Below are positions 1 to 64,000 of a DNA stretch of 64,000 bases, piece after piece (position 1 is the stretch's first letter; each line of letters starts with the position of its first letter). Under the pieces are notes generated by a model. That model ran no database searches, was not told the origin of the DNA, and saw only the letters and a program-made list of their open reading frames with translations. The translations under genes were made by a program, and so were the position numbers. This DNA is from Pseudomonas sp. 7SR1 (lineage in GTDB: Bacteria; Pseudomonadota; Gammaproteobacteria; Pseudomonadales; Pseudomonadaceae), in assembly GCF_900156465.1 (NCBI RefSeq), contig NZ_LT707064.1, forward strand, positions 6,026,202 through 6,090,201, written 5' to 3'.

Positions 1-384
1 GGTGGTGTGGATGAACATGGTGCCGTCGCTGATCAGGTCGTGGCTGAACAGGCCGCAGAAGATCGAGTTGTACCAGGTCTCCGACAGCTCGTCGTCGAAG
101 CGCAGGTCGATCAGGCTGATGTAGGCGCTTTTCACCAGCGGCCAGCAACTGACGTCCATCAGCGCTTCGGCATCGAACGCCTGGCGCAGGCGGGTCACGG
201 TTTCGAAGACTTTTTCTTCGTACAGGTTGATTCGTGCCGCTGACGCCGCCTGTGCCTCCTGCCACCGGGCCTGCTCGAACCGGGCACGGGCGCCGTCGGT
301 GATCTGCCGGAAATGCTCCCGATAATCGTCGAAGCCTTCGAGGATCGAACGGGCGATATCGATGGCGGGCCATGGTTGCGGCAT
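1..384 (-). CDS. aceK: isocitrate dehydrogenase kinase/phosphatase, N-terminal part (partial)
   Basis: The gene runs off the left edge, so only the first 128 codons are visible. Reading from an ATG at 384 gives a product starting [20 protein letters not shown], with features of the AceK N-terminus further on (RFEQARW, then [15 protein letters not shown] about residues 105-119). AceK phosphorylates and dephosphorylates isocitrate dehydrogenase in the cytoplasm and so divides carbon between the TCA cycle and the glyoxylate shunt. The kinase domain lies outside the window, so integrity cannot be judged. The identification rests on recalled resemblance to the E. coli protein. Confidence 0.85.
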
Positions 385-515
385 AGGGTGAACCTCGGCG
401 GGTCATATTTATTGTTGGCGACTGAGCTTAGAGGCCAATCGCGCGGCAACGCAACCATTGCCATCGGTCTTCGCGGGGGCGACACTTGCCAGCCAACCAC
501 GGAAGGAACCCCCTC

Positions 516-1427
516 TTGAACCTCGTCGATCTCCTGCGTCTGCTGTCACTGGCCGCCATCTGGGGGGCGAGCTTTCTGTTCATGCGCATCATCGCCCCTG
601 TCATCGGTACGATCCCCACCGCATTCTTTCGTGTGTCCATCGCCTTCGTCGGGTTGCTGGTGATCCTGGCGCTGATGCGTATCGACTGGAATTTTCGTGG
701 CAAGCTGAAAGTCGTGATGGGCCTGGGCCTGATCAACTCCGGCATCCCGGCCACCTTCTATTCCCTGGCGGCCCAGGTGCTGCCGGCCGGTTATTCGGCG
801 ATCTTCAACGCCACGACACCGCTGATGGGGGTGCTGATCGGCGGACTGTTCTTCAGCGAGCAACTCACCGTGGCGAAAGTCAGTGGCGTGTTCCTCGGCC
901 TGTTGGGCGTCGGCATCCTGACCGGCGCCGGTCCGGTGGCCTTCGACCTGCAATTGCTGATGGGCGCCCTCGCCTGCCTGATGGCGACCACCTGCTATGG
1001 CTTCGCCGGTTTCCTCACCCGGCGCTGGCTCGATCATCAAGGCGGGCTGGACAGCCGACTCTCGGCGCTGGGCAGCATGTTCGGCGCCACGGTGTTCCTG
1101 CTGCCGCTGTTCGGCTACAGCGTCATCAGCCAGCCACCGGCCAGCTGGGGCGGCTGGAGCGTCTGGCTGTCGCTGCTGGGACTGGGCCTGGTGTGTACCG
1201 CCCTGGCGTACATCCTCTACTTCCGCTTGCTCAGCGCCATCGGTCCGGTCAAATCCATGACCGTCACGTTCCTGATCCCGCCGTTCGGCGTGCTGTGGGG
1301 GGCGCTGCTGCTGGATGAGCCGTTGGGCATGGCACACCTGTATGGCGGGGTGTTGATTGCGGCGGCGTTGTGGCTGGTGTTGAAACCGGCGGCCCAGACG
1401 TCCGTTCAGGTGCCTCAGCGTCGCTGA
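516..1427 (+). CDS. EamA-family (DMT superfamily) membrane transporter
   Basis: This is an inner-membrane protein of about 303 residues with ten predicted hydrophobic segments arranged as two EamA repeats. The family contains exporters of amino acids and other metabolites, and the substrate cannot be read from the sequence. I chose the TTG at 516 because GGAAGGA (501-507) lies 8 nt upstream. An in-frame TTG at 486 is longer but has no such site. The product then starts MNLVDLLRLLSLAAIWGASF, and the WGASF motif is typical of EamA repeat 1. It converges on a second EamA gene at 1523-2386 with a REP pair between them. The two proteins differ clearly and do not look like a recent duplication. Confidence 0.85.
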   Translation: MNLVDLLRLLSLAAIWGASFLFMRIIAPVIGTIPTAFFRVSIAFVGLLVILALMRIDWNFRGKLKVVMGLGLINSGIPATFYSLAAQVLPAGYSAIFNATTPLMGVLIGGLFFSEQLTVAKVSGVFLGLLGVGILTGAGPVAFDLQLLMGALACLMATTCYGFAGFLTRRWLDHQGGLDSRLSALGSMFGATVFLLPLFGYSVISQPPASWGGWSVWLSLLGLGLVCTALAYILYFRLLSAIGPVKSMTVTFLIPPFGVLWGALLLDEPLGMAHLYGGVLIAAALWLVLKPAAQTSVQVPQRR

Positions 1428-1431
1428 AAAT

Positions 1432-1494
1432 GCCATCGCCAGCAGACCCACTCCCACAAGGATCACCCTGTGGGAGCGAGGCCGCTGCGATGGC
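1432..1494. repeat. REP-type inverted pair between convergent EamA genes
   Basis: Nested inverted repeats: GCCATCGC (1432-1439) pairs with GCGATGGC (1487-1494), and CTCCCACA (1451-1458) with TGTGGGAG (1469-1476). The same GTGGGAGCGAG core recurs in other gaps of this window. It lies between convergent genes, where such a hairpin could help end transcription on both strands. Confidence 0.8.
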
Positions 1495-1522
1495 GGTCGT
1501 ACAGTCACTCTCGCGCTGGTGG

Positions 1523-2386
1523 TCAGCGGCTTTTACGAAACACGAACGCCAGCCCGATGATAATCAGCACCATCCCCAGCACGCTCAACAACGCCAGCCG
1601 GTTGCCGAATACCAGGTAATCCATGATGGCCGTCACCGCCGGCACCAGGTAGAACAGGCTGGTGACATTCACCAGGTTGCCCCGTGCGATCAAGCGGTAC
1701 AGCAACAACGTCGCCAGTACCGAGACCACCAGCGCCATCCACAACACCGGCACGATGAAACCCGCGTTGTGCTCGAAGTGAAACGGCTGGAACGGCACGA
1801 ACACCGCACACAGGACAAGCCCGGCCAGGTACTGGACAGGCAGCGTGCCCAAGGGATTGTCGGTGATGCGTTTCTGCATGATCGAGCCGGCCGTCATGCT
1901 CAACAGCGCCAGCAGCCCGCACAGCATCCCGGCCAGGGACATACCGGCCAGGCCGATGCCCTGGTACACCACCATGACCAGCCCGGCCAACCCCAGCATC
2001 AGGCCGAACATCCGCTGCCAGGAGCGCTGGCGCTCCATGAGCACCACGGTAAGGATCGGCTGCACACCCATCAGCGTCGCCATCACCCCGGGCGTGACGT
2101 TCATCTGCAGCGCCAACAGATAGAAAATCTGATAGGCGCCCAACAGCACGAGCCCGGTGGCCGTTGCGTACAACATCGGTTGGCCCGCCTTGGGCAACTT
2201 GAACTTTAACACCGGGATCAAGACCACCAAGGCGCACAGGGCGATGGCAAAGCGGATCAGCAGGAACGCGAAGGGCGAAGCATGGGCCAGGCCCAGTTTG
2301 GAAAAGATCGCCCCGCTGCTCCACAGCAGGACGAACAGGCTCGTGGAAGCCGCCGCCAATAAGGCGTTTCTGGAAAGGAAAAACAT
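1523..2386 (-). CDS. EamA-family (DMT superfamily) membrane transporter
   Basis: An inner-membrane transporter of 287 residues, starting MFFLSRNALLAAASTSLFVLLW, with the FVLLWSSGAIFSKLGL signature of EamA repeat 1 and about ten hydrophobic segments. The ATG at 2386 is preferred over a GTG at 2395 because AGGTGG sits 5 nt upstream of the ATG and would overlap the GTG. The substrate is unknown. The gene is unusual for its roughly 300-nt, hairpin-rich leader carrying a possible 54-codon upstream ORF behind a good sigma-70 promoter. This suggests control by attenuation or another RNA-level switch. Nothing indicates truncation. Confidence 0.85.
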   Translation of the reverse strand: MFFLSRNALLAAASTSLFVLLWSSGAIFSKLGLAHASPFAFLLIRFAIALCALVVLIPVLKFKLPKAGQPMLYATATGLVLLGAYQIFYLLALQMNVTPGVMATLMGVQPILTVVLMERQRSWQRMFGLMLGLAGLVMVVYQGIGLAGMSLAGMLCGLLALLSMTAGSIMQKRITDNPLGTLPVQYLAGLVLCAVFVPFQPFHFEHNAGFIVPVLWMALVVSVLATLLLYRLIARGNLVNVTSLFYLVPAVTAIMDYLVFGNRLALLSVLGMVLIIIGLAFVFRKSR

Positions 2387-2416
2387 GAATACCACCTGTT
2401 ATCAGGCAAAGAGCCA

Positions 2417-2680
2417 ACTCAGCCGAAGCTGAAGTCCAGTAGTTTTTTCAGGCGGGCACAGGGAACGGCAACGACGGCCGATCAGCCCTGAACGCCAACA
2501 CCTGGCGGTGATACGACGGCGTACACCGCAGGGCTACTGACAGGTGGAGGGTATTGACCGATCTGCCCACGCTGCTGGTCCCCGCACGGCACGACGCCAG
2601 CGTTCAACGCTGGAACCACAACCGCGATGACAGGGGATACAGACATGAGTCGATCTCTGGAAGGATGGGTTTGATAACCC
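2417..2680 (-). promoter_or_regulatory. structured 5' leader of the EamA transporter gene
   Basis: The 300-nt gap ahead of the transporter contains four strong inverted repeats on the transcribed (minus) strand: GGGTT/AACCC with a 4-nt loop (2667-2680), CCAGCGTT/AACGCTGG (2597-2613), a roughly 10-bp stem with one bulge (2505-2529), and a UUCG-tetraloop hairpin with CAGC/GCTG at its tip (2417-2435). No U-tract follows the last hairpin, so it is not a plain intrinsic terminator. I recognise no described riboswitch class here. Confidence 0.5.
2482..2646 (-). CDS. possible 54-aa leader ORF ahead of the EamA transporter
   Basis: On the minus strand an ATG at 2646 opens 54 codons ending in TGA at 2482, about 95 nt before the transporter start. 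The product begins MSVSPVIAVVVPAL and is rich in Val, Pro and Gly, with no recognisable domain. Its codon third positions are less GC-rich than in neighbouring genes, and only a weak CAGAG lies upstream, so it may not be translated. The Val/Ile cluster near the start would suit a ribosome-stalling leader for a branched-chain amino acid exporter. That is speculation. Confidence 0.3.
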   Translation of the reverse strand: MSVSPVIAVVVPALNAGVVPCGDQQRGQIGQYPPPVSSPAVYAVVSPPGVGVQG

Positions 2681-2690
2681 GAGAGCGCCG

Positions 2691-2720
2691 ACTATAACCA
2701 GCGCTCGAGGTGCAATGCAA
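2691..2720 (-). promoter_or_regulatory. sigma-70 promoter for the leader and EamA gene
   Basis: On the minus strand, TTGCAT (2715-2720) and TATAGT (2691-2696) are separated by 18 bp. Both hexamers are close to consensus. The promoter sits at the very end of and just past lpxO and would start a transcript with a leader of about 300 nt. Confidence 0.55.
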
Positions 2721-2723
2721 TGC

Positions 2724-3662
2724 TCAGACGAACAACCAGTAGCCCAATGCCGTCAGCACCGCTACCGCCAGGACGGGTCGCATCACGCGGTAGGCCTTGG
2801 GATGCTGGCGCTTCCACTGCTTGACCCGGCCACTGATACCGTCGCTGAACGACTTGCTCCAGGCATAGGCCCGGTTGATACCGCCGACATGTTCGTCGTC
2901 CAGGTTCTGCGGCGCGGTGGCACGTCCCAGGAAGGCGCTGATGGTGCGGTTGAGGCGCGTCATCAGTTGGCTTTTCAGCGGCCGCTCGACATCACAGAAC
3001 AGGATCACGCGGGTCTGGGGTGTTTCATTCTTGACCCAATGCACATAGGTTTCGTCGAACATCACGTCTTCGCCATCGCGCCAGGCGTAGATCTGGCCGT
3101 CGACAAAGATCCGGCAATGTTCGGAGTTGGGTGTGGAAAGCCCCAGGTGGTAGCGCAGCGAGCCGGCAAACGGGTCGCGATGGGGATTCAAGTGGCTGTC
3201 ACCCGGAAGCAGGGCGAACATGGCGCCCCGGACGTTGGGAATGCGGTTGACCAATTCCACGGTCCTGGGGCACAGCTGCTCGGCCGACGGTAACGGCTTG
3301 TCGTACCACTTGAGGTAGAACCGCTTCCAGCCCTTCTTGAAGAACGAGCCGAAGCCGGCGTCGTTGTTCTTTTCGGCAGCCCGGATGTATCCCTCGTCGA
3401 ACAGGCGCATGGCCTCGTCGCGAATGACCTGCCAGTTGTCCTTGAGCACATCCAGTTCCGGGAACTTGCTGCGGTCCAGATAGGGTTTGGAAGGCACTCC
3501 GGAGAACAGGTACATCAAGGCATTGTAAGGGGCGAACAACGCCGAGTGGTTGACGAACTGGCGCAACACCGGCAGGCGTGCCCTGCCGCGCAGGTGCACA
3601 TAGAGGGTACTGCCTATGAACACCAGCAAGACCGACGCCTTGGCGACGAACGAAACGGTCAT
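2724..3662 (-). CDS. lpxO: LpxO-type lipid A hydroxylase (aspartyl/asparaginyl beta-hydroxylase family)
   Basis: The product is an Fe(II)/2-oxoglutarate dioxygenase of 312 residues. LpxO hydroxylates a secondary acyl chain of lipid A at the cytoplasmic face of the inner membrane. The sequence shows an N-terminal membrane anchor (VLLVFIGSTLYVHLRG), the metal site HRDPFAGSLRYHLGL with the distal His in YVHWVKN and a following Arg for 2-oxoglutarate, and a C-terminal hydrophobic tail (VLAVAVLTALGYWLFV). The ATG at 3662 has AAGGAG 7 nt upstream; a longer frame to 3722 has no such site. It lies downstream of cysK on the same strand but with a 240-nt gap, so it probably has its own promoter. Other acyl hydroxylase roles within the family remain possible. 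Confidence 0.8.
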   Translation of the reverse strand: MTVSFVAKASVLLVFIGSTLYVHLRGRARLPVLRQFVNHSALFAPYNALMYLFSGVPSKPYLDRSKFPELDVLKDNWQVIRDEAMRLFDEGYIRAAEKNNDAGFGSFFKKGWKRFYLKWYDKPLPSAEQLCPRTVELVNRIPNVRGAMFALLPGDSHLNPHRDPFAGSLRYHLGLSTPNSEHCRIFVDGQIYAWRDGEDVMFDETYVHWVKNETPQTRVILFCDVERPLKSQLMTRLNRTISAFLGRATAPQNLDDEHVGGINRAYAWSKSFSDGISGRVKQWKRQHPKAYRVMRPVLAVAVLTALGYWLFV

Positions 3663-3802
3663 TTTCAAACTCCTTGTCAAAAACTTAAGCGACGCCAATT
3701 GCCCGACGTAGCCGAAGGCCATAGTAAAGATTCATGGCCCGGGTAAAAACCGTCCGACGCAACATTCTCTGTTGAGTAAAACGCAATAAACCCTTCTAGC
3801 AT

Positions 3803-3827
3803 GCGTCAGCTGAACCAAGGCTGACGC
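3803..3827. repeat. 8-9-8 inverted repeat between cysK and lpxO
   Basis: GCGTCAGC (3803-3810) and GCTGACGC (3820-3827) are perfect inverted arms around a 9-nt spacer. On the minus strand it follows cysK and precedes lpxO. There is no immediate T-run, so it may be either a weak terminator of cysK or a protein-binding site in the lpxO promoter region. Confidence 0.45.
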
Positions 3828-3852
3828 CAGCAAACATTGTCCTCTGGTTCTC

Positions 3853-3878
3853 GCGGCGAGGGGATATCCCCTCGTCGC
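3853..3878. repeat. REP-like palindrome after cysK
   Basis: CGAGGGG-ATAT-CCCCTCG with flanking GCG/CGC forms a near-perfect hairpin just past the cysK stop. It belongs to the GGCGAGGGG repeat type seen again at 12344-12483, and could protect or end the cysK transcript. Confidence 0.6.
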
Positions 3879-3902
3879 CTCAGGCTTGCTTTCAACCCGA
3901 CG

Positions 3903-4877
3903 TCACTGCTGGGTCTCCTGTTCGGTGAACAGGTCGCTGAACAGCATGCTCGACAGGTACCGCTCGCCGGAATCCGGCAGGATCACCACCAGGGTCTTGC
4001 CCTGCATCTCCGGTTTTTCCGCCAGGCGCACAGCCACGGCCATCGCCGCGCCACAGGAGATGCCGCAGAGAATTCCCTCCTCCTGCATCAGTCGCAAAGC
4101 CATGGCCTTGGATTCGTCGTCGGTGACCCGCTCGACCTGGTCGACCATCGTCAGGTCGAGATTCTTCGGCACGAATCCCGCCCCGATTCCCTGGATCTTG
4201 TGGGGGCTTGGCTTGATTTCCTGGCCTGCCATCGCCTGGGTGATCACTGGCGAACTCTCGGGCTCCACCGCCACCGACAGGATCGGCTTGCCACAAGTGT
4301 TCTTGATATACCGTGAAACCCCGGTAATGGTTCCGCCGGTGCCCACGCCCGCGACCAACACATCCACTGCGCCATCGGTGTCGTTCCAGATTTCCGGGCC
4401 GGTGGTTTTTTCGTGGATGGCCGGGTTCGCCGGGTTATCGAACTGTTGGGGCATGAAATAGGTGTCGGGGTCGCTGGCGACGATTTGCGTGGCCTTCTCG
4501 ATGGCCCCTTTCATCCCCTTGGCCGGCTCGGTCAGCACCAGCTCGGCGCCAAGGGCCTTGAGCACCTTGCGTCGTTCGATGCTCATGGACGCCGGCATGG
4601 TCAGCATCAGCTTGTAACCACGGGCCGCAGCCACGAACGCCAGGCCGATGCCGGTGTTGCCCGAGGTGGGCTCGACAATGGTCATGCCCGGCTTGAGCCG
4701 GCCCGTGCTTTCCGCGTCCCAGATCATGTTCGCACCGATCCGGCACTTGACCGAATAGCCCGGGTTACGCCCTTCGATCTTGGCCAGGATGGTCACGCCC
4801 CGCGGGGCGATGCGGTTGATCTGCACCAATGGCGTATTGCCTATGGAATGGGCGTTATCAGCGTATATACGGCTCAT
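3903..4877 (-). CDS. cysK: cysteine synthase A (O-acetylserine sulfhydrylase)
   Basis: A cytoplasmic PLP enzyme of 324 residues that makes L-cysteine from O-acetylserine and sulfide. The PLP lysine is Lys44 in [14 protein letters not shown]. The substrate-binding [11 protein letters not shown] loop (about 71-81) and the glycine-rich [10 protein letters not shown] phosphate loop (about 178-187) are intact, and the C-terminal region has [10 protein letters not shown]. The ATG at 4877 has AAGGA 8 nt upstream; the longer frame to 4907 is not supported. Length and motifs favour CysK over CysM. It is divergent from the DUF748 gene at 5022. Confidence 0.93.
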
Positions 4878-5021
4878 GGCTGGGTCCTTAATGCGGCGTG
4901 AATTCAAGCGACTAAAGGTATGCCTGTTGCCCCTGGGCGTCCAGTTGCACCGAACGTCCGCCTGTCACGACAGTCAATGGCTTTGGGGGTGTTCTCAAGA
5001 ACAGGCTGGAGACTCAATGAC

Positions 5022-6098
5022 ATGAAACGTCGATACAGCTGGCCACTGTGGGCCGTCGCCGCCATCGTTGCGCTGCTGGTGACCCTGCACCTGGCCCTGC
5101 CTTACCTGGTGCGCGACTACCTCAACGATCGGCTGGCCGACATGGGCGACTACCGTGGCCGGATCGCCGATGTGGACCTGGCGCTCTGGCGCGGGGCCTA
5201 CCGCATCAACGGCCTGCAGATCGTCAAGGTCGACGGCAAGGTCCCGGTGCCGTTCGTCGATGCACCGTTGATCGACTTGTCGGTGAGCTGGCATTCGCTG
5301 TGGTACGACCATGCGGTGGTGGCACAGGTGGAGTTCACCCACCCCGAGGTGAACTTCGTCGACGGCGGGGCCAACCGCCAGAATTCCCAGACCGGCCGGG
5401 GCACCGACTGGCGCGAACAACTGGGCAAGCTGCTGCCCATTACCCTCAACGAGGTAAGGCTAAACGACGGCAAGGTCACCTTCCGCAATTTCAATTCAAA
5501 GCCACCGGTCAACCTGCGGGCCACCAACGTCAACGCCAGTTTCTATAACCTGACCAACGTGGTGGACACCGAGGGCAAGCGCGACGCCCGCTTCGAGGGC
5601 AAGGCGCTGGTGGCCGAGCACGCCCCGCTGGAAGTCCAGGCCACGTTCGACCCGCTGAGCAATTTCGAGGAATTCGAGTTCCGCCTGCGGGCCAGGAACA
5701 TCGAACTCAAGCGCCTGAACGACTTCGCCGCGGCCTACGGCAAATTCGATTTCAATGCCGGCCATGGCGACCTGGTGATCGAGGCGCAAGCCGAGAACGC
5801 CAGGCTCAGCGGCTACATCAAGCCCTTGCTGCGGGACGTGGATGTGTTCGACTGGCAGCAGGATGTGGAGAACGAAAAAAAGAACATCTTTCGCTCGGTC
5901 TGGGAAGCCTTGGTGGGCACGGGCGAGACGGCGCTCAAGAACCAGCGCAAGAACCAGTTCGCCACCCGGGTGGAACTCAGCGGCAACGTCCACCAGCAGG
6001 ACATCAGCGCTTTCGAGGCCTTCCTGCAGATCTTGCGCAACGGTTTCGTCCAGGCGTTCAACGCCCGCTATGAACAACCGGCACCCTCGACCGAGTAA
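5022..6098 (+). CDS. DUF748 domain protein, membrane-anchored
   Basis: The product has 358 residues with one N-terminal transmembrane segment (WAVAAIVALLVTLHLALPYLV) followed by a large periplasmic part. The opening VRDYLNDRLADMGDYRGRIADVDLALWRGAYRINGLQIVK pattern is typical of DUF748 proteins, which resemble AsmA-like bridge proteins between the inner and outer membranes. The biochemical role is not established. The start is the ATG at 5022, with GGAGA at 5008-5012. Longer in-frame starts have no ribosome site. It is divergent from cysK, with about 140 nt between the starts. Confidence 0.75.
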   Translation: MKRRYSWPLWAVAAIVALLVTLHLALPYLVRDYLNDRLADMGDYRGRIADVDLALWRGAYRINGLQIVKVDGKVPVPFVDAPLIDLSVSWHSLWYDHAVVAQVEFTHPEVNFVDGGANRQNSQTGRGTDWREQLGKLLPITLNEVRLNDGKVTFRNFNSKPPVNLRATNVNASFYNLTNVVDTEGKRDARFEGKALVAEHAPLEVQATFDPLSNFEEFEFRLRARNIELKRLNDFAAAYGKFDFNAGHGDLVIEAQAENARLSGYIKPLLRDVDVFDWQQDVENEKKNIFRSVWEALVGTGETALKNQRKNQFATRVELSGNVHQQDISAFEAFLQILRNGFVQAFNARYEQPAPSTE

Positions 6099-6196
6099 GG
6101 TCTGCGTCTTTCTGTGGCGAGGGTAGCCCCATGCAGATACGCCGAGACCGAGTCAGCATGTGACGCTCCATTCAGAGACTGAATACAGCGTCTGCG

Positions 6197-6226
6197 TTCA
6201 CAGTCGGCGGGACGTCGCGTTATAGT
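6197..6226 (+). promoter_or_regulatory. sigma-70 promoter for the MoxR/VWA operon
   Basis: TTCACA (6197-6202) and TATAGT (6221-6226) are 18 bp apart. A start near 6233 would leave a leader of about 60 nt before the MoxR ATG at 6292, which also argues against the upstream in-frame ATG at 6232 being the true start. Confidence 0.5.
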
Positions 6227-6291
6227 CGGGCATGGCATTTATTTCGCGCCCCGCCTCGTCCAGGCCGGCGCTCCCGTTCGAGGAATCGCAG

Positions 6292-7137
6292 ATGAAGTTC
6301 GAAGGCACCAGCGCCTATGTGGCTACCGATGACCTGAAACTGGCCGTCAACGCCGCCATCACCCTGGAGCGGCCACTGCTGGTCAAGGGCGAACCGGGCA
6401 CCGGCAAGACCATGCTGGCCGAACAACTGGCGCAGTCCTTCGGGGCGCGGTTGATCACCTGGCACATCAAGTCCACCACCAAGGCCCACCAGGGCCTGTA
6501 CGAGTACGACGCGGTCAGCCGGCTGCGGGATTCGCAGCTGGGCGTGGACAAGGTCCACGACGTGCGCAACTACCTGAAGAAAGGCAAGCTGTGGGAAGCC
6601 TTCGAGTCCGAAGAACGGGTGATCCTGCTGATCGACGAGATCGACAAGGCCGACATCGAGTTCCCCAACGACCTGCTGCAGGAACTCGACAAGATGGAGT
6701 TCTACGTCTACGAGACCGACGAAACCATCAAGGCCAAGCAGCGCCCGATCATCATCATTACCTCCAACAATGAAAAGGAGCTGCCGGACGCCTTCCTGCG
6801 CCGCTGCTTCTTCCATTACATCGCCTTCCCCGATCGCGCCACGCTGCAGAAAATCGTCGACGTGCACTACCCGGACATCAAGAAGGACCTGGTCAGCGAA
6901 GCGCTGGACGTGTTCTTCGACGTGCGCAAGGTGCCGGGCCTGAAGAAGAAACCTTCCACCTCCGAACTGGTGGACTGGCTCAAGCTGCTGATGGCCGACA
7001 ACATCGGCGAAGCGGTGCTGCGCGAACGCGATCCGACCAAGGCCATCCCGCCGCTGGCCGGCGCACTGGTCAAGAACGAGCAGGACGTGCAACTGCTGGA
7101 GCGCCTGGCGTTCATGAGCCGTCGCGGTACTCGCTGA
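6292..7137 (+). CDS. MoxR-family AAA+ ATPase
   Basis: A cytoplasmic AAA+ ATPase of 281 residues. Walker A is GEPGTGKTM (about residues 38-46), Walker B is ILLIDEIDKAD (about 111-121), and sensor 1 is IITSNNEKELPDAFLRRC with the arginine finger. MoxR proteins act as chaperones that mature partner enzymes together with a von Willebrand A protein. Here that partner is the next gene, 34 nt downstream on the same strand. The ATG at 6292 has AGGAA 6 nt upstream. An ATG at 6232 is in frame but overlaps the predicted transcription start. The client protein is unknown. Confidence 0.88.
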   Translation: MKFEGTSAYVATDDLKLAVNAAITLERPLLVKGEPGTGKTMLAEQLAQSFGARLITWHIKSTTKAHQGLYEYDAVSRLRDSQLGVDKVHDVRNYLKKGKLWEAFESEERVILLIDEIDKADIEFPNDLLQELDKMEFYVYETDETIKAKQRPIIIITSNNEKELPDAFLRRCFFHYIAFPDRATLQKIVDVHYPDIKKDLVSEALDVFFDVRKVPGLKKKPSTSELVDWLKLLMADNIGEAVLRERDPTKAIPPLAGALVKNEQDVQLLERLAFMSRRGTR

Positions 7138-7171
7138 TCCGCTTCGGTTAACAAGAGCGAGGGCGATTGCC

Positions 7172-8350
7172 ATGCTGCTGAACCTGTTCAATGAGATGCG
7201 CGCCGCCAAGGTGCCCGTGTCCGTGCGTGAACTGCTGGACTTGATCAACGCGCTGAAGCAGCGGGTGATCTTCGCCGACATGGACGAGTTCTATTACCTG
7301 TCCCGGGCGATCCTGGTGAAGGATGAACGGCACTTCGACAAATTCGACCGGGCGTTCGCCGCGTACTTCAATGGCCTGGAAAAACTCGACGACCATCTCC
7401 AGGCCCTGATTCCCGAAGATTGGTTGCGCAAGGAGTTCGAGCGTTCGCTGACCGACGAAGAGCGCGCGCAGATCCAGTCCCTGGGTGGCCTGGACAAGCT
7501 GATCGAAGAATTCAAGAAACGCCTGGAAGAACAGAAGGAACGCCATGCCGGCGGCAACAAGTGGATCGGCACCGGCGGCACCAGCCCATTCGGCTCCGGC
7601 GGCTTCAACCCCGAAGGTATCCGCGTCGGCGACGCGGGCAAGCGCCAGGGCAAGGCCGTGAAGGTCTGGGACCAGCGCGAATACAAGAACCTCGACGACC
7701 AGGTCGAGCTGGGCACCCGCAATATCAAGATCGCCCTGCGCCGGCTGCGCAAGTTCGCCCGCCAGGGCGCGGCCGAAGAGCTGGACATCGATGGCACCAT
7801 CGACCACACCGCCCGGGATGCCGGTCTGCTGAATATCCAGATGCGTCCGGAACGGCGCAACACCGTCAAGCTGTTGCTGCTGTTCGACATCGGCGGTTCC
7901 ATGGATGCCCATGTGAAGATCTGCGAGGAACTGTTCTCGGCCTGCAAGACCGAGTTCAAGCACCTGGAGTATTTCTACTTCCACAACTTCGTGTACGAAT
8001 CGGTGTGGAAAAACAACCTGCGCCGCACCTCGGAACGCACGTCGACCCTGGACCTGCTGCACAAGTACGGTCCCGACTACAAGGTGATCTTCATCGGCGA
8101 CGCCGCCATGGCGCCCTATGAAATCACCCAGGCTGGTGGCAGCGTCGAACACTGGAACGAAGAAGCCGGCTACGTGTGGATGCAGCGCTTCATGGAAACC
8201 TACAAGAAGCTCATCTGGATCAACCCTTATCCCAAGGACACCTGGGGTTATACCGCCTCGACCAATATCGTGCGGGAACTGGTGGAGGATCGGATGTATC
8301 CGCTGACCTTGCGGGGGTTGGAAGAAGGGATGCGGTTTCTGTCCAAGTAG
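7172..8350 (+). CDS. VWA domain protein, CoxE-like, partner of MoxR ATPase
   Basis: The product has 392 residues with no signal peptide. The N-terminal half is helical and charged, and a Gly-rich linker (about 130-150) precedes a C-terminal von Willebrand A domain. The metal-ion site is LLLFDIGGSMDAHVKI, in which DIGGS replaces the usual DxSxS. The domain ends with WINPYPKDTWGYTAS. CoxE-like proteins pair with MoxR ATPases to insert cofactors or assemble complexes. The gene follows moxR by 34 nt and ends just before a REP pair. Confidence 0.8.
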   Translation: MLLNLFNEMRAAKVPVSVRELLDLINALKQRVIFADMDEFYYLSRAILVKDERHFDKFDRAFAAYFNGLEKLDDHLQALIPEDWLRKEFERSLTDEERAQIQSLGGLDKLIEEFKKRLEEQKERHAGGNKWIGTGGTSPFGSGGFNPEGIRVGDAGKRQGKAVKVWDQREYKNLDDQVELGTRNIKIALRRLRKFARQGAAEELDIDGTIDHTARDAGLLNIQMRPERRNTVKLLLLFDIGGSMDAHVKICEELFSACKTEFKHLEYFYFHNFVYESVWKNNLRRTSERTSTLDLLHKYGPDYKVIFIGDAAMAPYEITQAGGSVEHWNEEAGYVWMQRFMETYKKLIWINPYPKDTWGYTASTNIVRELVEDRMYPLTLRGLEEGMRFLSK

Positions 8351-8376
8351 ACGCTTTGGTGCCTTTCAGGGCCTCA

Positions 8377-8450
8377 TCGCGAGCAAGCTCGCTCCCACAC
8401 GGGATCTTCATCACACAAAAGATCCCCTGTGGGAGCGAGCCTGCTCGCGA
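8377..8450. repeat. REP pair
   Basis: Two inverted REP copies: TCGCGAGCAAGCTCGCTCCCACA at the left and its near-complement ending TGCTCGCGA at the right, about 27 nt apart, with inner arms GGGATCTT/AAGATCCC. It lies between the convergent VWA and pxpC genes. Confidence 0.85.
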
Positions 8451-8455
8451 AGCTT

Positions 8456-9376
8456 TTAGCGCTTGGCAAACACCTGCAAACACTCCACCTGCTGGCGATG
8501 CGCGACCTCCTGCACCATCGGCCGCAGCCGTACCTGCGTACCGGGCAGGCACTGCGCCAGGCGAGCCAGGGCCAATGGCGTCAAGGCACCCAGGCGCGGG
8601 TAGCCGCCGATGGTCTGCCGATCGTTGAGCAGCACAATCGGCTGGCCGTCCGGTGGCACCTGCACGGCGCCCAGGGGGATGCCTTCGGAGATCATCGAGG
8701 GCCCCTGATATTCCAGCGCCGCGCCCAGCAACCGGATGCCCATGCGGTCGGCGCGACTGTCCAGCGTCCACGGGGTATTGAACGCGTCGAACAGGCTTCG
8801 CCCACTGAATGCGCCATTCTGCGCCCCCAGGATCAAGTCCAGCGGCTGCGCTTGCTGGAAGTCCGGGATCAGCGAGTGCGGCATGGGCCGCGGCGCCGCC
8901 ACGCCGGAGTAAGCCAACCGAGCCCCGCGCTCCAGCGCCCGCCCGCGTCCATCCAGGCCGCCAAGCTCTTCGCGCACTACCGTCGCTCGGCTACCCAGCA
9001 CCGCCGGCGCATCGAATCCGCCGGGGGCCGCCAGGTAGGCGCGGGCACCGAGCACCGGCTGAGTGAAGCTCAGCGTCTGGCCCCTGCGCAGGCCGAAATA
9101 GCGCCATGACGCCACGGCCTGACCGTCGATCCGCGCCCCCAGGTCCGCCCCGGCGATCGCCAGCACGCAATCACCTTCGGCCACCACGGTGAAACCACCC
9201 AGGGTGATCTCCACCACCGCTGCGTCCAGCGCATTGCCCAGCATCCAGTTGGCCCAGGTCATCGACAACCAGTCCGCCGCCCCGCCCTGGGTCACACCCA
9301 GATGGCGGACACCGAAACGGCCGGCGTCCTGCAACAGGCACAGCGCAGTGCTGGCCTCGATCGATAGGCGACTCAT
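8456..9376 (-). CDS. pxpC: 5-oxoprolinase subunit C (biotin-dependent carboxyltransferase family)
   Basis: A cytoplasmic subunit of 306 residues. PxpABC is the prokaryotic ATP-dependent 5-oxoprolinase that opens pyroglutamate to glutamate. The N-terminus QDAGRFGVRHLGVTQGGAADWLS and the middle AAPGGFDAPAVLGSRAT are typical of the KipA/AHS2 family. The ATG at 9376 overlaps the pxpB stop in an ATGA junction, which indicates translational coupling. It is the last gene of a four-gene unit, MFS-pxpA-pxpB-pxpC. Confidence 0.88.
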   Translation of the reverse strand: MSRLSIEASTALCLLQDAGRFGVRHLGVTQGGAADWLSMTWANWMLGNALDAAVVEITLGGFTVVAEGDCVLAIAGADLGARIDGQAVASWRYFGLRRGQTLSFTQPVLGARAYLAAPGGFDAPAVLGSRATVVREELGGLDGRGRALERGARLAYSGVAAPRPMPHSLIPDFQQAQPLDLILGAQNGAFSGRSLFDAFNTPWTLDSRADRMGIRLLGAALEYQGPSMISEGIPLGAVQVPPDGQPIVLLNDRQTIGGYPRLGALTPLALARLAQCLPGTQVRLRPMVQEVAHRQQVECLQVFAKR

Positions 9377-10077
9377 GCCTGCGCCTCCAACGGTGTGTCG
9401 TCGCCACCCAGGGCGATGAATTCGGCATGGCCCACGGCCTCGAAACGCACCGTGTCACCGGGCCGCATCAGGCTGTAGCCGTCACGTTCGCGGTCGAACA
9501 GCCTGGCCGGCGTGCGGCCGATCAGGTTCCACCCTCCCGGCGACACCACCGGGTAGGCCGCGGTCTGCCGCTCGGCGATCCCCACGCTACCCGCCGCCAC
9601 CCGTTTGCGGGGCGTATCCAGGCGCGGCGCGGCCAATACCTCGTCCACCAGGCCCATGAAGGCGAATCCCGGGGCGAATCCGAGGGCGAAGACCTGGTAT
9701 TCGCGTTCGCTGTGACGACGGATCACCTGCTCCACGCTCAACCCGCTGCGACGGGCCAGCAGTCCCAGCTCCGGACCGACACTGGGGTCGTACCAGACCG
9801 GCAATACATGGCGCTGGCCGACGGAGCGGGCGTCCGGCGACAGGTTGTCCAGCGCCTGGACGATCAGTTCCCGTGCCTGGGCCGGGCTGAGGGCCAGCAG
9901 GTCGTAATGCACCATCAAGGTGGTGTAGGACGGCACCAGATCGATCAGGTGCCCGCCGAACCCCTCGCGCAGACGCTCGCTGGCGGCGAGCATCCAGGGC
10001 ATGTTGTCTTCGGCGATGGCATCGAACAGGCGCACCATCAGGCAGTCCACCGCCACCACTTCCACGCGTGGCTTCAT
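9373..10077 (-). CDS. pxpB: 5-oxoprolinase subunit B (allophanate hydrolase subunit 1 family)
   Basis: The product has 234 residues and belongs to the KipI/AHS1 family. [39 protein letters not shown] is the conserved core (about residues 146-185), followed by [12 protein letters not shown]. Together with PxpA and PxpC it forms the 5-oxoprolinase complex. The start overlaps the pxpA stop by 4 nt and its own stop overlaps pxpC, so the three subunits are tightly coupled. Older names such as allophanate hydrolase subunit 1 refer to the same family. Confidence 0.88.
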
Positions 10078-10826
10078 GGCGTGCTCTGCCGGTCCAGAGC
10101 CTCGCGGATGCGTTGCACGGCCGCCACCGAACTGGCGTTGTCACCGTGCACGCACAAGGTGTTGGCCCGCAGGTGCAAGGCGCTGCCGTCGCTGGCGGTC
10201 AGCGCATCGCCACGGGCGATGGTCAGGGCCTGGGCGATGATGACCTGGGCATCGTGGTGCACAGCCCCAGGCAGTTGCCGCGAGACCAGGCGACCGGCGC
10301 TGTCATAGGCGCGGTCGGCGAAGGCCTCGAACCACAGGGTCACGCCATATTCATCCCCCAGGGCCTGCGCGGCGCTGTTGTCCCGGGTGGCCATCAGCAT
10401 CAACGGCAGTTCCCGGTCATAAGCGGCCACCGCCTGGATCACGGCGCGCAGTTGCGCCGGGTTGGCCATCATGTCGTTGTACATCGCCCCGTGGGGCTTG
10501 ACGTAGCTGACCCGCCCGCCCTGGGCCCGGCAGATACCATCGAGGGCGCCGACCTGATAATGCAGCAGATCCTGCAGTTCCTGGGCGGTGTAGGCCATGG
10601 AACGCCGGCCGAAGCCCACCAGGTCCTGATAGGCCGGATGCGCACCGATCCTGACGCCGTGGCTCAGGGCCAGGCCGACGGTCTTGCGCATGATGCTCGG
10701 GTCACCGGCGTGGAACCCGCAGGCGATGTTGGCGCAGTCGATGAAGGGCATCACCTCCGCGTCCAGACCCATGGTCCAGCTGCCGAAGCTCTCGCCGATG
10801 TCGCAGTTCAATAGCAGGCGGTTCAC
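10074..10826 (-). CDS. pxpA: 5-oxoprolinase subunit A (LamB/YcsF family)
   Basis: The product has 250 residues and starts [15 protein letters not shown], the hallmark of LamB/YcsF proteins. It continues with [11 protein letters not shown] (about 47-57), [15 protein letters not shown] and [11 protein letters not shown] chose the GTG at 10826 because AGGAG lies 7 nt upstream and the length then fits the family. An ATG nine codons further up has no such site. It lies 54 nt downstream of the MFS gene, so the transporter and enzyme are probably made from one mRNA. Confidence 0.88.
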
Positions 10827-10880
10827 GTGAACGCTCCTGTAGATTTTGAGCACTGGGGCCTGTGCCCCACAGATTAACAG

Positions 10881-12167
10881 TTACTCGGCTTCCAGCTGCT
10901 TGCCTTGGGTTTCCGGCAGGCTCAGGGCTGCCAGGATCACCACGCCGTAGGACACCGCCGCGAACGCACCGATACCCACGCTCAGCGGTACTTTCTGGCT
11001 GAGCAGGCCGATCAACAGGGGGAACAAGGCCGCTACCGCACGCCCGATGTTGTAGCAGAAGCCCTGTCCCGAACCCCGGATTCGCGTGGGAAACAGCTCG
11101 GTCAGGAACGAGCCCATGCCACTGAACATGCCGGAAGCGAAGAACCCCAGGGGAAAGCCCAGCCAGAGCATCACGTCGTTGCTCACTGGCACCTGGGTGT
11201 ACAGCAACACGATGGTGAACGAGCCGATGGCGTAGAGCACGAAGTTCTTCTTGCGCCCCAGGATGTCCGACAGGTAGGCACTGATGACATAGCCGATGTA
11301 GGAACCGACGATCACCATCGCCAGGTATCCGCCGGTGCTGAGCACGCTCAAGCCACGCTCATTCTTGAGGAACGTCGGCAGCCAGGAAGTGATGGCGTAG
11401 TAGCCACCCAAGGCACCGGTGGTCAGCAGGGAGGCGCGGATCGTGGTGAACAGGATGCCGGGAGCGAAGATCTCGTAGAACTTCGCCGGGTTCTGCGGCG
11501 TCAGCCGGGCCTTGGTCTGGTTATAGACTTCCGGGTCCTTGACCAGCCGACGGACGAAAATCACGAACACCGCCGGGACGATGCCGAGGATGAACAGTGC
11601 CCGCCAGGCATCTTCCGGTGGCAGCACCGAGAACAGCAGAGCATACAGGATCGCCGTCATGCCCCAGCCCAGGGCCCAGCCCGACTGCACCATGCCGACG
11701 GCCTTGCCGCGGTCCTTGGCGCGGATCACCTCGCCCATCAATACTGCGCCGGCGGTCCATTCGCCACCGAAGCCGAAGCCCATCAGCGTGCGGGCGATCA
11801 ACAGTTGCTCATAGTTCTGGGCGAAGCCACACAGGAAGGTAAAGAACGCAAACCACAGCACCGTCAGTTGCAGGGTACGCACCCGGCCGATACGGTCCGA
11901 GAGAATCCCCGCCACCCAGCCGCCGATCGCTGAAGCGATCAGGGTACTGGTGTGGATCAGCCCGGCCTGGCCGGTGGTGATGCCCCACATCGCGATCAGG
12001 GTCGGCACCACGAAACTGAGCATCTGAGTGTCCATGCCATCCAGGGCGTAGCCGATCTTGCAGCTCCAGAACGTGCGGCGCTCCTGCTGGTTGATGTTGC
12101 GATACCAGTCGAACGGGCCGGACCGGGCCTGGGGCTGGGGGACGCCGAGGGTGTCGGGTGCACTCAT
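10881..12167 (-). CDS. MFS transporter, first gene of the 5-oxoprolinase operon
   Basis: An inner-membrane carrier of 428 residues with twelve predicted helices. Loop 2-3 carries LSDRIGRVRT, and the helix 4-5 region has RTLMGFGFGGEWTAGAVLMGE, a signature of sugar- and carboxylate-type MFS carriers. The loop between helices 8 and 9 has LSDILGRKKN. The start ATG at 12167 has GTGGAG upstream. Operon position suggests uptake of 5-oxoproline or a related acid. That is an inference from context, not from the protein. An AACAATAA motif before the ribosome site points to catabolite repression by Hfq/Crc. Confidence 0.85.
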   Translation of the reverse strand: MSAPDTLGVPQPQARSGPFDWYRNINQQERRTFWSCKIGYALDGMDTQMLSFVVPTLIAMWGITTGQAGLIHTSTLIASAIGGWVAGILSDRIGRVRTLQLTVLWFAFFTFLCGFAQNYEQLLIARTLMGFGFGGEWTAGAVLMGEVIRAKDRGKAVGMVQSGWALGWGMTAILYALLFSVLPPEDAWRALFILGIVPAVFVIFVRRLVKDPEVYNQTKARLTPQNPAKFYEIFAPGILFTTIRASLLTTGALGGYYAITSWLPTFLKNERGLSVLSTGGYLAMVIVGSYIGYVISAYLSDILGRKKNFVLYAIGSFTIVLLYTQVPVSNDVMLWLGFPLGFFASGMFSGMGSFLTELFPTRIRGSGQGFCYNIGRAVAALFPLLIGLLSQKVPLSVGIGAFAAVSYGVVILAALSLPETQGKQLEAE

Positions 12168-12184
12168 GGTGGTTCTCCACGGTT

Positions 12185-12192
12185 TTATTGTT
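12185..12192 (-). promoter_or_regulatory. Hfq/Crc catabolite-repression motif
   Basis: On the minus strand the mRNA reads AACAATAAAAC, matching the AAnAAnAA motif bound by Hfq with Crc in pseudomonads, a few nucleotides before the GTGGAG ribosome site of the MFS gene. Occupancy would block translation of the 5-oxoproline operon while preferred carbon sources are present. Confidence 0.5.
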
Positions 12193-12343
12193 CTAAGCCT
12201 CGACGATGCACGCAGAGACCGGTTGCCCTCGATTCTTGAGCGCGCACGCCATCGCGTCCAACGAATAAAACCTTGGCCGGGTCATAAGAAAAATTTGATT
12301 GGTCAGGATGTGGGCCTGGCTGGCAAGTCTGCCCGGGCACCCT

Positions 12344-12483
12344 TGTGGCGAGGGGATTTATCCCCGCTGGGGCGCCAAGCGCCCCCTGTAAGGCCACCAC
12401 AGTGTGTCAGGCAGGATCATTTCCATTGCTGCATCGGGGGGGGGCCGCTTCGCTGCCCAGCGGGGATAAATCCCCTCGCCACA
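12344..12483. repeat. perfect 28-bp inverted repeat pair (REP type)
   Basis: The arm at 12344-12371 (TGTGGCGAGGGG...) is matched exactly by its complement at 12456-12483, 84 nt apart. A run of nine G lies inside at 12436-12444. The rest of the 336-nt gap between the MFS gene and the DUF2937 gene shows only the Hfq/Crc motif and no ORF I trust. Confidence 0.85.
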
Positions 12484-12503
12484 GGAGTACTACGAACGCG
12501 ATG

Positions 12504-13046
12504 TCAGAGCCCGCGCAGGTCCCGCTCTTCGATCGGCCGGCTCTGGCGCAGGCGCTTGCCGCCCAGCACCACCCAGTCGATCAGACGGAACAGGCATTCG
12601 AGGCCGAAAGACAGCAGCATGGCCCCGCCGATGCCCCAGAGCATGGCTTCGGGGGTCAGCAGGATCTGGTAGCTGTAGCCGTTCCAGGTTTCCTTGCGAA
12701 TGTCCGGATCGGCGGCCAGCGCCACCTGCAGCACTCGGATGTACCACGGCCCCTGCATCGCCTGGAACTGTTTGTCCAATGCCTGCTGGCGCACCAACAG
12801 GGTGTTCAGACTGTCGGCATCGCTGCGAAAGATCGGGTCTTCGCTGGCGCGATAATGGGCCACCAATGCCTGCATGTCGCCTTTGAAAAACTGGTTGGCG
12901 GTGTCCTGGAAGCCGCGCAGGCCCGTCTGGGCTTCGATCAGGTGCGCCTCGACCCGCTTGGCGTAATCGTTGACGAACCCCGGCACCTGCACCCCCACCA
13001 GCAGGCCCACCGCAAACAACACAAGCCGTAGATAACTGAGCAACAT
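12504..13046 (-). CDS. DUF2937 family membrane protein
   Basis: The product has 180 residues with an N-terminal hydrophobic segment (LRLVLFAVGLLVGVQVPGFV), a long helical soluble region (about 28-130), and a second membrane segment near the C-terminus (MLWGIGGAMLLSFGLECLF). This matches DUF2937 in length and layout. Both ends are probably in the inner membrane with the middle outside the cytoplasm. No function is known. It follows the glutamine amidotransferase gene by 12 nt on the same strand, so the two are probably cotranscribed. Confidence 0.7.
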   Translation of the reverse strand: MLLSYLRLVLFAVGLLVGVQVPGFVNDYAKRVEAHLIEAQTGLRGFQDTANQFFKGDMQALVAHYRASEDPIFRSDADSLNTLLVRQQALDKQFQAMQGPWYIRVLQVALAADPDIRKETWNGYSYQILLTPEAMLWGIGGAMLLSFGLECLFRLIDWVVLGGKRLRQSRPIEERDLRGL

Positions 13047-13058
13047 AACGTGACGTCC

Positions 13059-13835
13059 TTATTCGGTATGGCCATGGCTGACACATTCGCCGCGCCGCCA
13101 CAGGCTCCATTGGCCCGGTTCGTAGCGGGTCCAGGTTTCGTTTTCGGTCAGGGGTTCGGTGGCGATCACCGTGACCACGTCGTTGGGCGTGGTTTCGGCC
13201 TGGAAATCCACGATCACGTCCACATCCTTGAGGCGCGCCGGGCCAAACGGTGCACGACGGGTGATCTGGGCCAGTTTGGTCGAGCAATAGCAGAACAGCC
13301 AGTCGCCATCGCTGAGCAGGCAGTTGAACACACCCTTGCTGCGGTATTCGCTGCAGGCCTGGATCAAGGACGGCAGCAACGACTCCACCTCGACCGGCTC
13401 CGGAAAGGCCTGGCGCACGCGGTTGAGCAGATCGCAGAACGCCGCTTCGCTGTCGGTATCGCCCACCGGCCGATAGAAACTGGCCTGGGGCTGGAAATCG
13501 GCGAGCTGGCCATTGTGGGCGAAACACCAGTTGCGCCCCCACAACTCACGCACGAACGGGTGCGTGTTGGACAGGCAGACCTTGCCCACATTGGCCTGGC
13601 GGATATGCCCGATCACCACTTCGCTCTTGATGGGATAACGTTGCACCAGGTTCGCCACTTCCGATTCGCTGCTGGCGGCCGGGTCCTGGAACAGACGCAG
13701 GCCACGCCCCTCATAAAAGGCGATGCCCCAGCCATCCCGGTGCGGGCCGGTCTTGCCGCCGCGCTGCATCAGCCCCGTGAAGCTGAACACGATGTCGGTC
13801 GGCACATTGGCGCTCATGCCCAATAACTCACACAT
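13059..13835 (-). CDS. class II glutamine amidotransferase (YafJ-like)
   Basis: A cytoplasmic Ntn hydrolase of 258 residues. The nucleophile is Cys2 of [10 protein letters not shown], exposed on removal of Met1. [17 protein letters not shown] (about 30-46) and [30 protein letters not shown] and GDTDSEAAF are the conserved glutaminase motifs. There is no fused synthase domain, so the acceptor of the released ammonia is unknown. Members of this group are annotated as YafJ or as putative glutamine amidotransferases. The gene sits between the membrane protein at 13869 and the DUF2937 gene. Confidence 0.85.
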
Positions 13836-13868
13836 GCTCGGACTCTCGCTTGAAGGGGGCAGGCCTGG

Positions 13869-14366
13869 CTACAGACGCGGTTCGATACGCGAACGCTGAG
13901 GGTTTCCCGGCACCGGCGGGCGACCGTAACGGTCATCCCCGGCCACGCCGAACGGGGGTGCATCCTCCAGGTCATCGGCGGCGGCAGCGGCTTTCGCGGC
14001 AGCGGCCCGCTCCTTGCGAGCGTTGGCGGCACGCTCGATGGGGAAACGGATCAGTACCACGATCAGGTAGAGGCCGAAGGCAATCATGCCGTACATGAAC
14101 AGATCGGACACCGCCCGCCAGGCGTTGTTGCCGACCTTGAACAGCACGTCCAGGGCCACGATGGCCAGGGCCGGGGCGACCTTTTCCTTTACCGGGTCGA
14201 CGATGGTGGGGCTGAACAGCAACACGGCCATCAGCAGCCGCAACGGCTCGCGCAACCAGCGCCACATGAAACGCGTCATGCGCATCCATACCAGCAGGCA
14301 GCCCAGCGCGGCGAAGGCGTATAGGCCCCAGGCGATCAGATAGTCGTTCTCGGTCATGGTGTCCAT
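13869..14366 (-). CDS. uncharacterised membrane protein with Ala/Lys-rich tail
   Basis: The product has 165 residues, starting at ATG 14366 (MDTMTENDYLIAWG) or possibly at ATG 14357. It has three hydrophobic segments (about 10-30, 38-58 and 87-107), then an Ala/Lys/Arg-rich coil (ERAANARKERAAAAKAAAAA) and a Pro-rich end. I do not recognise the family. It is followed on the same strand by the amidotransferase gene about 30 nt on. A TATAAG-like box lies about 40 nt upstream in the short gap shared with the divergent ptrB gene. Confidence 0.6.
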   Translation of the reverse strand: MDTMTENDYLIAWGLYAFAALGCLLVWMRMTRFMWRWLREPLRLLMAVLLFSPTIVDPVKEKVAPALAIVALDVLFKVGNNAWRAVSDLFMYGMIAFGLYLIVVLIRFPIERAANARKERAAAAKAAAAADDLEDAPPFGVAGDDRYGRPPVPGNPQRSRIEPRL

Positions 14367-14521
14367 GGCAAGGCAGGCAAATAGGCGCTTATAGTAACGG
14401 CTTTTCGCGCTTGAGGCTGCCCCGGCGTCTGCCCGGTGAGCTGTGTGGACAGTCCGACCGGCCAACAGAACTAATCGCACAGGTCACCTGTCCTTTTTCG
14501 TACAACGTTCGAGAGTCTTTC

Positions 14522-16576
14522 ATGCCCCTATCTGCCCACGTTTCCAACGCCCCGATTGCCCGCAGGGACATCGGCGTCGACCCGTATGCCTGGCTGCAGG
14601 AGCGCGACACCGAGGCGGTGCTCGACTATCTCAAGGCCGAAAACAGCTACCAGGAGGCGCAACTGGCCGACCAGGCCGAACTGCGCGAAACCCTGTTCCA
14701 GGAGATCAAGGGGCGGATCCTCGAGACCGACCTGTCCCTGCCCTCCCCTTGGGGGCCATACCTGTACTACACCCGCACCACCGCCGGCGATGAGTACCCG
14801 CGCCATTACCGCTGCCCGCGTCCGGCCGACGACAGCCTGACCGTGGACGAGAGCCGCGAGCAACTGCTGCTGGACCCGAACGAACTGGCCGGCGGCGGGT
14901 TCTTTTCCCTGGGTGCGTTCAGTATCAGCCCCGATCATCAGCGCCTGGCCTACAGCCAGGACACCTCGGGCGATGAGATCTACACCCTGTTCGTGAAGGA
15001 GTTGTCCAACGGCAAGGTCAGTGAACTGTCCTTCGAAAACTGCGACGGCAGCATGACCTGGGCCAACGACAGCCTCACGCTGTTTTTCGGCGAGCTGGAC
15101 GATACCCATCGGCCTCACAAGCTCTGGCGTTATCGGTTGGACGGTACCGCCGCCGAGGAAGTGTTCCATGAGCCGGACGGGCGTTTCTTCCTGCATTGCT
15201 ACCGTTCAAGTTCCGAGCGGCAACTGATCCTGTCCCTGGGCAGCAAGACCACCAGCGAAGTGTGGGTGCTGGACGCGGCGCAGCCCCAACAGCCCTTCAC
15301 ATGCCTGGCGCCCCGGGTGGAAGACCACGAATATGACGTGGACCACGGCCTGCTCGAAGGTCAATGGACGTGGTTTATCCGCAGCAACCGCGACGGCATC
15401 AACTTTGCCCTGTACCAGGCACCCGACACCGGCGTGGCGCCGGTCGAGGCCGATTGGCAGAACCTGATCCCCCACAGCGACACGGTGATGATCGACGGCC
15501 TGAGCCTGAACGCCGGCGCCATGACCTTGAGCTTGCGCGAGGGCGGGCTGCCCATCATAGAAGTTCACCCACAGGGTTTGCCGGCATATCGGGTGCAATT
15601 ACCGGACGCAGCCTACAGCCTGCATGTGCAAAACAGCCTGGAATTCGTCAGCGAGCGTATCCGCCTGCGCTATGAGGCCCTGAACCGTCCGGCGCAGATC
15701 CGTCAGTTGCAGTTGGCCAGCGGCGAACAGGTGGTGCTCAAGCAAACCCCGGTGCTGGGCCCGTTCGATGCGGACGCCTATGTCAGCCAGCGGCTTTGGG
15801 CGAGCGCGCCGGACGGCACGCAAGTACCCATCAGCCTGGTGATCAAGCGCGAAGCCCTTGGCCGGCCGGTGCCTTTGTACCTCTATGGCTATGGCGCCTA
15901 CGGCGAGAGTCTCGATCCGTGGTTTTCCCATGCCCGGCTGAGCCTGCTCGATCGCGGTGTGGCGTTTGCCATCGCCCATGTACGCGGCGGCGGCGAACTG
16001 GGAGAAGCCTGGTATCGCGCGGGCAAACAGGAGCACAAGCACAACACGTTCAGCGACTTCATCGCCTGTGCCGAGCACCTCATCGCCCAGGGTTTCACCA
16101 CGGCCGAGCAGCTGGCAATCAGCGGCGGCAGCGCCGGAGGCCTGCTGATCGGCGCGGTGCTCAACCAGCGTCCGGAGCTGTACAAGGTCGCCATTGCCGA
16201 AGTGCCGTTCGTCGATGTGCTCAACACGATGCTCGACCCGGACCTGCCATTGACCGTCACCGAATACGACGAATGGGGCAATCCCGAGGAGCCGGCGGTC
16301 TATGATCGGATCAAGGCCTACGCCCCGTACGAGAACGTCAGCGCCCAGGCCTATCCGGCGCTGCTGGTGATCGCCGGGTACAACGACAGCCGCGTGCAGT
16401 ATTGGGAAGCGGCCAAGTGGGTGGCGAAATTGCGTGCCACCAAGACCGACGACAATCCGTTGCTGCTCAAGACTGAACTGGGCGCTGGCCACGGTGGCAT
16501 GAGCGGTCGCTATCAGGGATTGCGTGACGTAGCGCTCGAATATGCGTTTGTGTTGAAGGTTTTGGGGCTGGTCTGA
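14522..16576 (+). CDS. ptrB: oligopeptidase B (S9 prolyl oligopeptidase family)
   Basis: A cytoplasmic serine peptidase of 684 residues, close to the usual length for PtrB, which cuts short peptides after Arg or Lys. The N-terminal half is the beta-propeller. The C-terminal alpha/beta-hydrolase domain holds the nucleophile Ser537 in GGSAGG, the Asp in IAGYNDSRVQYWE, and the His in GAGHGGMSGRY. The HVRGGGELGEAWYRAGK stretch is typical of the family. The ATG at 14522 gives the expected N-terminus; frames extending to 14411 lack a start signal. Confidence 0.9.
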   Translation: MPLSAHVSNAPIARRDIGVDPYAWLQERDTEAVLDYLKAENSYQEAQLADQAELRETLFQEIKGRILETDLSLPSPWGPYLYYTRTTAGDEYPRHYRCPRPADDSLTVDESREQLLLDPNELAGGGFFSLGAFSISPDHQRLAYSQDTSGDEIYTLFVKELSNGKVSELSFENCDGSMTWANDSLTLFFGELDDTHRPHKLWRYRLDGTAAEEVFHEPDGRFFLHCYRSSSERQLILSLGSKTTSEVWVLDAAQPQQPFTCLAPRVEDHEYDVDHGLLEGQWTWFIRSNRDGINFALYQAPDTGVAPVEADWQNLIPHSDTVMIDGLSLNAGAMTLSLREGGLPIIEVHPQGLPAYRVQLPDAAYSLHVQNSLEFVSERIRLRYEALNRPAQIRQLQLASGEQVVLKQTPVLGPFDADAYVSQRLWASAPDGTQVPISLVIKREALGRPVPLYLYGYGAYGESLDPWFSHARLSLLDRGVAFAIAHVRGGGELGEAWYRAGKQEHKHNTFSDFIACAEHLIAQGFTTAEQLAISGGSAGGLLIGAVLNQRPELYKVAIAEVPFVDVLNTMLDPDLPLTVTEYDEWGNPEEPAVYDRIKAYAPYENVSAQAYPALLVIAGYNDSRVQYWEAAKWVAKLRATKTDDNPLLLKTELGAGHGGMSGRYQGLRDVALEYAFVLKVLGLV

Positions 16577-16603
16577 GGAACTCTGTGGCGTGGTCGGGTC
16601 TTA

Positions 16604-16693
16604 GGCTCTGTACGAAAAGTCTCGAAACACAGGTCAGGCGAGGCAGTTATTCAACGCAGCATGAACGAGTATCAAGGCTTTTCGTACAGAGCC
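16604..16693. mobile_element. 90-bp MITE-like element
   Basis: GGCTCTGTACGAAAAG (16604-16619) and CTTTTCGTACAGAGCC (16678-16693) are perfect 16-bp terminal inverted repeats around 58 nt with no ORF. This differs in sequence and spacing from the REP repeats elsewhere in the window and resembles the ends of an IS5-like element. The flanks (TTA and TGG) show no clear target duplication. The remaining gap up to 16862 holds one degenerate REP copy near 16780-16805. Confidence 0.55.
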
Positions 16694-16862
16694 TGGCTCC
16701 CTGTACCACTCCCCCCAAGGCGATATAGGGTTTGCCCGCGATAGCGATGTGTCAGTCAATATCGATGCCGACTGATTCGGCGCCATCGCGAGCAACTCGT
16801 TCCCACACGGGGTCTTCTTCAATCCGAAACCGCAACAGACACAAGAAAAAGACCGTGAAGAC

Positions 16863-17336
16863 ATGCCAGAACCGACCTTACTGAACAATGAAATCCGCGA
16901 CTGGCTGATGGACTGCGGCCTGTTCGACCAACTGTTGCCCGTGGATTTCGCCGCAGCCTCAGGCTATTTCAGCATCAGCGCCATTGCCCAGGGCGAAGCC
17001 ATTTTCCGCGAAGGCGATGCCGGCAGTTTCATGTGCATCATCCACACCGGCCAGGTGGCCGTGCAAAAAGCCGGCCCCGACGGTCAGCCCGTGACCATCG
17101 CCACCCTGCGCAGCGGCCGGGCATTCGGCGAGATGGCCGTGCTGGACGGTGAACGGCGTTCGGCCAGTTGCATCGCGGCCAGTGATTGCCAGCTGCTGAA
17201 CCTGGGCAAGGACTCCCTGGAAAAAATGCTCAACGACGCCCCGAAGGTCGCCGCCAAGATCATCCGCGCCCTCGCCGTCTCCCTGTCCAAGCGCCTGCGC
17301 ATGGCCGATGGACAACTGTTGTCGCAGCAGGTCTAG
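16863..17336 (+). CDS. cyclic nucleotide-binding domain protein
   Basis: The product has 157 residues made almost entirely of one cNMP-binding domain. The beta-barrel region GEAIFREGDAGSFMCIIHTGQVAV (about 40-63) is followed by the phosphate-binding cassette RAFGEMAVLDGERRSASCIA (about 86-105) and a C-terminal helix. There is no DNA-binding domain, so it is not a CRP-type regulator by itself. It could act as a stand-alone sensor. The ligand (cAMP or cGMP) and partner are unknown. It stands alone between the MITE and a proline-rich protein gene. Confidence 0.8.
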   Translation: MPEPTLLNNEIRDWLMDCGLFDQLLPVDFAAASGYFSISAIAQGEAIFREGDAGSFMCIIHTGQVAVQKAGPDGQPVTIATLRSGRAFGEMAVLDGERRSASCIAASDCQLLNLGKDSLEKMLNDAPKVAAKIIRALAVSLSKRLRMADGQLLSQQV

Positions 17337-17446
17337 CACCCTTTATCAGGCCCTTGAAAATCGCTGGCAGGACCAATATGGGCCTGGCTGATCCGATGCC
17401 ATCGCGAACAGGGTTATTGCCATTGCGCAAGCCAGGCGACTCAGGG

Positions 17447-17734
17447 CTAACCCCCCGGCGACTTAGCCTTTGGCGGTTTCGGCTCCATCCCCGGTAGAGG
17501 CTGGTCCTTGGGCGGCCTGGGCATCTCGATGGGCGGCAGCAACGGCGGCCCACCGCTGCCGGGCCCCGCCTGGGGCGCGCTGCGAGGAACCACAGGCGGG
17601 TATGGCATGGGTGTAGCGGTACCGGGCGAACCGGGGATGCTCGGCGGACTCACCGGGATCGTCGGCTGCTGGCTGTGTGCCCAACCGATCGAAAGTATCG
17701 CCAGGACGACCGCCGTTAGCAGGGTGCGCTTCAT
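17447..17734 (-). CDS. proline-rich secreted small protein
   Basis: The product has 95 residues. ATG 17734 has GGAG 7 nt upstream; the preceding TTG is also in frame. The first 22 residues (MKRTLLTAVVLAILSIGWAHSQ) form a clear Sec signal peptide with cleavage near AHS. The mature part is about one third proline with short motifs such as SPPSIPGSP, LLPPIEMPRPP and KPPKAKSP, and no cysteine. It is probably an unstructured periplasmic or cell-wall-spanning segment. I recognise no family or partner. Confidence 0.6.
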   Translation of the reverse strand: MKRTLLTAVVLAILSIGWAHSQQPTIPVSPPSIPGSPGTATPMPYPPVVPRSAPQAGPGSGGPPLLPPIEMPRPPKDQPLPGMEPKPPKAKSPGG

Positions 17735-17879
17735 CAATGGCTCCGTGGCTATTGTCCATGTAAGGCTAGCTGCTGCTCGGGGGTTTGCCTTGCCGGTGCA
17801 TCAACCGGCATCGCGAAGGCCGGCAGTGCTGAGCTAAACTCTGTTCAACCGTCATCAGTCTTCTCCAAAAGGTGAACCC

Positions 17880-18254
17880 ATGAGTTCGTCCACACCGCCG
17901 TCCAATACCGCCAAGCTGGACCGCATCCTCGCCGACGCCCAGCGCGACCGGGAAATGGGTTATCGCGACAAAGCCCTGAAAATGTATCCCCATGTCTGCG
18001 GCCGCTGCGCGCGTGAATTCTCTGGCAAGCGCTTGAGCGAACTGACCGTTCATCACCGCGACCACAACCACGACAACAACCCGCAGGACGGCTCCAACTG
18101 GGAGCTGCTGTGCCTGTATTGCCACGACAACGAGCATTCGCGCTACACCGACCAGCAGTATTTCGGGGACGGTTCCCTGAGCACGCCGAAGATCGCGAAG
18201 GCGACCCACAACCCTTTCGCCGCGCTGGCCGGGTTGATGAAAAAGGACGAGTGA
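17880..18254 (+). CDS. yajD: HNH nuclease YajD family
   Basis: A cytoplasmic protein of 124 residues. It contains an HNH fold with a zinc-binding CGRC (about 40-43), HHRDHNHDNNP (about 59-69) and NWELLCLYCHDNEHSR (about 74-89), so both CxxC pairs and the catalytic His are present. It ends with FAALAGLMKKDE. YajD-type HNH proteins are widely conserved but have no settled role. It starts at ATG 17880, and its neighbours do not suggest a restriction system. Confidence 0.85.
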   Translation: MSSSTPPSNTAKLDRILADAQRDREMGYRDKALKMYPHVCGRCAREFSGKRLSELTVHHRDHNHDNNPQDGSNWELLCLYCHDNEHSRYTDQQYFGDGSLSTPKIAKATHNPFAALAGLMKKDE

Positions 18255-18468
18255 ACGCTGCCACCCGAGAGATCTCACCCCAGTGTTCCAAGGTCCGTCG
18301 AGCGTTTTTCAGGGGGCAGGCCCGCTCTCACAGGTGAGCGGGCCATAGCAGCGCCAATGTGGAAACGAACCTGCTCGCGATAGCGATGCAAGAGCTTGCC
18401 CCATCGCGAACTCACCCCACTTCCGCATTCCCCGTATAATCGCGCCTTTTACCAAAGGCATCCTGCCC

Positions 18469-18939
18469 GTGGCCAACAAACGCTACAGCTGCATCGGTCT
18501 GTTCAACCCCAAGTCGCCGGAAAACGTCGGTTCGGTCATGCGTGCCGCCGGCTGCTACGGCGTGGCGTCGGTGTTCTACACCGGCAAGCGCTATGAACGC
18601 GCCGCCGACTTCGTCACCGACACCAAGAAAGTGCATTACGACATTCCCTTGATCGGCATCGACGACCTGAAAAAAATCCTGCCCCTGGGCTGCGTACCGG
18701 TGGCCGTTGAGCTGGTGGAAGGCGCCCGCCCCCTGCCCGAATACACGCATCCGGACCGGGCCCTGTACATCTTCGGCCCCGAAGACGGCTCGCTGGACAA
18801 GGACATCCGCGACTGGTGCGAGGATGTGGTGTACATCCCCACCAACGGCTGCATGAACCTGGCCGCCACCGTCAACGTCGTGCTCTACGACCGCATGGCC
18901 AAGGGCAACAACACACGCTCGGGGCCGCAATTCCGCTGA
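18469..18939 (+). CDS. TrmH/SpoU-family RNA methyltransferase
   Basis: A SPOUT-fold methyltransferase of 156 residues. It has FNPKSPENVGSVMRAAGCYG near the start (motif 1, about 12-31), ALYIFGPEDGSLD (motif 2, about 102-114) and VYIPTNGCMNLAATVNVVLYD (motif 3, about 124-144), which forms the knotted SAM-binding site. It probably 2'-O-methylates a tRNA or rRNA ribose. The target is not clear from sequence. The start is the GTG at 18469. A perfect TATAAT at 18435-18440 would be its -10 box, with only a weak -35 (TCACCC). Confidence 0.85.
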   Translation: MANKRYSCIGLFNPKSPENVGSVMRAAGCYGVASVFYTGKRYERAADFVTDTKKVHYDIPLIGIDDLKKILPLGCVPVAVELVEGARPLPEYTHPDRALYIFGPEDGSLDKDIRDWCEDVVYIPTNGCMNLAATVNVVLYDRMAKGNNTRSGPQFR

Positions 18940-19016
18940 CCGGTGCGAAATTCCATTGAACGACGGATCTGCTCCGACAGTCAGTTTTATACAAATTCCC
19001 ATACCGGAGACAGATC

Positions 19017-19394
19017 ATGAGCGATAACAATCCGTTCGAGCCGATTGAGTCCACCCCTTTTCAGTCCCGTCCCGTGCAAAACGTACATGGCTGGGAGCGC
19101 GCGGGCTCCCTGGCCGGCGGTGTGCTGATGATGGGCAAGGGCCTGCGTCGTGGCGGCATCATCGGTCTGGCTCAGTTGGCCATCGGCGGCATGGCGCTGG
19201 CCCGGGGCATCACCGGGCATTGCTCGGCCAAGACGCTGCTGGAAAAGAATCGTCAGAACCTGCGCAACGCACGCGCGCGGATCGAGCAGGCCGGCGATGA
19301 ACTGACCCGCATGAAGGCCAACGCCGAAGCGGCGACCCACACGGCCACGGTGACGGGGAATGATTCGTTGAGTTCGCCCAAGGCGGGGCTTTGA
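19017..19394 (+). CDS. DUF2892/YgaP-like membrane domain protein
   Basis: The product has 125 residues. A single glycine-rich hydrophobic hairpin (SLAGGVLMMGKGLRRGGIIGLAQLAIGGMALARGITGHC, about 30-70) is typical of the DUF2892 inner-membrane domain. It is followed by a charged coiled-coil tail (ARIEQAGDELTRMKANAEAA) that probably lies in the cytoplasm. No rhodanese domain is attached, unlike YgaP itself. The ATG at 19017 has GGAGA upstream. The role is unknown. Confidence 0.7.
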   Translation: MSDNNPFEPIESTPFQSRPVQNVHGWERAGSLAGGVLMMGKGLRRGGIIGLAQLAIGGMALARGITGHCSAKTLLEKNRQNLRNARARIEQAGDELTRMKANAEAATHTATVTGNDSLSSPKAGL

Positions 19395-19410
19395 TCGGGC
19401 AGATGCAACT

Positions 19411-19518
19411 GCGCTGATGGCCTTGGCGCCAACAGGCTCGCTCACACATTGATCGGATCGGACACAGATGATGTGCCCCTGAAGAACCAACGTGGGGACG
19501 AGCCTGCTCGCGATGGCA
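19411..19518. repeat. degenerate REP pair
   Basis: Two diverged REP copies face each other (around GATGGCCTTGGCGCCAACAGGCTCGCTC at the left and ACGAGCCTGCTCGCGATGGC at the right). They fill most of the gap between the convergent DUF2892 gene and the gene at 19522. Confidence 0.6.
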
Positions 19519-19521
19519 GTG

Positions 19522-20751
19522 TCACTGGAGCAAACGTGTATCCAGCACCGTAGAGCCCGCCCCCAGGATATTTTCGCTGAGCTGGACAAATTCCTCGGTA
19601 TCGACCGTTTCCAGGCGCATCGCCGCTTGCAGGACATCGTCCAGGGAGCGTTTGTTACGGGTCTTCAAGCGAATCTCCCGATCCAGCTCCTGCAGCAACA
19701 ACACCGCCCTGGCCACCGTCGCCGGGTTGACCTGCTCGCCGCGCAACGTCGTCACGCCCTTGCTGTCCCGGGCTAGGCGTTCATTCAGGGCCTGATAGCG
19801 GTCATCACTCATGCCGCCGGCGCGGCGCAGCAATTCCACGCCGTAATACTCGGCCAGGCCTTCGCTGATCCAGTCGCTGCGCTCGCTGTCGTTGATGCGC
19901 ACGAGCGCCTGCACCAACTCGCGCAGCAACGGGCTGTTGCCCCGTTCGCTGACCAGCGGCGGCCGGCTGTGCAGATAGATCGACTCATGACCGGCCTGGG
20001 CTCCCCGCCAGAAAGGATCGGCCGCGCCAACGATCAACAGCTTCGGCGGGTGCCGCGGGATCAGCGCCTGCACCTGCGGCCAGACGAACGTCAGCAGGGT
20101 CAGGACGTCCATCCGGCGCATGCCCTGGCCCTGGGGCGATGCGACTGTCACTTCGGTTTCGCCCAGGCGCGCGCGGCGACTGCCGAGCTTGCCGGCAAGT
20201 ATCCAGCCCGTGGGACGGTCGAACAGGCGTGACGGGTTATCGATGCGAAAGCGTTGCTTACCGATGCGCGGCCAAGGCGTTTCGACGCTTTTCCAGCCAT
20301 CGGGCAATGCCACTTCCAGGCGGGCTACCAGTTCCACACCGTCCTGCTGGTCGAGCCGGGCCGCCGGCACCAGGTCGTCGCCGCGCAACAACGCCCAGCC
20401 CGGGGTCATGCGGGTTTCGAAAGCGCCGCTCTTGCGCTCATGGCTGATGCGCACGCGATAGCTCAGGCTCGCCTTGTCGGGGCCCGGTTGCCAGACGCCT
20501 CGGGCCTCCTGGCCGGAGGTGAGCTGCCACTTCCCGTCTGCCTTGAAGTCGCTGTAGCGGCTACCGTCGCCCAGGTCGAAATCCAGGCTACGCACTGCCG
20601 AACCCCGTGCCAGGGTCAAGCGCACCTCGGCCTGGTCGCTTTTTGGCAACAGATGGACGTGATAGTCCAGGTCGACTTTCTGCGCCGCCCACAGCGGTCC
20701 GCTCAACGCCAGCCACCCAAGGACCAGCGTGCGTCTCAATCCTTCAGCCAT
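19522..20751 (-). CDS. secreted gluzincin-like protein lacking the zinc motif
   Basis: The product has 409 residues with a signal peptide (MAEGLRRTLVLGWLALSGPLWA). The first 200 residues resemble the beta-rich N-domain of M1/M61 peptidases. The helical C-terminal half has LLRELVQALVRI where a zinc peptidase would have HExxH, then the otherwise well-kept WISEGLAEYYGVELLRRAGG that normally supplies the third ligand Glu. Both histidines are missing, so it is probably a catalytically dead periplasmic homologue. The ATG at 20751 has AGGGGA 5 nt upstream. The family assignment is from motif layout only and is moderate. Confidence 0.6.
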   Translation of the reverse strand: MAEGLRRTLVLGWLALSGPLWAAQKVDLDYHVHLLPKSDQAEVRLTLARGSAVRSLDFDLGDGSRYSDFKADGKWQLTSGQEARGVWQPGPDKASLSYRVRISHERKSGAFETRMTPGWALLRGDDLVPAARLDQQDGVELVARLEVALPDGWKSVETPWPRIGKQRFRIDNPSRLFDRPTGWILAGKLGSRRARLGETEVTVASPQGQGMRRMDVLTLLTFVWPQVQALIPRHPPKLLIVGAADPFWRGAQAGHESIYLHSRPPLVSERGNSPLLRELVQALVRINDSERSDWISEGLAEYYGVELLRRAGGMSDDRYQALNERLARDSKGVTTLRGEQVNPATVARAVLLLQELDREIRLKTRNKRSLDDVLQAAMRLETVDTEEFVQLSENILGAGSTVLDTRLLQ

Positions 20752-20783
20752 GCACTTCCCCTGGTGTCGCGACGTCCGGTGGC

Positions 20784-21233
20784 TCAACCGGCGCGGAATA
20801 TCAGATGGTCTTCCCAGTCATCTTCGGCCACGCTGCCTTCGGCCAGCATGCGCCCGGACTGGGAAATGCGCTCATGGTGCACGGCGTCGCGGTCGCCGCA
20901 GACCAGGTGATGCCACAGCGGCAGGTCCTTGCCTTCGCTGACCAACCGGTAACCGCAGGTCGGCGGCAACCATTTGAACTCGTCGGCCTTGCCCGGCGTG
21001 AGCTGGATGCAATCGGGCACGAAATCGCGACGGTTGGGGTAGTTGGTGCACTGGCAGGTCTTGAGGTCCAGCAGTTTGCAGGCGATGCGCGTGTAATAGA
21101 CGCTGTTGTCTTCTTCATCCTCGAGCTTTTGCAGGCAGCAAAGACCGCAACCGTCACACAGCGACTCCCATTCCTGGGCATCGAGCTGATCGAGGGTCTT
21201 GCGTATCCAGAAGGGTTCGACTTTGGCGGCCAT
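20784..21233 (-). CDS. ycgN: YcgN family cysteine-cluster protein (UPF0260)
   Basis: The product has 149 residues, the usual size. The CxxCxxCC cluster is [17 protein letters not shown] (about 26-42), with more cysteines in [17 protein letters not shown] and CGYRL, consistent with metal or iron-sulfur binding. The family is conserved in gammaproteobacteria, but its role is not defined. ATG 21233 gives the conserved N-terminus [13 protein letters not shown]. No strong ribosome site is visible. It lies just upstream of the gluzincin-like gene on the same strand with a 32-nt gap. Confidence 0.85.
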
Positions 21234-21392
21234 GGCTCGGGCATCAACATCAGGTGGTGAAAAGGCCGACAGTCTAGTGCCGGGGCCTCGCCAGGCCAAG
21301 CATTGGCGACTGTCGGTAGGCGGGGCTTGTCAGGCCGGGCAACGGGCAGTAGGTTGCGTCATTCCCGTCCCGAACCCGAGCAGGTCATCTTC

Positions 21393-21986
21393 ATGAGCGC
21401 CAATCCCCGCATCGCCGATTACGCCATCCACCCGCAATTCATCGAACGCTGGTCTCCGCGCGCGTTCACCGGCGAGCCGATTGCCGAAGAAACCCTGATG
21501 GGCTTTTTCGAAGCCGCGCGCTGGGCGCCGTCGGCCTACAACTCGCAACCCTGGCGTTTCCTCTACGCACGCCGCGACACGCCGAACTGGGAGCGCTTCC
21601 TGGGCCTGCTCAACGAGTTCAATCGCAGTTGGGCCCAGCACGCCTCGGCATTGGTGATCGTCGTCTCGAAAACCACCTTCGCAGTACCCGGTGCCACCGA
21701 GGAAACCCCGGCTCAGAGCCACACTTTCGATACGGGAGCGGCCTGGGGTCACCTGGCGCTGCAAGCCAGCCTCAGTGGCTGGCATACCCACGGCATGGCC
21801 GGTTTCGACCACGAACTGACCCGCCAGGAACTGAAGATTCCCCAGGGCTACGCCCTGCACGCGGCCGTGGCGATCGGCAAGCTGGGGGACAAGTCCACCC
21901 TGGCCGAATACCTCCAGGCCCGGGAAACCCCAAGCCCGCGCCGGCCGTTGAGCGAGCTGGTGGCCGAAGGCGATTTCACCCTGTAG
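21393..21986 (+). CDS. nitroreductase family flavoprotein
   Basis: A cytoplasmic FMN-dependent oxidoreductase of 197 residues. The N-terminal RWSPRAFTGEPI and the conserved ARWAPSAYNSQPWRFLYARR (about 44-63) form the flavin-binding site. DTGAAWGHLALQASLSGWHTHGMAGFD (about 114-140) is the second family block. The physiological substrate cannot be read from the sequence. It stands alone between ycgN and the divergently placed hydroxyacid dehydrogenase. ATG 21393 has AGGT about 8 nt upstream. Confidence 0.85.
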   Translation: MSANPRIADYAIHPQFIERWSPRAFTGEPIAEETLMGFFEAARWAPSAYNSQPWRFLYARRDTPNWERFLGLLNEFNRSWAQHASALVIVVSKTTFAVPGATEETPAQSHTFDTGAAWGHLALQASLSGWHTHGMAGFDHELTRQELKIPQGYALHAAVAIGKLGDKSTLAEYLQARETPSPRRPLSELVAEGDFTL

Positions 21987-22036
21987 TCCTGCGCCAGCGT
22001 GGGGGCGAATGCGCTCCCACGACCGGTCCGGCCGTC

Positions 22037-22969
22037 TCAATAACCCCGGGCGAAGTCCACTTCCCCGCGCAGGGCTTCGCCCGCCTGATAGGCCCGCAGG
22101 TTTTCCAGGAACAATTGCACCAGCATCGGAGGCGATGTCGGTGCCGAGCTGTGACCGGTCAGCAACAGGCCCCATGCCGTCCAGAACGGGTGACGCTGTG
22201 GCAGCGGCTCCTGGCGGCAGACGTCGATCACCGCGCCGGCCAGGTGCCCGTCCTTCAAGGCCTGCACCAGGTCCGCGTCCACCACGGCCACGCCGCGACC
22301 GGCATTGATGAACAGCCCGGTAGGCTTGAATTGCCTGAACAGCGCCGTGTCATACACGTCGTGGGTCTGGGGCGTGTTGGGCAGCAGGTTGATGACGTAG
22401 TCCACCTCACCGACCAGGCGCGGCAGGTCCTTCATCGTCCCAACCTCGAGGAAAGGCGCCAGCTCCCGTGCCTCGCTGGCGATGCCATAGAGCTGCACGC
22501 CAAAGGGCACGAGGAACTTCGCCACACACTGGCCGATATCGCCGGTCCCTACAATCAACGCCTTGCGCCCCGCCAGGCCTTGCCCCTGGCGGTTGTCCCA
22601 CTTGCGCTCCACCTGGCTGACCAACCGCGCCAGCACTTCGCGTTCATGGCCAAGCATGTAGGTGAGCACGTATTCGGCCATCAGCTGGCCGAAAATGCCC
22701 ACGGCGCGGGTCAGACGATAGTCCCGCGTCAGGCCCTCGGCCAACAACGGCGTAATGCCTGCCCAGGTCGATTGCAGCCAGCGGGGTCGATGGCCCTGAC
22801 GCAACAGCGTCGCCAGCAGATCGGGCTGGCCAAGCCAGACCGGACAGTCGCTGGCCAGGCGCGACAGTTCGGCGGAGTCGCCGCTGGTCAGGACTTCGAG
22901 ATCGGGTGCAGCCTGGCGCAGCAATTGGGCATACACCGCGTGGTCGTGTTCGGCAATCAGAACGCGCAT
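22037..22969 (-). CDS. D-2-hydroxyacid dehydrogenase (GhrA-like)
   Basis: An NAD(P)-dependent reductase of 310 residues, probably acting on glyoxylate or hydroxypyruvate. The Rossmann motif is VGTGDIGQCVAKFL (about 140-153). The catalytic set is the Arg after NAGRG (about 235), the Glu in DVCRQEPLP, and the His in LLLTGHSSAPT, where most relatives have PHxSA. The substrate-binding loop STWAG is present. It is a single-gene unit. The TGHSSA form of the His motif fits the GhrA subgroup. Confidence 0.83.
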   Translation of the reverse strand: MRVLIAEHDHAVYAQLLRQAAPDLEVLTSGDSAELSRLASDCPVWLGQPDLLATLLRQGHRPRWLQSTWAGITPLLAEGLTRDYRLTRAVGIFGQLMAEYVLTYMLGHEREVLARLVSQVERKWDNRQGQGLAGRKALIVGTGDIGQCVAKFLVPFGVQLYGIASEARELAPFLEVGTMKDLPRLVGEVDYVINLLPNTPQTHDVYDTALFRQFKPTGLFINAGRGVAVVDADLVQALKDGHLAGAVIDVCRQEPLPQRHPFWTAWGLLLTGHSSAPTSPPMLVQLFLENLRAYQAGEALRGEVDFARGY

Positions 22970-23091
22970 GAATCAAACCTTTCAAAAACAGTGCAGACGA
23001 CTGCCGACAGAGTGTCGCTCCATCCATGCGGCAATCGCCAGGAAATCCAGTATCGTTCAAGAGGCGCCAGGACAGGCGCCCCTGGGGTGCG

Positions 23092-23385
23092 TCAGACCGG
23101 GTCGTTGCGGCGCAGCAACTCTTCGGGCAGATGCTCGATGTATTCGTCTTCGGCCGGTGGCATCTGCAAGTGATACCCCTGGGTGTCGAGGTTCTCCAGC
23201 ACCTTGTTGATGTCCTCGCGGGACAGCTGTCGCTCGGGGCTCAGCACCAGGTCGAACACATGGGTCGCCTTGCCGAAGGCAGCCAGCAATGGCTCGGGTA
23301 CCCGCGCCAGTGCATCGCTCTTGAGCACATAGAGGTACATCTCGTTTTTCTTCGAGCTGCGGTAAATGGAGCAGATACGTTTCAA
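23092..23385 (-). CDS. ycgL: YcgL domain protein
   Basis: The product has 97 residues and consists of the YcgL domain: [20 protein letters not shown] at the start, then [25 protein letters not shown] and the IDYxxP-like end [16 protein letters not shown]. Its function is undefined. Its ATG overlaps the rnd stop by 4 nt (ATGA), so it is translationally coupled to ribonuclease D. This arrangement is common in gammaproteobacteria and suggests an RNA-related role. Confidence 0.88.
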
Positions 23386-24515
23386 GGCTGTTCTCCGGCA
23401 GTGGCCAGGCTATCGAGCAGTGCCTGGCCCATCAATTCGCGGCGCCAGCCACGCAGCGAATCGGGCAATTGGTAAGGACCCTCGGGGAAGCCGCTCTTGA
23501 TCAGCGCTTCGAGGGTTTTCTTGCGCAGCATCAGTTCCGGGGCGATGCCCAGGCGTTCGGCCTCGGCCTGCCCCAGTGCCCGCAGTCGCTTGACCAGCGC
23601 CGAAGCCTCGATGGGCAACGGCTCTGGCACGGCCGGGGGCCATTGCTCGGGCGGCACGTTGGCGGCGCGTTTAATCAGGTCCAGCAAAAACTCGCCATCC
23701 TGGCGCACGGTACGTGGGTGCATGTCCTCGATTTTCGCCAGGGCACCGAGGTTATCCGGTTGGGTACGGGCCAGGGGCCATAGGGAATGCTCGCGTATGA
23801 TCCGGTTGCGTGGCAGGTCACGGGCCCGCGCCTCCCGCTCACGCCAGGCGCATAGTTCCCGCAGCACGGCCAGTTGGGCGCGGGACAGTTTCCAGGCCAG
23901 CTTGGCTTCGCGGTAGACCTCGTAAGGATCGACTTCGCGGCGCAGGTTGGCGACCAGCTCGGCGCCGTCTTCCAGAACCCAGGCGTACTTCTCATCGGAA
24001 AGCTTCGGGCGCAGTTGTACGAAAACTTCCGCCAGGTGCACTGCATCTTCGGCGGCGTAGCTGATCTGCGTCTCGGACAAGGGCCGCTGCAACCAGTCGG
24101 AACGGGTCTCGCCCTTGGGCAGCTCGATGCCCAGCACGTCTTGCACCAACCGCGAATAGCCCATGGAGAAACCCAGGTTCAGGTAGGCGGCGGCCAACTG
24201 GGTGTCGAACAATGGAGCGGGCAGGCTGCCCGTCAGGCGCAACAGCACTTCAAGGTCTTCGCTGCAGGCGTGCAGCACCTTGAGCACCGCCGGGTTTTCC
24301 AACAATGCCGCCAGGGGCTGCCAGTTATCGATGGTCAAGGGGTCGATCAGATAGGCACGCGTGCCATCGCCGATCTGCAGCAGGCCGGCAATGGGGTAAA
24401 AGGTGTCGACCCGCATGAATTCGGTGTCGAGGGCGACGAATGGCAACTGTTGCCATTCGGCGCAAAACCGACCGAGGCTATCGTTGTCGCGAATCCAGTG
24501 AATATCGATGGCCAC
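23382..24515 (-). CDS. rnd: ribonuclease D
   Basis: A 3'-5' exoribonuclease of 377 residues that trims tRNA precursors in the cytoplasm. The DEDDy exonuclease domain comes first, with [16 protein letters not shown] (Exo I, about 22-37), [14 protein letters not shown] (Exo II) and [15 protein letters not shown] (Exo III with the Tyr). An HRDC domain follows (about 200-290). I chose the GTG at 24515 because GGGAGA lies 5 nt upstream and the length fits. The frame extends to 24584 without a better start. It is coupled to ycgL. Confidence 0.92.
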
Positions 24516-24731
24516 ACGGCTCTCCCTTGAAGAATGGCGCGCAGTATATATCGCCGTCAGCGATTGCGAGCATCCATAGAGCAAGAGCCTGAGAGAAATC
24601 GCCTGCGCAACGGCAAGAATAGTCCTACATTTTGATTTATTGCTCGACAGCAGTCAGGGCGTCACTCGGACATGCCCGCCGCTAAAGGGGCGGTCCGATG
24701 AAAGATTGAACGCCCCGGATGAAAGCAAACA

Positions 24732-26381
24732 TCATTGGCGAGCCAGCACTCCATCGATCACGGCGCCGCGACAGTTGGCGAACATGTCCAGATCCGGGTT
24801 GTAGACCTTGCTGTTGACCTCCAGCAACCCAAGCATCGAATGGAACAGGTTGTCCTGGGACAGGGGCTTTTCCCGACTCAGTTGAAGGCAATGGGTGTCG
24901 ACCGAAAAGGACTTCTGATAGCTGTCGGAAAACCAGGCGAGCATTGCCACGTGCTTCTGCTGCTCAGGGGCCAGCATATAGGGCGTGCCATGCAGGAACA
25001 GGTTGTATTCGCCCAGGGACTCGCCATGGTCCGACAGATACAGCATGGCCGTGTCGACCTTGTCCTGATTGGCCCGCAACAGGTCGATCAAGGTCGATAG
25101 CACGTGATCGGTGTACACCAAAGTGTTGTCGTAGCCGTTGACGATGCTTTCGCGACTGCAATTGTTCAACGCGTTGCTTTCGCACACTGGGGTGAAATGT
25201 TCGTACTGCTTGGGATAACGCTTGAAGTATTCCGGCCCGTGGCTGCCCATCTGGTGCAAGACCAGCACCGTATCCTTGTCCAGGGTGTCGATGAAATGCT
25301 GCAGCCCCTGCAACAGGATCTCGTCGCGACATTCGCTATTGGCGCACAGGTCCGGGTCCTTGAGATTGCTCACGTCCTGAACGGTGACCCGGTCGCAGGT
25401 GCCCTTGCAGCCGGACTGGTTGTCCCGCCAGATCACTTCCAGGCCGGCGCGCTTGAGCACGTCCAACAGGCCTTCTTCGTTCCTGGCCTTGCTGGCGTCA
25501 TAATCCTTGCGCCCCATGTTGGAAAACATGCACGGCACCGACACAGCGGTTTCGGTGCCGCAGGAATGCACGTCGGTGAAGGCGATCAGGCCGGCCTCGT
25601 GGTCCAGGTTCGGCGTGGTGTCGCGGTTATAGCCGAGGATGCCGAAGTTCTCGGCGCGGGCGCTCTCCCCTACCACCAGTACGGTGAGGGACTTGCGGGC
25701 ATGGGTCTGCCAGGCCGGATCGCGACTCGCATCCTCCCCCAGCCTGATGAACGGTTGTTCGGCGGACGCGACCTGCTCACGCAGGTAGCCGAATGAGGCG
25801 CCGATGTAGTTGCTCGGCACGACCATCAGGCGCAACTCGTGGTGGTTGCGAAACAATGACGACAATCCTTGGTAATTGATCAACGCGACCCCACCGATGA
25901 CGGCCGCAGAAACCATACCAACCAATAACTTGCTTAATAACTCCCTGGGCCACCGGCGATAGTTGATCGGCATCTTCCACAACAACCAGGACGGCAATAC
26001 GCCGAGCAATCCTAAGTAGGCAAACAACTTCAATGACAATAGATCACGCACTTCCGTGGCGTTGGTTTCGGCGAAGTTGCGAAACATGCCGGCATCGATC
26101 AGCACACCGTACTGGGCCATGAAATAGGCAACGCCGGCGCTGATCAAGAACAGCAGTATCAACACGGGCTTGAGCACTGGACGGAACGCCACGAGGGTGA
26201 GCACCAGGTTGAAGGCACAGAAGATCATCACGACAAATGCCAGGCCCATCAGCATGCCCCGGCCATCGGTCGCCGTGATGCTCAGCAAGTGCTCCCATAG
26301 AACAGTGTTGAAGGCAACGAGTAAAAAGGCACTGGCGACCAGCGTCACCCACTCGGGGCGCACGGCTTTAATAGGCAGCAT
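24732..26381 (-). CDS. eptA: phosphoethanolamine transferase (EptA family)
   Basis: An inner-membrane enzyme of 549 residues that adds phosphoethanolamine to lipid A on the periplasmic side and so lowers sensitivity to cationic peptides. Five N-terminal transmembrane segments (about 11-175) precede a sulfatase-fold domain. VVGESARAENFGILGYNRDTTPN (about 237-259) and SCGTETAVSVPCMFS (about 273-287, with the catalytic Thr) are clear, as are SHGPEYFKRYP and YLSDHGESLGE for zinc. Six or more cysteines would form disulfides. ATG 26381 has AGGAAG at a long 12-nt distance. It is divergent from a LysR gene. EptB- or CptA-like targets are less likely. Confidence 0.88.
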   Translation of the reverse strand: MLPIKAVRPEWVTLVASAFLLVAFNTVLWEHLLSITATDGRGMLMGLAFVVMIFCAFNLVLTLVAFRPVLKPVLILLFLISAGVAYFMAQYGVLIDAGMFRNFAETNATEVRDLLSLKLFAYLGLLGVLPSWLLWKMPINYRRWPRELLSKLLVGMVSAAVIGGVALINYQGLSSLFRNHHELRLMVVPSNYIGASFGYLREQVASAEQPFIRLGEDASRDPAWQTHARKSLTVLVVGESARAENFGILGYNRDTTPNLDHEAGLIAFTDVHSCGTETAVSVPCMFSNMGRKDYDASKARNEEGLLDVLKRAGLEVIWRDNQSGCKGTCDRVTVQDVSNLKDPDLCANSECRDEILLQGLQHFIDTLDKDTVLVLHQMGSHGPEYFKRYPKQYEHFTPVCESNALNNCSRESIVNGYDNTLVYTDHVLSTLIDLLRANQDKVDTAMLYLSDHGESLGEYNLFLHGTPYMLAPEQQKHVAMLAWFSDSYQKSFSVDTHCLQLSREKPLSQDNLFHSMLGLLEVNSKVYNPDLDMFANCRGAVIDGVLARQ

Positions 26382-26437
26382 AATGATTGATGGCTTCCTG
26401 AAAGTTGCTCTTTGAAAAAGAACTGCCGAAACTAAGT

Positions 26438-26502
26438 GTGAAAATTCGTTTTTCACGACAACACAAACTTTAGGTAGGCCACCATCAATTTTTCGTGAAA
26501 AA
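26438..26502. promoter_or_regulatory. two related palindromes upstream of eptA
   Basis: GTGAAAA-N5-TTTTCAC (26438-26456) and TTTTTC-GT-GAAAAA (26489-26502) are two perfect palindromes sharing the GTGAAAAA/TTTTTCAC half-site. They lie 57-121 nt before the eptA start in the 341-nt gap shared with the divergent LysR gene and are likely operator sites. I see no other gene in this gap. Confidence 0.5.
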
Positions 26503-26722
26503 GTTGCTACTAAATTATTTTTTAAGAGGCACACATCAAGTGTCGGGGCGGCAGCCGAAGCGGGCCGGACTCGTCTTCGTGCCTGTCGTGTTCCCTACAC
26601 TATCTGTCCCGTTCCCGACCGTGAAACAGCCTGCGCGGCATTCACTTGGAACCATCGTTCCGCTAGGATCATCGGTCTGGTTTGCGCAAGATCCGCGCAA
26701 GGAGCACAGCGAGAAGCAACGG

Positions 26723-27655
26723 ATGCTGAACAGTAACTCCCTCAGAAAGCTGGATATGCAGGACCTCATGGTGTTTAGCGCCGTGTACGAGCAAAGCAGC
26801 GTCAGCGGCGTGTCCGAGGCATTGTGTGTCAGCCAGTCAACGGTCAGCTACTGCCTGAAGAAATTGCGCACCTGTTTCAAGGACGAATTGTTCGTCAACA
26901 CCCGCACCGGCATGCGCCCCACCTATAAAGCCGTAGGCATGTACGACCATGTGCGCAGCATCCTGCAAAGCATCAACCGGTGCCATGACGGTGCCCCCAC
27001 CTTCGATCCCACCCGGCACGCCGTCACGTTCAACATCTGCGCGCCGGAATACTTCGAACAACTGATCCTGCCGAAGCTGCTCCAGGACTTCGACTATGCG
27101 GACCTGCCCGTGGCGATAAACATGCACAAGCTCGAGACGGACATCCCCGCCCAGGGCCTGCGCGACGGCAGCCTGGACCTGGTGATCTGCTTCGGCCCGC
27201 ACTTCCATAGCGACCATGCCGACTTCAGATCCCGGCAATTGCTGGAAGATGACCTGGTCTGTGTGCTGGATAGGCAGGCGGCGCCACTGGAGCCGCAATT
27301 GAACCTTCGATCTTTCGTACAGCGCCGGCACGTTTTTCCGTCGCCCTGGATCTCATCCACCAACATGGTGGACGGCTGGCTGTCACGGCAGGCACACCAG
27401 CGACAGATTGCCGCGCGCGCCAATAGCTACAGCGCGGCCTTGAAGATGATCACCGGCACCCACTTCATCCTGACCCTGCCTCGCCGCATCCAGAGGCTGC
27501 TGGCCGACGAGGCAGTGTTCAGTCACTGCGAAGCTCCCAAGGGGCTGCCAGGGTTCACCTTGAACATGCAATGGAGCCAGGCAGCCGACCAGGACAGCGC
27601 CAATGCCTGGCTGCGAGAACAGATCGTCAAGGCTTGCGCCGGGCTTGATGCCTGA
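26723..27655 (+). CDS. LysR-family transcriptional regulator
   Basis: The product has 310 residues. The N-terminal winged helix-turn-helix is DMQDLMVFSAVYEQSSVSGVSEALCVSQSTVSYCLKKLR (about 11-49), followed by the helical linker and a periplasmic-binding-like effector domain (about 95-305). ATG 26723 has GAGAAG just upstream. The frame extends to 26495 but that part is low-complexity and lacks a start signal. It faces eptA across two palindromes and may control it. EptA genes in pseudomonads are more often under two-component control, so this pairing is unusual. The effector is unknown. Confidence 0.85.
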   Translation: MLNSNSLRKLDMQDLMVFSAVYEQSSVSGVSEALCVSQSTVSYCLKKLRTCFKDELFVNTRTGMRPTYKAVGMYDHVRSILQSINRCHDGAPTFDPTRHAVTFNICAPEYFEQLILPKLLQDFDYADLPVAINMHKLETDIPAQGLRDGSLDLVICFGPHFHSDHADFRSRQLLEDDLVCVLDRQAAPLEPQLNLRSFVQRRHVFPSPWISSTNMVDGWLSRQAHQRQIAARANSYSAALKMITGTHFILTLPRRIQRLLADEAVFSHCEAPKGLPGFTLNMQWSQAADQDSANAWLREQIVKACAGLDA

Positions 27656-27658
27656 GTT

Positions 27659-28024
27659 TCAGTTTTCGATGACAGCCTTGGCGTAGGAGCCCCGGTCCAT
27701 GTCCGCCATTTCCACGCTGCACTGCACGCTGAGCCCTGCCGGCCATGGGCCCAGCTCCTGGAGCACCGCCAGCAGGCTGTCGGCCAGTTGTTTCTTGATC
27801 TCCGGCGAACGGCCACTGAGCAAGGAGAGTTTCACATGCACGAAACCTCGCTCGCCCAGACCGGTGCCCACCCGAAAATGCTCGACTTTCCTGGCGCGGC
27901 TCTTGATATCCGACTCGGCCGCGAACTGACCGGACGCCACCAGCGCATTATTCAGGCGCAGCAAAGCCACATCGGCATTCAACTGGGGCAGATTGGGGGT
28001 GTACTCGAGGTGCAGGTGGGGCAT
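27659..28024 (-). CDS. 5-carboxymethyl-2-hydroxymuconate isomerase-like protein
   Basis: The product has 121 residues of the CHMI branch of the tautomerase superfamily. Pro2, which becomes the N-terminal catalytic proline, is present in MPHLHLEYTPNL. KVEHFRVGTGLGERGFVHVKLSLLSGRS (about 46-73) is the conserved core. ATG 28024 has GGAG 7 nt upstream. No other homoprotocatechuate-pathway gene is nearby, so the true substrate may differ. It lies downstream of a LysR gene on the same strand and its stop is 3 nt from the convergent LysR stop at 27655. Confidence 0.8.
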   Translation of the reverse strand: MPHLHLEYTPNLPQLNADVALLRLNNALVASGQFAAESDIKSRARKVEHFRVGTGLGERGFVHVKLSLLSGRSPEIKKQLADSLLAVLQELGPWPAGLSVQCSVEMADMDRGSYAKAVIEN

Positions 28025-28122
28025 GTTTCGACTCCGGTTCGAAATAAGGCGATGTGGATTCCAGCCGACGCAACCATACCCCGCCTGGCTTCCCGGGCAC
28101 AGCCTTGCGTGACAAGAGGCGA

Positions 28123-29055
28123 TCAGGAATGCTCGGGTTGTCCCGATGGCCCACGATTGCCCATGAACGCCTCCAGCCGTGAGCGCAACCAGCATTCGGC
28201 CGGGTCGTTGTCGACATGGCTCAGCCAGACCATCGACAGGTCCAGGGTCGGGGTCTTGAATGGAAAGGGCTCGTTGAATAACTGGCCCGAAGCCGCCATG
28301 GCGGTGGCGGTATAGTCCGGCAGGCTGGCGATCAGGTCGGTGCCCGCCAGCAACGCCGGCAACGCGCTGTACTGTGGCACCGAAAGCACGACCTGGCGCT
28401 TGCGCCCGATCTCGGCCAGCCATTCGTCAGCCAGACCGGCGACGTTCGCCGTGTGAGACACCAGCACGTGGGGCCTCGAGCAGTATTCATCCAGGGTCAG
28501 AGGCGAGTCCGACGCATCGGCTCGCAATACCCGCGGCTGAATCTGCCGTAGCAGCTTGCGCTTGGCGTTGGCCGGCAATCCCCGGGTCTGGCTGATTCCC
28601 ACGGTGATATCACCCGCTGCCAGCAAATCGGGGATGCGCCAGTAATCGACGTGCTGGACCACGAACACGACCTGCGGCGCCTCCCGTCGCAAGCTGTGCA
28701 GCAGCGGCGGCAACAGGCCGAACTCGACATCGTCCGACAGACCGATGCGAAACGTCATGGTACTGCTGGCGGGATCGAAATCATGGGTCAGGCTCAACGC
28801 CGCCGACAGCGAATCCAGCGCCGGCGAAAGGTGCTGGAAAAGTTCCTCGGCCCGGGCCGTGGGCTCCATGCGATGACCGACACGAATGAACAGCGGATCA
28901 TTGAACCGCGTACGCAATCGATTGAGGGCCGAACTGATGGCCGGCTGGCCGAGGAACAGCTTTTCCGCCGCCCGGGTCACGTTGCGCTCAAGCATCAGCG
29001 TTTCGAACACCACCATCAGGTTGATATCGGCCTTGCGTAATTCGCTACGGTTCAT
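28123..29055 (-). CDS. LysR-family transcriptional regulator
   Basis: The product has 310 residues. The DNA-binding domain is DINLMVVFETLMLERNVTRAAEKLFLGQPAISSALNRLRTRFNDPLF (about 10-56), and the C-terminal effector domain runs from about 95. The N-terminus MNRSELRKADINLM is typical of the NodD/LeuO-like branch. The ATG at 29055 has GGGGA 7 nt upstream, better than in-frame starts at 29079 and 29088. It precedes the CHMI-like gene on the same strand and is divergent from yegP, so either could be its target. Confidence 0.85.
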   Translation of the reverse strand: MNRSELRKADINLMVVFETLMLERNVTRAAEKLFLGQPAISSALNRLRTRFNDPLFIRVGHRMEPTARAEELFQHLSPALDSLSAALSLTHDFDPASSTMTFRIGLSDDVEFGLLPPLLHSLRREAPQVVFVVQHVDYWRIPDLLAAGDITVGISQTRGLPANAKRKLLRQIQPRVLRADASDSPLTLDEYCSRPHVLVSHTANVAGLADEWLAEIGRKRQVVLSVPQYSALPALLAGTDLIASLPDYTATAMAASGQLFNEPFPFKTPTLDLSMVWLSHVDNDPAECWLRSRLEAFMGNRGPSGQPEHS

Positions 29056-29153
29056 CCATGGTTCCCCAGAGGCTGTCATGAATAGCAATATCTCATAACC
29101 CTTGGAAACGTATTTGCGATAGCGAAAATTTTAAGCTTGGCTAGGCTTTCGAC

Positions 29154-29172
29154 GACATGTTCAAAACATGTC
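29154..29172. promoter_or_regulatory. 8-3-8 palindrome in the LysR-yegP intergenic region
   Basis: GACATGTT-CAA-AACATGTC is a perfect inverted repeat 31 nt before the yegP start and 99 nt before the divergent LysR start. The same half-site occurs as a GACATGTC palindrome near 32340 upstream of the chemoreceptor gene. It is likely a protein-binding site. Confidence 0.45.
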
Positions 29173-29202
29173 TTGAATGAGTAAATCGCAGGGAGCGAAT
29201 CG

Positions 29203-29394
29203 ATGTATTTTGAGATCTACAGACAGACCCGAGGCACCCAGAGCAGCGGAAAAGGCCAATGGCGCTGGCGCTTGAGGGCCGGCAACCACGAGACGATCGC
29301 CAGCGGCGAGTCCTATGTGAACAAGGCTGACTGCCTGCATGTCATCGGACTGATCAAGAATGTCCAGGGCGAGACGCCTGTGAAGGAGATCTGA
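29203..29394 (+). CDS. YegP/DUF1508 family small protein
   Basis: The product has 63 residues and a single DUF1508 repeat: MYFEIYRQTRG, then QWRWRLRAGNHETIASGESYVNKADCLHVIGLIKNV. YegP of E. coli carries two such repeats, so this is a half-size relative. The role is unknown, and a stress-related role has been suggested for the family. ATG 29203 follows GGGAG (29191-29195). The perfect palindrome at 29154-29172 may control it. Confidence 0.78.
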   Translation: MYFEIYRQTRGTQSSGKGQWRWRLRAGNHETIASGESYVNKADCLHVIGLIKNVQGETPVKEI

Positions 29395-29494
29395 AGCAGC
29401 GTCGCGCGCACCGCCCATAAGCTGCTTCGCCGGGCCGCCCAGCCTGGGGAACAGCTTTGTGTGGCTTCCCCCACTCCAAAGCGAGCATTCCTCG

Positions 29495-29863
29495 ATGGCC
29501 ATACAGCATTCACCTGTCAACTTCGCTCAGAAATGCGCCCTGTTCCAGGATCGGTGGGCACCAAAAGTCGTGGCTGAAATGAACGACTACCAATTCAAGC
29601 TCGCCCGGCTCGAAGGCGACTTCATCTGGCATTCCCACGCCGACACCGATGAAACCTTCATCGTGCTGGAAGGCGAACTCCGTATCGACTTCCGGGACGG
29701 CTGGGTGACCATCGGCGCGGGCGAAATGTATGTCGTCAAGAAAGGCATCGAACATCGGCCCAGCGCCGCCCGGGAGGCGAAAGTACTGCTGATCGAACCT
29801 CGGGGCGTCATCAACACGGGCGAAACCCATGAGCGAACCGCGCAGAACGATGTCTGGATCTGA
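29495..29863 (+). CDS. cupin domain protein
   Basis: The product has 122 residues with one small cupin barrel. Motif 1 is WHSHADTDETFIVLEGELRIDFRDG (about 42-66), with two His and a Glu as metal ligands. Motif 2 is KKGIEHRPSA (about 78-87), with the last His. No second domain is present. Proteins of this kind include small dioxygenases and isomerases as well as non-enzymes, so no function can be given. The ATG at 29495 gives the conserved size; a GTG at 29459 is in frame. It converges with the PhyH gene. Confidence 0.8.
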   Translation: MAIQHSPVNFAQKCALFQDRWAPKVVAEMNDYQFKLARLEGDFIWHSHADTDETFIVLEGELRIDFRDGWVTIGAGEMYVVKKGIEHRPSAAREAKVLLIEPRGVINTGETHERTAQNDVWI

Positions 29864-29881
29864 CCGGACCACGAAACAGGG

Positions 29882-30652
29882 TCAATCGTATTCGGCTTCC
29901 AGATGATCGCCCAACAGGCGCCGTTGGCGAGGGGTCGCGGCCGCGAGCACGGCAGGGTTGAACTGCCAGTGCAGGTATGGAGAGAACTTCTGCGCCATCA
30001 TGCGTCGGCCATAGTGCACTTGCAGCAGGTAACGCGAGCGGTCGACGGTCCGGTTGTCACTGCCGGCATGCCACAACTCGCTACGCAGCACCAGCACGTC
30101 GCCAGCCCGGCATAACACTGGCTGCGCGGAACGTCCCGCCCATTGCGTCTCGCCTGCCACGGGCGCGCGTCCCGCCCGGTGGCTGCCAGGAATGACGCGT
30201 GTCGGGCTCAGATCGGCATCGATATCGTCGAGGTAGAACTGGGCGGTGAAAATCTGCATCGGCAAGTCGAAGGCCGGATCAAGCAGCAGGCTCGGCGGCA
30301 ACTCCATCATCAGGTAGTCCAGGTGCAACGGGGCACCGACGAAACCGGGGTGGCAGCGCCAGGCGGTCTGGCCGATGATATGGCAATCATCCCCCAGGGC
30401 CGCTTCCGCCAGTTCGATGACGCCGTCCACATCGAGATAGGGCAACCAGAACGGGTCGCGATTGAAGACGCATTTGTAGTGATCGATGACGCCGCTGTAG
30501 TCCCAATGCATGGGCTTCAGTGCGTCGATGGCCCGGCGCAGGTCGACAATCTGCGAACGGCCCAACACGGCGGGCAGCAGGACGAAACCGTCCTGGTGCA
30601 GGGCGCGCAGGCGCTCATGAGTGAGTGCCGCGTCAGACTTGGAAACAGGCAC
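29882..30652 (-). CDS. phytanoyl-CoA dioxygenase (PhyH) family protein
   Basis: A putative Fe(II)/2-oxoglutarate dioxygenase of 256 residues. LHLDYLMM (about 113-120) supplies the HxD pair, and SELWHAGSDNRTVDRSRYLLQVHYGRR (about 192-218) supplies the distal His and the 2-oxoglutarate Arg. ARVIPGSH-like TRVIPGSHRAGR is also typical. The substrate is unknown. It starts at GTG 30652, 13 nt after the chemoreceptor stop. Its only upstream TGAGG sequence overlaps that stop, so it is probably translated only when the chemoreceptor is. Confidence 0.75.
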   Translation of the reverse strand: MPVSKSDAALTHERLRALHQDGFVLLPAVLGRSQIVDLRRAIDALKPMHWDYSGVIDHYKCVFNRDPFWLPYLDVDGVIELAEAALGDDCHIIGQTAWRCHPGFVGAPLHLDYLMMELPPSLLLDPAFDLPMQIFTAQFYLDDIDADLSPTRVIPGSHRAGRAPVAGETQWAGRSAQPVLCRAGDVLVLRSELWHAGSDNRTVDRSRYLLQVHYGRRMMAQKFSPYLHWQFNPAVLAAATPRQRRLLGDHLEAEYD

Positions 30653-30665
30653 TGTCGCGTTTGCC

Positions 30666-32300
30666 TCAGGTGCGGAAACGGCCGGTCAGTTCCGCCAGGC
30701 TCCTCGACAGGCTGGAGAGCTGCTGGCTGGCGTGCATGCTCTGGGCGGAATTCTCTGCCGCTTCGTTGGACAGGTCACGGATATCGGAAATGTTCCGGGC
30801 GATCTCCTCGGTCACGCTGCTCTGCTCTTCACAGGCATTGGCGATCTGTGCGGCCATGTCGTTGATGCGCTCGATGGAGCCACTGGTGCCACTGAGCACC
30901 TGATCCACACCCGCAGCGCGCTCGACACTGTCGCGGGCCTTGCTGCTGCCGACCTGCATGGCTTGTACAGCCTTGGCGACCCCGCTCTGCAGGCGCTCGA
31001 TACGCACCTGGATGTCCTTGGTCGAATCCTGGGTACGCGCCGCCAGGGCCCGGACCTCATCGGCCACCACGGCGAAACCACGGCCCTGCTCGCCAGCCCG
31101 TGCGGCCTCGATGGCAGCGTTGAGTGCAAGCAGGTTGGTTTGTTCGGCAATGCCGCGAATCACTTCAAGGACGGCACCGATGCTGGAGGTTTCCTGGGCA
31201 AGGGCCTCGATGGTGCCCGAGGCACTCTCCACTTCCTGGGCCAACTGGCGGATCGATTCGATCGTGCTGGTGACGACTTCGGCACCATCCCGGGAGCGGC
31301 TGCTGGCTTGCTGCGCGGCGTCCGAGGCACTCACCGCGTTATGGGCCACTTCGTGTACAGCCGCGCTCATCTGGGTCGCAGCGGTGCTGACCTGATCGAG
31401 GGCCGCATGTTCGCTGCTGATCAATTGATCGTTGGTGGCGGCCATGCTGGCCATGGCACGAGCCGCAGCCTCCACCTCTCCGGTCACCCGGCCCACCTCG
31501 GCGATCAGTGGCTGAAGCTTGTCGAGGAAACGGTTGAAGGCGGTGCCAAGCTGTCCCAGCTCGTCAGCCGAACGCACTTCAAGACGCCCTTTCAGATCGC
31601 CACCACCCTCGGCAATCTGCTCGACGCGGTGAAGCAGACGACGCATGGGCGTCAGCACCACAAGCGGCAGGACAAGAATCACCAGGATGCCCCCGAGCAG
31701 ACCGACCAGCAGGATGCCGCCTTGAAAAATCCCTACGGCCTCACCGCGCTCGATCGCTGCGTCCCCTTCCCGGTGCGAGGCCTCTTCCTCCAGTTCGCCC
31801 AGCTTGTCGATATCATCGCGCATCGCCTCGAACAGACGCTCACTGTCAGAAAAACTCAAGGCGCTGGCCGCTTGCGGGTCCCCCACGGACAACTCGATCA
31901 CGCGCCGGGAAACCTGGGTCCATTGGGCAAAGCGCTCGTTGAACTGACTCACCAGCGCCAACGCATCGGCCCCAGGCTGCATCGCTGCGTATTTCTGGAC
32001 ACGGTCATAGGCTTGCTTCGTATTTTCCCCATGGCTGGCGCTCAAGGCTTTCAAGTGCTCGTCCGCATGGCCGTCCAGCAGACTGCGCTCGGCCACGAAA
32101 GCCTGGTAGAGATCACGGTCAGCGTTGAGCAGCAGGCTGATGGCAGGCAGATAACGCTTGGTCAACTGCGTGCTGGATTCGGTGACCTCACCGATGCCCC
32201 GCATGCCAGACCAGCCCATGAGCACCAGCAACACCACGAGAAAAGCGATGGGCAGGGTAATTTTCCAGCGGAAGCCAAGGTCGGCAAAGAACCGCAACAT
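30666..32300 (-). CDS. methyl-accepting chemotaxis protein
   Basis: A transmembrane chemoreceptor of 544 residues. Segment 1 is at 13-31 ([19 protein letters not shown]). A helical-bundle ligand domain without PAS or Cache motifs follows (about 35-190), then segment 2 at about 194-216. After that come a HAMP domain ([18 protein letters not shown]...) and the signalling coiled coil with the conserved tip [37 protein letters not shown]. The product ends without a CheR-tethering pentapeptide. ATG 32300 has AAGGAG 7 nt upstream. The ligand is unknown. Confidence 0.9.
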
Positions 32301-32489
32301 GGTGTCGCTCCTTTCATGAGGATTGACTTGCCTATCGGCAGACATGTCTTGAGCTATAGACCATTTATCCAATTGTCACAAAACAAGTGACACTGCCGAT
32401 CGCTCAACAACAAGGCTCGGAGGCCTGCCTCGGTGCGGATTTGCCTAGCGCTTGCTGCCCTTCGAAGCAGCATTTGCATCCCGGAAACG

Positions 32490-32522
32490 AAAAACCCCAC
32501 AGACACAAATCTGTGGGGTTTT
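32490..32522 (-). terminator. intrinsic terminator after tRNA-Ser
   Basis: A perfect 11-bp hairpin, AACCCCACAGA/TCTGTGGGGTT, with a 6-nt loop is flanked by A-runs and T-runs. It lies 8 nt past the tRNA 3' end on the minus strand and could also work in the other direction. Confidence 0.88.
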
Positions 32523-32529
32523 CGAATAA

Positions 32530-32619
32530 TGGCGGAGAGATAGGGATTTGAACCCTAGGTACTGTTGCCAGTACAACGGATTTCGAATCCGTCCCGTTCG
32601 GCCACTCCGGCATCTCTCC
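32530..32619 (-). tRNA. tRNA-Ser (anticodon CGA)
   Basis: Class II tRNA of 90 nt including an encoded CCA. The acceptor GGAGAGA pairs with TCTCTCC. The anticodon arm is ACGGA-TTCGAAA-TCCGT with anticodon CGA, reading UCG. The long variable arm (TGTACTGGCAACAGTACC) and the T arm GGGTTCAAATCCC are intact. No integrated element is attached to its 3' end. Confidence 0.97.
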
Positions 32620-32629
32620 AGTGGCGCGC

Positions 32630-32658
32630 ATCATACCAGCACATTCGCCGGAAGCGAA
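32630..32658 (-). promoter_or_regulatory. tRNA-Ser promoter
   Basis: On the minus strand TTCGCT (32653-32658) and TATGAT (32630-32635) are 17 bp apart, placing transcription start near 32623, a few nucleotides before the mature tRNA 5' end. GCGCGCC follows the -10 box, typical of a stringent discriminator. Confidence 0.6.
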
Positions 32659-32702
32659 CCCCCGTGCGAATTTTTTTCCGTGCTATCAGATGCTTGCGTC
32701 GA

Positions 32703-33416
32703 TTACAGCGGCACACCCAGACGCTGGGCGACTTCTTCGTAGGCTTCGATCACGTCGCCGAGGCCCTGGCGGAAGCGGTCCTTGTCCATTTTTTTCTTGG
32801 TGGCCTTGTCCCAGAGGCGGCAGCCATCCGGGCTGAATTCGTCGCCCAGGACGATGGAGCCGTCGCTGAACACGCCGAACTCGAGCTTGAAGTCCACCAG
32901 TAGCAGGCCGGCGTCGTCGAACAATTTGCTCAGAACTTCGTTGACCTTGAGGGACAGCTCCTTCATCCGGGCCAGTTGCTCGGCGGTGCCCCAGCCGAAC
33001 GCCACGACGTGGGATTCGTTGATGAACGGGTCGCCCTTGGCGTCGTCCTTCAGGAACAGTTCGAAGGTGTAGGGGTTAAGCTTCATGCCCTCTTCCACAC
33101 CCAGGCGCTTGACCAGGCTGCCGGCGGCGTAGTTACGCACGACGCATTCCACCGGGATCATGTCCAGCTTCTTGACCAGGCATTCGTTGTCGCCCAGCAG
33201 CTTGTCGAACTGGGTCGGCACGCCGGCTGCTTCTAGCTTCTGCATGATGAAGGCGTTGAACTTGTTGTTCACCATGCCCTTGCGGTCGAGCTGCTCGATG
33301 CGCTTGCCGTCGAACGCCGAGGTGTCGTTGCGAAACAGCAGGATCAAGCGGTCGGCGTCATCGGTCTTGTAAACCGACTTGGCTTTGCCGCGGTAGAGTT
33401 CTTCACGTTTTTCCAT
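32703..33416 (-). CDS. purC: phosphoribosylaminoimidazole-succinocarboxamide synthase (SAICAR synthase)
   Basis: A cytoplasmic enzyme of 237 residues that joins CAIR and aspartate with ATP in purine synthesis. The start [20 protein letters not shown], the RNDTSAFDG phosphate site (about 29-37), [13 protein letters not shown] (about 89-101) and VDFKLEFG...[16 protein letters not shown] [11 protein letters not shown] near residue 200 are all family hallmarks. It is last in the run dapA-bamC-MBL-purC, an order conserved in Pseudomonas. Confidence 0.95.
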
Positions 33417-33442
33417 GATGGGCTCCGCTTGCTAAGTATGGG

Positions 33443-34201
33443 CTAGGCGATATGTCGCCAGTCGAGCCCTGAATCTTGATCGGCCAGTTGCAGCCAGTCC
33501 GGGTCGCACCCGAGGGTATCGACAAAACATTGCCGGGCCAGCTGCGGCAGGTTGTTCTTGCTGCTCAGATGGGCCAGGACCAGGTGTTGCAAGCCCTGCC
33601 AGCCCAACTCGGCCACCAGGTACGCCGCCTGGTGGTTGTTCAAATGTCCTCGCTCCCCGCCTACCCGCTGCTTGAGAAAGTAAGGGTAATAACCACGGGC
33701 CAGCATGTCGCGACAGTGATTGGACTCGATCATCAACGCATCGAGATCCCGGTAGCTGTCCATGATCCTGTCGCAATACGAGCCCAGGTCGGTCAGCAAA
33801 CCGAAGCGCCGTTCACCGTCGCTGAATACATACTGCGTCGGCTCCAGGGCATCGTGGGCCACACTGACCACGCTGATATCCAGAGCACCTATGCGCAGCT
33901 GCTCGCCACCGGTCACGAAACCGGCCGGCTCGATGGGCTTGCGCAGACCACCCAGCGTACCGCGGCTGAGGTAGACCGGAAGATTGTAGCGCCGAGACAG
34001 CAAACCCACGCCATGCACGTGGTCGGCATGTTCGTGGGTCACGAGTATCGCGCTCAGTTGCGCCGGATGCACCCCAAGGCGCAACAGGCGCTTCTCGGTT
34101 TCCCGCAAGGAGAAACCACAATCGACCAGCACATAGGTCCCAGCGCTGGCTACCAGCGTGCCGTTCCCTTGGCTACCGCTGCCGAGAACGGCGAAACGCA
34201 T
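33443..34201 (-). CDS. MBL-fold metallo-hydrolase
   Basis: A cytoplasmic protein of 252 residues. The metal motif THEHADHVHGVGLL (about 54-67) is intact, with distal ligands in VAHDA, LLTDLGS and the late LAHLSSKNN. This matches the WalJ/VicX-like and beta-lactamase domain 2 group, often exonucleases or phosphodiesterases, but the substrate is not known. It starts 4 nt after the bamC stop and is followed 26 nt later by purC, so it is firmly inside the operon. Confidence 0.82.
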   Translation of the reverse strand: MRFAVLGSGSQGNGTLVASAGTYVLVDCGFSLRETEKRLLRLGVHPAQLSAILVTHEHADHVHGVGLLSRRYNLPVYLSRGTLGGLRKPIEPAGFVTGGEQLRIGALDISVVSVAHDALEPTQYVFSDGERRFGLLTDLGSYCDRIMDSYRDLDALMIESNHCRDMLARGYYPYFLKQRVGGERGHLNNHQAAYLVAELGWQGLQHLVLAHLSSKNNLPQLARQCFVDTLGCDPDWLQLADQDSGLDWRHIA

Positions 34202-34205
34202 CGGA

Positions 34206-35321
34206 TCAGCCCAGGTTGTCCTGAATCACGCTCAACACCTTGCGGGCCACATCGGCCGGCGCCACGGTGTTGATGTTCTTCTCGACCGTCACCTGGACGT
34301 TGTCGCCCACCTTGCTCAGGCGAACCTGATAGCGCTCAGCACGGGCTTCGATTTCTTCCTTGTCCGGCTTGCTACCGAACAGGCCACTGAAGAAGCCGGG
34401 CTTCTCGTCTGGCTTGTCGGCTTTTTCGGCGAGGTTGATGTAGTACAGGCCCAGGCTGCGGTTGATGTCTTCGACCCGCCATTCGCCCTGCTCCAGCGCA
34501 CGCCCCACACTGGACCAGGCACGGTCCAGGTCGGAACCGACGTTGAGCACCGGGTTGCCGCTGCCGTCTTCACTCAGGCTGACTAGGCTCGGCGTGTCGA
34601 AATCACGGGAGGCCAGCATCGAGACCGAACCGCCCTGTTCGGCGGAGCGGCTCATGCTGGCGAGCATGTCGTCCACCAGCGCAGCGTCGAGGCCGGTATT
34701 GACCGAACGGTTGGTGAATGCCACGTCGGCGGTGCTGCCGGCGGGACGCTCGGCGCTGACCACGTAGACTTCACTGGTGTTGCGCTGGACGCCAGGCTCG
34801 ATGCGCACGCGAACGCGGGTTTCGCTGTCGGAGCCGACGCCGGCGGCGCCCAGGCGCTTGCCCATGGCGGCGGACAGCTCATCGGCACGTTGCCAGGATG
34901 TGGTGAATTCGCCGGTCTGCGGACGCTGTTCGTCCAGGCGGAAACCGTTGTCCTGGAAGAACTGGATCGCCACGGGCCAGACTTCGGCCGGCGGGTGCTG
35001 GGCCATGACCCAGCGAGTATCGCCGCTCTTCTGCAGGGTGTAGTCGCTGGCATCGGCCACGGCCGACAGGGGTTGTGGACGCGGGACGACGTACTCGCCC
35101 TTGACGCTGTCGTCAGCCACGTTGCGCGGGATCGGCAACAGCGGATCCAGGCGCTTGGCGACGTGGACATCCGGCGGCAGTTGCATCGGTGCAGTCTGTT
35201 GTGCGCTGAGGTAATCGCTACCACGGTCGCGGAAATAACCTTCCGGCCCCCAGATCCACCCGCAGCCACTGGTGCTGGAGATAATCAAGGCAAGTGCGGA
35301 AAGTCCGGCCATTCGCTTCAT
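34206..35321 (-). CDS. bamC: outer membrane assembly lipoprotein BamC
   Basis: A lipoprotein of 371 residues of the BAM complex, which inserts beta-barrel proteins in the outer membrane. A lipoprotein signal ends at the STSGC lipobox (Cys20). The unstructured N-terminal segment with [29 protein letters not shown] binds BamD in known relatives. Two helix-grip domains follow (about 95-215 and 250-371). ATG 35321 has GAGGAAG 8 nt upstream, and the longer frame overlapping dapA is excluded. It lies 17 nt after dapA. Confidence 0.9.
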
Positions 35322-35338
35322 GCGTTGTACTTCCTCAA

Positions 35339-36217
35339 TTAAACCAGGACGCCGGACTGGCGCATGGCCTGCCGCAGCGGTTCTTGACAGGTATTGCTGA
35401 GCCAGGTGAGCGGCAGGCGAATGCCCTCCTGCATCAGGCCCATTTCCACCAGCGCCCATTTCACCGGGATCGGGTTGGCTTCGATGAACAGGTCCCTGTG
35501 CAACGGCATCAGTTTTTCGTTGATTGCCCGAGCGGTGGTGGCGTCGCCCTTGAGTGCCGCCTCGCACATGTCGGCCATTTCCCGGGGAGCGACGTTGGCG
35601 GTAACGGAGATGTTGCCCTTGCCACCCATCAGGATCAGTTCGACCGCCGTCGGATCATCGCCGGACAGCAGGATGAAATCCTTGTCCACGCCATCGAGGA
35701 TGGCCTTGGCGCGCTTGAGGTCGCCGGTGGCTTCCTTGATGCCGATGATGTTCGGGATGGTGGAGAGACGAATCACGGTCTCGGCCTGCATGTCGCAGGA
35801 GGTGCGGCCGGGAACGTTATAGAGGATCTGCGGGATATCGACCGCTTCGGCAATGTGCTTGAAGTGCTGGTACAGGCCTTCCTGGGTCGGCTTGTTGTAG
35901 TACGGGACCACCAGCAGGCAGGCATCAGCGCCGGCTTCCTTGGCGTTGCGGGTCAGCTCGACGGCTTCGCGGGTCGAGTTGGCGCCGGTGCCGGCGATCA
36001 CCGGAATGCGCCCGTCGACCTGCTTGACCACGGCCCGGATGACTTCGATATGTTCATTGACGTCGAGGGTCGCCGACTCGCCGGTGGTGCCGACGGCGAC
36101 GATGGCATGGGTACCGTTTTCAAGGTGGAAGTCCACGAGTTTGCTGAGGCTGACCCAGTCAAGACGCCCTTGTGCATCCATGGGTGTGACCAGTGCCACC
36201 ATACTGCCCGCAATCAT
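35339..36217 (-). CDS. dapA: 4-hydroxy-tetrahydrodipicolinate synthase
   Basis: A cytoplasmic aldolase of 292 residues that condenses pyruvate with aspartate semialdehyde in lysine and peptidoglycan precursor synthesis. The Schiff-base lysine is in IGIKEATGD (about 161), with the catalytic Tyr in [11 protein letters not shown] (about 133) and the GTTGESATL loop (about 43-51). ATG 36217 has AGGAG 8 nt upstream; the longer frame is not real. It leads the dapA-bamC-MBL-purC operon from a good promoter. Confidence 0.96.
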
Positions 36218-36249
36218 GAAACCGCTCCTGCCGGAAAAAGAGAGCCGTA

Positions 36250-36278
36250 ATGGTACTGGCGCCAAGATGCTTGTACAA
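36250..36278 (-). promoter_or_regulatory. dapA operon promoter
   Basis: On the minus strand TTGTAC (36273-36278) and TACCAT (36250-36255) are 17 bp apart, about 35 nt before the dapA ATG. The remaining 250 nt up to gcvR show no ORF or repeat I can support and probably hold the gcvR promoter. Confidence 0.5.
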
Positions 36279-36534
36279 GCGAACTCCCATTCCCCTTGGC
36301 GATGGTTTTCGCTACCCTTCAGACTTTGATCGGTACCGATAAGCTCATATGCCGGTTCCCAGCCTCCGTTTTCGTCGCCACAAGCCCCGATCCTGCGTTT
36401 GCCCTGGTGCATTTCCCGTTGTTGCGGAACGCAAGGCAATCCCAGGCACAGGGCTTGAGCCGTTCGGTTTTCGTGGGCAGGGCATCGTGTCGAGTGACAA
36501 AGGTCCCGACCGCTCATCGCTTTAGGAATGCTGC

Positions 36535-37095
36535 ATGTCCACCCCCACAGTCCGCGAACAATTCCTTGTTATCAGTGCCCTTGGCGCCAACCCCATGGAG
36601 CTGACTAACGTCCTGTGCCGCGCCAGCCATGAAAACCGCTGCGCCGTCGTGACCTCACGCCTGACCCGTCACGGCGAATGCAGTGCGCTCGTGCTTGAGA
36701 TCTCTGGCAGCTGGGACGCCCTGGCCCGCCTGGAAGGCAGCCTGCCGGTGCTGGCCAAGAAGCATGCCTTCACCGTCAACGTGGTGCGCAGCGCAGCCCT
36801 GGAAAACCGTCCCCAGGCCCTGCCCTACGTGGCTTATGTGAGTTCGGCCTATCGCCCGGACATCATCAATGAGCTGTGCCAGTTCTTCATGGACCATCAC
36901 GTCGAGCTGGAAAACCTGACCTGTGACACCTACCAGGCTCCGCAGACCGGCGGCACCATGCTCAATGCCACGTTCACCGTGACGCTGCCGGCCGGCACCC
37001 AGATCAGTTGGCTGCGCGATCAGTTCCTGGACTTCGCCGATGCGATGAACCTGGATGCGCTGATCGAACCGTGGCGCCCACAAAACCCAATGTAA
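36535..37095 (+). CDS. gcvR: glycine cleavage system transcriptional repressor GcvR-like (two ACT domains)
   Basis: The product has 186 residues with two ACT domains (about 9-85 and 95-175). The first contains [26 protein letters not shown] and the second [30 protein letters not shown]. There is no DNA-binding domain, so it must act through a partner. In E. coli GcvR blocks GcvA when glycine is low. Whether that applies here is inferred. ATG 36535 has AGGA upstream. It is followed 10 nt later by bcp, a conserved pairing. Confidence 0.85.
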
Positions 37096-37105
37096 GGAAG
37101 CGTTC

Positions 37106-37579
37106 ATGGCCGTTGCCGTCGACCAGCCGGTTACCGATTTCCAGGCGCCCGCCACCAGCGGGCAGACCGTCAGCCTCGCCGCCCTGAAAGGCAAGCAGGT
37201 GGTGATCTATTTCTATCCGAAGGACAGCACGCCGGGCTGCACCACCGAAGGCCAGGGCTTTCGCGATCAATACGCACAGTTCCAGGCGGCCAACACCGAA
37301 GTATTCGGCGTGTCCCGGGACAGCCTCAAGTCCCACGAGAACTTCAAGTGCAAACAGGAGTTTCCGTTCGAGCTCATCAGCGACAAGGACGAAGCCGTCT
37401 GCCAGTTGTTCGATGTAATCAAGCTGAAAAAGCTGTACGGCAAGGAGTACCTGGGCGTCGATCGCAGCACGTTCCTGATCGACAAGGATGGCGTGCTGCG
37501 CCAGGAGTGGCGCGGCGTTAAGGTGCCAGGGCATGTGGATGCGGTACTGGCGGCGGCTCAGGCACTGAACAAGGCCTGA
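37106..37579 (+). CDS. bcp: thiol peroxidase Bcp (peroxiredoxin Q)
   Basis: A cytoplasmic peroxiredoxin of 157 residues that reduces hydroperoxides using thioredoxin. The peroxidatic cysteine is in YFYPKDSTPGCTTEGQGF (Cys46), followed by Glu in the family position. The usual resolving cysteine five residues on is absent (Gly), so it resembles 1-Cys or atypical members, with another cysteine at FKCKQEF. VDRSTFLIDKDGVLRQEWR is conserved. It is cotranscribed with gcvR. Confidence 0.9.
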   Translation: MAVAVDQPVTDFQAPATSGQTVSLAALKGKQVVIYFYPKDSTPGCTTEGQGFRDQYAQFQAANTEVFGVSRDSLKSHENFKCKQEFPFELISDKDEAVCQLFDVIKLKKLYGKEYLGVDRSTFLIDKDGVLRQEWRGVKVPGHVDAVLAAAQALNKA

Positions 37580-37599
37580 AGTTTTTTGGCGCCAGCGCC

Positions 37600-37678
37600 G
37601 ACGCCTTGGTGAGCAGGCTCCCCCCACAGAGGATTGTTCAACAACATGAATCCGTGTGGGAGCGAGCCTGCTCGCGAT
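37600..37678. repeat. REP pair
   Basis: Facing REP copies (GGTGAGCAGGCTCCCCCCACA at the left and TGTGGGAGCGAGCCTGCTCGCGATGA at the right), slightly diverged on the left. They lie between the convergent bcp and perM genes. Confidence 0.75.
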
Positions 37679-37703
37679 GAAGCCATCCGCCTCACATCAG
37701 TAG

Positions 37704-38774
37704 CTACAACAACGGCGCGACAACCGGCTCCTTGCTCGGCCAGGCATCCAGCACTGCTTTGATCAGGGTCGCCAGGGGAATCGCGAAGAACACTCCCCAG
37801 AACCCCCACAGCCCACCAAACAGCAGCACCGCGCAGATGATCGCCACCGGATGCAGGTTGACCGCTTCGGAGAACAGCAGCGGCACCAGCACATTGCCGT
37901 CCAGTGTCTGGATGATCCCGTAGACCGCCATCAGGTAGATGAACTGATCGCTCCACCCCCATTGGAACAGAGCGATCAATGCCACCGGCACAGTCACCAC
38001 CACGGTGCCGACATAGGGCACCACCACCGAAATGCCCACCAGCAACGCCAGCAATGCGGCGTAATTGAGCCCCAGCGCCACGAAGCCGATATAGGTCACC
38101 CCACCGCAGATGAAGATCTCGATGACCTTCCCACGGATGTAATTGGCAATCTGGCGATTCATTTCCTGGGCGACCCGAGTAATCAGCGTCCGCTCACGGG
38201 GCAGGTAGCCGAGCACCCAGCGCCCGATCGTTTCCCGGTCCTTGAGGAAGAAAAACACCAGGATCGGCACCAGCACCAGGTAAATCATGACGTTCACCAA
38301 CAGCGGCAGGCTGGACAACGAAAATGTCAGCGCCCACTGACCGAACTTGCCGATCTCGCCGCGCAGCACTTCGATGGCCTGCAGGACCTGCTCATCGGAC
38401 ACCAGGTGCGGATAGCGCTCAGGAAGCAGCAACAGCAGGGACTGCCATTTGGCGAGCATGCCGGGCAGCTCGTTGAACAGCGTCACCAACTGATGCCAGA
38501 GCAGCGGCACGACCACCACGACGAATACCACCAGCAACCCCATGAACAGGGCGAATACCAGACCCACTGCCACGCTGCCAGGCAACCGCAAGCGTTCGAG
38601 TGTCGTGACCAGCCCCTGCATCAGGTAGGCCAGCACCATCCCCGCCAGCACCGGCGCCAGCATGCCGCCCAGGGTGAGCACCGCCGTAAAGGCCAGGAAT
38701 AGCAGCACGGCCAGCACCACGGCCTCTTCGTCAGAGAAATAGCGCTGAATCCAGTCACGTAACACTTTGAACAT
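37704..38774 (-). CDS. AI-2E family transporter (PerM-like)
   Basis: An inner-membrane protein of 356 residues with about eight hydrophobic segments and the family pattern FIVPYVGTVVVTVPVALIALFQ-like VVVPYVGTVVVTVPVALIA near residue 250, then ...LDGNVLVPLLFSEAVNLHPVAIICAVLLFGGLWGFWGVFFAIPLA. Members export varied small molecules, and the name from autoinducer-2 does not apply generally. ATG 38774 has AAGGA 7 nt upstream. It follows tusA on the same strand with a 32-nt gap, so the two may be cotranscribed. Confidence 0.85.
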   Translation of the reverse strand: MFKVLRDWIQRYFSDEEAVVLAVLLFLAFTAVLTLGGMLAPVLAGMVLAYLMQGLVTTLERLRLPGSVAVGLVFALFMGLLVVFVVVVVPLLWHQLVTLFNELPGMLAKWQSLLLLLPERYPHLVSDEQVLQAIEVLRGEIGKFGQWALTFSLSSLPLLVNVMIYLVLVPILVFFFLKDRETIGRWVLGYLPRERTLITRVAQEMNRQIANYIRGKVIEIFICGGVTYIGFVALGLNYAALLALLVGISVVVPYVGTVVVTVPVALIALFQWGWSDQFIYLMAVYGIIQTLDGNVLVPLLFSEAVNLHPVAIICAVLLFGGLWGFWGVFFAIPLATLIKAVLDAWPSKEPVVAPLL

Positions 38775-38806
38775 CAACAATCCTTATGAGCCGCCGGCTG
38801 TTTTTT

Positions 38807-39046
38807 TCAGGCCTTCTTGAGCCAGTAACGGAAGACGCCGTTATCGTCTTCCTCGTGCAGCAGCGTATGACCGGCCAGTCGGGCGAAGGTGCGGAAATCA
38901 CGCTGGGAGCCCGCGTCCGTGGCAGTAACCTTGAGCACGGCACCGCTGGCCAGGCGATTGAGTTCCAGCTTGGCCTTGAGCAACGGCAACGGGCAATTCA
39001 GGCCGCTGGCGTCCAGCTCGGCATCGTGGGCTACAGCATCGGTCAT
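38807..39046 (-). CDS. tusA: TusA-family sulfurtransferase
   Basis: A cytoplasmic sulfur carrier of 79 residues. The persulfide-forming cysteine is in DASGLNCPLPLLKAK (Cys18 in the CPxP motif), and GAVLKVTATDAGSQRDFRTFARLAGH is the conserved second half. In E. coli TusA passes sulfur from IscS toward tRNA thiolation. Several paralogues occur in pseudomonads, so this may serve another pathway. ATG 39046 has GGAGTGA upstream. It is divergent from the M48 protease gene. Confidence 0.87.
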   Translation of the reverse strand: MTDAVAHDAELDASGLNCPLPLLKAKLELNRLASGAVLKVTATDAGSQRDFRTFARLAGHTLLHEEDDNGVFRYWLKKA

Positions 39047-39283
39047 CGGTTCACTCCGCAACAGGTCGTTTGGCCGCCCGTTTTTCTTGAAAAGCCGCCG
39101 GGTGACGATCAACGAGGCGACAACAGGCGAGGAAGCGCAGTCTACTGGTTGTAAATGAGCATTCCGAGCCCGTTTTCAACGCAACATGATCGTGGCGCAG
39201 ACACTTTTCGACAGAATCAGAATATCTGGTCCAGCGCCCGGTGTCCGGCTACAGTAGGGTCTTTGTCAACTAAGGCTTCGTGC

Positions 39284-40717
39284 ATGACATTTCTGCGCCC
39301 CACCCTGCTGACGCTCGCTTGCCTGCTTGCCTCACCAGGCTTCGCCGACGACCTGCCGTCACTTGGCGACGCCAGTTCTGCCATCGTCTCGCCGGAACAG
39401 GAACACCAGCTGGGTCGCGCCTGGCTGGCTTTGCTGCGCAGCCAGGTCGCGCAACTCAACGATCCGCAACTCAAGGACTATGTCGAGACCAGCGTCTACA
39501 AGCTGGTGGAAACCAGCCAGGTCAACGACCGGCGCCTGGAGTTCATCCTGATCAACAGCCCCCAGCTCAACGCCTTCGCCGCACCAGGGGGAATCGTCGG
39601 GGTCAACGGCGGCCTGTTCCTCAATGCCCAGACCGAAGGCGAATATGCCTCGGTCATGGCCCACGAACTGGCGCACTTGTCGCAACGCCACTTTGCCCGC
39701 GGCGTCGAAGCCCAGCAGCGCATACAGGTGCCCATGATGGCAGCGCTGCTGACCGGCATCGTGATTGCCGCTGCCGGCGGTGGAGATGCGGGAATCGCAG
39801 CCATCGCCGGGACCCAGGCGGCGGCCATCCAGGAACAACGGCGCTTTTCCCGCCAGAACGAACAGGAAGCCGACCGCATCGGCATCCTGAACCTGGAAAA
39901 GGCTGGCTATGACCCACGCGCCATGCCGACCATGTTCGAACGTCTGATGCGTCAATACCGCTTCGATGCCAGGCCACCGGAATTCCTGCTGACCCACCCG
40001 GTGACCGAGTCCCGGATCGCCGACACGCGCAACCGCGCCGAGCAGGCCAGGCCAGGCGGCATCGAAGACAGCATGCGCTACCAATTGATTCGCGCGCGGG
40101 TCCAATTGATCTACGAGGAAACCCCGGGCCTAGGCGCCAAGCGCTTCCGGGCGCAACTGGATGAAAACCCGAAGAACGACGTGGCCCGCTATGGCCTGGC
40201 GATCGCCCAGATCAAGGGTGGCCAGTTGAATGAAGCCCGGGAGAATCTCAAGCCGCTGCTGGCCAAGTCCCCCGACGAGATCATCTACAACCTGGCCCAG
40301 ACGGACCTGGACATTACCAGCAACCGACTGGCGGATGCCCAGTCACGCGTCGACCGGTTGCTGCGGCAATACCCCGCCAACTATCCGCTCAACCAGGTGC
40401 GCGTCGACCTGCTGCTCAAGCAGAACCGTCCCGCCGATGCCGAGAAGGCCTTGGAAACACTGCTCAAGACCCGCCCGGACGATCCCGACGTCTGGTACAT
40501 GGTGGCCGAGACCCGCGGCCTGTCCGGCAACATCATCGGCTTGCACCAGGCCCGCGCCGAGTACTTCGCCCTGGTGGGCGACTATCGCCAGGCCATCCAG
40601 CAACTGGATTTCGCCAAGCGGCGTGCCGGCACCAACTTCCCGTTGTCGTCACGTATCGACGCCCGGCAACGCGAGCTCATGGAGCAGGAGCGCATGGTCA
40701 AGGACATGATGGGCTGA
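39284..40717 (+). CDS. bepA: BepA-like M48 metalloprotease with TPR repeats
   Basis: A periplasmic protein of 477 residues with a signal peptide (MTFLRPTLLTLACLLASPGFA). The M48 zinc site is HELAH at 127-131, with the third ligand Glu in NEQEADRIGI. The C-terminal part (about 270-470) is a tetratricopeptide array. BepA degrades or helps assemble misfolded LptD and other outer-membrane proteins at the BAM complex. ATG 39284 has AAGG 8 nt upstream. It ends just before a strong terminator. Confidence 0.87.
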   Translation: MTFLRPTLLTLACLLASPGFADDLPSLGDASSAIVSPEQEHQLGRAWLALLRSQVAQLNDPQLKDYVETSVYKLVETSQVNDRRLEFILINSPQLNAFAAPGGIVGVNGGLFLNAQTEGEYASVMAHELAHLSQRHFARGVEAQQRIQVPMMAALLTGIVIAAAGGGDAGIAAIAGTQAAAIQEQRRFSRQNEQEADRIGILNLEKAGYDPRAMPTMFERLMRQYRFDARPPEFLLTHPVTESRIADTRNRAEQARPGGIEDSMRYQLIRARVQLIYEETPGLGAKRFRAQLDENPKNDVARYGLAIAQIKGGQLNEARENLKPLLAKSPDEIIYNLAQTDLDITSNRLADAQSRVDRLLRQYPANYPLNQVRVDLLLKQNRPADAEKALETLLKTRPDDPDVWYMVAETRGLSGNIIGLHQARAEYFALVGDYRQAIQQLDFAKRRAGTNFPLSSRIDARQRELMEQERMVKDMMG

Positions 40718-40733
40718 GTTTTCCCGCAGACAA

Positions 40734-40761
40734 AAAAACCGCCTCTTTCGAGGCGGTTTTT
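40734..40761. terminator. bidirectional terminator between bepA and mucD
   Basis: AAAACCGCCTC-TTTC-GAGGCGGTTTTT forms an 11-bp stem with T-runs on both strands. It serves the convergent bepA and mucD genes. Confidence 0.92.
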
Positions 40762-40779
40762 CGTTGCGCCGCTAACCGG

Positions 40780-42207
40780 TCATTCGGCCAGCTTGAAGGT
40801 GATGAAGCTCGCACGTCCCTGACGCAGGACACGCATCGAGACCGAGCGATTCTTCGGCAGCGCATTGGCGATATCGGTGAATTGCTTGGCGGAACTGATG
40901 GCCTGGTTGTTCAGGTGAGTGATGATGTCGCCTGGCTGCAGGCCGATCAGGGCGGCAGGACCGTCCTGTACTTCCTTGATCACCACACCACCCTGGAGCT
41001 CCAGGGTTCGCTTCTGCTCGGCCGTAAGCTCGACCACTGCCACCCCCAGGCGATTGCTGCTGCGCTCGATGCCGGATTTTGGCTGCGACTCCAGCTCCGC
41101 GCCTTCTTCCGGGATGGCGCCGACGGTCAGTTCGACGTTCTTGCGCTTACCTTCGCGGATCACTTCCAGGTTGGCCTTGGCACCGGCCTTCAACGCACCG
41201 ACCAGGTGTGGCAGGTCAGCGGACATGATGATCGGCTGGTCATTGAGCTTCAGGATGACGTCGCCCACCTGCAGACCGCCCTTGGCGGCCGGACCGCCCT
41301 CCTGGATCTGCGCTACCAGCGCACCGGCAGGCTTCTCCAGCCCGAAGGACTCCGCCAGGTCCTTGTTCACTTCCTGAATGACTACGCCCAACCAGCCACG
41401 GCTGACCTTGCCCTCGCTTTTGAGCTGGTTCGATACGTCCATGGCAACGTCGATCGGAATCGCGAAGGACACCCCCATGAATCCGCCTGAACGAGTGTAG
41501 ATCTGGGAGTTGATGCCCACCACTTCACCGTCGAGGTTGAACAGCGGGCCACCGGAGTTGCCCGGGTTGATCGGCACGTCGGTCTGGATGAACGGAACGT
41601 AGTTTTCGTTCGGCAGGCTGCGACCGATGGCACTGACGATGCCCTGGGTCACGGTGTGGTCGAAGCCGAACGGTGAACCGATGGCCACCACCCACTGGCC
41701 AGCCTTCAGGTTCTGGGACTTGCCGAGCTTGAGCACCGGCAGGTCCTTGCCTTCGATTTTCAGCAGCGCCACGTCGGAACGTGGATCGGTGCCGACCAGC
41801 TTGGCCTTCAATTCGCTGCGATCGGCCAGGCGCACCAGGATTTCGTCGGCGTCGGCGATCACATGGTTATTGGTCAGGATGTAACCGTCCGGAGAAATGA
41901 TGAAGCCCGAGCCCAGGGACTGTGCCTCACGCTGACGACCACCGCCGGGGGAGCGTGGCTGGGGCATCCCGCGCTCGAAGAATTCGCGCAACATGGGCGG
42001 CAAACCTTCCAGATCCGGCATCTGCGGATCCGATACACGGCGATCCGGCAGTTTCTGGGTCGTACTGATGTTCACCACCGCAGGAGAAGCCTCCTCGACC
42101 AGGTGGGTGAAGTCAGGCAAATCGGCCGCCATGGCGGGAACGCCCTGACCGAGCACCAGCACAGTGGCGAAAATGGATAGATAGGTTTTCAAGCGTGGTA
42201 TCGACAT
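40780..42207 (-). CDS. mucD: periplasmic serine protease MucD (DegP family)
   Basis: The product has 475 residues with a signal peptide (to about AMA-A27). The HtrA protease domain has His115 (TNNHV), Asp145 (RSDVALL) and Ser218 (NPGNSGGP). Two PDZ domains follow (about 265-355 and 380-470). MucD clears misfolded envelope proteins and restrains the AlgU response. ATG 42207 has GGGAG 5 nt upstream; the frame upstream of it is not coding. It is separated from mucB by 235 nt instead of mucC. Confidence 0.94.
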   Translation of the reverse strand: MSIPRLKTYLSIFATVLVLGQGVPAMAADLPDFTHLVEEASPAVVNISTTQKLPDRRVSDPQMPDLEGLPPMLREFFERGMPQPRSPGGGRQREAQSLGSGFIISPDGYILTNNHVIADADEILVRLADRSELKAKLVGTDPRSDVALLKIEGKDLPVLKLGKSQNLKAGQWVVAIGSPFGFDHTVTQGIVSAIGRSLPNENYVPFIQTDVPINPGNSGGPLFNLDGEVVGINSQIYTRSGGFMGVSFAIPIDVAMDVSNQLKSEGKVSRGWLGVVIQEVNKDLAESFGLEKPAGALVAQIQEGGPAAKGGLQVGDVILKLNDQPIIMSADLPHLVGALKAGAKANLEVIREGKRKNVELTVGAIPEEGAELESQPKSGIERSSNRLGVAVVELTAEQKRTLELQGGVVIKEVQDGPAALIGLQPGDIITHLNNQAISSAKQFTDIANALPKNRSVSMRVLRQGRASFITFKLAE

Positions 42208-42442
42208 ACGGCTCCCGTTACGACGAGCAGGGTTAAGCGATATGGAGCAAGGAATACCAGTTGGAAAAAGGCGCCGGTATTTTTGTTCCGGAAAAACAGG
42301 CAAGGCCAGAGCCGAGCGGCTCTGACCTAATAGAAAAAAAACAGAAGTTTTGCAAATTAAAATGCTGACATGAAGTTTCGGCATTTCGATCAGCCCCCGG
42401 CCTGGCTGGCCTCTGGCATGATCGAGCCACCGAAGCGGCCCA

Positions 42443-43387
42443 TTATTGGGTCGCCGTGGCGTCTGAACGCATGGACAGCGCGATCCGTTCGGCCGTACCG
42501 ATAGGGATCTCGCCGACCACCGTCACCATCATTTCGCCCTGGGGCGTGGTGAGGCGACGAGAAACGGCCGCCGTTGGCCCGAGCTGGGTACGGGTATCGG
42601 TGACGGTAGCGCCGTTCAGGGGCTCGAGGAATACCGAGAAACGTGCCAGGCCGTCGTCATACATCAGGCTGTTGACCTGCACATTGGTATCCGGATCCTT
42701 GCGCACGTTACTGCTGGTCAATTCGAAGCCCGGTGGTAGCCAGTCCGAATGCCAGGCAGCCTTCACCGCAGTGGACTTGTCGGCACTTTGCACCACCGCC
42801 TTGCAGTCGGCGCTGGCCTGCAGGTCGTTTTCCGATGGCACGCCGGTATTCAAGCGCGTGAACTGGAAACGCTCCAGCAACTGCCCCTTGTCATTGAGCA
42901 ACAGGGACTTGAGCGGCAAGCCGGTTTCTTTATCCAGATGCAGTTCGAAAGCGTACCGATGCTGGTCTCTGGGTGTCAGGGAGATGATCACAGCCGGTCG
43001 CCCGGCCACGCGCGACCTTCCCACTACGGCAAGGTCGTACCAATTCTTGAGTTTTTGCGGATCGAGCGCACGTGCAGTGCCTTCAGCATTTCCCAACCCC
43101 GGCGCCAGAGCACCGCTGACGCATTGTGTGCGTCCGTCAACACGCAGGACCTCCTGTGCGGAACCATCCTGCTGGAGCAACCGTTCGCGGACTTTACCGT
43201 CCTGGACACGGTGCCAGATGTTATGAGTGGAAAAGCTGCCGTTGCGCTCGTAAACGAAAGTACCCTGGAAACTTTGCTGTTGCTCGGCCTGGCCCAAACG
43301 ATTCAACCAGTCCTGGGCTTCATCGGCATGGGCTGGAACAGCGCACCAGCCACCCAGCAGAAGCGTGAATAGAGGTATGGCGCGCAA
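42443..43387 (-). CDS. mucB: sigma factor AlgU negative regulator MucB (RseB family)
   Basis: A periplasmic protein of 314 residues that binds MucA, protects it from proteolysis, and senses lipid or lipopolysaccharide signals. After the signal peptide (LFTLLLGGWCAVPAHA), the LolA-like domain spans about 25-200 and a smaller C-terminal domain 215-314. I chose the TTG at 43387 because GGAAGGA is directly upstream and the start then lies 10 nt after the mucA stop. A longer frame overlapping mucA is less likely. Confidence 0.92.
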   Translation of the reverse strand: MRAIPLFTLLLGGWCAVPAHADEAQDWLNRLGQAEQQQSFQGTFVYERNGSFSTHNIWHRVQDGKVRERLLQQDGSAQEVLRVDGRTQCVSGALAPGLGNAEGTARALDPQKLKNWYDLAVVGRSRVAGRPAVIISLTPRDQHRYAFELHLDKETGLPLKSLLLNDKGQLLERFQFTRLNTGVPSENDLQASADCKAVVQSADKSTAVKAAWHSDWLPPGFELTSSNVRKDPDTNVQVNSLMYDDGLARFSVFLEPLNGATVTDTRTQLGPTAAVSRRLTTPQGEMMVTVVGEIPIGTAERIALSMRSDATATQ

Positions 43388-43397
43388 GAGTCCTTCC

Positions 43398-43985
43398 TTA
43401 ACGATTTTCCAGGCTAGCGGCACGAGCGTAAGGCAGCGCGCTTTCGGTACCTTTCAGCGCAGCCTGCTGGGCATGCTGACGCAGGTAGCTGGGCAGACGC
43501 TGGTCATGCCAGCCTGGCTGGCCTTGCAGAACACCGTTGACCATCGGGCCGGCGGTTTCCGAACCTTCGCTGTAGCCGGCCAGTACCGCAGGTCCCTTGA
43601 CCTGTGGAGCGGCCAAGCCTGGCTGGCTGGACTGTTGCGCCATCTGGACACCGGCGATTTCATCCTGGTTGTACAGGCGAACACCGGCCAGGACGGCGAC
43701 GGTAACCGACGCGGCAACGGCCAGGCGACCCAGGCTGCGCCATGGACCGCGGGAAGCTTTAGCCGGTACGGCTTCGTCAGCCAATGCAGCAGAAACGGCC
43801 GCAGCGATATCCAGACGCGGAAGCAGCAGGTCCTTGTGCATCACAGCCCGGGCGATCTGGTAACGAGCCCAGGTCTCACGGGTTTCAACATCGTCGAAGG
43901 CATTCAATACCCGACGCAATTCCAGTTCGTCCGCTTCGTTATCCATCACTGCGGACAGCGATTCCTGCAGGGCTTCACGACTCAT
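43398..43985 (-). CDS. mucA: anti-sigma factor MucA (RseA family)
   Basis: A single-pass inner-membrane protein of 195 residues. The cytoplasmic AlgU-binding domain (MSREALQESLSAVMDNEADELELRRVL, to about 80) is followed by a transmembrane segment (LGRLAVAASVTVAVLAGVRLY, about 85-105) and a periplasmic tail that MucB binds and AlgW cuts. The frame is full length, with no truncation of the kind that causes mucoidy. It lies 30 nt after algU. Confidence 0.94.
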   Translation of the reverse strand: MSREALQESLSAVMDNEADELELRRVLNAFDDVETRETWARYQIARAVMHKDLLLPRLDIAAAVSAALADEAVPAKASRGPWRSLGRLAVAASVTVAVLAGVRLYNQDEIAGVQMAQQSSQPGLAAPQVKGPAVLAGYSEGSETAGPMVNGVLQGQPGWHDQRLPSYLRQHAQQAALKGTESALPYARAASLENR

Positions 43986-44015
43986 GGCGTTCCTCTCTTG
44001 GCTGTCGCCGCTGTC

Positions 44016-44597
44016 TCAGTTTTCCTGCAACAAAGGCTGCAGGGCTTTATCGATGGCCTCCCGAGCGCGGAAAATCCGGGAGCGCACGGTACCCACCGGA
44101 CACTGCATGACGCTGGCAATGTCCTCGTAACTCAGACCGTCGAATTCACGTAAAGTTAACGCCGTACGCAAATCTTCAGGCAATTGCTGGATGGTGCGAT
44201 GGACGGTGCCCTCGATCTCATCCCGCAGCAACGCTCGTTCCGGTGATTCGAGGTCCTTGAGGCCGTGATCGCCATCGTAGAACTCCGCGTCTTCAGAACT
44301 CACATCGCTATCCGGCGGCCGGCGGCCGCGTGAAACCAGATAGTTTTTCGCCGTGTTGATGGCGATGCGGTAAAGCCACGTGTAAAACGCGCTATCGCCG
44401 CGAAAATTACCAAGTGCGCGGTAGGCCTTGATGAAGGCTTCCTGAGCGACATCCTGGGCTTCATGGGTGTCGTGCACGAACCGCACGATCAACCCGAGAA
44501 TTTTGTGCTGGTATTTCAGCACTAGCAGATCGAAAGCTCGCTTGTCGCCACGCTGAACGCGCTCGACCAGCTGCTGATCCTCTTCCTGGGTTAGCAT
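44016..44597 (-). CDS. algU: extracytoplasmic stress sigma factor AlgU (RpoE)
   Basis: The product has 193 residues. Region 2 is DLLVLKYQHKILGLIVRFVHDTHEAQDVAQEAFIKAYRALGNFRGDSAFYTWLYRIAINTAKNYL (about 23-87), and region 4 is LREFDGLSYEDIASVMQCPVGTVRSRIFRAREAI (about 148-181). It drives envelope-stress and alginate genes in pseudomonads. ATG 44597 has GAGGAG 7 nt upstream. It leads algU-mucA-mucB and is preceded by a matching AlgU-type promoter, so it is autoregulated. Confidence 0.96.
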   Translation of the reverse strand: MLTQEEDQQLVERVQRGDKRAFDLLVLKYQHKILGLIVRFVHDTHEAQDVAQEAFIKAYRALGNFRGDSAFYTWLYRIAINTAKNYLVSRGRRPPDSDVSSEDAEFYDGDHGLKDLESPERALLRDEIEGTVHRTIQQLPEDLRTALTLREFDGLSYEDIASVMQCPVGTVRSRIFRAREAIDKALQPLLQEN

Positions 44598-44656
44598 GAA
44601 CACTCCTCGATAAGCTCGAAGGAGGCTTGCATGGCTAATTGTCCGGGCTTGCAAAC

Positions 44657-44683
44657 ATAGACTCGGGCTTTTCGCAAAAGTTC
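44657..44683 (-). promoter_or_regulatory. AlgU-dependent promoter of algU
   Basis: On the minus strand GAACTT (44678-44683) is 16 bp from TCTAT (44657-44661). This fits the AlgU consensus GAACTT-N16/17-TCTGA and the known position of the autoregulated algU promoter, 60 nt before the ATG. Confidence 0.85.
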
Positions 44684-44981
44684 TCCCCCTTCAAAGCAAG
44701 TTTCCGACGCGCTCTGATCCCGGCACGCACGAAAAACGCAGCGCGAGATTTCCCTCGGCTGCGCGAATAATCTGTCGCCGGGTCTGCCGGCAAAGACTCG
44801 AATCGAAATCTTGCACCAACCCGACGCTGCTCCCTTCTGCAGACAACCGTCTATTGAACCTGGCCGGCTGACAAAAGTTCCCGCTATTTATAGCCATTCA
44901 AAACGGACATCGAGCAACCATGTGTAGATAAACCGCCTTATATCCTCGAAAAGGCAGGCTTGTCGCCCTGCGGCGAAAACC

Positions 44982-45015
44982 GTGACCCGACGAAGCGTGT
45001 CGCTTTTTCTGTCAC
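44982..45015. other. stem-loop in the algU-nadB intergenic region
   Basis: The 560-nt gap between algU and nadB has the AlgU promoter at its left. Here GTGAC/GTCAC arms enclose CGAC/GTCG or AAGCG/CGCTT stems and a T5 run. A TATACT near 45069-45074 may be the nadB -10 box. I see no convincing protein gene; a 68-codon frame on the minus strand (44691-44897) has no ribosome site. Confidence 0.35.
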
Positions 45016-45159
45016 GCTGGTTTCACATTGCCATGAATGCCCGGCTATTGTGCCGATCCCCCCCTCTATATACTAGTGGGCTGCGTGGCTGCCTGACCCG
45101 TTGAAGCGGATGTCTTGCGCCAACCCCGACCCGGGTCGCTTTGAGCGGAAACCTTTCGA

Positions 45160-46776
45160 ATGAGCCAACAGTATCAACACGATGTTCTGGTAATCGGCAG
45201 CGGTGCCGCCGGACTGAGCCTTGCCCTGACATTGCCCCAGCATTTGCGCATCGCAGTGCTGAGCAAAGGCGACCTGGCCAACGGCTCGACATTCTGGGCC
45301 CAGGGCGGCGTCGCAGCCGTACTGGACGACACCGATACCATTGAATCCCACGTCGAGGACACCCTCAACGCCGGCGGCGGCCTGTGCAACCCGGAAGCGG
45401 TACGTTTCACCGTCGAGCACAGCCGGGAAGCCATCCAGTGGCTGATCGACCAGGGCGTGCCGTTTACCCGGGACGAGCACTCCGGCACCGAAGACGGCGG
45501 TTTTGAGTTCCACCTGACCCGTGAAGGCGGCCACAGTCATCGGCGCATCATCCATGCAGCCGATGCCACCGGCGCGGCGATTTTCAAGACCCTGCTGGCC
45601 CAGGCACGTCAACGGCCCAATATCGAACTGCTGGAACAGCGGGTCGCGATCGACCTGATCACCGAGAAACGCCTGGGCCTGGACGGCGACCGTTGCCTGG
45701 GTGCCTATGTGCTCAACCGTGGCACCGGCGAAGTCGATACCTACGGAGCCCGCTTCGTGATCCTGGCGTCCGGTGGCGCGGCGAAAGTCTACCTTTATAC
45801 CAGCAACCCCGACGGTGCCTGCGGCGACGGCATCGCCATGGCCTGGCGCTCGGGCTGCCGGGTGGCGAACCTGGAGTTCAATCAGTTCCACCCCACCTGC
45901 CTGTACCATCCGCTGGCCAAGAGCTTCCTGATCACCGAAGCCCTGCGTGGCGAAGGCGCGCACCTGAAGCTGCCCAATGGCGAACGTTTCATGCCACGCT
46001 TCGACCCGCGCGCCGAACTGGCGCCAAGGGATATCGTCGCCCGGGCCATCGACCATGAAATGAAGCGCCTGGGTATCGACTGCGTCTACTTGGACATCAG
46101 CCACAAACCCGAAGCCTTCATCAAGAGCCATTTCCCGACGGTGTACGAGCGCTGCCTGGAATTCTCCATCGACATCACCAGGCAACCGATCCCGGTGGTG
46201 CCTGCCGCGCACTACACCTGCGGCGGTGTGATGGTCGACCAGCACGGCCGCACCGACGTGCCGGGCCTGTACGCCATCGGCGAAACCAGCTTCACCGGCC
46301 TGCACGGCGCCAACCGCATGGCCAGCAACTCATTGCTGGAATGCTTCGTCTACGCCCGCTCGGCCGCGGCGGACATTCTGGAACAGTTGCCCCGGATCGC
46401 CGCTCCCACCGCACTGCCCTCCTGGGACGCCAGCCAGGTCACCGACTCGGACGAAGACGTGATCATCGCCCACAACTGGGACGAACTGAGGCGCTTCATG
46501 TGGGACTACGTCGGCATCGTGCGTACCAACAAGCGCCTGCAGCGGGCCCAGCACCGGGTGCGCCTGCTGCTGGATGAAATCGATGAGTTCTACAGTAACT
46601 ACAAAGTCAGCCGCGACCTGATCGAGCTGCGCAACCTGGCCCAGGTGGCGGAGCTGATGATCCGCTCGGCCATGGAGCGCAAGGAAAGCCGGGGCCTGCA
46701 TTACACCCTCGACTACCCGAACCTGTTGCCTGAAGCGCTGGACACTATCCTGGTGCCGCCCACCTACGCCGACTGA
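45160..46776 (+). CDS. nadB: L-aspartate oxidase
   Basis: A cytoplasmic FAD enzyme of 538 residues that oxidises aspartate to iminoaspartate, the first step of NAD synthesis. The dinucleotide motif is [15 protein letters not shown] (about 9-23), followed by [19 protein letters not shown] (about 43-61). The active site is around [25 protein letters not shown], then [19 protein letters not shown] (about 383-401). The C-terminal helical domain is complete. It is divergent from algU, as in other pseudomonads, and overlaps the end of convergent ygfX by 32 nt. Confidence 0.95.
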
Positions 46777-47197
46777 ACCTGAGCCGTACGCGCAGGCGCC
46801 GGTGCAGATCCGGTGCCAGCGCGTCTCGGGGCACGCAAATCGAGCGGACTCGCCGCTCACCCTTCAAGCGAAAGCGCAACACGACGATCAGTGGCAATGC
46901 CAGGCTGTCGGGACGCAACTGCACCGCCTGCCAGCCATCGGCGCGGTTCCAGAGTTGCCAGCCATCGAGGTCACGGCGCAACCCGCCAAAGGCCTGGCGA
47001 TGGCTCAACAGCAGATGACGCGGCACCGTCCAGGCACCATGGGCCAGGCACACCGCAACGCCAAGCGCTGCGAATCCGCTCGGTACAGACATCAGCAGTA
47101 ACGAGCCCAGGGCGAACGCCTGGGCCAGGAGATAGGCCGCCAGCAACTGCCCGGAGGCTCGCCAGCGGCATTCGAAGTGGTTATTTGGGCTGGACAC
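46745..47197 (-). CDS. ygfX: YgfX family membrane protein
   Basis: The product has 150 residues. Two adjacent transmembrane segments (about 18-38 and 40-58, [19 protein letters not shown] and [21 protein letters not shown]) precede a basic soluble domain with [33 protein letters not shown]. YgfX is usually encoded with SdhE and has been proposed to affect cell division proteins, but this is unsettled. It starts 17 nt inside the sdhE frame, and its end overlaps nadB on the other strand. Confidence 0.8.
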
Positions 47198-47435
47198 GGT
47201 CCAGAATCATCCGAACCATGCGTTGCAATTCCGGGTCGTCGGATTCACTGCGCTCCATGAACCAGCCGAACATGTCCTGATCCTCGCACTCGAGCAGGCG
47301 GACATAGCAGGCACGATCCACTTCGTTAAGGTGGGGATAGACCTCTTTGACGAATGGCACCAGCAATACATCAAGTTCGAGCATGCCGCGACGGCTATGC
47401 CAGTAGAGGCGATTCAGTTCTACATCTTCGACCAT
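47181..47435 (-). CDS. sdhE: FAD assembly factor SdhE
   Basis: A cytoplasmic protein of 84 residues that promotes covalent flavin attachment to succinate dehydrogenase. The RGM motif is in [19 protein letters not shown] (about 8-26), and the conserved [12 protein letters not shown] (about 51-62) is present. ATG 47435 has GAGGAG 8 nt upstream; the longer frame is not supported. The start of ygfX overlaps its end, so the two are coupled. Confidence 0.92.
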
Positions 47436-47585
47436 GGAGGGCTCCTCAAATAGAGCGCAAGTATACAGGCACGGCCACGGCGGAACAGACAGCTTTGGTC
47501 GGGCACGACCGATCCTTTGTGAACTACCCATTTCAAGGGCGCCCCCTTATGATGTCCATCAGACTTTTTTATCCTGCGATGACCC

Positions 47586-48527
47586 ATGGCTGATTCCGCT
47601 TTTTTCTGCACCCTGTCCCACGAAGGCGTCCTCGCGGTTCGCGGCGTGGATGCCAGTAAATTCCTGCAGGGCCAATTGACCTGCAACCTCAACTACCTGA
47701 GCGACGAGCGGGCCAGCCTCGGCGCCCGCTGCACCCAGAAAGGCCGCATGCAGTCCAGCTTTCGCATCGTGCTCCAGGGCGACGGGGTGCTGATGGCAAT
47801 GGCCACCGAACTGCTCGAGCCGCAGTTGGCGGACCTGAAGAAATACGCGGTATTTTCCAAGGCCAGGCTCACCGACGAAAGCGCGGCCTGGGTCCGCTTC
47901 GGCCTGGAAAATGCCGACACGGCGCTCGCCGGCCTGGGCCTCGAGCTACCGGCTGACGTTGACTGTGTAGCGCGTCATGAATCCCTGATTGCCATCCGCG
48001 TCTCCCCCGGCCGCGTCGAACTGTGGGCGCCCGCCGAACAGGCCGACGCGCTCAAGATCCGCCTGCGCGAAGTAGTGGCCGAAGCCGACCTGAACCCGTG
48101 GCTGCTGGGCCAGATACGCGCAGGCATCGGCCAGGTCATGCCGGCTACCCGTGAACTGTTCATACCCCAGATGCTCAACCTGCAGGCCATCGGTGGCGTG
48201 AGTTTCAAGAAAGGCTGCTACACCGGCCAGGAAATCGTTGCCCGCATGCAGTACCTGGGCAAGCTCAAGCGGCGCCTCTATCGCCTGCAACTGGACGCCA
48301 ACGAATTGCCGGAACCGGGTACGGCGTTGTTTTCTCCCTCCCATGGCAGTTCCATCGGTGAAGTGGTGATCGCAGCCCGCGCCGAGCAAAATATTGAACT
48401 GCTGGCGGTGTTGCAGGCCGAAGCAGCAGAAGAGGGCAACGTGCACCTCGGGACGCTGGAAGGCCCGTCGCTGCAGTTGCTGGACCTGCCTTACGAACTG
48501 GACCGCGACCGCGAGATCCAGCGCTGA
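47586..48527 (+). CDS. ygfZ: folate-binding protein YgfZ (Fe-S cluster repair)
   Basis: The product has 313 residues and is related to GcvT. YgfZ uses folate to support repair or assembly of certain iron-sulfur enzymes in the cytoplasm. The signature KGCYTGQEIVARMQYLGKLKRRLYRL (about 212-237) contains the reactive cysteine, and the N-terminal DASKFLQGQLTCNLNYLSDERASLGARCTQKGRM is conserved. ATG 47586 gives the standard start. It is divergent from sdhE, as in many gammaproteobacteria. Confidence 0.92.
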   Translation: MADSAFFCTLSHEGVLAVRGVDASKFLQGQLTCNLNYLSDERASLGARCTQKGRMQSSFRIVLQGDGVLMAMATELLEPQLADLKKYAVFSKARLTDESAAWVRFGLENADTALAGLGLELPADVDCVARHESLIAIRVSPGRVELWAPAEQADALKIRLREVVAEADLNPWLLGQIRAGIGQVMPATRELFIPQMLNLQAIGGVSFKKGCYTGQEIVARMQYLGKLKRRLYRLQLDANELPEPGTALFSPSHGSSIGEVVIAARAEQNIELLAVLQAEAAEEGNVHLGTLEGPSLQLLDLPYELDRDREIQR

Positions 48528-48562
48528 TCGCAGCATTTGTCGCAACACCCTAGAGAACCGAA

Positions 48563-49384
48563 ATGAGCGATTTGGCGGATAAGGTCCTGCGGGATTTGGT
48601 GGAGGCCATCGATAACGATGACCTGGTTCTGCCGACATTACCGGAAGTGGCCCTGCAGATTCGCCGGGCCGCGGAAGACCCGGAGATCAGCGTCAGCAAC
48701 CTGAGCAAGGTGATCGGCCGCGATACGGCGCTTTCGGCGCGCCTGATAAAAGTGGTCAACAGCCCGCTGCTGCGCGCCACCCAGGAAGTCACCGACCTGC
48801 ACACTGCCATCACCCGCCTGGGCGTCAACTACAGCAGCAACCTGGCCATCGGCCTGGTCATGGAGCAGATCTTCCACGCCCGCTCCGAGGTGGTGGAACA
48901 GAAGATGCGCGAGGTCTGGCGAAAAAGCCTGGAGATCGCTGGCATCAGCTATGCGCTGTGCCGTGGCTACACGCAACTCAAGCCCGACCAGGCCGCGCTG
49001 GGTGGCCTGGTGCACCAGATCGGCGTGCTGCCGATCCTGACCTATGCCGAAGACCATAACGAATTGCTGTCGGACCCCATCAGCCTCAGTCATGTGATCG
49101 ACACGATCCACCCGGTGCTGGGTGACAAGCTGCTCAGCGTCTGGGAGTTCCCGGAGCGATTGGTGAAGCTGCCAGGCCTGTACCTGGATTTCAGCCGAGA
49201 GTCGAAGCAGCTCGATTATGTCGACCTGGTACAGGTCGCGGCGCTGTACTGCTACAAGGACACCGATCATCCCCTCGGCAGGATCGATGTGTTCAGGGTC
49301 CCGGCCTTCAAGAAGCTGGGCATCGACCCGGACAACAAGGACCGTTGCGCGGACATCGAAGAAGCGCGATCGATGTTCTACTGA
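48563..49384 (+). CDS. HDOD domain protein
   Basis: A cytoplasmic protein of 273 residues with a single HDOD domain (about 18-215), starting LPTLPEVALQIRRAAEDPEISVSNLSKVIGRDTALSARLIKVVNSPLL. The His-Asp pair of active HD phosphodiesterases is absent, as usual for this group, and there is no EAL, GGDEF or receiver domain. Such proteins act as signalling scaffolds and often affect motility or chemotaxis in pseudomonads. ATG 48563 has AGAGAA upstream. It follows ygfZ by 35 nt. Confidence 0.83.
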   Translation: MSDLADKVLRDLVEAIDNDDLVLPTLPEVALQIRRAAEDPEISVSNLSKVIGRDTALSARLIKVVNSPLLRATQEVTDLHTAITRLGVNYSSNLAIGLVMEQIFHARSEVVEQKMREVWRKSLEIAGISYALCRGYTQLKPDQAALGGLVHQIGVLPILTYAEDHNELLSDPISLSHVIDTIHPVLGDKLLSVWEFPERLVKLPGLYLDFSRESKQLDYVDLVQVAALYCYKDTDHPLGRIDVFRVPAFKKLGIDPDNKDRCADIEEARSMFY

Positions 49385-49421
49385 TCGAGCCCATGCCTCC
49401 CTCCAACTGACTTCAAGCCGC

Positions 49422-49456
49422 CTGTGGCGAGGGCATATATTCCTTCGCCGCCACAG
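49422..49456. repeat. REP-like hairpin
   Basis: CTGTGGCG (49422-49429) pairs with CGCCACAG (49449-49456) around a 19-nt A/T-rich loop, between the convergent HDOD and tctE genes. Confidence 0.6.
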
Positions 49457-49469
49457 TATCTGCCTTTCG

Positions 49470-50861
49470 TCAATCCGAGCCCGGGATAAAGCTCACCCGC
49501 ACCTTCAACCCGCCTTCCTGTCCGTCGTGCAGGCTGATCTGGGCCAGGTGGGCACGGCAGATTTCCCCGACGATCGCCAACCCCAGGCCGGAACCGGCGA
49601 CTTGCTGGTTGCGTCGATAGAAGCGCTCGAAGACACGATCGCGCTCGTGCAGCGGAATACCGGGACCGTCATCCTCGACCTCCAGCACCGCCGGCGCAGT
49701 GACCCGCAGGATCACATTGCCGCCCGACGGTGTATGGGCCAGGGCGTTATCCACAAGATTGCTCAACAGCTCGTTCAACAACGTCGGCTCACCCCGCAGC
49801 CACACCGGCTCGTCCGCCTCCAGGGCCAAGGCCACGCCACGGGCATGAGCCAACGGCGCCATGGCCATGCCCAGTTCCCGGGCCAACTGACTGAGATCCA
49901 ACAGCTGCGCGCCACCTTCGGCAATGGCCCGGGCACCGTTCTCCACCCGGGCCAGGGACAGCAACTGGTTGGCCAGGTGAGTCAGGCGGTCGGTGCCCTG
50001 GGCCGCGGTTTCCAGGGTTTCCCTCCAGGTCGCCGGCTCATTGGCACGCAAGCCCAGCTCAAGCCGTGCCTTGAGCGCAGCCAGGGGCGTTCGCAGCTCA
50101 TGAGCGGCATCGGCGATGAACTGCGCCTGCCGTTCGAATTGCCCGCGCAGGCGCTCGGTGAAATGGTTCAGAGCCCTCACCAATGGCCATAATTCGTGCT
50201 GCACCTCCACCAGGGGCAACGGGCGCAGGTCGTCCGACTGACGCTCCTCCACCGCCGTGCGCAAGCGCTCCAGCGGGCGCAACGCGGCGCTGACCGCAAA
50301 CCACACCAGCAACAACGCGCCCACGGCCAGCATGCCCAGGCGCAACAGCGTATCGGCCATCAGGCTGCGAGCCATCCTGACCCGAGCTTCTTCGGTCTCC
50401 GCCACGCGGATCTCCGCCATGCCGTTCATGTTCGGCTCACTCACGGCCTTGAGCAGGCTCACCACTCGCACGGTCTGACCCTGATAGTTGGCGTTGTAAA
50501 AGCGTGCCAGGGCCGGGTAATCGTCCGTGCGGGGCGTACCGGGTGGCGGGCCTGGAAGATTTTCGTAGCCGGAAATCAGCTTCTGGTTGATGTCGTTGAC
50601 CTGATAGTAGATGCGTCCCGCGCTGTCGTAGGCGAAGGTGTCCAGGGCCACATAAGGCACATCGGCGCTTAGACTGCCGTCACGCTGGGACAGGCCGGCA
50701 GCGATGGTCCGGGCCGAGGCCAAGAGGGTCCGGTCATAGGCGGTATCCGCCGCTTCGCGGCCGTTCCAGTAGGCGCTCAGGCCGCTGGCCAGCATCAGCA
50801 CCACCAACAGCAACGCCAGGTTACGCAGTAGCCGCCAGCGCAGGCTGTCAGGCTTATGCAT
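49470..50861 (-). CDS. tctE: sensor histidine kinase TctE
   Basis: An inner-membrane kinase of 463 residues. The first transmembrane segment is at about 10-30, and a periplasmic sensor region (about 31-170) contains LDTFAYDSAGRIYYQVNDINQKLISGYENLPGPP, characteristic of tricarboxylate-sensing kinases. The second segment is at about 172-192, followed by HAMP. The H-box is FIADAAHELRTPLAALKARLE (about 247-267), followed by N, G1 and G2 boxes. It overlaps tctD by 8 nt and lies opposite tctCBA. Confidence 0.9.
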   Translation of the reverse strand: MHKPDSLRWRLLRNLALLLVVLMLASGLSAYWNGREAADTAYDRTLLASARTIAAGLSQRDGSLSADVPYVALDTFAYDSAGRIYYQVNDINQKLISGYENLPGPPPGTPRTDDYPALARFYNANYQGQTVRVVSLLKAVSEPNMNGMAEIRVAETEEARVRMARSLMADTLLRLGMLAVGALLLVWFAVSAALRPLERLRTAVEERQSDDLRPLPLVEVQHELWPLVRALNHFTERLRGQFERQAQFIADAAHELRTPLAALKARLELGLRANEPATWRETLETAAQGTDRLTHLANQLLSLARVENGARAIAEGGAQLLDLSQLARELGMAMAPLAHARGVALALEADEPVWLRGEPTLLNELLSNLVDNALAHTPSGGNVILRVTAPAVLEVEDDGPGIPLHERDRVFERFYRRNQQVAGSGLGLAIVGEICRAHLAQISLHDGQEGGLKVRVSFIPGSD

Positions 50862-51525
50862 CGCGGGTTTCCAGCAGGTAGCCCAGGCCTCTGAAGGTCA
50901 CGATTGCCACGGCATGCCCATCGAGCTTCTTGCGCAGGCGATGAATGTAGATTTCGATGGCATCGGGGCTGGCTTCTTCATCCAGGCCGAACACCTGGGC
51001 CGCCAGTTGCTCCTTGCTCATCACCCGCCCCGGCCGAGCGATCAAGGCCTCCAGCACCGCTTGCTCGCGGGAGGTGAGGGTCAGCAGTTCCTCGTCGAGG
51101 GTGAAGCGGCGGGTATCCAGGTCATAGACCAATGCCCCGCAACGCTGCTGGCGTTCGCCACCCAATACGCTACGGCGCAACAGGGCCTTGACCCGTGCTT
51201 CGAGTTCGGTGAGTTCGAACGGCTTGGCCAGGTAATCGTCGGCGCCCAGATTCAGGCCATGGACCCGGTCCTTCACATCGCTGCGAGCGGTCAGCATCAA
51301 TACCGGCAGGGTCTTGCCCCTGGCCCGCAGGCGCGCCAGCACTTCAAAGCCGTCCATGCGCGGCAGCCCTACGTCCAGGATGGCCACGGCATATTCCTCG
51401 CTGCTCAACGCCAGGTCGGCGGCTACCCCGTCGTGCAGCACATCCACGGTCAGACCGGTGCTCTTGAGCGCCTGGGCCACGCTTTCGGCGAGCTGAAGAT
51501 GGTCTTCGACGAGCAGAACACGCAT
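50854..51525 (-). CDS. tctD: response regulator TctD (OmpR/PhoB family)
   Basis: The product has 223 residues. The receiver domain has the phosphorylation site Asp51 (AILDVGLPRMDG), the acidic pair in LVEDH, and Lys in DDYLAKPFEL. The C-terminal winged helix has LTLTSREQAVLEALIARPGRVMSKEQL and IEIYIHRLRKKL. It activates citrate/tricarboxylate uptake genes with TctE. It is divergent from tctCBA, and the three tandem repeats at 51616-51644 in between are its probable binding sites. Confidence 0.92.
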   Translation of the reverse strand: MRVLLVEDHLQLAESVAQALKSTGLTVDVLHDGVAADLALSSEEYAVAILDVGLPRMDGFEVLARLRARGKTLPVLMLTARSDVKDRVHGLNLGADDYLAKPFELTELEARVKALLRRSVLGGERQQRCGALVYDLDTRRFTLDEELLTLTSREQAVLEALIARPGRVMSKEQLAAQVFGLDEEASPDAIEIYIHRLRKKLDGHAVAIVTFRGLGYLLETRDA

Positions 51526-51615
51526 GGGTATTTCCTCGATTCAGGGACAGTCGGCGCCATTCACTGGCGCGGAGTTTACAGCCGCATCCGGTGCTGTGAA
51601 GCCAAAAAACATCTT

Positions 51616-51644
51616 GAAAGCTTTTGAAAGGTTAGCGAAAGGTT
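51616..51644 (+). promoter_or_regulatory. three tandem response-regulator repeats before the tct operon
   Basis: GAAAGCTT (51616-51623), GAAAGGTT (51626-51633) and GAAAGGTT (51637-51644) recur at 10- and 11-bp intervals, one helical turn apart, as for PhoB/OmpR-type regulators. A GATAGA at 51650-51655 could be the -10 box, so the repeats would replace the -35 element. TctD is the obvious candidate. Confidence 0.65.
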
Positions 51645-51731
51645 GGGCCGATAGAGTCTTGCAAGGATAGTTTCGGCTGTCCGCAGCCAACACGATGAAC
51701 GAAAAACGCCTCGAAGCGTTTTCGCCCGAAT

Positions 51732-51742
51732 AAGAACAATAA
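51732..51742 (+). promoter_or_regulatory. Hfq/Crc motif upstream of the small tct leader ORF
   Basis: AAGAACAATAA contains the AAnAAnAA pattern bound by Hfq/Crc and lies directly before a GCGGAG ribosome site and the ATG at 51758. A hairpin, AAAACGC/GCGTTTT, is just upstream (51703-51722). Confidence 0.5.
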
Positions 51743-51757
51743 AGCGGAGTATTCACC

Positions 51758-51943
51758 ATGCTCTCCATGCAGCTCCAGGCCCCAGTGCCTGCCCGCCCTT
51801 CCCGTTCCAATCCGATTGCCCTGGCCGGCGTCGAGTCCATGACTCTGCCGAAGCCGGCGTACATCTATGGCCAACTCACCATGTCCCATGACTTCGATGG
51901 ATCGGGGATGGCAAGGCCGAGCGTCATGAACGACTGCATGTAA
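51758..51943 (+). CDS. small ORF (61 aa) leading the tct operon
   Basis: An ATG at 51758 with GCGGAG 8 nt upstream opens 61 codons, starting MLSMQLQAPVPARPSRSNP and ending HDFDGSGMARPSVMNDCM, 79 nt before tctC. No domain or signal peptide is recognisable. Its own ribosome site and Hfq/Crc motif favour translation; the lack of any known family argues against a real protein. It may instead serve as a leader whose translation affects tctC. In other pseudomonads an OprD-type porin gene (opdH) often lies next to tct genes; this ORF is not a porin fragment. Confidence 0.4.
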   Translation: MLSMQLQAPVPARPSRSNPIALAGVESMTLPKPAYIYGQLTMSHDFDGSGMARPSVMNDCM

Positions 51944-51997
51944 CGAACCCGCTGACCGGCTCCGCTCCGGACCCGGCAACGCCAGATTTGCACACAC

Positions 51998-52005
51998 AAC
52001 AACAA
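51998..52005 (+). promoter_or_regulatory. Hfq/Crc motif upstream of tctC
   Basis: AACAACAA, an exact AAnAAnAA motif, lies 6 nt before the TGTGGAG ribosome site of tctC. Binding of Hfq with Crc would block tctC translation while preferred carbon sources are present. Confidence 0.65.
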
Positions 52006-52022
52006 CTCCTGTGGAGACCGTA

Positions 52023-53000
52023 ATGAGCCCATCACTGCGTAAAATCGCTCTCGCCGCCGGTTGCCTGGTATTCGCCGGGCAACTGCTCGCCGAACCCAAG
52101 CGCCCCGAATGCATCGCCCCGGCCTCCCCTGGCGGTGGCTTCGACCTGACCTGCAAGCTGGCGCAGAGTGCGCTGGTCAATGAGAAATTGCTGACCAAGC
52201 CGATGCGCGTCACCTACATGCCGGGCGGTGTTGGCGCGGTGGCCTACAACGCAGTAGTCGCCCAGCGCCCCGCCGATGCCGGTACGCTGGTGGCCTGGTC
52301 CAGCGGTTCGCTGCTGAACCTGGCCCAGGGCAAATTCGGTCGCTTCGATGAAAGCGCCGTGCGCTGGCTGGCCGCTGTCGGCACCAGCTATGGCGCCATC
52401 GCGGTGAAAAGCGATTCGCCCTACAAGACCCTGGACGATCTGGTCCAGGCCCTGAAGAAAGATCCGGGCTCGGTGGTCATCGGTTCCGGCGGCACCGTGG
52501 GCAGCCAGGACTGGATGCAGACGGCCCTGATCGCCAAGGCCGCCGGCATCAACCCTCGCGACCTGCGCTACGTGGCACTCGAAGGCGGCGGCGAGATCGC
52601 CACGGCCCTGCTGGGCGGACACATCCAGGTCGGCAGTACCGACATTTCCGACTCCATGCCGCACATCCAGAGCGGTGACATGCGTCTGCTGGCGGTGTTC
52701 GCCGAGAAGCGCATCGATGAGCCAGAAATGAAGGAAATCCCCACCGCTCGCGAACAGGGCTACGACATCGTCTGGCCAGTGGTTCGCGGCTTCTACCTCG
52801 GGCCAAAGGTCAGCGACGAAGACTACGCCTGGTGGAAAGAGGCGTTCGACAAGCTGCTGGCTTCGCAGGAGTTCGCCAAGCTGCGTGACCAGCGCGAGCT
52901 GTTCCCGTTTGCCATGACCGGTCCGGAGCTGGACACCTACGTGAAGAAACAAGTGGCTGATTACAAGGTGCTGGCCAAAGAGTTCGGCCTGATCCAGTAA
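52023..53000 (+). CDS. tctC: tripartite tricarboxylate transporter substrate-binding protein TctC
   Basis: A periplasmic protein of 325 residues that captures citrate or a related tricarboxylate and passes it to TctAB. The signal peptide is MSPSLRKIALAAGCLVFAGQLLA. The mature part has APASPGGGFDLTCKLAQ (ligand loop 1), MPGGVGAVAYNAVV, and IGSGGTVGSQDWMQTALIAKAAG, all typical of the Bug/TctC family. ATG 52023 has TGTGGAG upstream. It is first of tctC-tctB-tctA-abrB and is preceded by an Hfq/Crc motif. Confidence 0.92.
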   Translation: MSPSLRKIALAAGCLVFAGQLLAEPKRPECIAPASPGGGFDLTCKLAQSALVNEKLLTKPMRVTYMPGGVGAVAYNAVVAQRPADAGTLVAWSSGSLLNLAQGKFGRFDESAVRWLAAVGTSYGAIAVKSDSPYKTLDDLVQALKKDPGSVVIGSGGTVGSQDWMQTALIAKAAGINPRDLRYVALEGGGEIATALLGGHIQVGSTDISDSMPHIQSGDMRLLAVFAEKRIDEPEMKEIPTAREQGYDIVWPVVRGFYLGPKVSDEDYAWWKEAFDKLLASQEFAKLRDQRELFPFAMTGPELDTYVKKQVADYKVLAKEFGLIQ

Positions 53001-53055
53001 CCGTCTCTGTTCACGTGGCGGCGCCGGCATCACCGGCGCCGCCCAGGAGTTAGTC

Positions 53056-53517
53056 ATGCTCACCATCCAACGAATTTTTGCTGCGGTGCTACTGCTGGTC
53101 TGCATCGGCCTCGCGCTGATGGCCTGGCCGTATCAGGCAGCGTTTTCCTACGAGCCTGTCGGCCCGCGCGCCTTTCCCCTGCTGATGCTGGGGCTGATGG
53201 GCGCGGCATTGCTGTACATGGTGTTCCGTCCGGCCCCCATCGTGCACAGCGATGAAGACCGGCAGCTGGACCGTGAAACCCTGAAGAAGATCGGCATCTG
53301 CGTGGCGCTGCTGCTGATATTCGCCGGCACCTTCGAGCCCCTGGGCTTCATCCTCGCCAGTGTCCTGACCGGCGTACCAATGGCCCGCCTGTATGGCGGT
53401 CGCTGGATCCCGAGCGTGGTGATCATCAGCCTGATGGCCATTGGTCTTTATCTATTGTTCGACAAGTTGATGGACGTTCCCCTGCCCCTGGGCCTGCTCG
53501 ACGTCCTGGAGAACTGA
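53056..53517 (+). CDS. tctB: tripartite tricarboxylate transporter small membrane subunit TctB
   Basis: A membrane protein of 153 residues with four hydrophobic segments (about 7-25, 40-58, 80-98 and 120-140). The short EPVGPRAFPLLML motif near the first loop is typical of TctB. It supports the large TctA channel. GCCCAGGAGTT precedes its start at ATG 53056, and its stop is 1 nt before the tctA start, so the two are translated together. Confidence 0.9.
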   Translation: MLTIQRIFAAVLLLVCIGLALMAWPYQAAFSYEPVGPRAFPLLMLGLMGAALLYMVFRPAPIVHSDEDRQLDRETLKKIGICVALLLIFAGTFEPLGFILASVLTGVPMARLYGGRWIPSVVIISLMAIGLYLLFDKLMDVPLPLGLLDVLEN

Positions 53518-53518
53518 T

Positions 53519-55033
53519 ATGGATACCCTGAATTATCTTGGCCAGGGTTTCGGCGTTGCCATGACGCCCTATAACCTCGTCACCGCACTGACCGGTACCC
53601 TGATCGGCACCGTGGTTGGCCTGTTGCCGGGCCTGGGCCCGATCAATGGCGTGGCGCTGCTGATCCCCATCGCCTTCGCCCTGGGCCTGCCGCCTGAATC
53701 GGCACTGATCCTGCTGGCCGCGGTGTATCTGGGTTGCGAATACGGCGGGCGCATCAGCTCGATCCTGCTCAATATTCCCGGTGAAGCGTCCACCGTGATG
53801 ACTACCCTCGACGGCTATCCGATGGCACGCCAGGGCCTGGCCGGGGTGGCATTGTCCCTGTCGGCATGGAGCTCGTTCATCGGCGCCTTCATCGCCACCT
53901 GCGGCATGGTGCTCTTTGCGCCCTTGCTGGCCAAATGGGCGATTGCCTTCGGACCGGCGGAATATTTTGTCCTGATGGTCTTCGCCATTGTCTGCCTCGG
54001 AGGCATGGCGGGCGACCGGCCGCTCAAGACGTTCATTGCAGCGTTGATCGGCCTGTTCCTGTCGGCAGTCGGGATCGATGCCAACAGTGGTGTGTACCGT
54101 TTCACCGGTGACAACGTTCATCTGGCCGACGGCATTCAGTTCGTCGTACTGGTCCTGGGCCTGTTCTCCATCAGTGAAATCCTGTTGATGCTGGAAAAGA
54201 CTCATCACGGCCAGGAAGCGGTGAAAGCCACCGGGCGGATGATGTTCAACTTCAAGGAAGCGGCATCGGTCTTCATCGTGAACCTGCGTTGCGGCGTGCT
54301 CGGCTTCATCATGGGCGTGCTGCCAGGAGCCGGTGCCACCCTGGCCAGCGCCGTGGCCTACATGACTGAAAAACGCATCGCTGGCGCCAGTGGTACGTTC
54401 GGCCAAGGAGACAAGCGCGGTCTCGCCGCCCCGGAAACGGCCATCGGCGGTGCCGCCTGCGGTGCACTGGTGCCGATGCTGACCCTTGGCGTGCCTGGTT
54501 CGGGTACCACGGCAGTGATGATCGGCGCGTTGTCGCTGTACAACATCACCCCGGGTCCACTGTTGTTCCAGCAGCAGCCGGACATTGTCTGGGGCCTGAT
54601 CGCGTCGCTGTTCATCGCCAACATCATGCTGGTGATCCTCAACATCCCGATGATCCGTGTCTTCACTCGCATCCTGGCCGTGCCGAACTGGGCCCTGGTA
54701 CCGGTGATCGCAATCATCACCGGCATCGGCGTCTACGCGGTGCACGCCACCACGTTCGACCTGTTCCTGATGATTGGCATCGGTATCTTCGGCTACATCC
54801 TGCGCAAGCTGGACTTCCCACTGTCGCCAGTGCTGCTGGGCTTCATCCTCGGCGGCCTGATGGAACAGAACCTGCGTCGTGCGTTGTCGATCTCCAACGG
54901 CGGGCTGGAAATCCTCTGGTCGAGCCCGATCGCCTTCGGCTGCTGGGTACTGACGGCTATCATGCTGTTCATGCCACTGCTACGGATCTGGCGCCGTCGC
55001 GCCGCACAACGTCGCGCCCTGGCCAATGTCTGA
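53519..55033 (+). CDS. tctA: tripartite tricarboxylate transporter large membrane subunit TctA
   Basis: An inner-membrane permease of 504 residues with about twelve hydrophobic segments. The family motif GLLPGLGPINGVALLIPIAF (about 38-57) and its repeat MGVLPGAGATLASAVAYMTEKR (about 266-287) are present, as are YGGRISSILLNIPGEASTVMTTLDGYPMARQG and TLGVPGSGTTAVMIGAL. It carries the tricarboxylate with a proton or sodium. Its last 8 nt overlap the next gene, which suggests a fourth component. Confidence 0.93.
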   Translation: MDTLNYLGQGFGVAMTPYNLVTALTGTLIGTVVGLLPGLGPINGVALLIPIAFALGLPPESALILLAAVYLGCEYGGRISSILLNIPGEASTVMTTLDGYPMARQGLAGVALSLSAWSSFIGAFIATCGMVLFAPLLAKWAIAFGPAEYFVLMVFAIVCLGGMAGDRPLKTFIAALIGLFLSAVGIDANSGVYRFTGDNVHLADGIQFVVLVLGLFSISEILLMLEKTHHGQEAVKATGRMMFNFKEAASVFIVNLRCGVLGFIMGVLPGAGATLASAVAYMTEKRIAGASGTFGQGDKRGLAAPETAIGGAACGALVPMLTLGVPGSGTTAVMIGALSLYNITPGPLLFQQQPDIVWGLIASLFIANIMLVILNIPMIRVFTRILAVPNWALVPVIAIITGIGVYAVHATTFDLFLMIGIGIFGYILRKLDFPLSPVLLGFILGGLMEQNLRRALSISNGGLEILWSSPIAFGCWVLTAIMLFMPLLRIWRRRAAQRRALANV

Positions 55034-56063
55034 AGCGACTTTCAGACAATGGTGGGGAACACCGCTGGTCGGCCTGGCCGGCGGTTACCTGGCCAGCCTG
55101 ATCGGCTGGCCCCTGCCGTGGATGGTCGGCTCGTTGCTGGCGATCATCCTGGTGCGTTGCCTGACCCCATGGCAATTGGCGGAAATTCCCGGCGGCCGCA
55201 AATGCGGCCAATGGGTGGTGGGCATCGGCATCGGCCTGCACTTCACGCCAGTGGTGATGGAACAGGTCCTGAGTCATTTCGGCCTGATTTTTTTCGGCGC
55301 GCTGATCACCAGCGTGTCCAGCGTGGTGAGTGTCTGGCTGATGCGCCGCACCGGCGAAGACCGCGCCACCGCCTTTTTTTCCAGCATGCCGGGCGGCTCC
55401 GGTGAGATGGTCAACCTCGGCGCGCGCAATGGCGCGGACCTGAGTCGTGTCGCTGCGGGCCAGAGCCTGCGGGTCCTGGTGGTGGTGCTGTGCGTACCGG
55501 CCGCGTTCAAGTATTTGCTGGGCCAAGGCGCCCCGGTGCAGCACGCCACCACCGTGGACTGGCTGTGGCTGGCCATCCTGTTCCCCGCCGGCGCCCTGCT
55601 CGCCTGGATCTGGGAGCGCCTGCGTCAACCCAACCCATGGTTGTTCGGCCCTCTGCTGGTGAGCGCGGTGGTGAGTGTCGCCTGGGACCTGCACATCAGC
55701 CTGCCCCATGGCGGCAGCCAGATCGGCCAATGGCTGATCGGCAGTGGCCTGGGCTGCCACTTCAACCGGCAGTTTTTCCGCCGGGCGCCATCCTTCATGG
55801 GACGCACGCTGGTGGGCACCGTGTTGACGATGCTGATCGCCACCCTGGCGGCCCTGGGCCTGAGCACGTTGACGCATCTGGACCTGCGCTCGCTGACACT
55901 GGGCATGATGCCCGGCGGTATCGCGGAGATGAGCCTGACGGCAGAGACCCTGCAGCTGTCGGTGCCGCTGGTGACGGCATTGCAGGTGATGCGTTTGTTG
56001 TTCGTGCTGTTCCTGGCGGAACCGTTGTTCAGGTACTGGATGCGCAAGCCGGCCTCAAGTTGA
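55026..56063 (+). CDS. AbrB family membrane protein (PF05145-like)
   Basis: The product has 345 residues with about ten hydrophobic segments in two halves. Each half carries a similar glycine-rich block: GGYLASLIGWPLPWMVGSLLA near the N-terminus and PNPWLFGPLLVSAVVSVAW in the second half. MPGGSGEMVNLGARNG and MMPGGIAEMSLTAETL are the repeated AbrB-domain motif. The family was once called ammonia monooxygenase by mistake. It overlaps tctA by 8 nt, so it is coexpressed with tricarboxylate uptake. A role in export or regulation of uptake is inferred only from that. Confidence 0.82.
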   Translation: MSEATFRQWWGTPLVGLAGGYLASLIGWPLPWMVGSLLAIILVRCLTPWQLAEIPGGRKCGQWVVGIGIGLHFTPVVMEQVLSHFGLIFFGALITSVSSVVSVWLMRRTGEDRATAFFSSMPGGSGEMVNLGARNGADLSRVAAGQSLRVLVVVLCVPAAFKYLLGQGAPVQHATTVDWLWLAILFPAGALLAWIWERLRQPNPWLFGPLLVSAVVSVAWDLHISLPHGGSQIGQWLIGSGLGCHFNRQFFRRAPSFMGRTLVGTVLTMLIATLAALGLSTLTHLDLRSLTLGMMPGGIAEMSLTAETLQLSVPLVTALQVMRLLFVLFLAEPLFRYWMRKPASS

Positions 56064-56079
56064 TGACCGTTTGCCCCCA

Positions 56080-56134
56080 TCGCGAGCAGGCTCGCTCTCA
56101 CAAGCCACACAGGTGAGAGCGGGCCTGCTCGCGA
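56080..56134. repeat. REP pair
   Basis: TCGCGAGCAGGCTCGCTCTCAC (56080-56101) and GTGAGAGCGGGCCTGCTCGCGA (56113-56134) are near-perfect inverted copies with an 11-nt spacer, between the convergent abrB-like gene and ung. Confidence 0.88.
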
Positions 56135-56146
56135 GGGGCTTGCGCA

Positions 56147-56839
56147 TCAAAGCGGCGGCAATCGCCAATCGATCGGCGTATCACCATGCTGTTCGAGGAA
56201 CTTGTTGGCCCGGCTGAAATGCCCGCACCCCAGGAAACCCCGGTAAGCCGACAACGGCGATGGATGGACCGAAGTCAGCACCAGGTGCTTGGTGGCGTCG
56301 ATCAGCTTCTGCTTGCTCTGCGCATGAGCGCCCCATAGCAGGAAGACCAGGTGCGGCTGATGCTCGCTGACCACCTCGATGACCCGATCGGTAAAATGTT
56401 GCCAGCCCTTGCCCGCGTGGGAGTTGGCGTTGGCACGTTCCACGGTCATGGTGGTGTTGAGCAGCAACACCCCCTGATCGGCCCAGCTTTGCAGGTAGCC
56501 ATGGTTGGGGATATCGATGTTCAGGTCACGTTTCAATTCCTTGAAGATGTTCACCAGCGATGGCGGCGCCGGCACGCCCGGCTGTACCGAAAAACACAGG
56601 CCATGGGCCTGGCCCGGGCCGTGATACGGGTCCTGGCCGAGGATCACCACCTTGACCTTGTCCAGGGGCGTGGAATTGAGGGCATTGAAAATCAGCGAAG
56701 CCGGTGGATAGATCTGCTTGCCGGCTGCGTACTCCTGGCGCAGGAATTCGCGCAACTGCGCCATGTAGGGTTGGTCGAACTCGGCACGCAGTGCCTGCTT
56801 CCAGCTCGGCTCGAGTTTGATACGGTCGTCGGCAGTCAT
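56147..56839 (-). CDS. ung: uracil-DNA glycosylase
   Basis: A cytoplasmic repair enzyme of 230 residues that removes uracil from DNA. The water-activating loop is [21 protein letters not shown] (about 62-82), followed by [32 protein letters not shown] and the DNA-intercalating [17 protein letters not shown] (about 190-206). The ATG at 56839 gives the family-typical length; the longer frame to 56959 is not supported. It stands alone, divergent from the hydratase gene. Confidence 0.95.
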
Positions 56840-56982
56840 GATTGCACCCGATAAAAACAATGGGCGCACCCTAGGAAAGCCCACAAGGCTTGTCAATTGA
56901 TCCGACATGGCTTCGGCGTTTGATCCGGCATTTTCCCACGCAGCAGTCATACTGATCATTCAAATTTCTGATCGAGGTCACG

Positions 56983-58095
56983 ATGAACCTGCACTTCGAA
57001 GAGCTCATTGGCATCGACGGCGCCCGTATCGGCATCGCCACCCTGGATGCCGAAAAATCCCTGAACGCCTTGTCCCTGCCCATGATCAACGCCCTGCGTG
57101 ATCGTCTCGATGCCTGGGCCAGGGAACCGCAAGTGGTTTGTGTATTGCTGCGGGGCAACGGCGCCAAGGCATTCTGTGCCGGCGGTGAAGTACGCAGCCT
57201 GGTGGAAGCCTGCCGTGCCCACCCTGGTGAAGTACCGCCATTGGCAGCACAGTTTTTCGCGGCTGAATACCGACTGGACTTCAACCTGCATACCTATCCC
57301 AAACCCTTGATCTGCTGGGGCCACGGCTATGTACTCGGTGGCGGGATGGGCCTGCTGCAAGGTGCAAGCACGCGGATCGTCACGCCCAGCAGTCGCCTGG
57401 CCATGCCGGAAATCAGCATCGGCCTGTACCCGGACGTCGGCGCCAGTTGGTTCCTGTCTCGCCTGCCGGGCAAGCTTGGCCTGTTCCTCGGCCTGACCGG
57501 CGCCCACATGAATGCCAGGGACGCCATCGACCTGGGCCTAGCCGACCGTTTCCTGCTCGACGAACAACAGGACGATCTGATCGAAGGCCTGTTGCAGCTC
57601 AACTGGCAGGAACAGACCGACATGCAGCTCAACAGCCTGCTCAAGGCCCTGCAGCAAGAGGCCTTCGATCGACTGCCCGAAGCCCAATGGCTGCCGCGTC
57701 GGCAGAAAATCGACGAATGGCTGGATGTCAGCGACGTGCGTTGCGCCTGGAAAGCCTTGAACCTGCTGGTGGAAGACCAGGACCCGTTGATTGCCCGGGC
57801 CGCCCGGACCATGACCGAAGGCTCACCCCTGACCGCCTGCCTGGTATGGGAGCAGATCGCCCGGGCCCGGCATCTGTCCCTGGCCGGTGTGTTCCGCATG
57901 GAATACACCATGAGCCTCAATTGCTGCCGGCATCCGGAATTCAGCGAGGGCGTGCGCGCGCGGCTGATCGACAAGGACCACAAGCCCCGCTGGCACTGGC
58001 CGGACATCAACCACGTACCCGAGGCCGCGGTGGAGGCACATTTCCACAAGGCCTGGGAAGGCCGACACCCGTTGGCGGACTTGCCCAACGAATAG
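56983..58095 (+). CDS. enoyl-CoA hydratase/isomerase family protein (3-hydroxyisobutyryl-CoA hydrolase-like)
   Basis: A crotonase-fold protein of 370 residues. The oxyanion-hole loops are KAFCAGGEVRSLVEAC (about 57-72) and WGHGYVLGGGMGLLQGA (about 108-124), and MPEISIGLYPDVGASWFLSRLPG (about 139-161) carries the catalytic Glu. The length and C-terminal extension match 3-hydroxyisobutyryl-CoA hydrolases of valine breakdown rather than simple hydratases. No valine-pathway neighbours are present, so the true substrate is open. A terminator follows its stop. Confidence 0.83.
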   Translation: MNLHFEELIGIDGARIGIATLDAEKSLNALSLPMINALRDRLDAWAREPQVVCVLLRGNGAKAFCAGGEVRSLVEACRAHPGEVPPLAAQFFAAEYRLDFNLHTYPKPLICWGHGYVLGGGMGLLQGASTRIVTPSSRLAMPEISIGLYPDVGASWFLSRLPGKLGLFLGLTGAHMNARDAIDLGLADRFLLDEQQDDLIEGLLQLNWQEQTDMQLNSLLKALQQEAFDRLPEAQWLPRRQKIDEWLDVSDVRCAWKALNLLVEDQDPLIARAARTMTEGSPLTACLVWEQIARARHLSLAGVFRMEYTMSLNCCRHPEFSEGVRARLIDKDHKPRWHWPDINHVPEAAVEAHFHKAWEGRHPLADLPNE

Positions 58096-58117
58096 AATGG
58101 TTTCTGCCAGGCACAAA

Positions 58118-58144
58118 AAAAGCGGCGCTCGATGCGCCGCTTTT
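58118..58144. terminator. bidirectional terminator
   Basis: AAAAGCGGCGC-TCGAT-GCGCCGCTTTT forms an 11-bp stem with flanking A and T runs, serving the convergent hydratase-like gene and the lipoprotein gene at 58158. Confidence 0.92.
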
Positions 58145-58157
58145 CATGGTCTGCCGA

Positions 58158-58550
58158 TCAGCGGTGGTAGCCTCGTCCATCATGATCGCGCCGTCCTCGA
58201 TGATCACGTCCGTCTCGGTGACGACGGTTGTCATCCCAACCGCCCCGATCGCGGCCATCCCAGCCGCCCCGATGCGGATAAGGCCGATAGGCCGCCCGCG
58301 GTGGCGAATAATAGCGAGGGCCGTGTTGATAGTAGCGCGGTGCCGAATAGTAGCGTGGCGCCGGTTGGTAATACCGCGGGGCGTAGTAGCCACGCGGAGC
58401 CGAATAGTAATAGCTTCCGCCGCTGTAATAAGCCGGCGCCGGTGAGGTGTAGACCTCGGAGCGGTAATAGCTGGAGTCTGCGTCGTAGTAAGGCGCGCAG
58501 GCCGAGAGAGTCAATCCGAGAAACGCAGTGAGCAGCAGTCGTCGATACAT
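58158..58550 (-). CDS. Tyr-rich small lipoprotein
   Basis: The product has 130 residues. The signal MYRRLLLTAFLGLTLSAC ends in a lipobox (LSAC, Cys18). The next 60 residues are built from degenerate repeats of the type YYSAPRGYYAPRYYQPAPRYY, with over 20 tyrosines. The tail is Gly/Asp/Arg/His-rich (GGWDGRDRGGWDDNRRHRDGRDHRGRRD). It is probably anchored in the outer membrane. No enzyme motif is seen. ATG 58550 has AGGAGG about 6 nt upstream. Confidence 0.7.
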   Translation of the reverse strand: MYRRLLLTAFLGLTLSACAPYYDADSSYYRSEVYTSPAPAYYSGGSYYYSAPRGYYAPRYYQPAPRYYSAPRYYQHGPRYYSPPRAAYRPYPHRGGWDGRDRGGWDDNRRHRDGRDHRGRRDHDGRGYHR

Positions 58551-58788
58551 GGCGGCCTCCTGGACCGCGAATGGGCCGCATCAGCGACGCTGATGGGCGG
58601 CAGTCAACTATTGGGTGACTGACGATAAATCAGACAGTGAAATCGGAATCTGGTGCGACGCCGCAACAACTCGAAACATGTAGCTTTTTGCCTCATTGCG
58701 GTGCGCCCCGGCACCACAACCAAGCACTCATCAAGCGCTTCACAGCATCTTTCCAAGTCCGATCTCTCTGGCTCGGGCCTTTTGCCGA

Positions 58789-58807
58789 CTTGGCACGGCT
58801 CTCGCTT
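58789..58807 (+). promoter_or_regulatory. sigma-54 promoter of the guanidine operon
   Basis: TTGGCACGGCTCTCGCTT has GG at 58792-58793 and GC at 58804-58805 exactly 10 nt apart, the -24/-12 pattern, with one mismatch from TGGCACG-N4-TTGC. Transcription would start near 58817, about 50 nt before the riboswitch. The region 58551-58788 shows no ORF I trust. Confidence 0.7.
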
Positions 58808-58865
58808 AAACAATCCCCGTGCAGGAGTCATCACAGGTTCGCGGCACCACAATTTGCAATGGCTG

Positions 58866-58957
58866 ACTAGGGTTCCGGCTCGCCTCTGGCGAGTGGCTGG
58901 TCCGAGAGTTGGCGACCTCCAGTTGAGGTTACACGGCGGGAAAAAAGCCCGGGAGAC
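58866..58957 (+). promoter_or_regulatory. guanidine-I riboswitch (ykkC)
   Basis: The aptamer hallmarks occur in order: CTAGGGTTCCGGC (58868-58880), GGTCCGAGAG (58899-58908), ACACGGCGGGA (58931-58941), then an A-run and GCCCGGGAGA (58947-58956). Two variable stems lie between. Downstream, CTCC (58984-58987) could mask GGAG (59007-59010) at the ribosome site of the next gene. No terminator is seen, so control may be translational. Confidence 0.92.
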
Positions 58958-59017
58958 AAGCCACCGTTCACGGTGCCGCGTTGCTCCTGTCCGCCCTTGA
59001 TCAACTGGAGAACCCCC

Positions 59018-60085
59018 ATGTTCAAGCTTCGTCTGTCCTCTCTGCTTCTCGCCGCCTTCGCGGCCCTCGCCAGCCTTTCGTCCACCGCCGCGCAGAAAGA
59101 CCACTTCAGCGTTTGCTGGACCATCTATGCCGGCTGGATGCCTTGGGAATATGCCGGTAGCCAGGGCATCGTCGACAAATGGGCGAAGAAGTACGGCATC
59201 AAGATCGATGTCGTGCAGCTCAACGACTACGTCGAATCCATCAACCAGTACACCGCCGGTCAGTTCGATGGCTGCACCATGACGAACATGGATGCCCTGA
59301 CCATTCCCGCGGCCGGTGGCGTGGACAGCACCGCCCTGATCGTCAGTGACTTCTCCAACGGCAACGACGGCGTCGTCATCAAGGGCGAAGGCAAGAAAGT
59401 GACGGACCTCAAGGGCATGGACGTGAACCTGGTGGAGCTGTCGGTCTCGCACTACCTGTTGGCCCGGGCCCTGGACTCGGTTGGCCTGACCGAAAAAGAC
59501 CTGAAGGTCGTCAACACCTCCGACGCCGACATCTCCGCCGCGTTCAACACCGAACAGGTCAAGGCCATCACTACCTGGAACCCGATGCTCTCGGACATCA
59601 AGGCCCAGCCTGGGGTGAGCGAAGTGTTCAACTCCAGCCAGATCCCCGGCGAGATCATGGACATGATGGTGGTCAACACCCAGACCCTCCAGGACAACCC
59701 GGCCCTGGGCAAGGCATTGACCGGCGCCTGGTTCGAGGTGGTGGCGCTGATGAATGCGAAAAACGCAGCCAGCAAGGCGGCGCTGGAGCACATGGCGAAA
59801 GCCTCGGGCACCGACCTGGCGGGTTTCCAGGCGCAGCTGGACACCACCAGGCTGTTCGCCACGCCCCAGGAAGCGCTCGGCTTCGCCACCAGCGGGCAAC
59901 TGCCCGACACGCAGCGCAAGGTGGCGGACTTCTCGTTCCGCCACGGTCTGCTGGGCGAAGGCGCCAAGAACGCCGACGCGGTCGGCATGGCATTCGCCAA
60001 CGGCGTGATCCTTGGCGACAAGGCCAACCTCAAGCTGCGCTTCGATCCCACCTACGTACAGCTGGCCGCCGACGCCAAGCTGTAA
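59018..60085 (+). CDS. guanidine ABC transporter substrate-binding protein (NitT/TauT type)
   Basis: A periplasmic protein of 355 residues, with signal peptide MFKLRLSSLLLAAFAALASL followed by SSTAA. The mature part starts DHFSVCWTIYAGWMPWEYAGSQGIVDKWAKKYG, typical of binding proteins annotated with urea carboxylase clusters. YTAGQFDGCTMTNMDALTIPAAGGVDSTAL and VNLVELSVSHYLLARAL follow. ATG 59018 has CTGGAG 7 nt upstream. It directly follows a guanidine-I riboswitch, so guanidine is the probable ligand rather than urea or a taurine-like compound. Confidence 0.87.
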   Translation: MFKLRLSSLLLAAFAALASLSSTAAQKDHFSVCWTIYAGWMPWEYAGSQGIVDKWAKKYGIKIDVVQLNDYVESINQYTAGQFDGCTMTNMDALTIPAAGGVDSTALIVSDFSNGNDGVVIKGEGKKVTDLKGMDVNLVELSVSHYLLARALDSVGLTEKDLKVVNTSDADISAAFNTEQVKAITTWNPMLSDIKAQPGVSEVFNSSQIPGEIMDMMVVNTQTLQDNPALGKALTGAWFEVVALMNAKNAASKAALEHMAKASGTDLAGFQAQLDTTRLFATPQEALGFATSGQLPDTQRKVADFSFRHGLLGEGAKNADAVGMAFANGVILGDKANLKLRFDPTYVQLAADAKL

Positions 60086-60099
60086 CCGGAGGACCTGGC

Positions 60100-60915
60100 A
60101 TGCGCCTGATCAACCGCTACCCGGACCGCCCCAGCCGCTTGTTGCTGGTGATCCTGCCCTTCGCGCTGGTGTTGTTCGCCTATTTCACTGGCTCGGCCGA
60201 ACGGTTGACGGACAACCCCAACGACAAGCTGCTCCCCAGCGCGACACAGATGAGCGACGCGGTGAAACGCCTGGCTTTCACCGCCGATGCTCGCAGCGGC
60301 GATTACCTGCTCTGGCAGGACACCGCGTCGAGCCTGCGCCGGCTGGCCATCGGCCTGGGCATCAGTGCCCTGGCCGGGCTCTGCCTGGGGATCGCCGCCG
60401 GCACGCTGCCACTGCTGGGCGCGCCGCTGTCGCCCTTGCTCACCGTGGTCTCGATGGTGCCGCCGTTGGCCATCCTGCCGATCCTGTTCATTGTCTTCGG
60501 CCTTGGGGAGTTGTCGAAGGTGATGCTCATTGTCATCGGCGTCACACCATGCCTGGCCCGGGACCTGGAACAGCGCGCCCGGGAAATTCCCCGTGAACTG
60601 CTGATCAAGGCCCAGACCCTCGGTGCGTCCACCTGGACCCTGATCCTGCGCGTGGTCCTGCCACAGCTATTGCCGCGGCTGTTGATTTCCCTGCGGCTGA
60701 TGCTGGGTTCGGCCTGGCTGTTCCTGATCGCCGCCGAAGCCATCGCCTCCACCGATGGCCTGGGCTATCGGATTTTCCTCGTGCGTCGTTACCTGGCGAT
60801 GGACGTGATCCTGCCATACGTGGTGTGGATCACCTTGCTCGCCTGGCTGATGGACTGGGGTCTCAAGCGCCTGACTCGCCAAGCGTTCCCCTGGTATGAA
60901 GGGGCGAAGGCATGA
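60100..60915 (+). CDS. ABC transporter permease of the guanidine uptake system
   Basis: An inner-membrane permease of 271 residues. The first segment (LLLVILPFALVLFAYFTG) is followed by a soluble stretch and five more hydrophobic segments. The EAA coupling loop is around ELLIKAQTLGASTWTLILRVVLPQLLPRLLISL (about 167-199), binding the ATPase. Its last 4 nt overlap the ATPase start. It lies 14 nt after the binding-protein gene. Confidence 0.9.
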   Translation: MRLINRYPDRPSRLLLVILPFALVLFAYFTGSAERLTDNPNDKLLPSATQMSDAVKRLAFTADARSGDYLLWQDTASSLRRLAIGLGISALAGLCLGIAAGTLPLLGAPLSPLLTVVSMVPPLAILPILFIVFGLGELSKVMLIVIGVTPCLARDLEQRAREIPRELLIKAQTLGASTWTLILRVVLPQLLPRLLISLRLMLGSAWLFLIAAEAIASTDGLGYRIFLVRRYLAMDVILPYVVWITLLAWLMDWGLKRLTRQAFPWYEGAKA

Positions 60916-61700
60916 GCTTCATCACGGTGAACAATGTCTGGCAACAGTATGCCGATCAGGTGGTGCTCGAACGCTTGAACCTGAGTGTCGCCGAGGGCGA
61001 GTTCTGCACCCTGGTGGGCGCGTCGGGTTGCGGCAAATCGACCTTCCTCAGGTTATTGCTGGGCCAGGAACAGGCCAGTCGCGGACAGATCCTGCTGGAT
61101 GGCGAGCCCTTGGCGGGCGAGCCGGATGCCAGCCGGGGCGTGGTGTTCCAGCGCTATTCGGTATTCCCGCACCTGACGGCGCTGGACAATGTGGCCCTGG
61201 GCCTGGAGCTGCCACGCTCGCCGGTGCTGGGGCGTCTGTTCGGTAGCGCCAAGCGCCAGGCCCAGGAAGAAGCCGCGCGATTGCTGGACAAAGTCGGCCT
61301 CGGCCAGGCCCTGGATAAATACCCGGCGCAGCTCTCCGGCGGCATGCAGCAACGGCTGGCGATTGCCCAGGCGTTGATCATGCGACCGCGCGTCCTGCTC
61401 CTGGATGAACCCTTCGGCGCCCTCGATCCCGGCATTCGCAAAGACATGCATGCCCTGCTGCTGGCGCTTTGGCGCGAGACCCGCCTGACCGTGTTCATGG
61501 TCACCCACGACCTGTCCGAAGGTTTCAGCCTCGGCACGCGCCTGCTGGTATTCGACAAGGTGCGAGTCGACCCCCACGCCCCGGGCGCCTACGGCGCGCG
61601 CATCACCTACGACATCCCATTGAACAGCGATCGACGCACCGCCCATGCCGCCGTCGAGGCAGCGTCCGCCGGCCTGGCCGGTGCGTTGCGTATCGCTTGA
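60912..61700 (+). CDS. ABC transporter ATP-binding protein of the guanidine uptake system
   Basis: A cytoplasmic ATPase of 262 residues: Walker A GASGCGKST (about 36-44), Q-loop VVFQRYSVFP (about 76-85), signature LSGGMQQRLAIAQAL (about 139-153), Walker B VLLLDEPFGALD (about 158-169) and the switch His in MVTHDLSE. ATG 60912 overlaps the permease stop (ATGA). It powers import with the two preceding gene products. Confidence 0.93.
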   Translation: MSFITVNNVWQQYADQVVLERLNLSVAEGEFCTLVGASGCGKSTFLRLLLGQEQASRGQILLDGEPLAGEPDASRGVVFQRYSVFPHLTALDNVALGLELPRSPVLGRLFGSAKRQAQEEAARLLDKVGLGQALDKYPAQLSGGMQQRLAIAQALIMRPRVLLLDEPFGALDPGIRKDMHALLLALWRETRLTVFMVTHDLSEGFSLGTRLLVFDKVRVDPHAPGAYGARITYDIPLNSDRRTAHAAVEAASAGLAGALRIA

Positions 61701-61714
61701 AAAGGAGCTTTTAC

Positions 61715-62440
61715 ATGACCGATTCGATCCAACTGTTTCCACCCTTCGCCGAAGAACTGCTGCCCGGCGGCGGCCATCGCTCGTTCGTGCTCAAGCGTGG
61801 CCAGTTGCTGCGCCTGACCGATTTGCGCGGCGGGGCCAACGTGAGCATGACGCTGCTCAATGCCAACGAGAAAACCGAACGCCTGAACCTGCCGGACAGC
61901 CTCAAGTGCCAGCACACCGCCAAGCTCACCGCCGGTCATTGCCTGTACTCGGACATGGGTCGGGTGCTGGCGGCGATCACCGCTGACACCTGCGGCTGGA
62001 GCGACAGCCTGGGAGGCGTGCTCTGCGCCGAGGAAGTCGCCGAGAAATACGGCCAGGGTCGGTACCAGGAACTGCGCAACGGCTTCTTTCGCAACGGCAC
62101 CGACAACCTGCTGGTGGAACTGGGCAAATGGGGGCTGGGCCTGTCCGACCTGCTGATGACCCTCAACCTGTTCAGCCGTGTCGATGTCGACGAGGCCGGG
62201 CAGTTTCATTTCGTCGAGGGCAACTCCAGGGCTGGCGATTTCATCGAGCTGTACGCCCCGATGGACACCCTGGTGGTGCTGACCGCGTTGCAACACCCGA
62301 TGGACCCGAATCCGCAATACGCCCCGCAACCGGTCAAGCTCAGCTGGATGAATGCCAATGCCAGCGTCGCCGAGCACTGCCGTCATTCGCGCCCGGAAAA
62401 CCAGCGCGGCTTCATCAACACCGACCGCCTGTTCGCCTGA
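61715..62440 (+). CDS. urea carboxylase-associated protein 1 (DUF1989), carboxyguanidine deiminase subunit
   Basis: A cytoplasmic protein of 241 residues with a DUF1989 domain. The conserved core is GHCLYSDMGRVLAAITADTCGWSDSLGGVLCAEEV (about 69-103), with further conserved residues in GDFIELYAPMDTLVVLTALQHPMDPNPQY. In characterised guanidine pathways the two DUF1989 proteins form CgdAB, which removes ammonia from carboxyguanidine to give allophanate. ATG 61715 has AAGGAG upstream. I do not assign A or B with confidence. Confidence 0.87.
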   Translation: MTDSIQLFPPFAEELLPGGGHRSFVLKRGQLLRLTDLRGGANVSMTLLNANEKTERLNLPDSLKCQHTAKLTAGHCLYSDMGRVLAAITADTCGWSDSLGGVLCAEEVAEKYGQGRYQELRNGFFRNGTDNLLVELGKWGLGLSDLLMTLNLFSRVDVDEAGQFHFVEGNSRAGDFIELYAPMDTLVVLTALQHPMDPNPQYAPQPVKLSWMNANASVAEHCRHSRPENQRGFINTDRLFA

Positions 62441-62451
62441 GGATCGCAGAC

Positions 62452-63093
62452 ATGTCATTCGCCATCAGCACCGCACACAAGCAACCCGACACCGCCCTCT
62501 ATCGCGCCACGATTCCCGCCGGCGAACCCTGGCTGACAGAGGTCAAGGCGGGCCAGACCCTGCGCATTCTCGACCTGGAAGGCAACCAGGCAGTCGACAC
62601 GCTGTTCTACAGCCTGGCCAACCCCAAGGAACGCTATGACGTGCAACGCACCCTGCGCCGGCAGAACAATGTCTACCTGAGTACCGGCAGCGTGCTGTAT
62701 TCCAACCTCGGCCGTCCGATGCTGACCATCATCGAAGACACCTGCGGGCGCCACGACACCCTCGGCGGCGCTTGTGCCCAGGAAAGCAACACCGTGCGCT
62801 ACGCCCTGGAGAAGCGCTACATGCACAGCTGCCGGGACAACTATCTGCGGGCCTGTGCCCACGACGGTCGCCTGGGCAAGGGCGACATCGGCCCTAACAT
62901 CAACTTTTTCATGAACGTGCCGGTCACCGCCGACGGCGGCCTGAGCTTCGAAGATGGCATTTCGGCACCGGGCAAATACGTCGACCTGCGGGCGGAAATG
63001 GACGTGATCGTACTGATTTCCAACTGCCCGCAACTGAACAACCCGTGCAACGCCTACAACCCCACGCCTGCGGAGCTTTTGATATGGAACTGA
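62452..63093 (+). CDS. urea carboxylase-associated protein 2 (DUF1989), carboxyguanidine deiminase subunit
   Basis: The product has 213 residues, related to but shorter than the preceding protein and sharing the core TGSVLYSNLGRPMLTIIEDTCGRHDTLGGACAQESN (about 77-112). The final part has NINFFMNVPVTADGGLSFEDGISAPGKYVDLRAEMDVIVLISNCPQLNNPCNAYNPTP, the usual C-terminus of UAAP2. It is expected to form the CgdAB complex with its neighbour. It starts 11 nt after the first gene and its end overlaps a 25-codon ORF. Confidence 0.87.
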   Translation: MSFAISTAHKQPDTALYRATIPAGEPWLTEVKAGQTLRILDLEGNQAVDTLFYSLANPKERYDVQRTLRRQNNVYLSTGSVLYSNLGRPMLTIIEDTCGRHDTLGGACAQESNTVRYALEKRYMHSCRDNYLRACAHDGRLGKGDIGPNINFFMNVPVTADGGLSFEDGISAPGKYVDLRAEMDVIVLISNCPQLNNPCNAYNPTPAELLIWN

Positions 63094-63161
63094 AATTCGC
63101 GCGCCTGCGCCGTTGGCTGTTCATGCTGTGCCAGAGCCGTGCGGGGCAGTGCATCAAATAA
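63084..63161 (+). CDS. small ORF (25 aa) overlapping the UAAP2 stop
   Basis: An ATG at 63084 inside the last codons of the UAAP2 gene, with GGAG at 63072-63075 upstream, opens 25 codons: a basic start, MELKFARLRR, then a short hydrophobic stretch, WLFMLCQS, and a polar end. The overlap suggests translational coupling. It is too short for any family call and could be chance, but the good ribosome site makes translation plausible. Confidence 0.4.
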   Translation: MELKFARLRRWLFMLCQSRAGQCIK

Positions 63162-63172
63162 ACAGGATATTT

Positions 63173-63238
63173 ATGAAACACCACCCATCCCCTGGGGGAA
63201 TCTGGGCTTTGGTTTCGCTCACGGGGACGACCCCGTAG
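63173..63238 (+). CDS. 21-codon leader ORF running into the guanidine-II riboswitch
   Basis: An ATG at 63173, after AGGA (63164-63167), opens 21 codons (MKHHPSPGGIWALVSLTGTTP) whose stop TAG (63236-63238) lies at the 3' edge of the first riboswitch hairpin. A ribosome finishing this ORF would unfold that hairpin, so translation and ligand sensing could interfere. No homology is claimed. Confidence 0.35.
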   Translation: MKHHPSPGGIWALVSLTGTTP

Positions 63239-63268
63239 GCCATCGACAACTGCGGGACGGCCCGCATC
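63219..63268 (+). promoter_or_regulatory. guanidine-II riboswitch (mini-ykkC)
   Basis: Two hairpins with the diagnostic ACGR loops: ACGGGG-ACGA-CCCCGT (63221-63236) and TGCGGG-ACGG-CCCGCA (63251-63266), each a perfect 6-bp stem, joined by a 14-nt linker. Next comes CAGGCA/TGCCTG (63275-63292), then the GAGGGGG ribosome site (63293-63299) of the carboxylase gene. The CCCC of the first hairpin could pair with that site when guanidine is absent. Confidence 0.88.
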
Positions 63269-63306
63269 CCGGTTCAGGCAGCACCCATGCCTGAGGGGGC
63301 AATGCC

Positions 63307-64000
63307 ATGTTCGAAAAAATCCTCATCGCCAACCGTGGCGCCATCGCCTGCCGCATCCTGCGTACCTTGCACCAGATGCAGGTCAAGGGCGTCGCGGTGT
63401 ACTCCCAAGCCGACGCCGCCAGCCTGCACATCCTCCAGGCCGATGAAGCCCATTGCCTGGGCGACGGCGCCGCGGCCGGCACCTACCTGGCGCTGGACAA
63501 ACTCCTGGAAGTCGCCCGAAGCAGCGGTGCGACGGCGATTCATCCCGGCTACGGTTTTCTCTCGGAGAACGCCGCTTTCGCCGAAGCCTGCGAGGCCGCC
63601 GGCATTGCCTTCATCGGCCCGACGCCGGAGCAACTGCGGGTGTTCGGCCTCAAGCACACCGCTCGCGCCCTGGCCCGACAGCACGACGTGCCGTTGCTCG
63701 AAGGCACCGAGCTGCTCGACAGTGTCGAGGCGGCACTGCTGGCCGGCGCCCAAGTCGGCTATCCGGTGATGCTGAAAAGCACGGCGGGCGGCGGCGGCAT
63801 CGGCATGCGGGTGTGCCGCAGCGCCACCGAGTTGAGCGAATCCTTCGAAGCGGTCAAGCGCCTCGGGCAGAACAATTTCAGCGACGCCGGTGTGTTCATC
63901 GAGAAGTACATCGAACGGGCCCGGCACCTTGAGGTTCAAGTGTTCGGCGACGGCCAGGGCCAGGTGCTCGCCCTGGGGGTGCGCGACTGCTCGGTACAAC
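63307..64000 (+). CDS. guanidine/urea carboxylase, biotin carboxylase domain (partial)
   Basis: The first 231 codons of a large biotin-dependent carboxylase; the rest is beyond the window. MFEKILIANRGAIACRILRTL opens the biotin carboxylase domain, with AIHPGYGFLSENAAFAEAC (about 78-96) and the ATP-grasp loop KSTAGGGGIGMRVCRS (about 158-173). The family includes urea carboxylase and guanidine carboxylase, which are told apart by residues in the C-terminal transferase domain that cannot be seen here. The two guanidine riboswitches favour guanidine carboxylase. ATG 63307 has GAGGGGG 7 nt upstream. Confidence 0.9.
   Translation, partial: MFEKILIANRGAIACRILRTLHQMQVKGVAVYSQADAASLHILQADEAHCLGDGAAAGTYLALDKLLEVARSSGATAIHPGYGFLSENAAFAEACEAAGIAFIGPTPEQLRVFGLKHTARALARQHDVPLLEGTELLDSVEAALLAGAQVGYPVMLKSTAGGGGIGMRVCRSATELSESFEAVKRLGQNNFSDAGVFIEKYIERARHLEVQVFGDGQGQVLALGVRDCSVQ

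What the first reader, a model, noticed from the sequence alone, without database searches (positions are those of the whole stretch)
63219..63268. A guanidine-II riboswitch inside an operon that already starts with a guanidine-I riboswitch
Seen: two perfect hairpins with ACGA and ACGG loops immediately before the carboxylase start, 4.3 kb downstream of a clear ykkC aptamer in the same run of same-strand genes. Established: ykkC (class I) and mini-ykkC (class II) both bind guanidine but are structurally unrelated. Inference: the cell senses guanidine twice, gating uptake and CgdAB with one aptamer and the costly biotin carboxylase with the other, perhaps at different concentrations. I do not know of this nested two-class arrangement being described.
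Basis: partly seen in the sequence, partly recalled or inferred. Interest (0 to 1): 0.82.

Follow-up and report, generated by a model that had tools for sequence, protein, structure and literature searches.

The report
Two guanidine riboswitches in one operon
A Pseudomonas genome carries two structurally unrelated guanidine-sensing RNA switches in one guanidine-degrading operon; the arrangement is real, conserved and already in print, while the way the first switch appears to hide the ribosome site was not found described in the papers that could be searched.

Summary
Rfam finds guanidine-I at 58856-58957 (95.2 bits, cut-off 63) and guanidine-II at 63219-63265 (41.1 bits, cut-off 32), 4.26 kb apart on one strand, before the ABC importer and before gca. 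It is not peculiar to this genome: 81 of 81 cgdB loci examined (window plus the 80 kept of 589 relatives) have the pair, as do 76 of 80 guanidine-I-bearing genomes of the genus. It is already described: a 2025 paper reports it for Vreelandella boliviensis, 'like in several other bacteria', with in-line probing of both RNAs (PMC12508155). What may be new is mechanism. The guanidine-I leader shows no intrinsic terminator. Instead aptamer hairpin P2 (58917-58926) is a perfect 10-nt complement of the first gene's Shine-Dalgarno region (59001-59010), with compensatory changes in relatives and dominant predicted pairing in 73 of 80 leaders (shuffle control in 55). Both switches would then act on translation, each on its own gene. 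In passing: a probable conserved 25-codon micro-ORF overlaps the cgdB stop. No ligand binding was tested here.

The parts
58856..58957 (+). Guanidine-I (ykkC) riboswitch aptamer
   Evidence: RF00442, 95.2 bits, cut-off 63
58915..58929 (+). P2 hairpin of the guanidine-I aptamer; 58917-58926 (CUCCAGUUGA) is the proposed anti-Shine-Dalgarno strand
   Evidence: perfect 10-nt complement of 59001-59010; 9 of the 10 pairs are in the minimum-energy fold; predicted pairing probability 0.93 without ligand
58950..58989 (+). Terminator-like stem without U-tract: 58950-58955 (CGGGAG) with 58984-58989 (CUCCUG); anti-aptamer stem of the proposed OFF state
   Evidence: minimum-energy fold; no + strand terminator found
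59001..59010 (+). Shine-Dalgarno region of the first gene (UCAACUGGAG), partner of 58917-58926
59018..60085 (+). ABC transporter substrate-binding protein (probable guanidine importer)
   Evidence: TIGR03427, 579.2 bits, cut-off 333.9
60100..60915 (+). ABC transporter permease
   Evidence: NCBIfam permease models, all 13 below their cut-offs
60912..61700 (+). ABC transporter ATP-binding protein
   Evidence: NCBIfam ATPase models, the 25 shown all below their cut-offs
61715..62440 (+). cgdA-like gene (UAAP1, DUF1989)
   Evidence: TIGR03425, 326.5 bits, cut-off 205.95; PF09347
62452..63093 (+). cgdB-like gene (UAAP2, DUF1989)
   Evidence: TIGR03424, 339.8 bits, cut-off 284.7; PF09347
63084..63161 (+). 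Conserved micro-ORF, 25 aa, start overlaps the cgdB stop
   Evidence: no NCBIfam (E up to 0.001) or Pfam (E up to 1) family
63219..63265 (+). Guanidine-II (mini-ykkC) riboswitch aptamer; hairpins 63221-63236 (ACGA) and 63251-63266 (ACGG)
   Evidence: RF01068, 41.1 bits, cut-off 32; fold
63268..63299 (+). Hairpin P3 holding most of the gca Shine-Dalgarno (GAGGGGG, 63293-63299)
   Evidence: 63268-63270 with 63295-63297 and 63274-63280 with 63288-63294; the site paired to the bases after P2 in 51 of 60 Pseudomonas-type loci
63307..64000 (+). gca (guanidine/urea carboxylase), 5' 231 codons; read as continuing at base 1 of the contig (L004:3-2948), allophanate hydrolase after it
   Evidence: TIGR02712 394.5 bits for this part (profile 1-230) and 1478.8 bits for L004:3-2945 (profile 232-1201); TIGR02713 788.7 bits

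Best explanation
A guanidine-import-and-degradation operon with two independent guanidine ON switches, both acting at translation start. Without guanidine, the guanidine-I RNA folds so that aptamer strand 58917-58926 (5' side and loop of P2) pairs with the Shine-Dalgarno region 59001-59010 of the binding-protein gene, while 58950-58955 pairs with 58984-58989; guanidine binding stabilises P2 and the aptamer core and frees the ribosome site. 4.3 kb on, guanidine-II does the same kind of job for gca, whose Shine-Dalgarno lies in a hairpin right after the aptamer. A second switch is useful because the first controls only the first ribosome site, and gca is separated from upstream translation by 145 bases after the micro-ORF. 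Shown: both aptamers, their order and conservation, the covarying P2:Shine-Dalgarno complement, no intrinsic terminator. Inferred: ligand binding here, direction of switching, effect on expression, the reason for two switches.
For: Aptamers. Arrangement in 81 of 81 cgdB loci; of the 80 relatives 30 were given to the Rfam model, which finds the operon guanidine-II in 30 of 30, 29 above cut-off; 76 of 80 gI-bearing genomes of the genus. No + strand terminator after guanidine-I in the window. 10-nt P2:Shine-Dalgarno complement in the window; U-A to A-U change in a second Pseudomonas group, G-C to A-U in L029, and a different loop with a matching site at the extra guanidine-I of L112. Mean longest complement 8.24 against 6.86 with partners shuffled, maximum of 500 shuffles 7.31; paired fraction at five variable positions 0.652 against 0.493, 0 of 2000 shuffles reach it. 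Unliganded pairing above 0.5 in 73 of 80 leaders. In 55 of 78 distinct leaders (those whose P2 begins ACCUCCA) the mean is 0.918 native, 0.11 with P2 loop shuffled, 0.148 with Shine-Dalgarno flank shuffled. Predicted cost of forcing P2 is 3.3 kcal/mol in the window. In G418 gca lies 22 nt after cgdB and no guanidine-II was found. In Vreelandella both RNAs bind guanidine.
Against: The authors of PMC12508155 presume a transcriptional mechanism for guanidine-I, and a review calls that usual. The window leader as a whole is not more stable than shuffles (z -0.95), nor clearly the guanidine-II region (z -1.44). In one search the core pairs were fixed by how rows were anchored, and shuffling ignores relatedness. 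In the L112-L115 group and in Burkholderiales the complement is short (mostly 5-7 nt, 8 in L080). L072, L087, L088, L095, L105 and L106 are predicted to keep P2 intact and L073 is mixed. Outside these groups the complement is weak or absent. P1, P2 and the Shine-Dalgarno hairpin of guanidine-II fold together in the window, so how guanidine would open that hairpin is unexplained; its pairing is only modestly above the composition control (51 of 60, against 0.51). 19 Burkholderiales gca genes show no clear Shine-Dalgarno.
Confidence: 0.66

Rival explanations
1. Guanidine-I controls transcription of the whole operon (by a terminator or Rho), and guanidine-II adds a translational checkpoint on gca; the P2:Shine-Dalgarno complement is a minor extra.
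For: Presumed for Vreelandella and usual for the class by review. The 58950-58955/58984-58989 stem sits where a terminator would, and a stem of that form followed by TTTTTT stands after a guanidine-I copy before a cgdA-like gene in G353 (L149, read by eye). In L066, L073, L097 and L108 a run of five or more T begins several bases after the CUCC strand.
Against: No + strand terminator at 58700-59100. Of 80 leaders parsed (L116 not), 8 have a run of five or more T in the 200 bases scanned; two of these lie beyond the start codon and, by eye, none directly follows the stem. Covariation and shuffle controls favour P2:Shine-Dalgarno pairing. Rho cannot be tested here.
Confidence: 0.24
2. Guanidine-II broadens what the operon answers to: like the Vreelandella copy it would also accept methylguanidine, so that gca can be raised by a second ligand.
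For: Vreelandella class II bound guanidine (93 uM) and methylguanidine (83 uM) alike, class I only guanidine.
Against: There is no room for mgdH/mgdL between gca and allophanate hydrolase here (L004 ORFs 3-2948 and 2887-4749 overlap). Not exclusive of the main reading.
Confidence: 0.2
3. Guanidine-II here is a relic without effect on gca.
For: Loops are ACGA/ACGG; PMC9300104 speaks of reduced activity of variants with an ACGG loop (passage). Burkholderiales copies precede a gca without a clear Shine-Dalgarno.
Against: Two hairpins with ACGR loops in 81 of 81 loci, loop spacing 28-36, although REP-like repeats lie in the same gap in many (by eye).
Confidence: 0.07

Closest known systems
Guanidine carboxylase operon of Vreelandella boliviensis (PMC12508155)
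   Same: guanidine-I in the 5' leader, guanidine-II between cgdB and gca; ABC importer, cgdAB, carboxylase and allophanate hydrolase in the operon
   Different: mgdH and mgdL lie between gca and atzF there, no room for them here; guanidine-I presumed transcriptional there, looks translational here
Guanidine-II riboswitch before sugE/gdx (also at C1:3148043 of this genome)
   Same: two ACGA hairpins just before a start codon
   Different: stands before a single exporter-like gene, not an inner gene of an operon
Guanidine-I operons without guanidine-II (G418 in the class sample)
   Same: guanidine-I and a cgdB orthologue
   Different: gca begins 22 nt after cgdB and no guanidine-II was found

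Membership tests
Guanidine-II riboswitch (RF01068) | covariance-model score above the curated cut-off | tested here: met
   41.1 against 32 bits
Guanidine-II riboswitch (RF01068) | two GC-rich hairpins with ACGR loops | tested here: met
   63221-63236 ACGA, 63251-63266 ACGG
Guanidine-II riboswitch (RF01068) | lies directly before a guanidine-related gene | tested here: met
   41 bases between the match and the gca start
Guanidine-II riboswitch (RF01068) | binds guanidine and changes translation | not testable with these tools
   needs in-line probing and reporters
Guanidine-I riboswitch (RF00442) | covariance-model score above the curated cut-off | tested here: met
   95.2 against 63 bits, full model 1-107
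Guanidine-I riboswitch (RF00442) | binding-pocket residues of subtype 1 rather than of the PRPP/ppGpp subtypes | not tested
   only the Rfam score and gene context point to subtype 1
Guanidine-I riboswitch (RF00442) | intrinsic terminator as expression platform (usual, not obligatory) | tested here: not met
   none on the + strand at 58700-59100
Guanidine carboxylase pathway operon | ABC importer, cgdA, cgdB, carboxylase, allophanate hydrolase in one run | tested here: met
   NCBIfam matches (permease and ATPase below cut-offs); gca and allophanate hydrolase continue from contig base 1
Guanidine carboxylase (as against urea carboxylase) | substrate preference for guanidine | not tested
   the model matched is named urea carboxylase (TIGR02712); assignment rests on cgdAB and riboswitch context

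The most novel reading that the evidence does not exclude
The guanidine-I aptamer of this operon family carries its own expression platform: hairpin P2 doubles as anti-Shine-Dalgarno, so the ribosome site of the first gene is the strand that unfolds the aptamer. With guanidine-II on gca this gives one mRNA with two separate translational guanidine gates of unrelated structure, kept from Pseudomonas to Burkholderiales, with a conserved 25-residue peptide encoded between cgdB and the second gate in many of them.
Probability: 0.53. Interest if true: 0.55.

Novelty: new member of a known kind. Interest (0 to 1): 0.42.

Why it matters
The two-class arrangement is known, but its breadth shows it is the usual design of this operon in Pseudomonas and relatives, not a curiosity. 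If guanidine-I acts on translation through P2, the reason for the second switch is simple (each gate reaches only its own ribosome site), and the question left open by the Vreelandella authors, control by two riboswitch types with different specificities on transcription and translation, becomes testable with two short reporter series.

Tried and rejected
Upstream ORF 63173-63238 (21 codons, stop at the end of the first guanidine-II hairpin): rejected as a conserved leader peptide, since by eye the same stretch in the relatives is different sequence, often REP-like repeats; no formal test was made. Intrinsic terminator after guanidine-I: not found in the window. A Shine-Dalgarno hairpin as proof of the guanidine-II mechanism: 51 of 60 against 0.51 in shuffles, so used as a weak point. 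Folds constrained to hairpins P1 and P2: P1 was misplaced for the window and several loci (0-2 bp), so the constrained results were dropped and only the unconstrained ones used. Extra ACGR hits about 2.7 kb after guanidine-II fall by position inside gca; not taken as aptamers. Micro-ORF without a motif filter: weak codon-position signal (0.509, 0.454, 0.570 in 61 Pseudomonas-type rows; 0.493, 0.426, 0.564 in 20 Burkholderiales rows).

Rows dropped: L107 had no gca start found by the script and is missing; L116 had no hairpin under the strict rule but passes the looser one. In one search L078 was not parsed and L082, L086, L104 and L116 were parsed wrongly; the start codon was misread for several loci (L007-L010, L012, L021, L027, L028), mended; L078 was not parsed. 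The 80 genomes were taken from the top of the guanidine-I list, own genome left out, not at random.

Literature: nine searches in an open-licence PMC library. Six look-ups of 2017-2021 guanidine papers failed as not held (the id was recalled and may be wrong), so an earlier description of P2:Shine-Dalgarno pairing or of the micro-ORF cannot be excluded; neither showed up in those searches. PMC12508155 was read in section 6 and passages; PMC12186494, PMC7266159, PMC11410670, PMC13296017, PMC9788540, PMC7736828, PMC7544219, PMC9300104, PMC9800807 and PMC11647477 in passages only.

Full report
Observation. The Rfam search of the window gives guanidine-I at 58856-58957 (95.2 bits) and guanidine-II at 63219-63265 (41.1 bits), both above their cut-offs and on the + strand. 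Between them lie genes for an ABC importer and two DUF1989 proteins that match UAAP1 and UAAP2 (cgdA, cgdB); after guanidine-II comes the carboxylase gene, whose 3' part and an allophanate hydrolase gene are found at the start of the same contig. The window is the end of a single 6.09 Mb contig. The own-genome searches list one guanidine-I and two guanidine-II matches; the second guanidine-II stands before a sugE/gdx-like gene.

Breadth. With the window, 81 of 81 have guanidine-I 3.3-5.2 kb upstream (by its conserved core) and a pair of ACGN hairpins before gca: loops ACGA/ACGG in 57, ACGG/ACGG in 15, ACGA/ACGA in 8, ACGG/ACGA in 1. Of the 80 I gave 30 to the Rfam model; it found the operon guanidine-II in 30 of 30, 29 above the cut-off, L072 just below. 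In the genus sample 163 of 298 genomes have guanidine-I; of these I gave 80 to the guanidine-II search and 76 of 80 have it 2.7-5.9 kb downstream on the same strand. Of the other four, G151, G223 (73% complete) and G232 have the two on different contigs, and G058 has no close cgdB. In a class sample 16 of 185 genomes have guanidine-I, the own genome included. Of the other 15, 11 have a cgdB orthologue (63-71% identity). In 7 of these 11 guanidine-II follows cgdB within 26-279 bases: G434, G346, G465, G511, G498, G370 (guanidine-I on another contig) and G328 (25.3 bits, below the cut-off). G384 has a degenerate hairpin pair seen by eye only; in G446 guanidine-II lies before cgdB instead; G353 has its only match on another contig although the cgdB contig runs on; G418 has gca 22 nt after cgdB and no guanidine-II. 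So the pair is common but not obligatory.

Prior art. PMC12508155 describes the same arrangement in Vreelandella boliviensis, 'like in several other bacteria', cites a 2017 paper for it (not held here), and reports apparent KDs of 44 uM (class I, guanidine), 93 uM (class II, guanidine) and 83 uM (class II, methylguanidine). A review says such operons are under guanidine-I or guanidine-II control (PMC12186494, passages). A Pseudomonas-lineage genome paper mentions guanidine-I only (PMC13296017, passages).

How the first switch may work. No terminator lies on the + strand after guanidine-I in the window. The minimum-energy fold of 58856-59040 pairs 58918-58926 of hairpin P2 with 59001-59009, 58870-58875 of the aptamer core with 59010-59015, and 58950-58955 with 58984-58989; as a whole that fold is no more stable than shuffles (z -0.95). 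The full complement is 10 nt, 58917-58926 with 59001-59010. It is 10 nt in the main Pseudomonas group, with the compensatory forms CUCCAGUAG/CUACUGGAG in a second group, CUCCAAUUGA/UCAAUUGGAG in L029, and GACCUCCAU/AUGGAGGUC at the additional guanidine-I of L112. Over 46 distinct pairs from 115 rows (one row missed) five variable positions are paired in 0.652, against 0.493 (sd 0.032) with partners shuffled, 0 of 2000 reaching it; the core pairs were fixed by the anchoring and say nothing. Partition-function folding gives pairing above 0.5 in 57 of 61 Pseudomonas-type and 16 of 19 Burkholderiales leaders (L078 not parsed), 0.93 in the window. In 55 of 78 distinct leaders, those whose P2 begins ACCUCCA, the mean is 0.918, falling to 0.11 with the P2 loop shuffled and 0.148 with the Shine-Dalgarno flank shuffled. 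Outside these groups the picture is mixed: a six-base match in G465, five in G498 and G328, four in G346, others lower or not parsed.

How the second switch may work. In Pseudomonas-type loci the gca Shine-Dalgarno pairs with the bases just after guanidine-II in 51 of 60 (0.51 in the composition control), and in the window it lies in hairpin P3 (region z -1.44). In L063, L067, L068 and L071 it merges with an extended, 10-bp second hairpin. In 19 Burkholderiales loci the duplex energy with the 16S tail has a median of +0.4 kcal/mol (lowest -3.3, L078), against a median of -6.0 in 60 Pseudomonas-type loci, although the distance from the second hairpin to the start codon is 19-20 nt in all 19. 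How docking of the two hairpins frees the site is not settled by folding.

Micro-ORF. In 37 of 80 rows the frame that starts in the last codons of cgdB (ATGGAACTGA or similar) encodes a peptide of the form M-E/G-L-x4-LR-x-W-LF-x2-CQ-x-R-x2-QC; 10 Burkholderiales rows encode a related MELKRIRNWLY-type peptide. In the 37, codon positions vary 0.217, 0.110 and 0.393, and the nonsynonymous to synonymous ratio is 0.08 of the neutral expectation, against 1.3 and 4.7 in the other frames; in the 10 it is 0.25. Rows were chosen by a peptide pattern, which biases this, and without the filter the signal is weak; the start codon is partly dictated by the end of cgdB. No family matches.

Verdict. Observation right, interpretation partly right, arrangement known. 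The added value is its breadth and a concrete, covariation-backed proposal that guanidine-I in this operon family controls translation through P2.

Noticed in passing
window 63084-63161 and the same place in L037-L116: Conserved 25-codon micro-ORF overlapping the cgdB stop, roughly MELKxxRLRRWLFALCQxRSGQCxK, in 37 of 80 rows by pattern (10 more with a Burkholderiales-type version); function unknown.
   Followed up: partly
L077-L082, L084, L085, L088, L089, L092, L093, L096, L098, L099, L102, L103, L105, L106: Burkholderiales gca genes have no clear Shine-Dalgarno, yet the second guanidine-II hairpin ends a constant 19-20 nt before the start codon (19 of 19).
   Followed up: no
many of L037-L072, between micro-ORF and guanidine-II: REP-like inverted repeats (GTGGGAGCGGGCTTGCTCGCGA type, named from recall) lie in the gap in many relatives; not seen in the window (by eye).
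   Followed up: no
L112-L115, about 1.4 kb before the main guanidine-I; G113, G147, G177, G248: A second or third guanidine-I aptamer in the same genome or neighbourhood; in L112-L115 its P2 is again complementary to its own Shine-Dalgarno region (9, 6, 8 and 7 nt).
   Followed up: partly
L116, about position 14459: A further guanidine-II about 6.8 kb after the operon one in an Oxalobacteraceae genome (39.5 bits).
   Followed up: no
L149 (G353): A guanidine-I copy before a cgdA-like gene with what reads by eye as a full terminator and U-tract, i.e. a transcriptional version in the same pathway.
   Followed up: no
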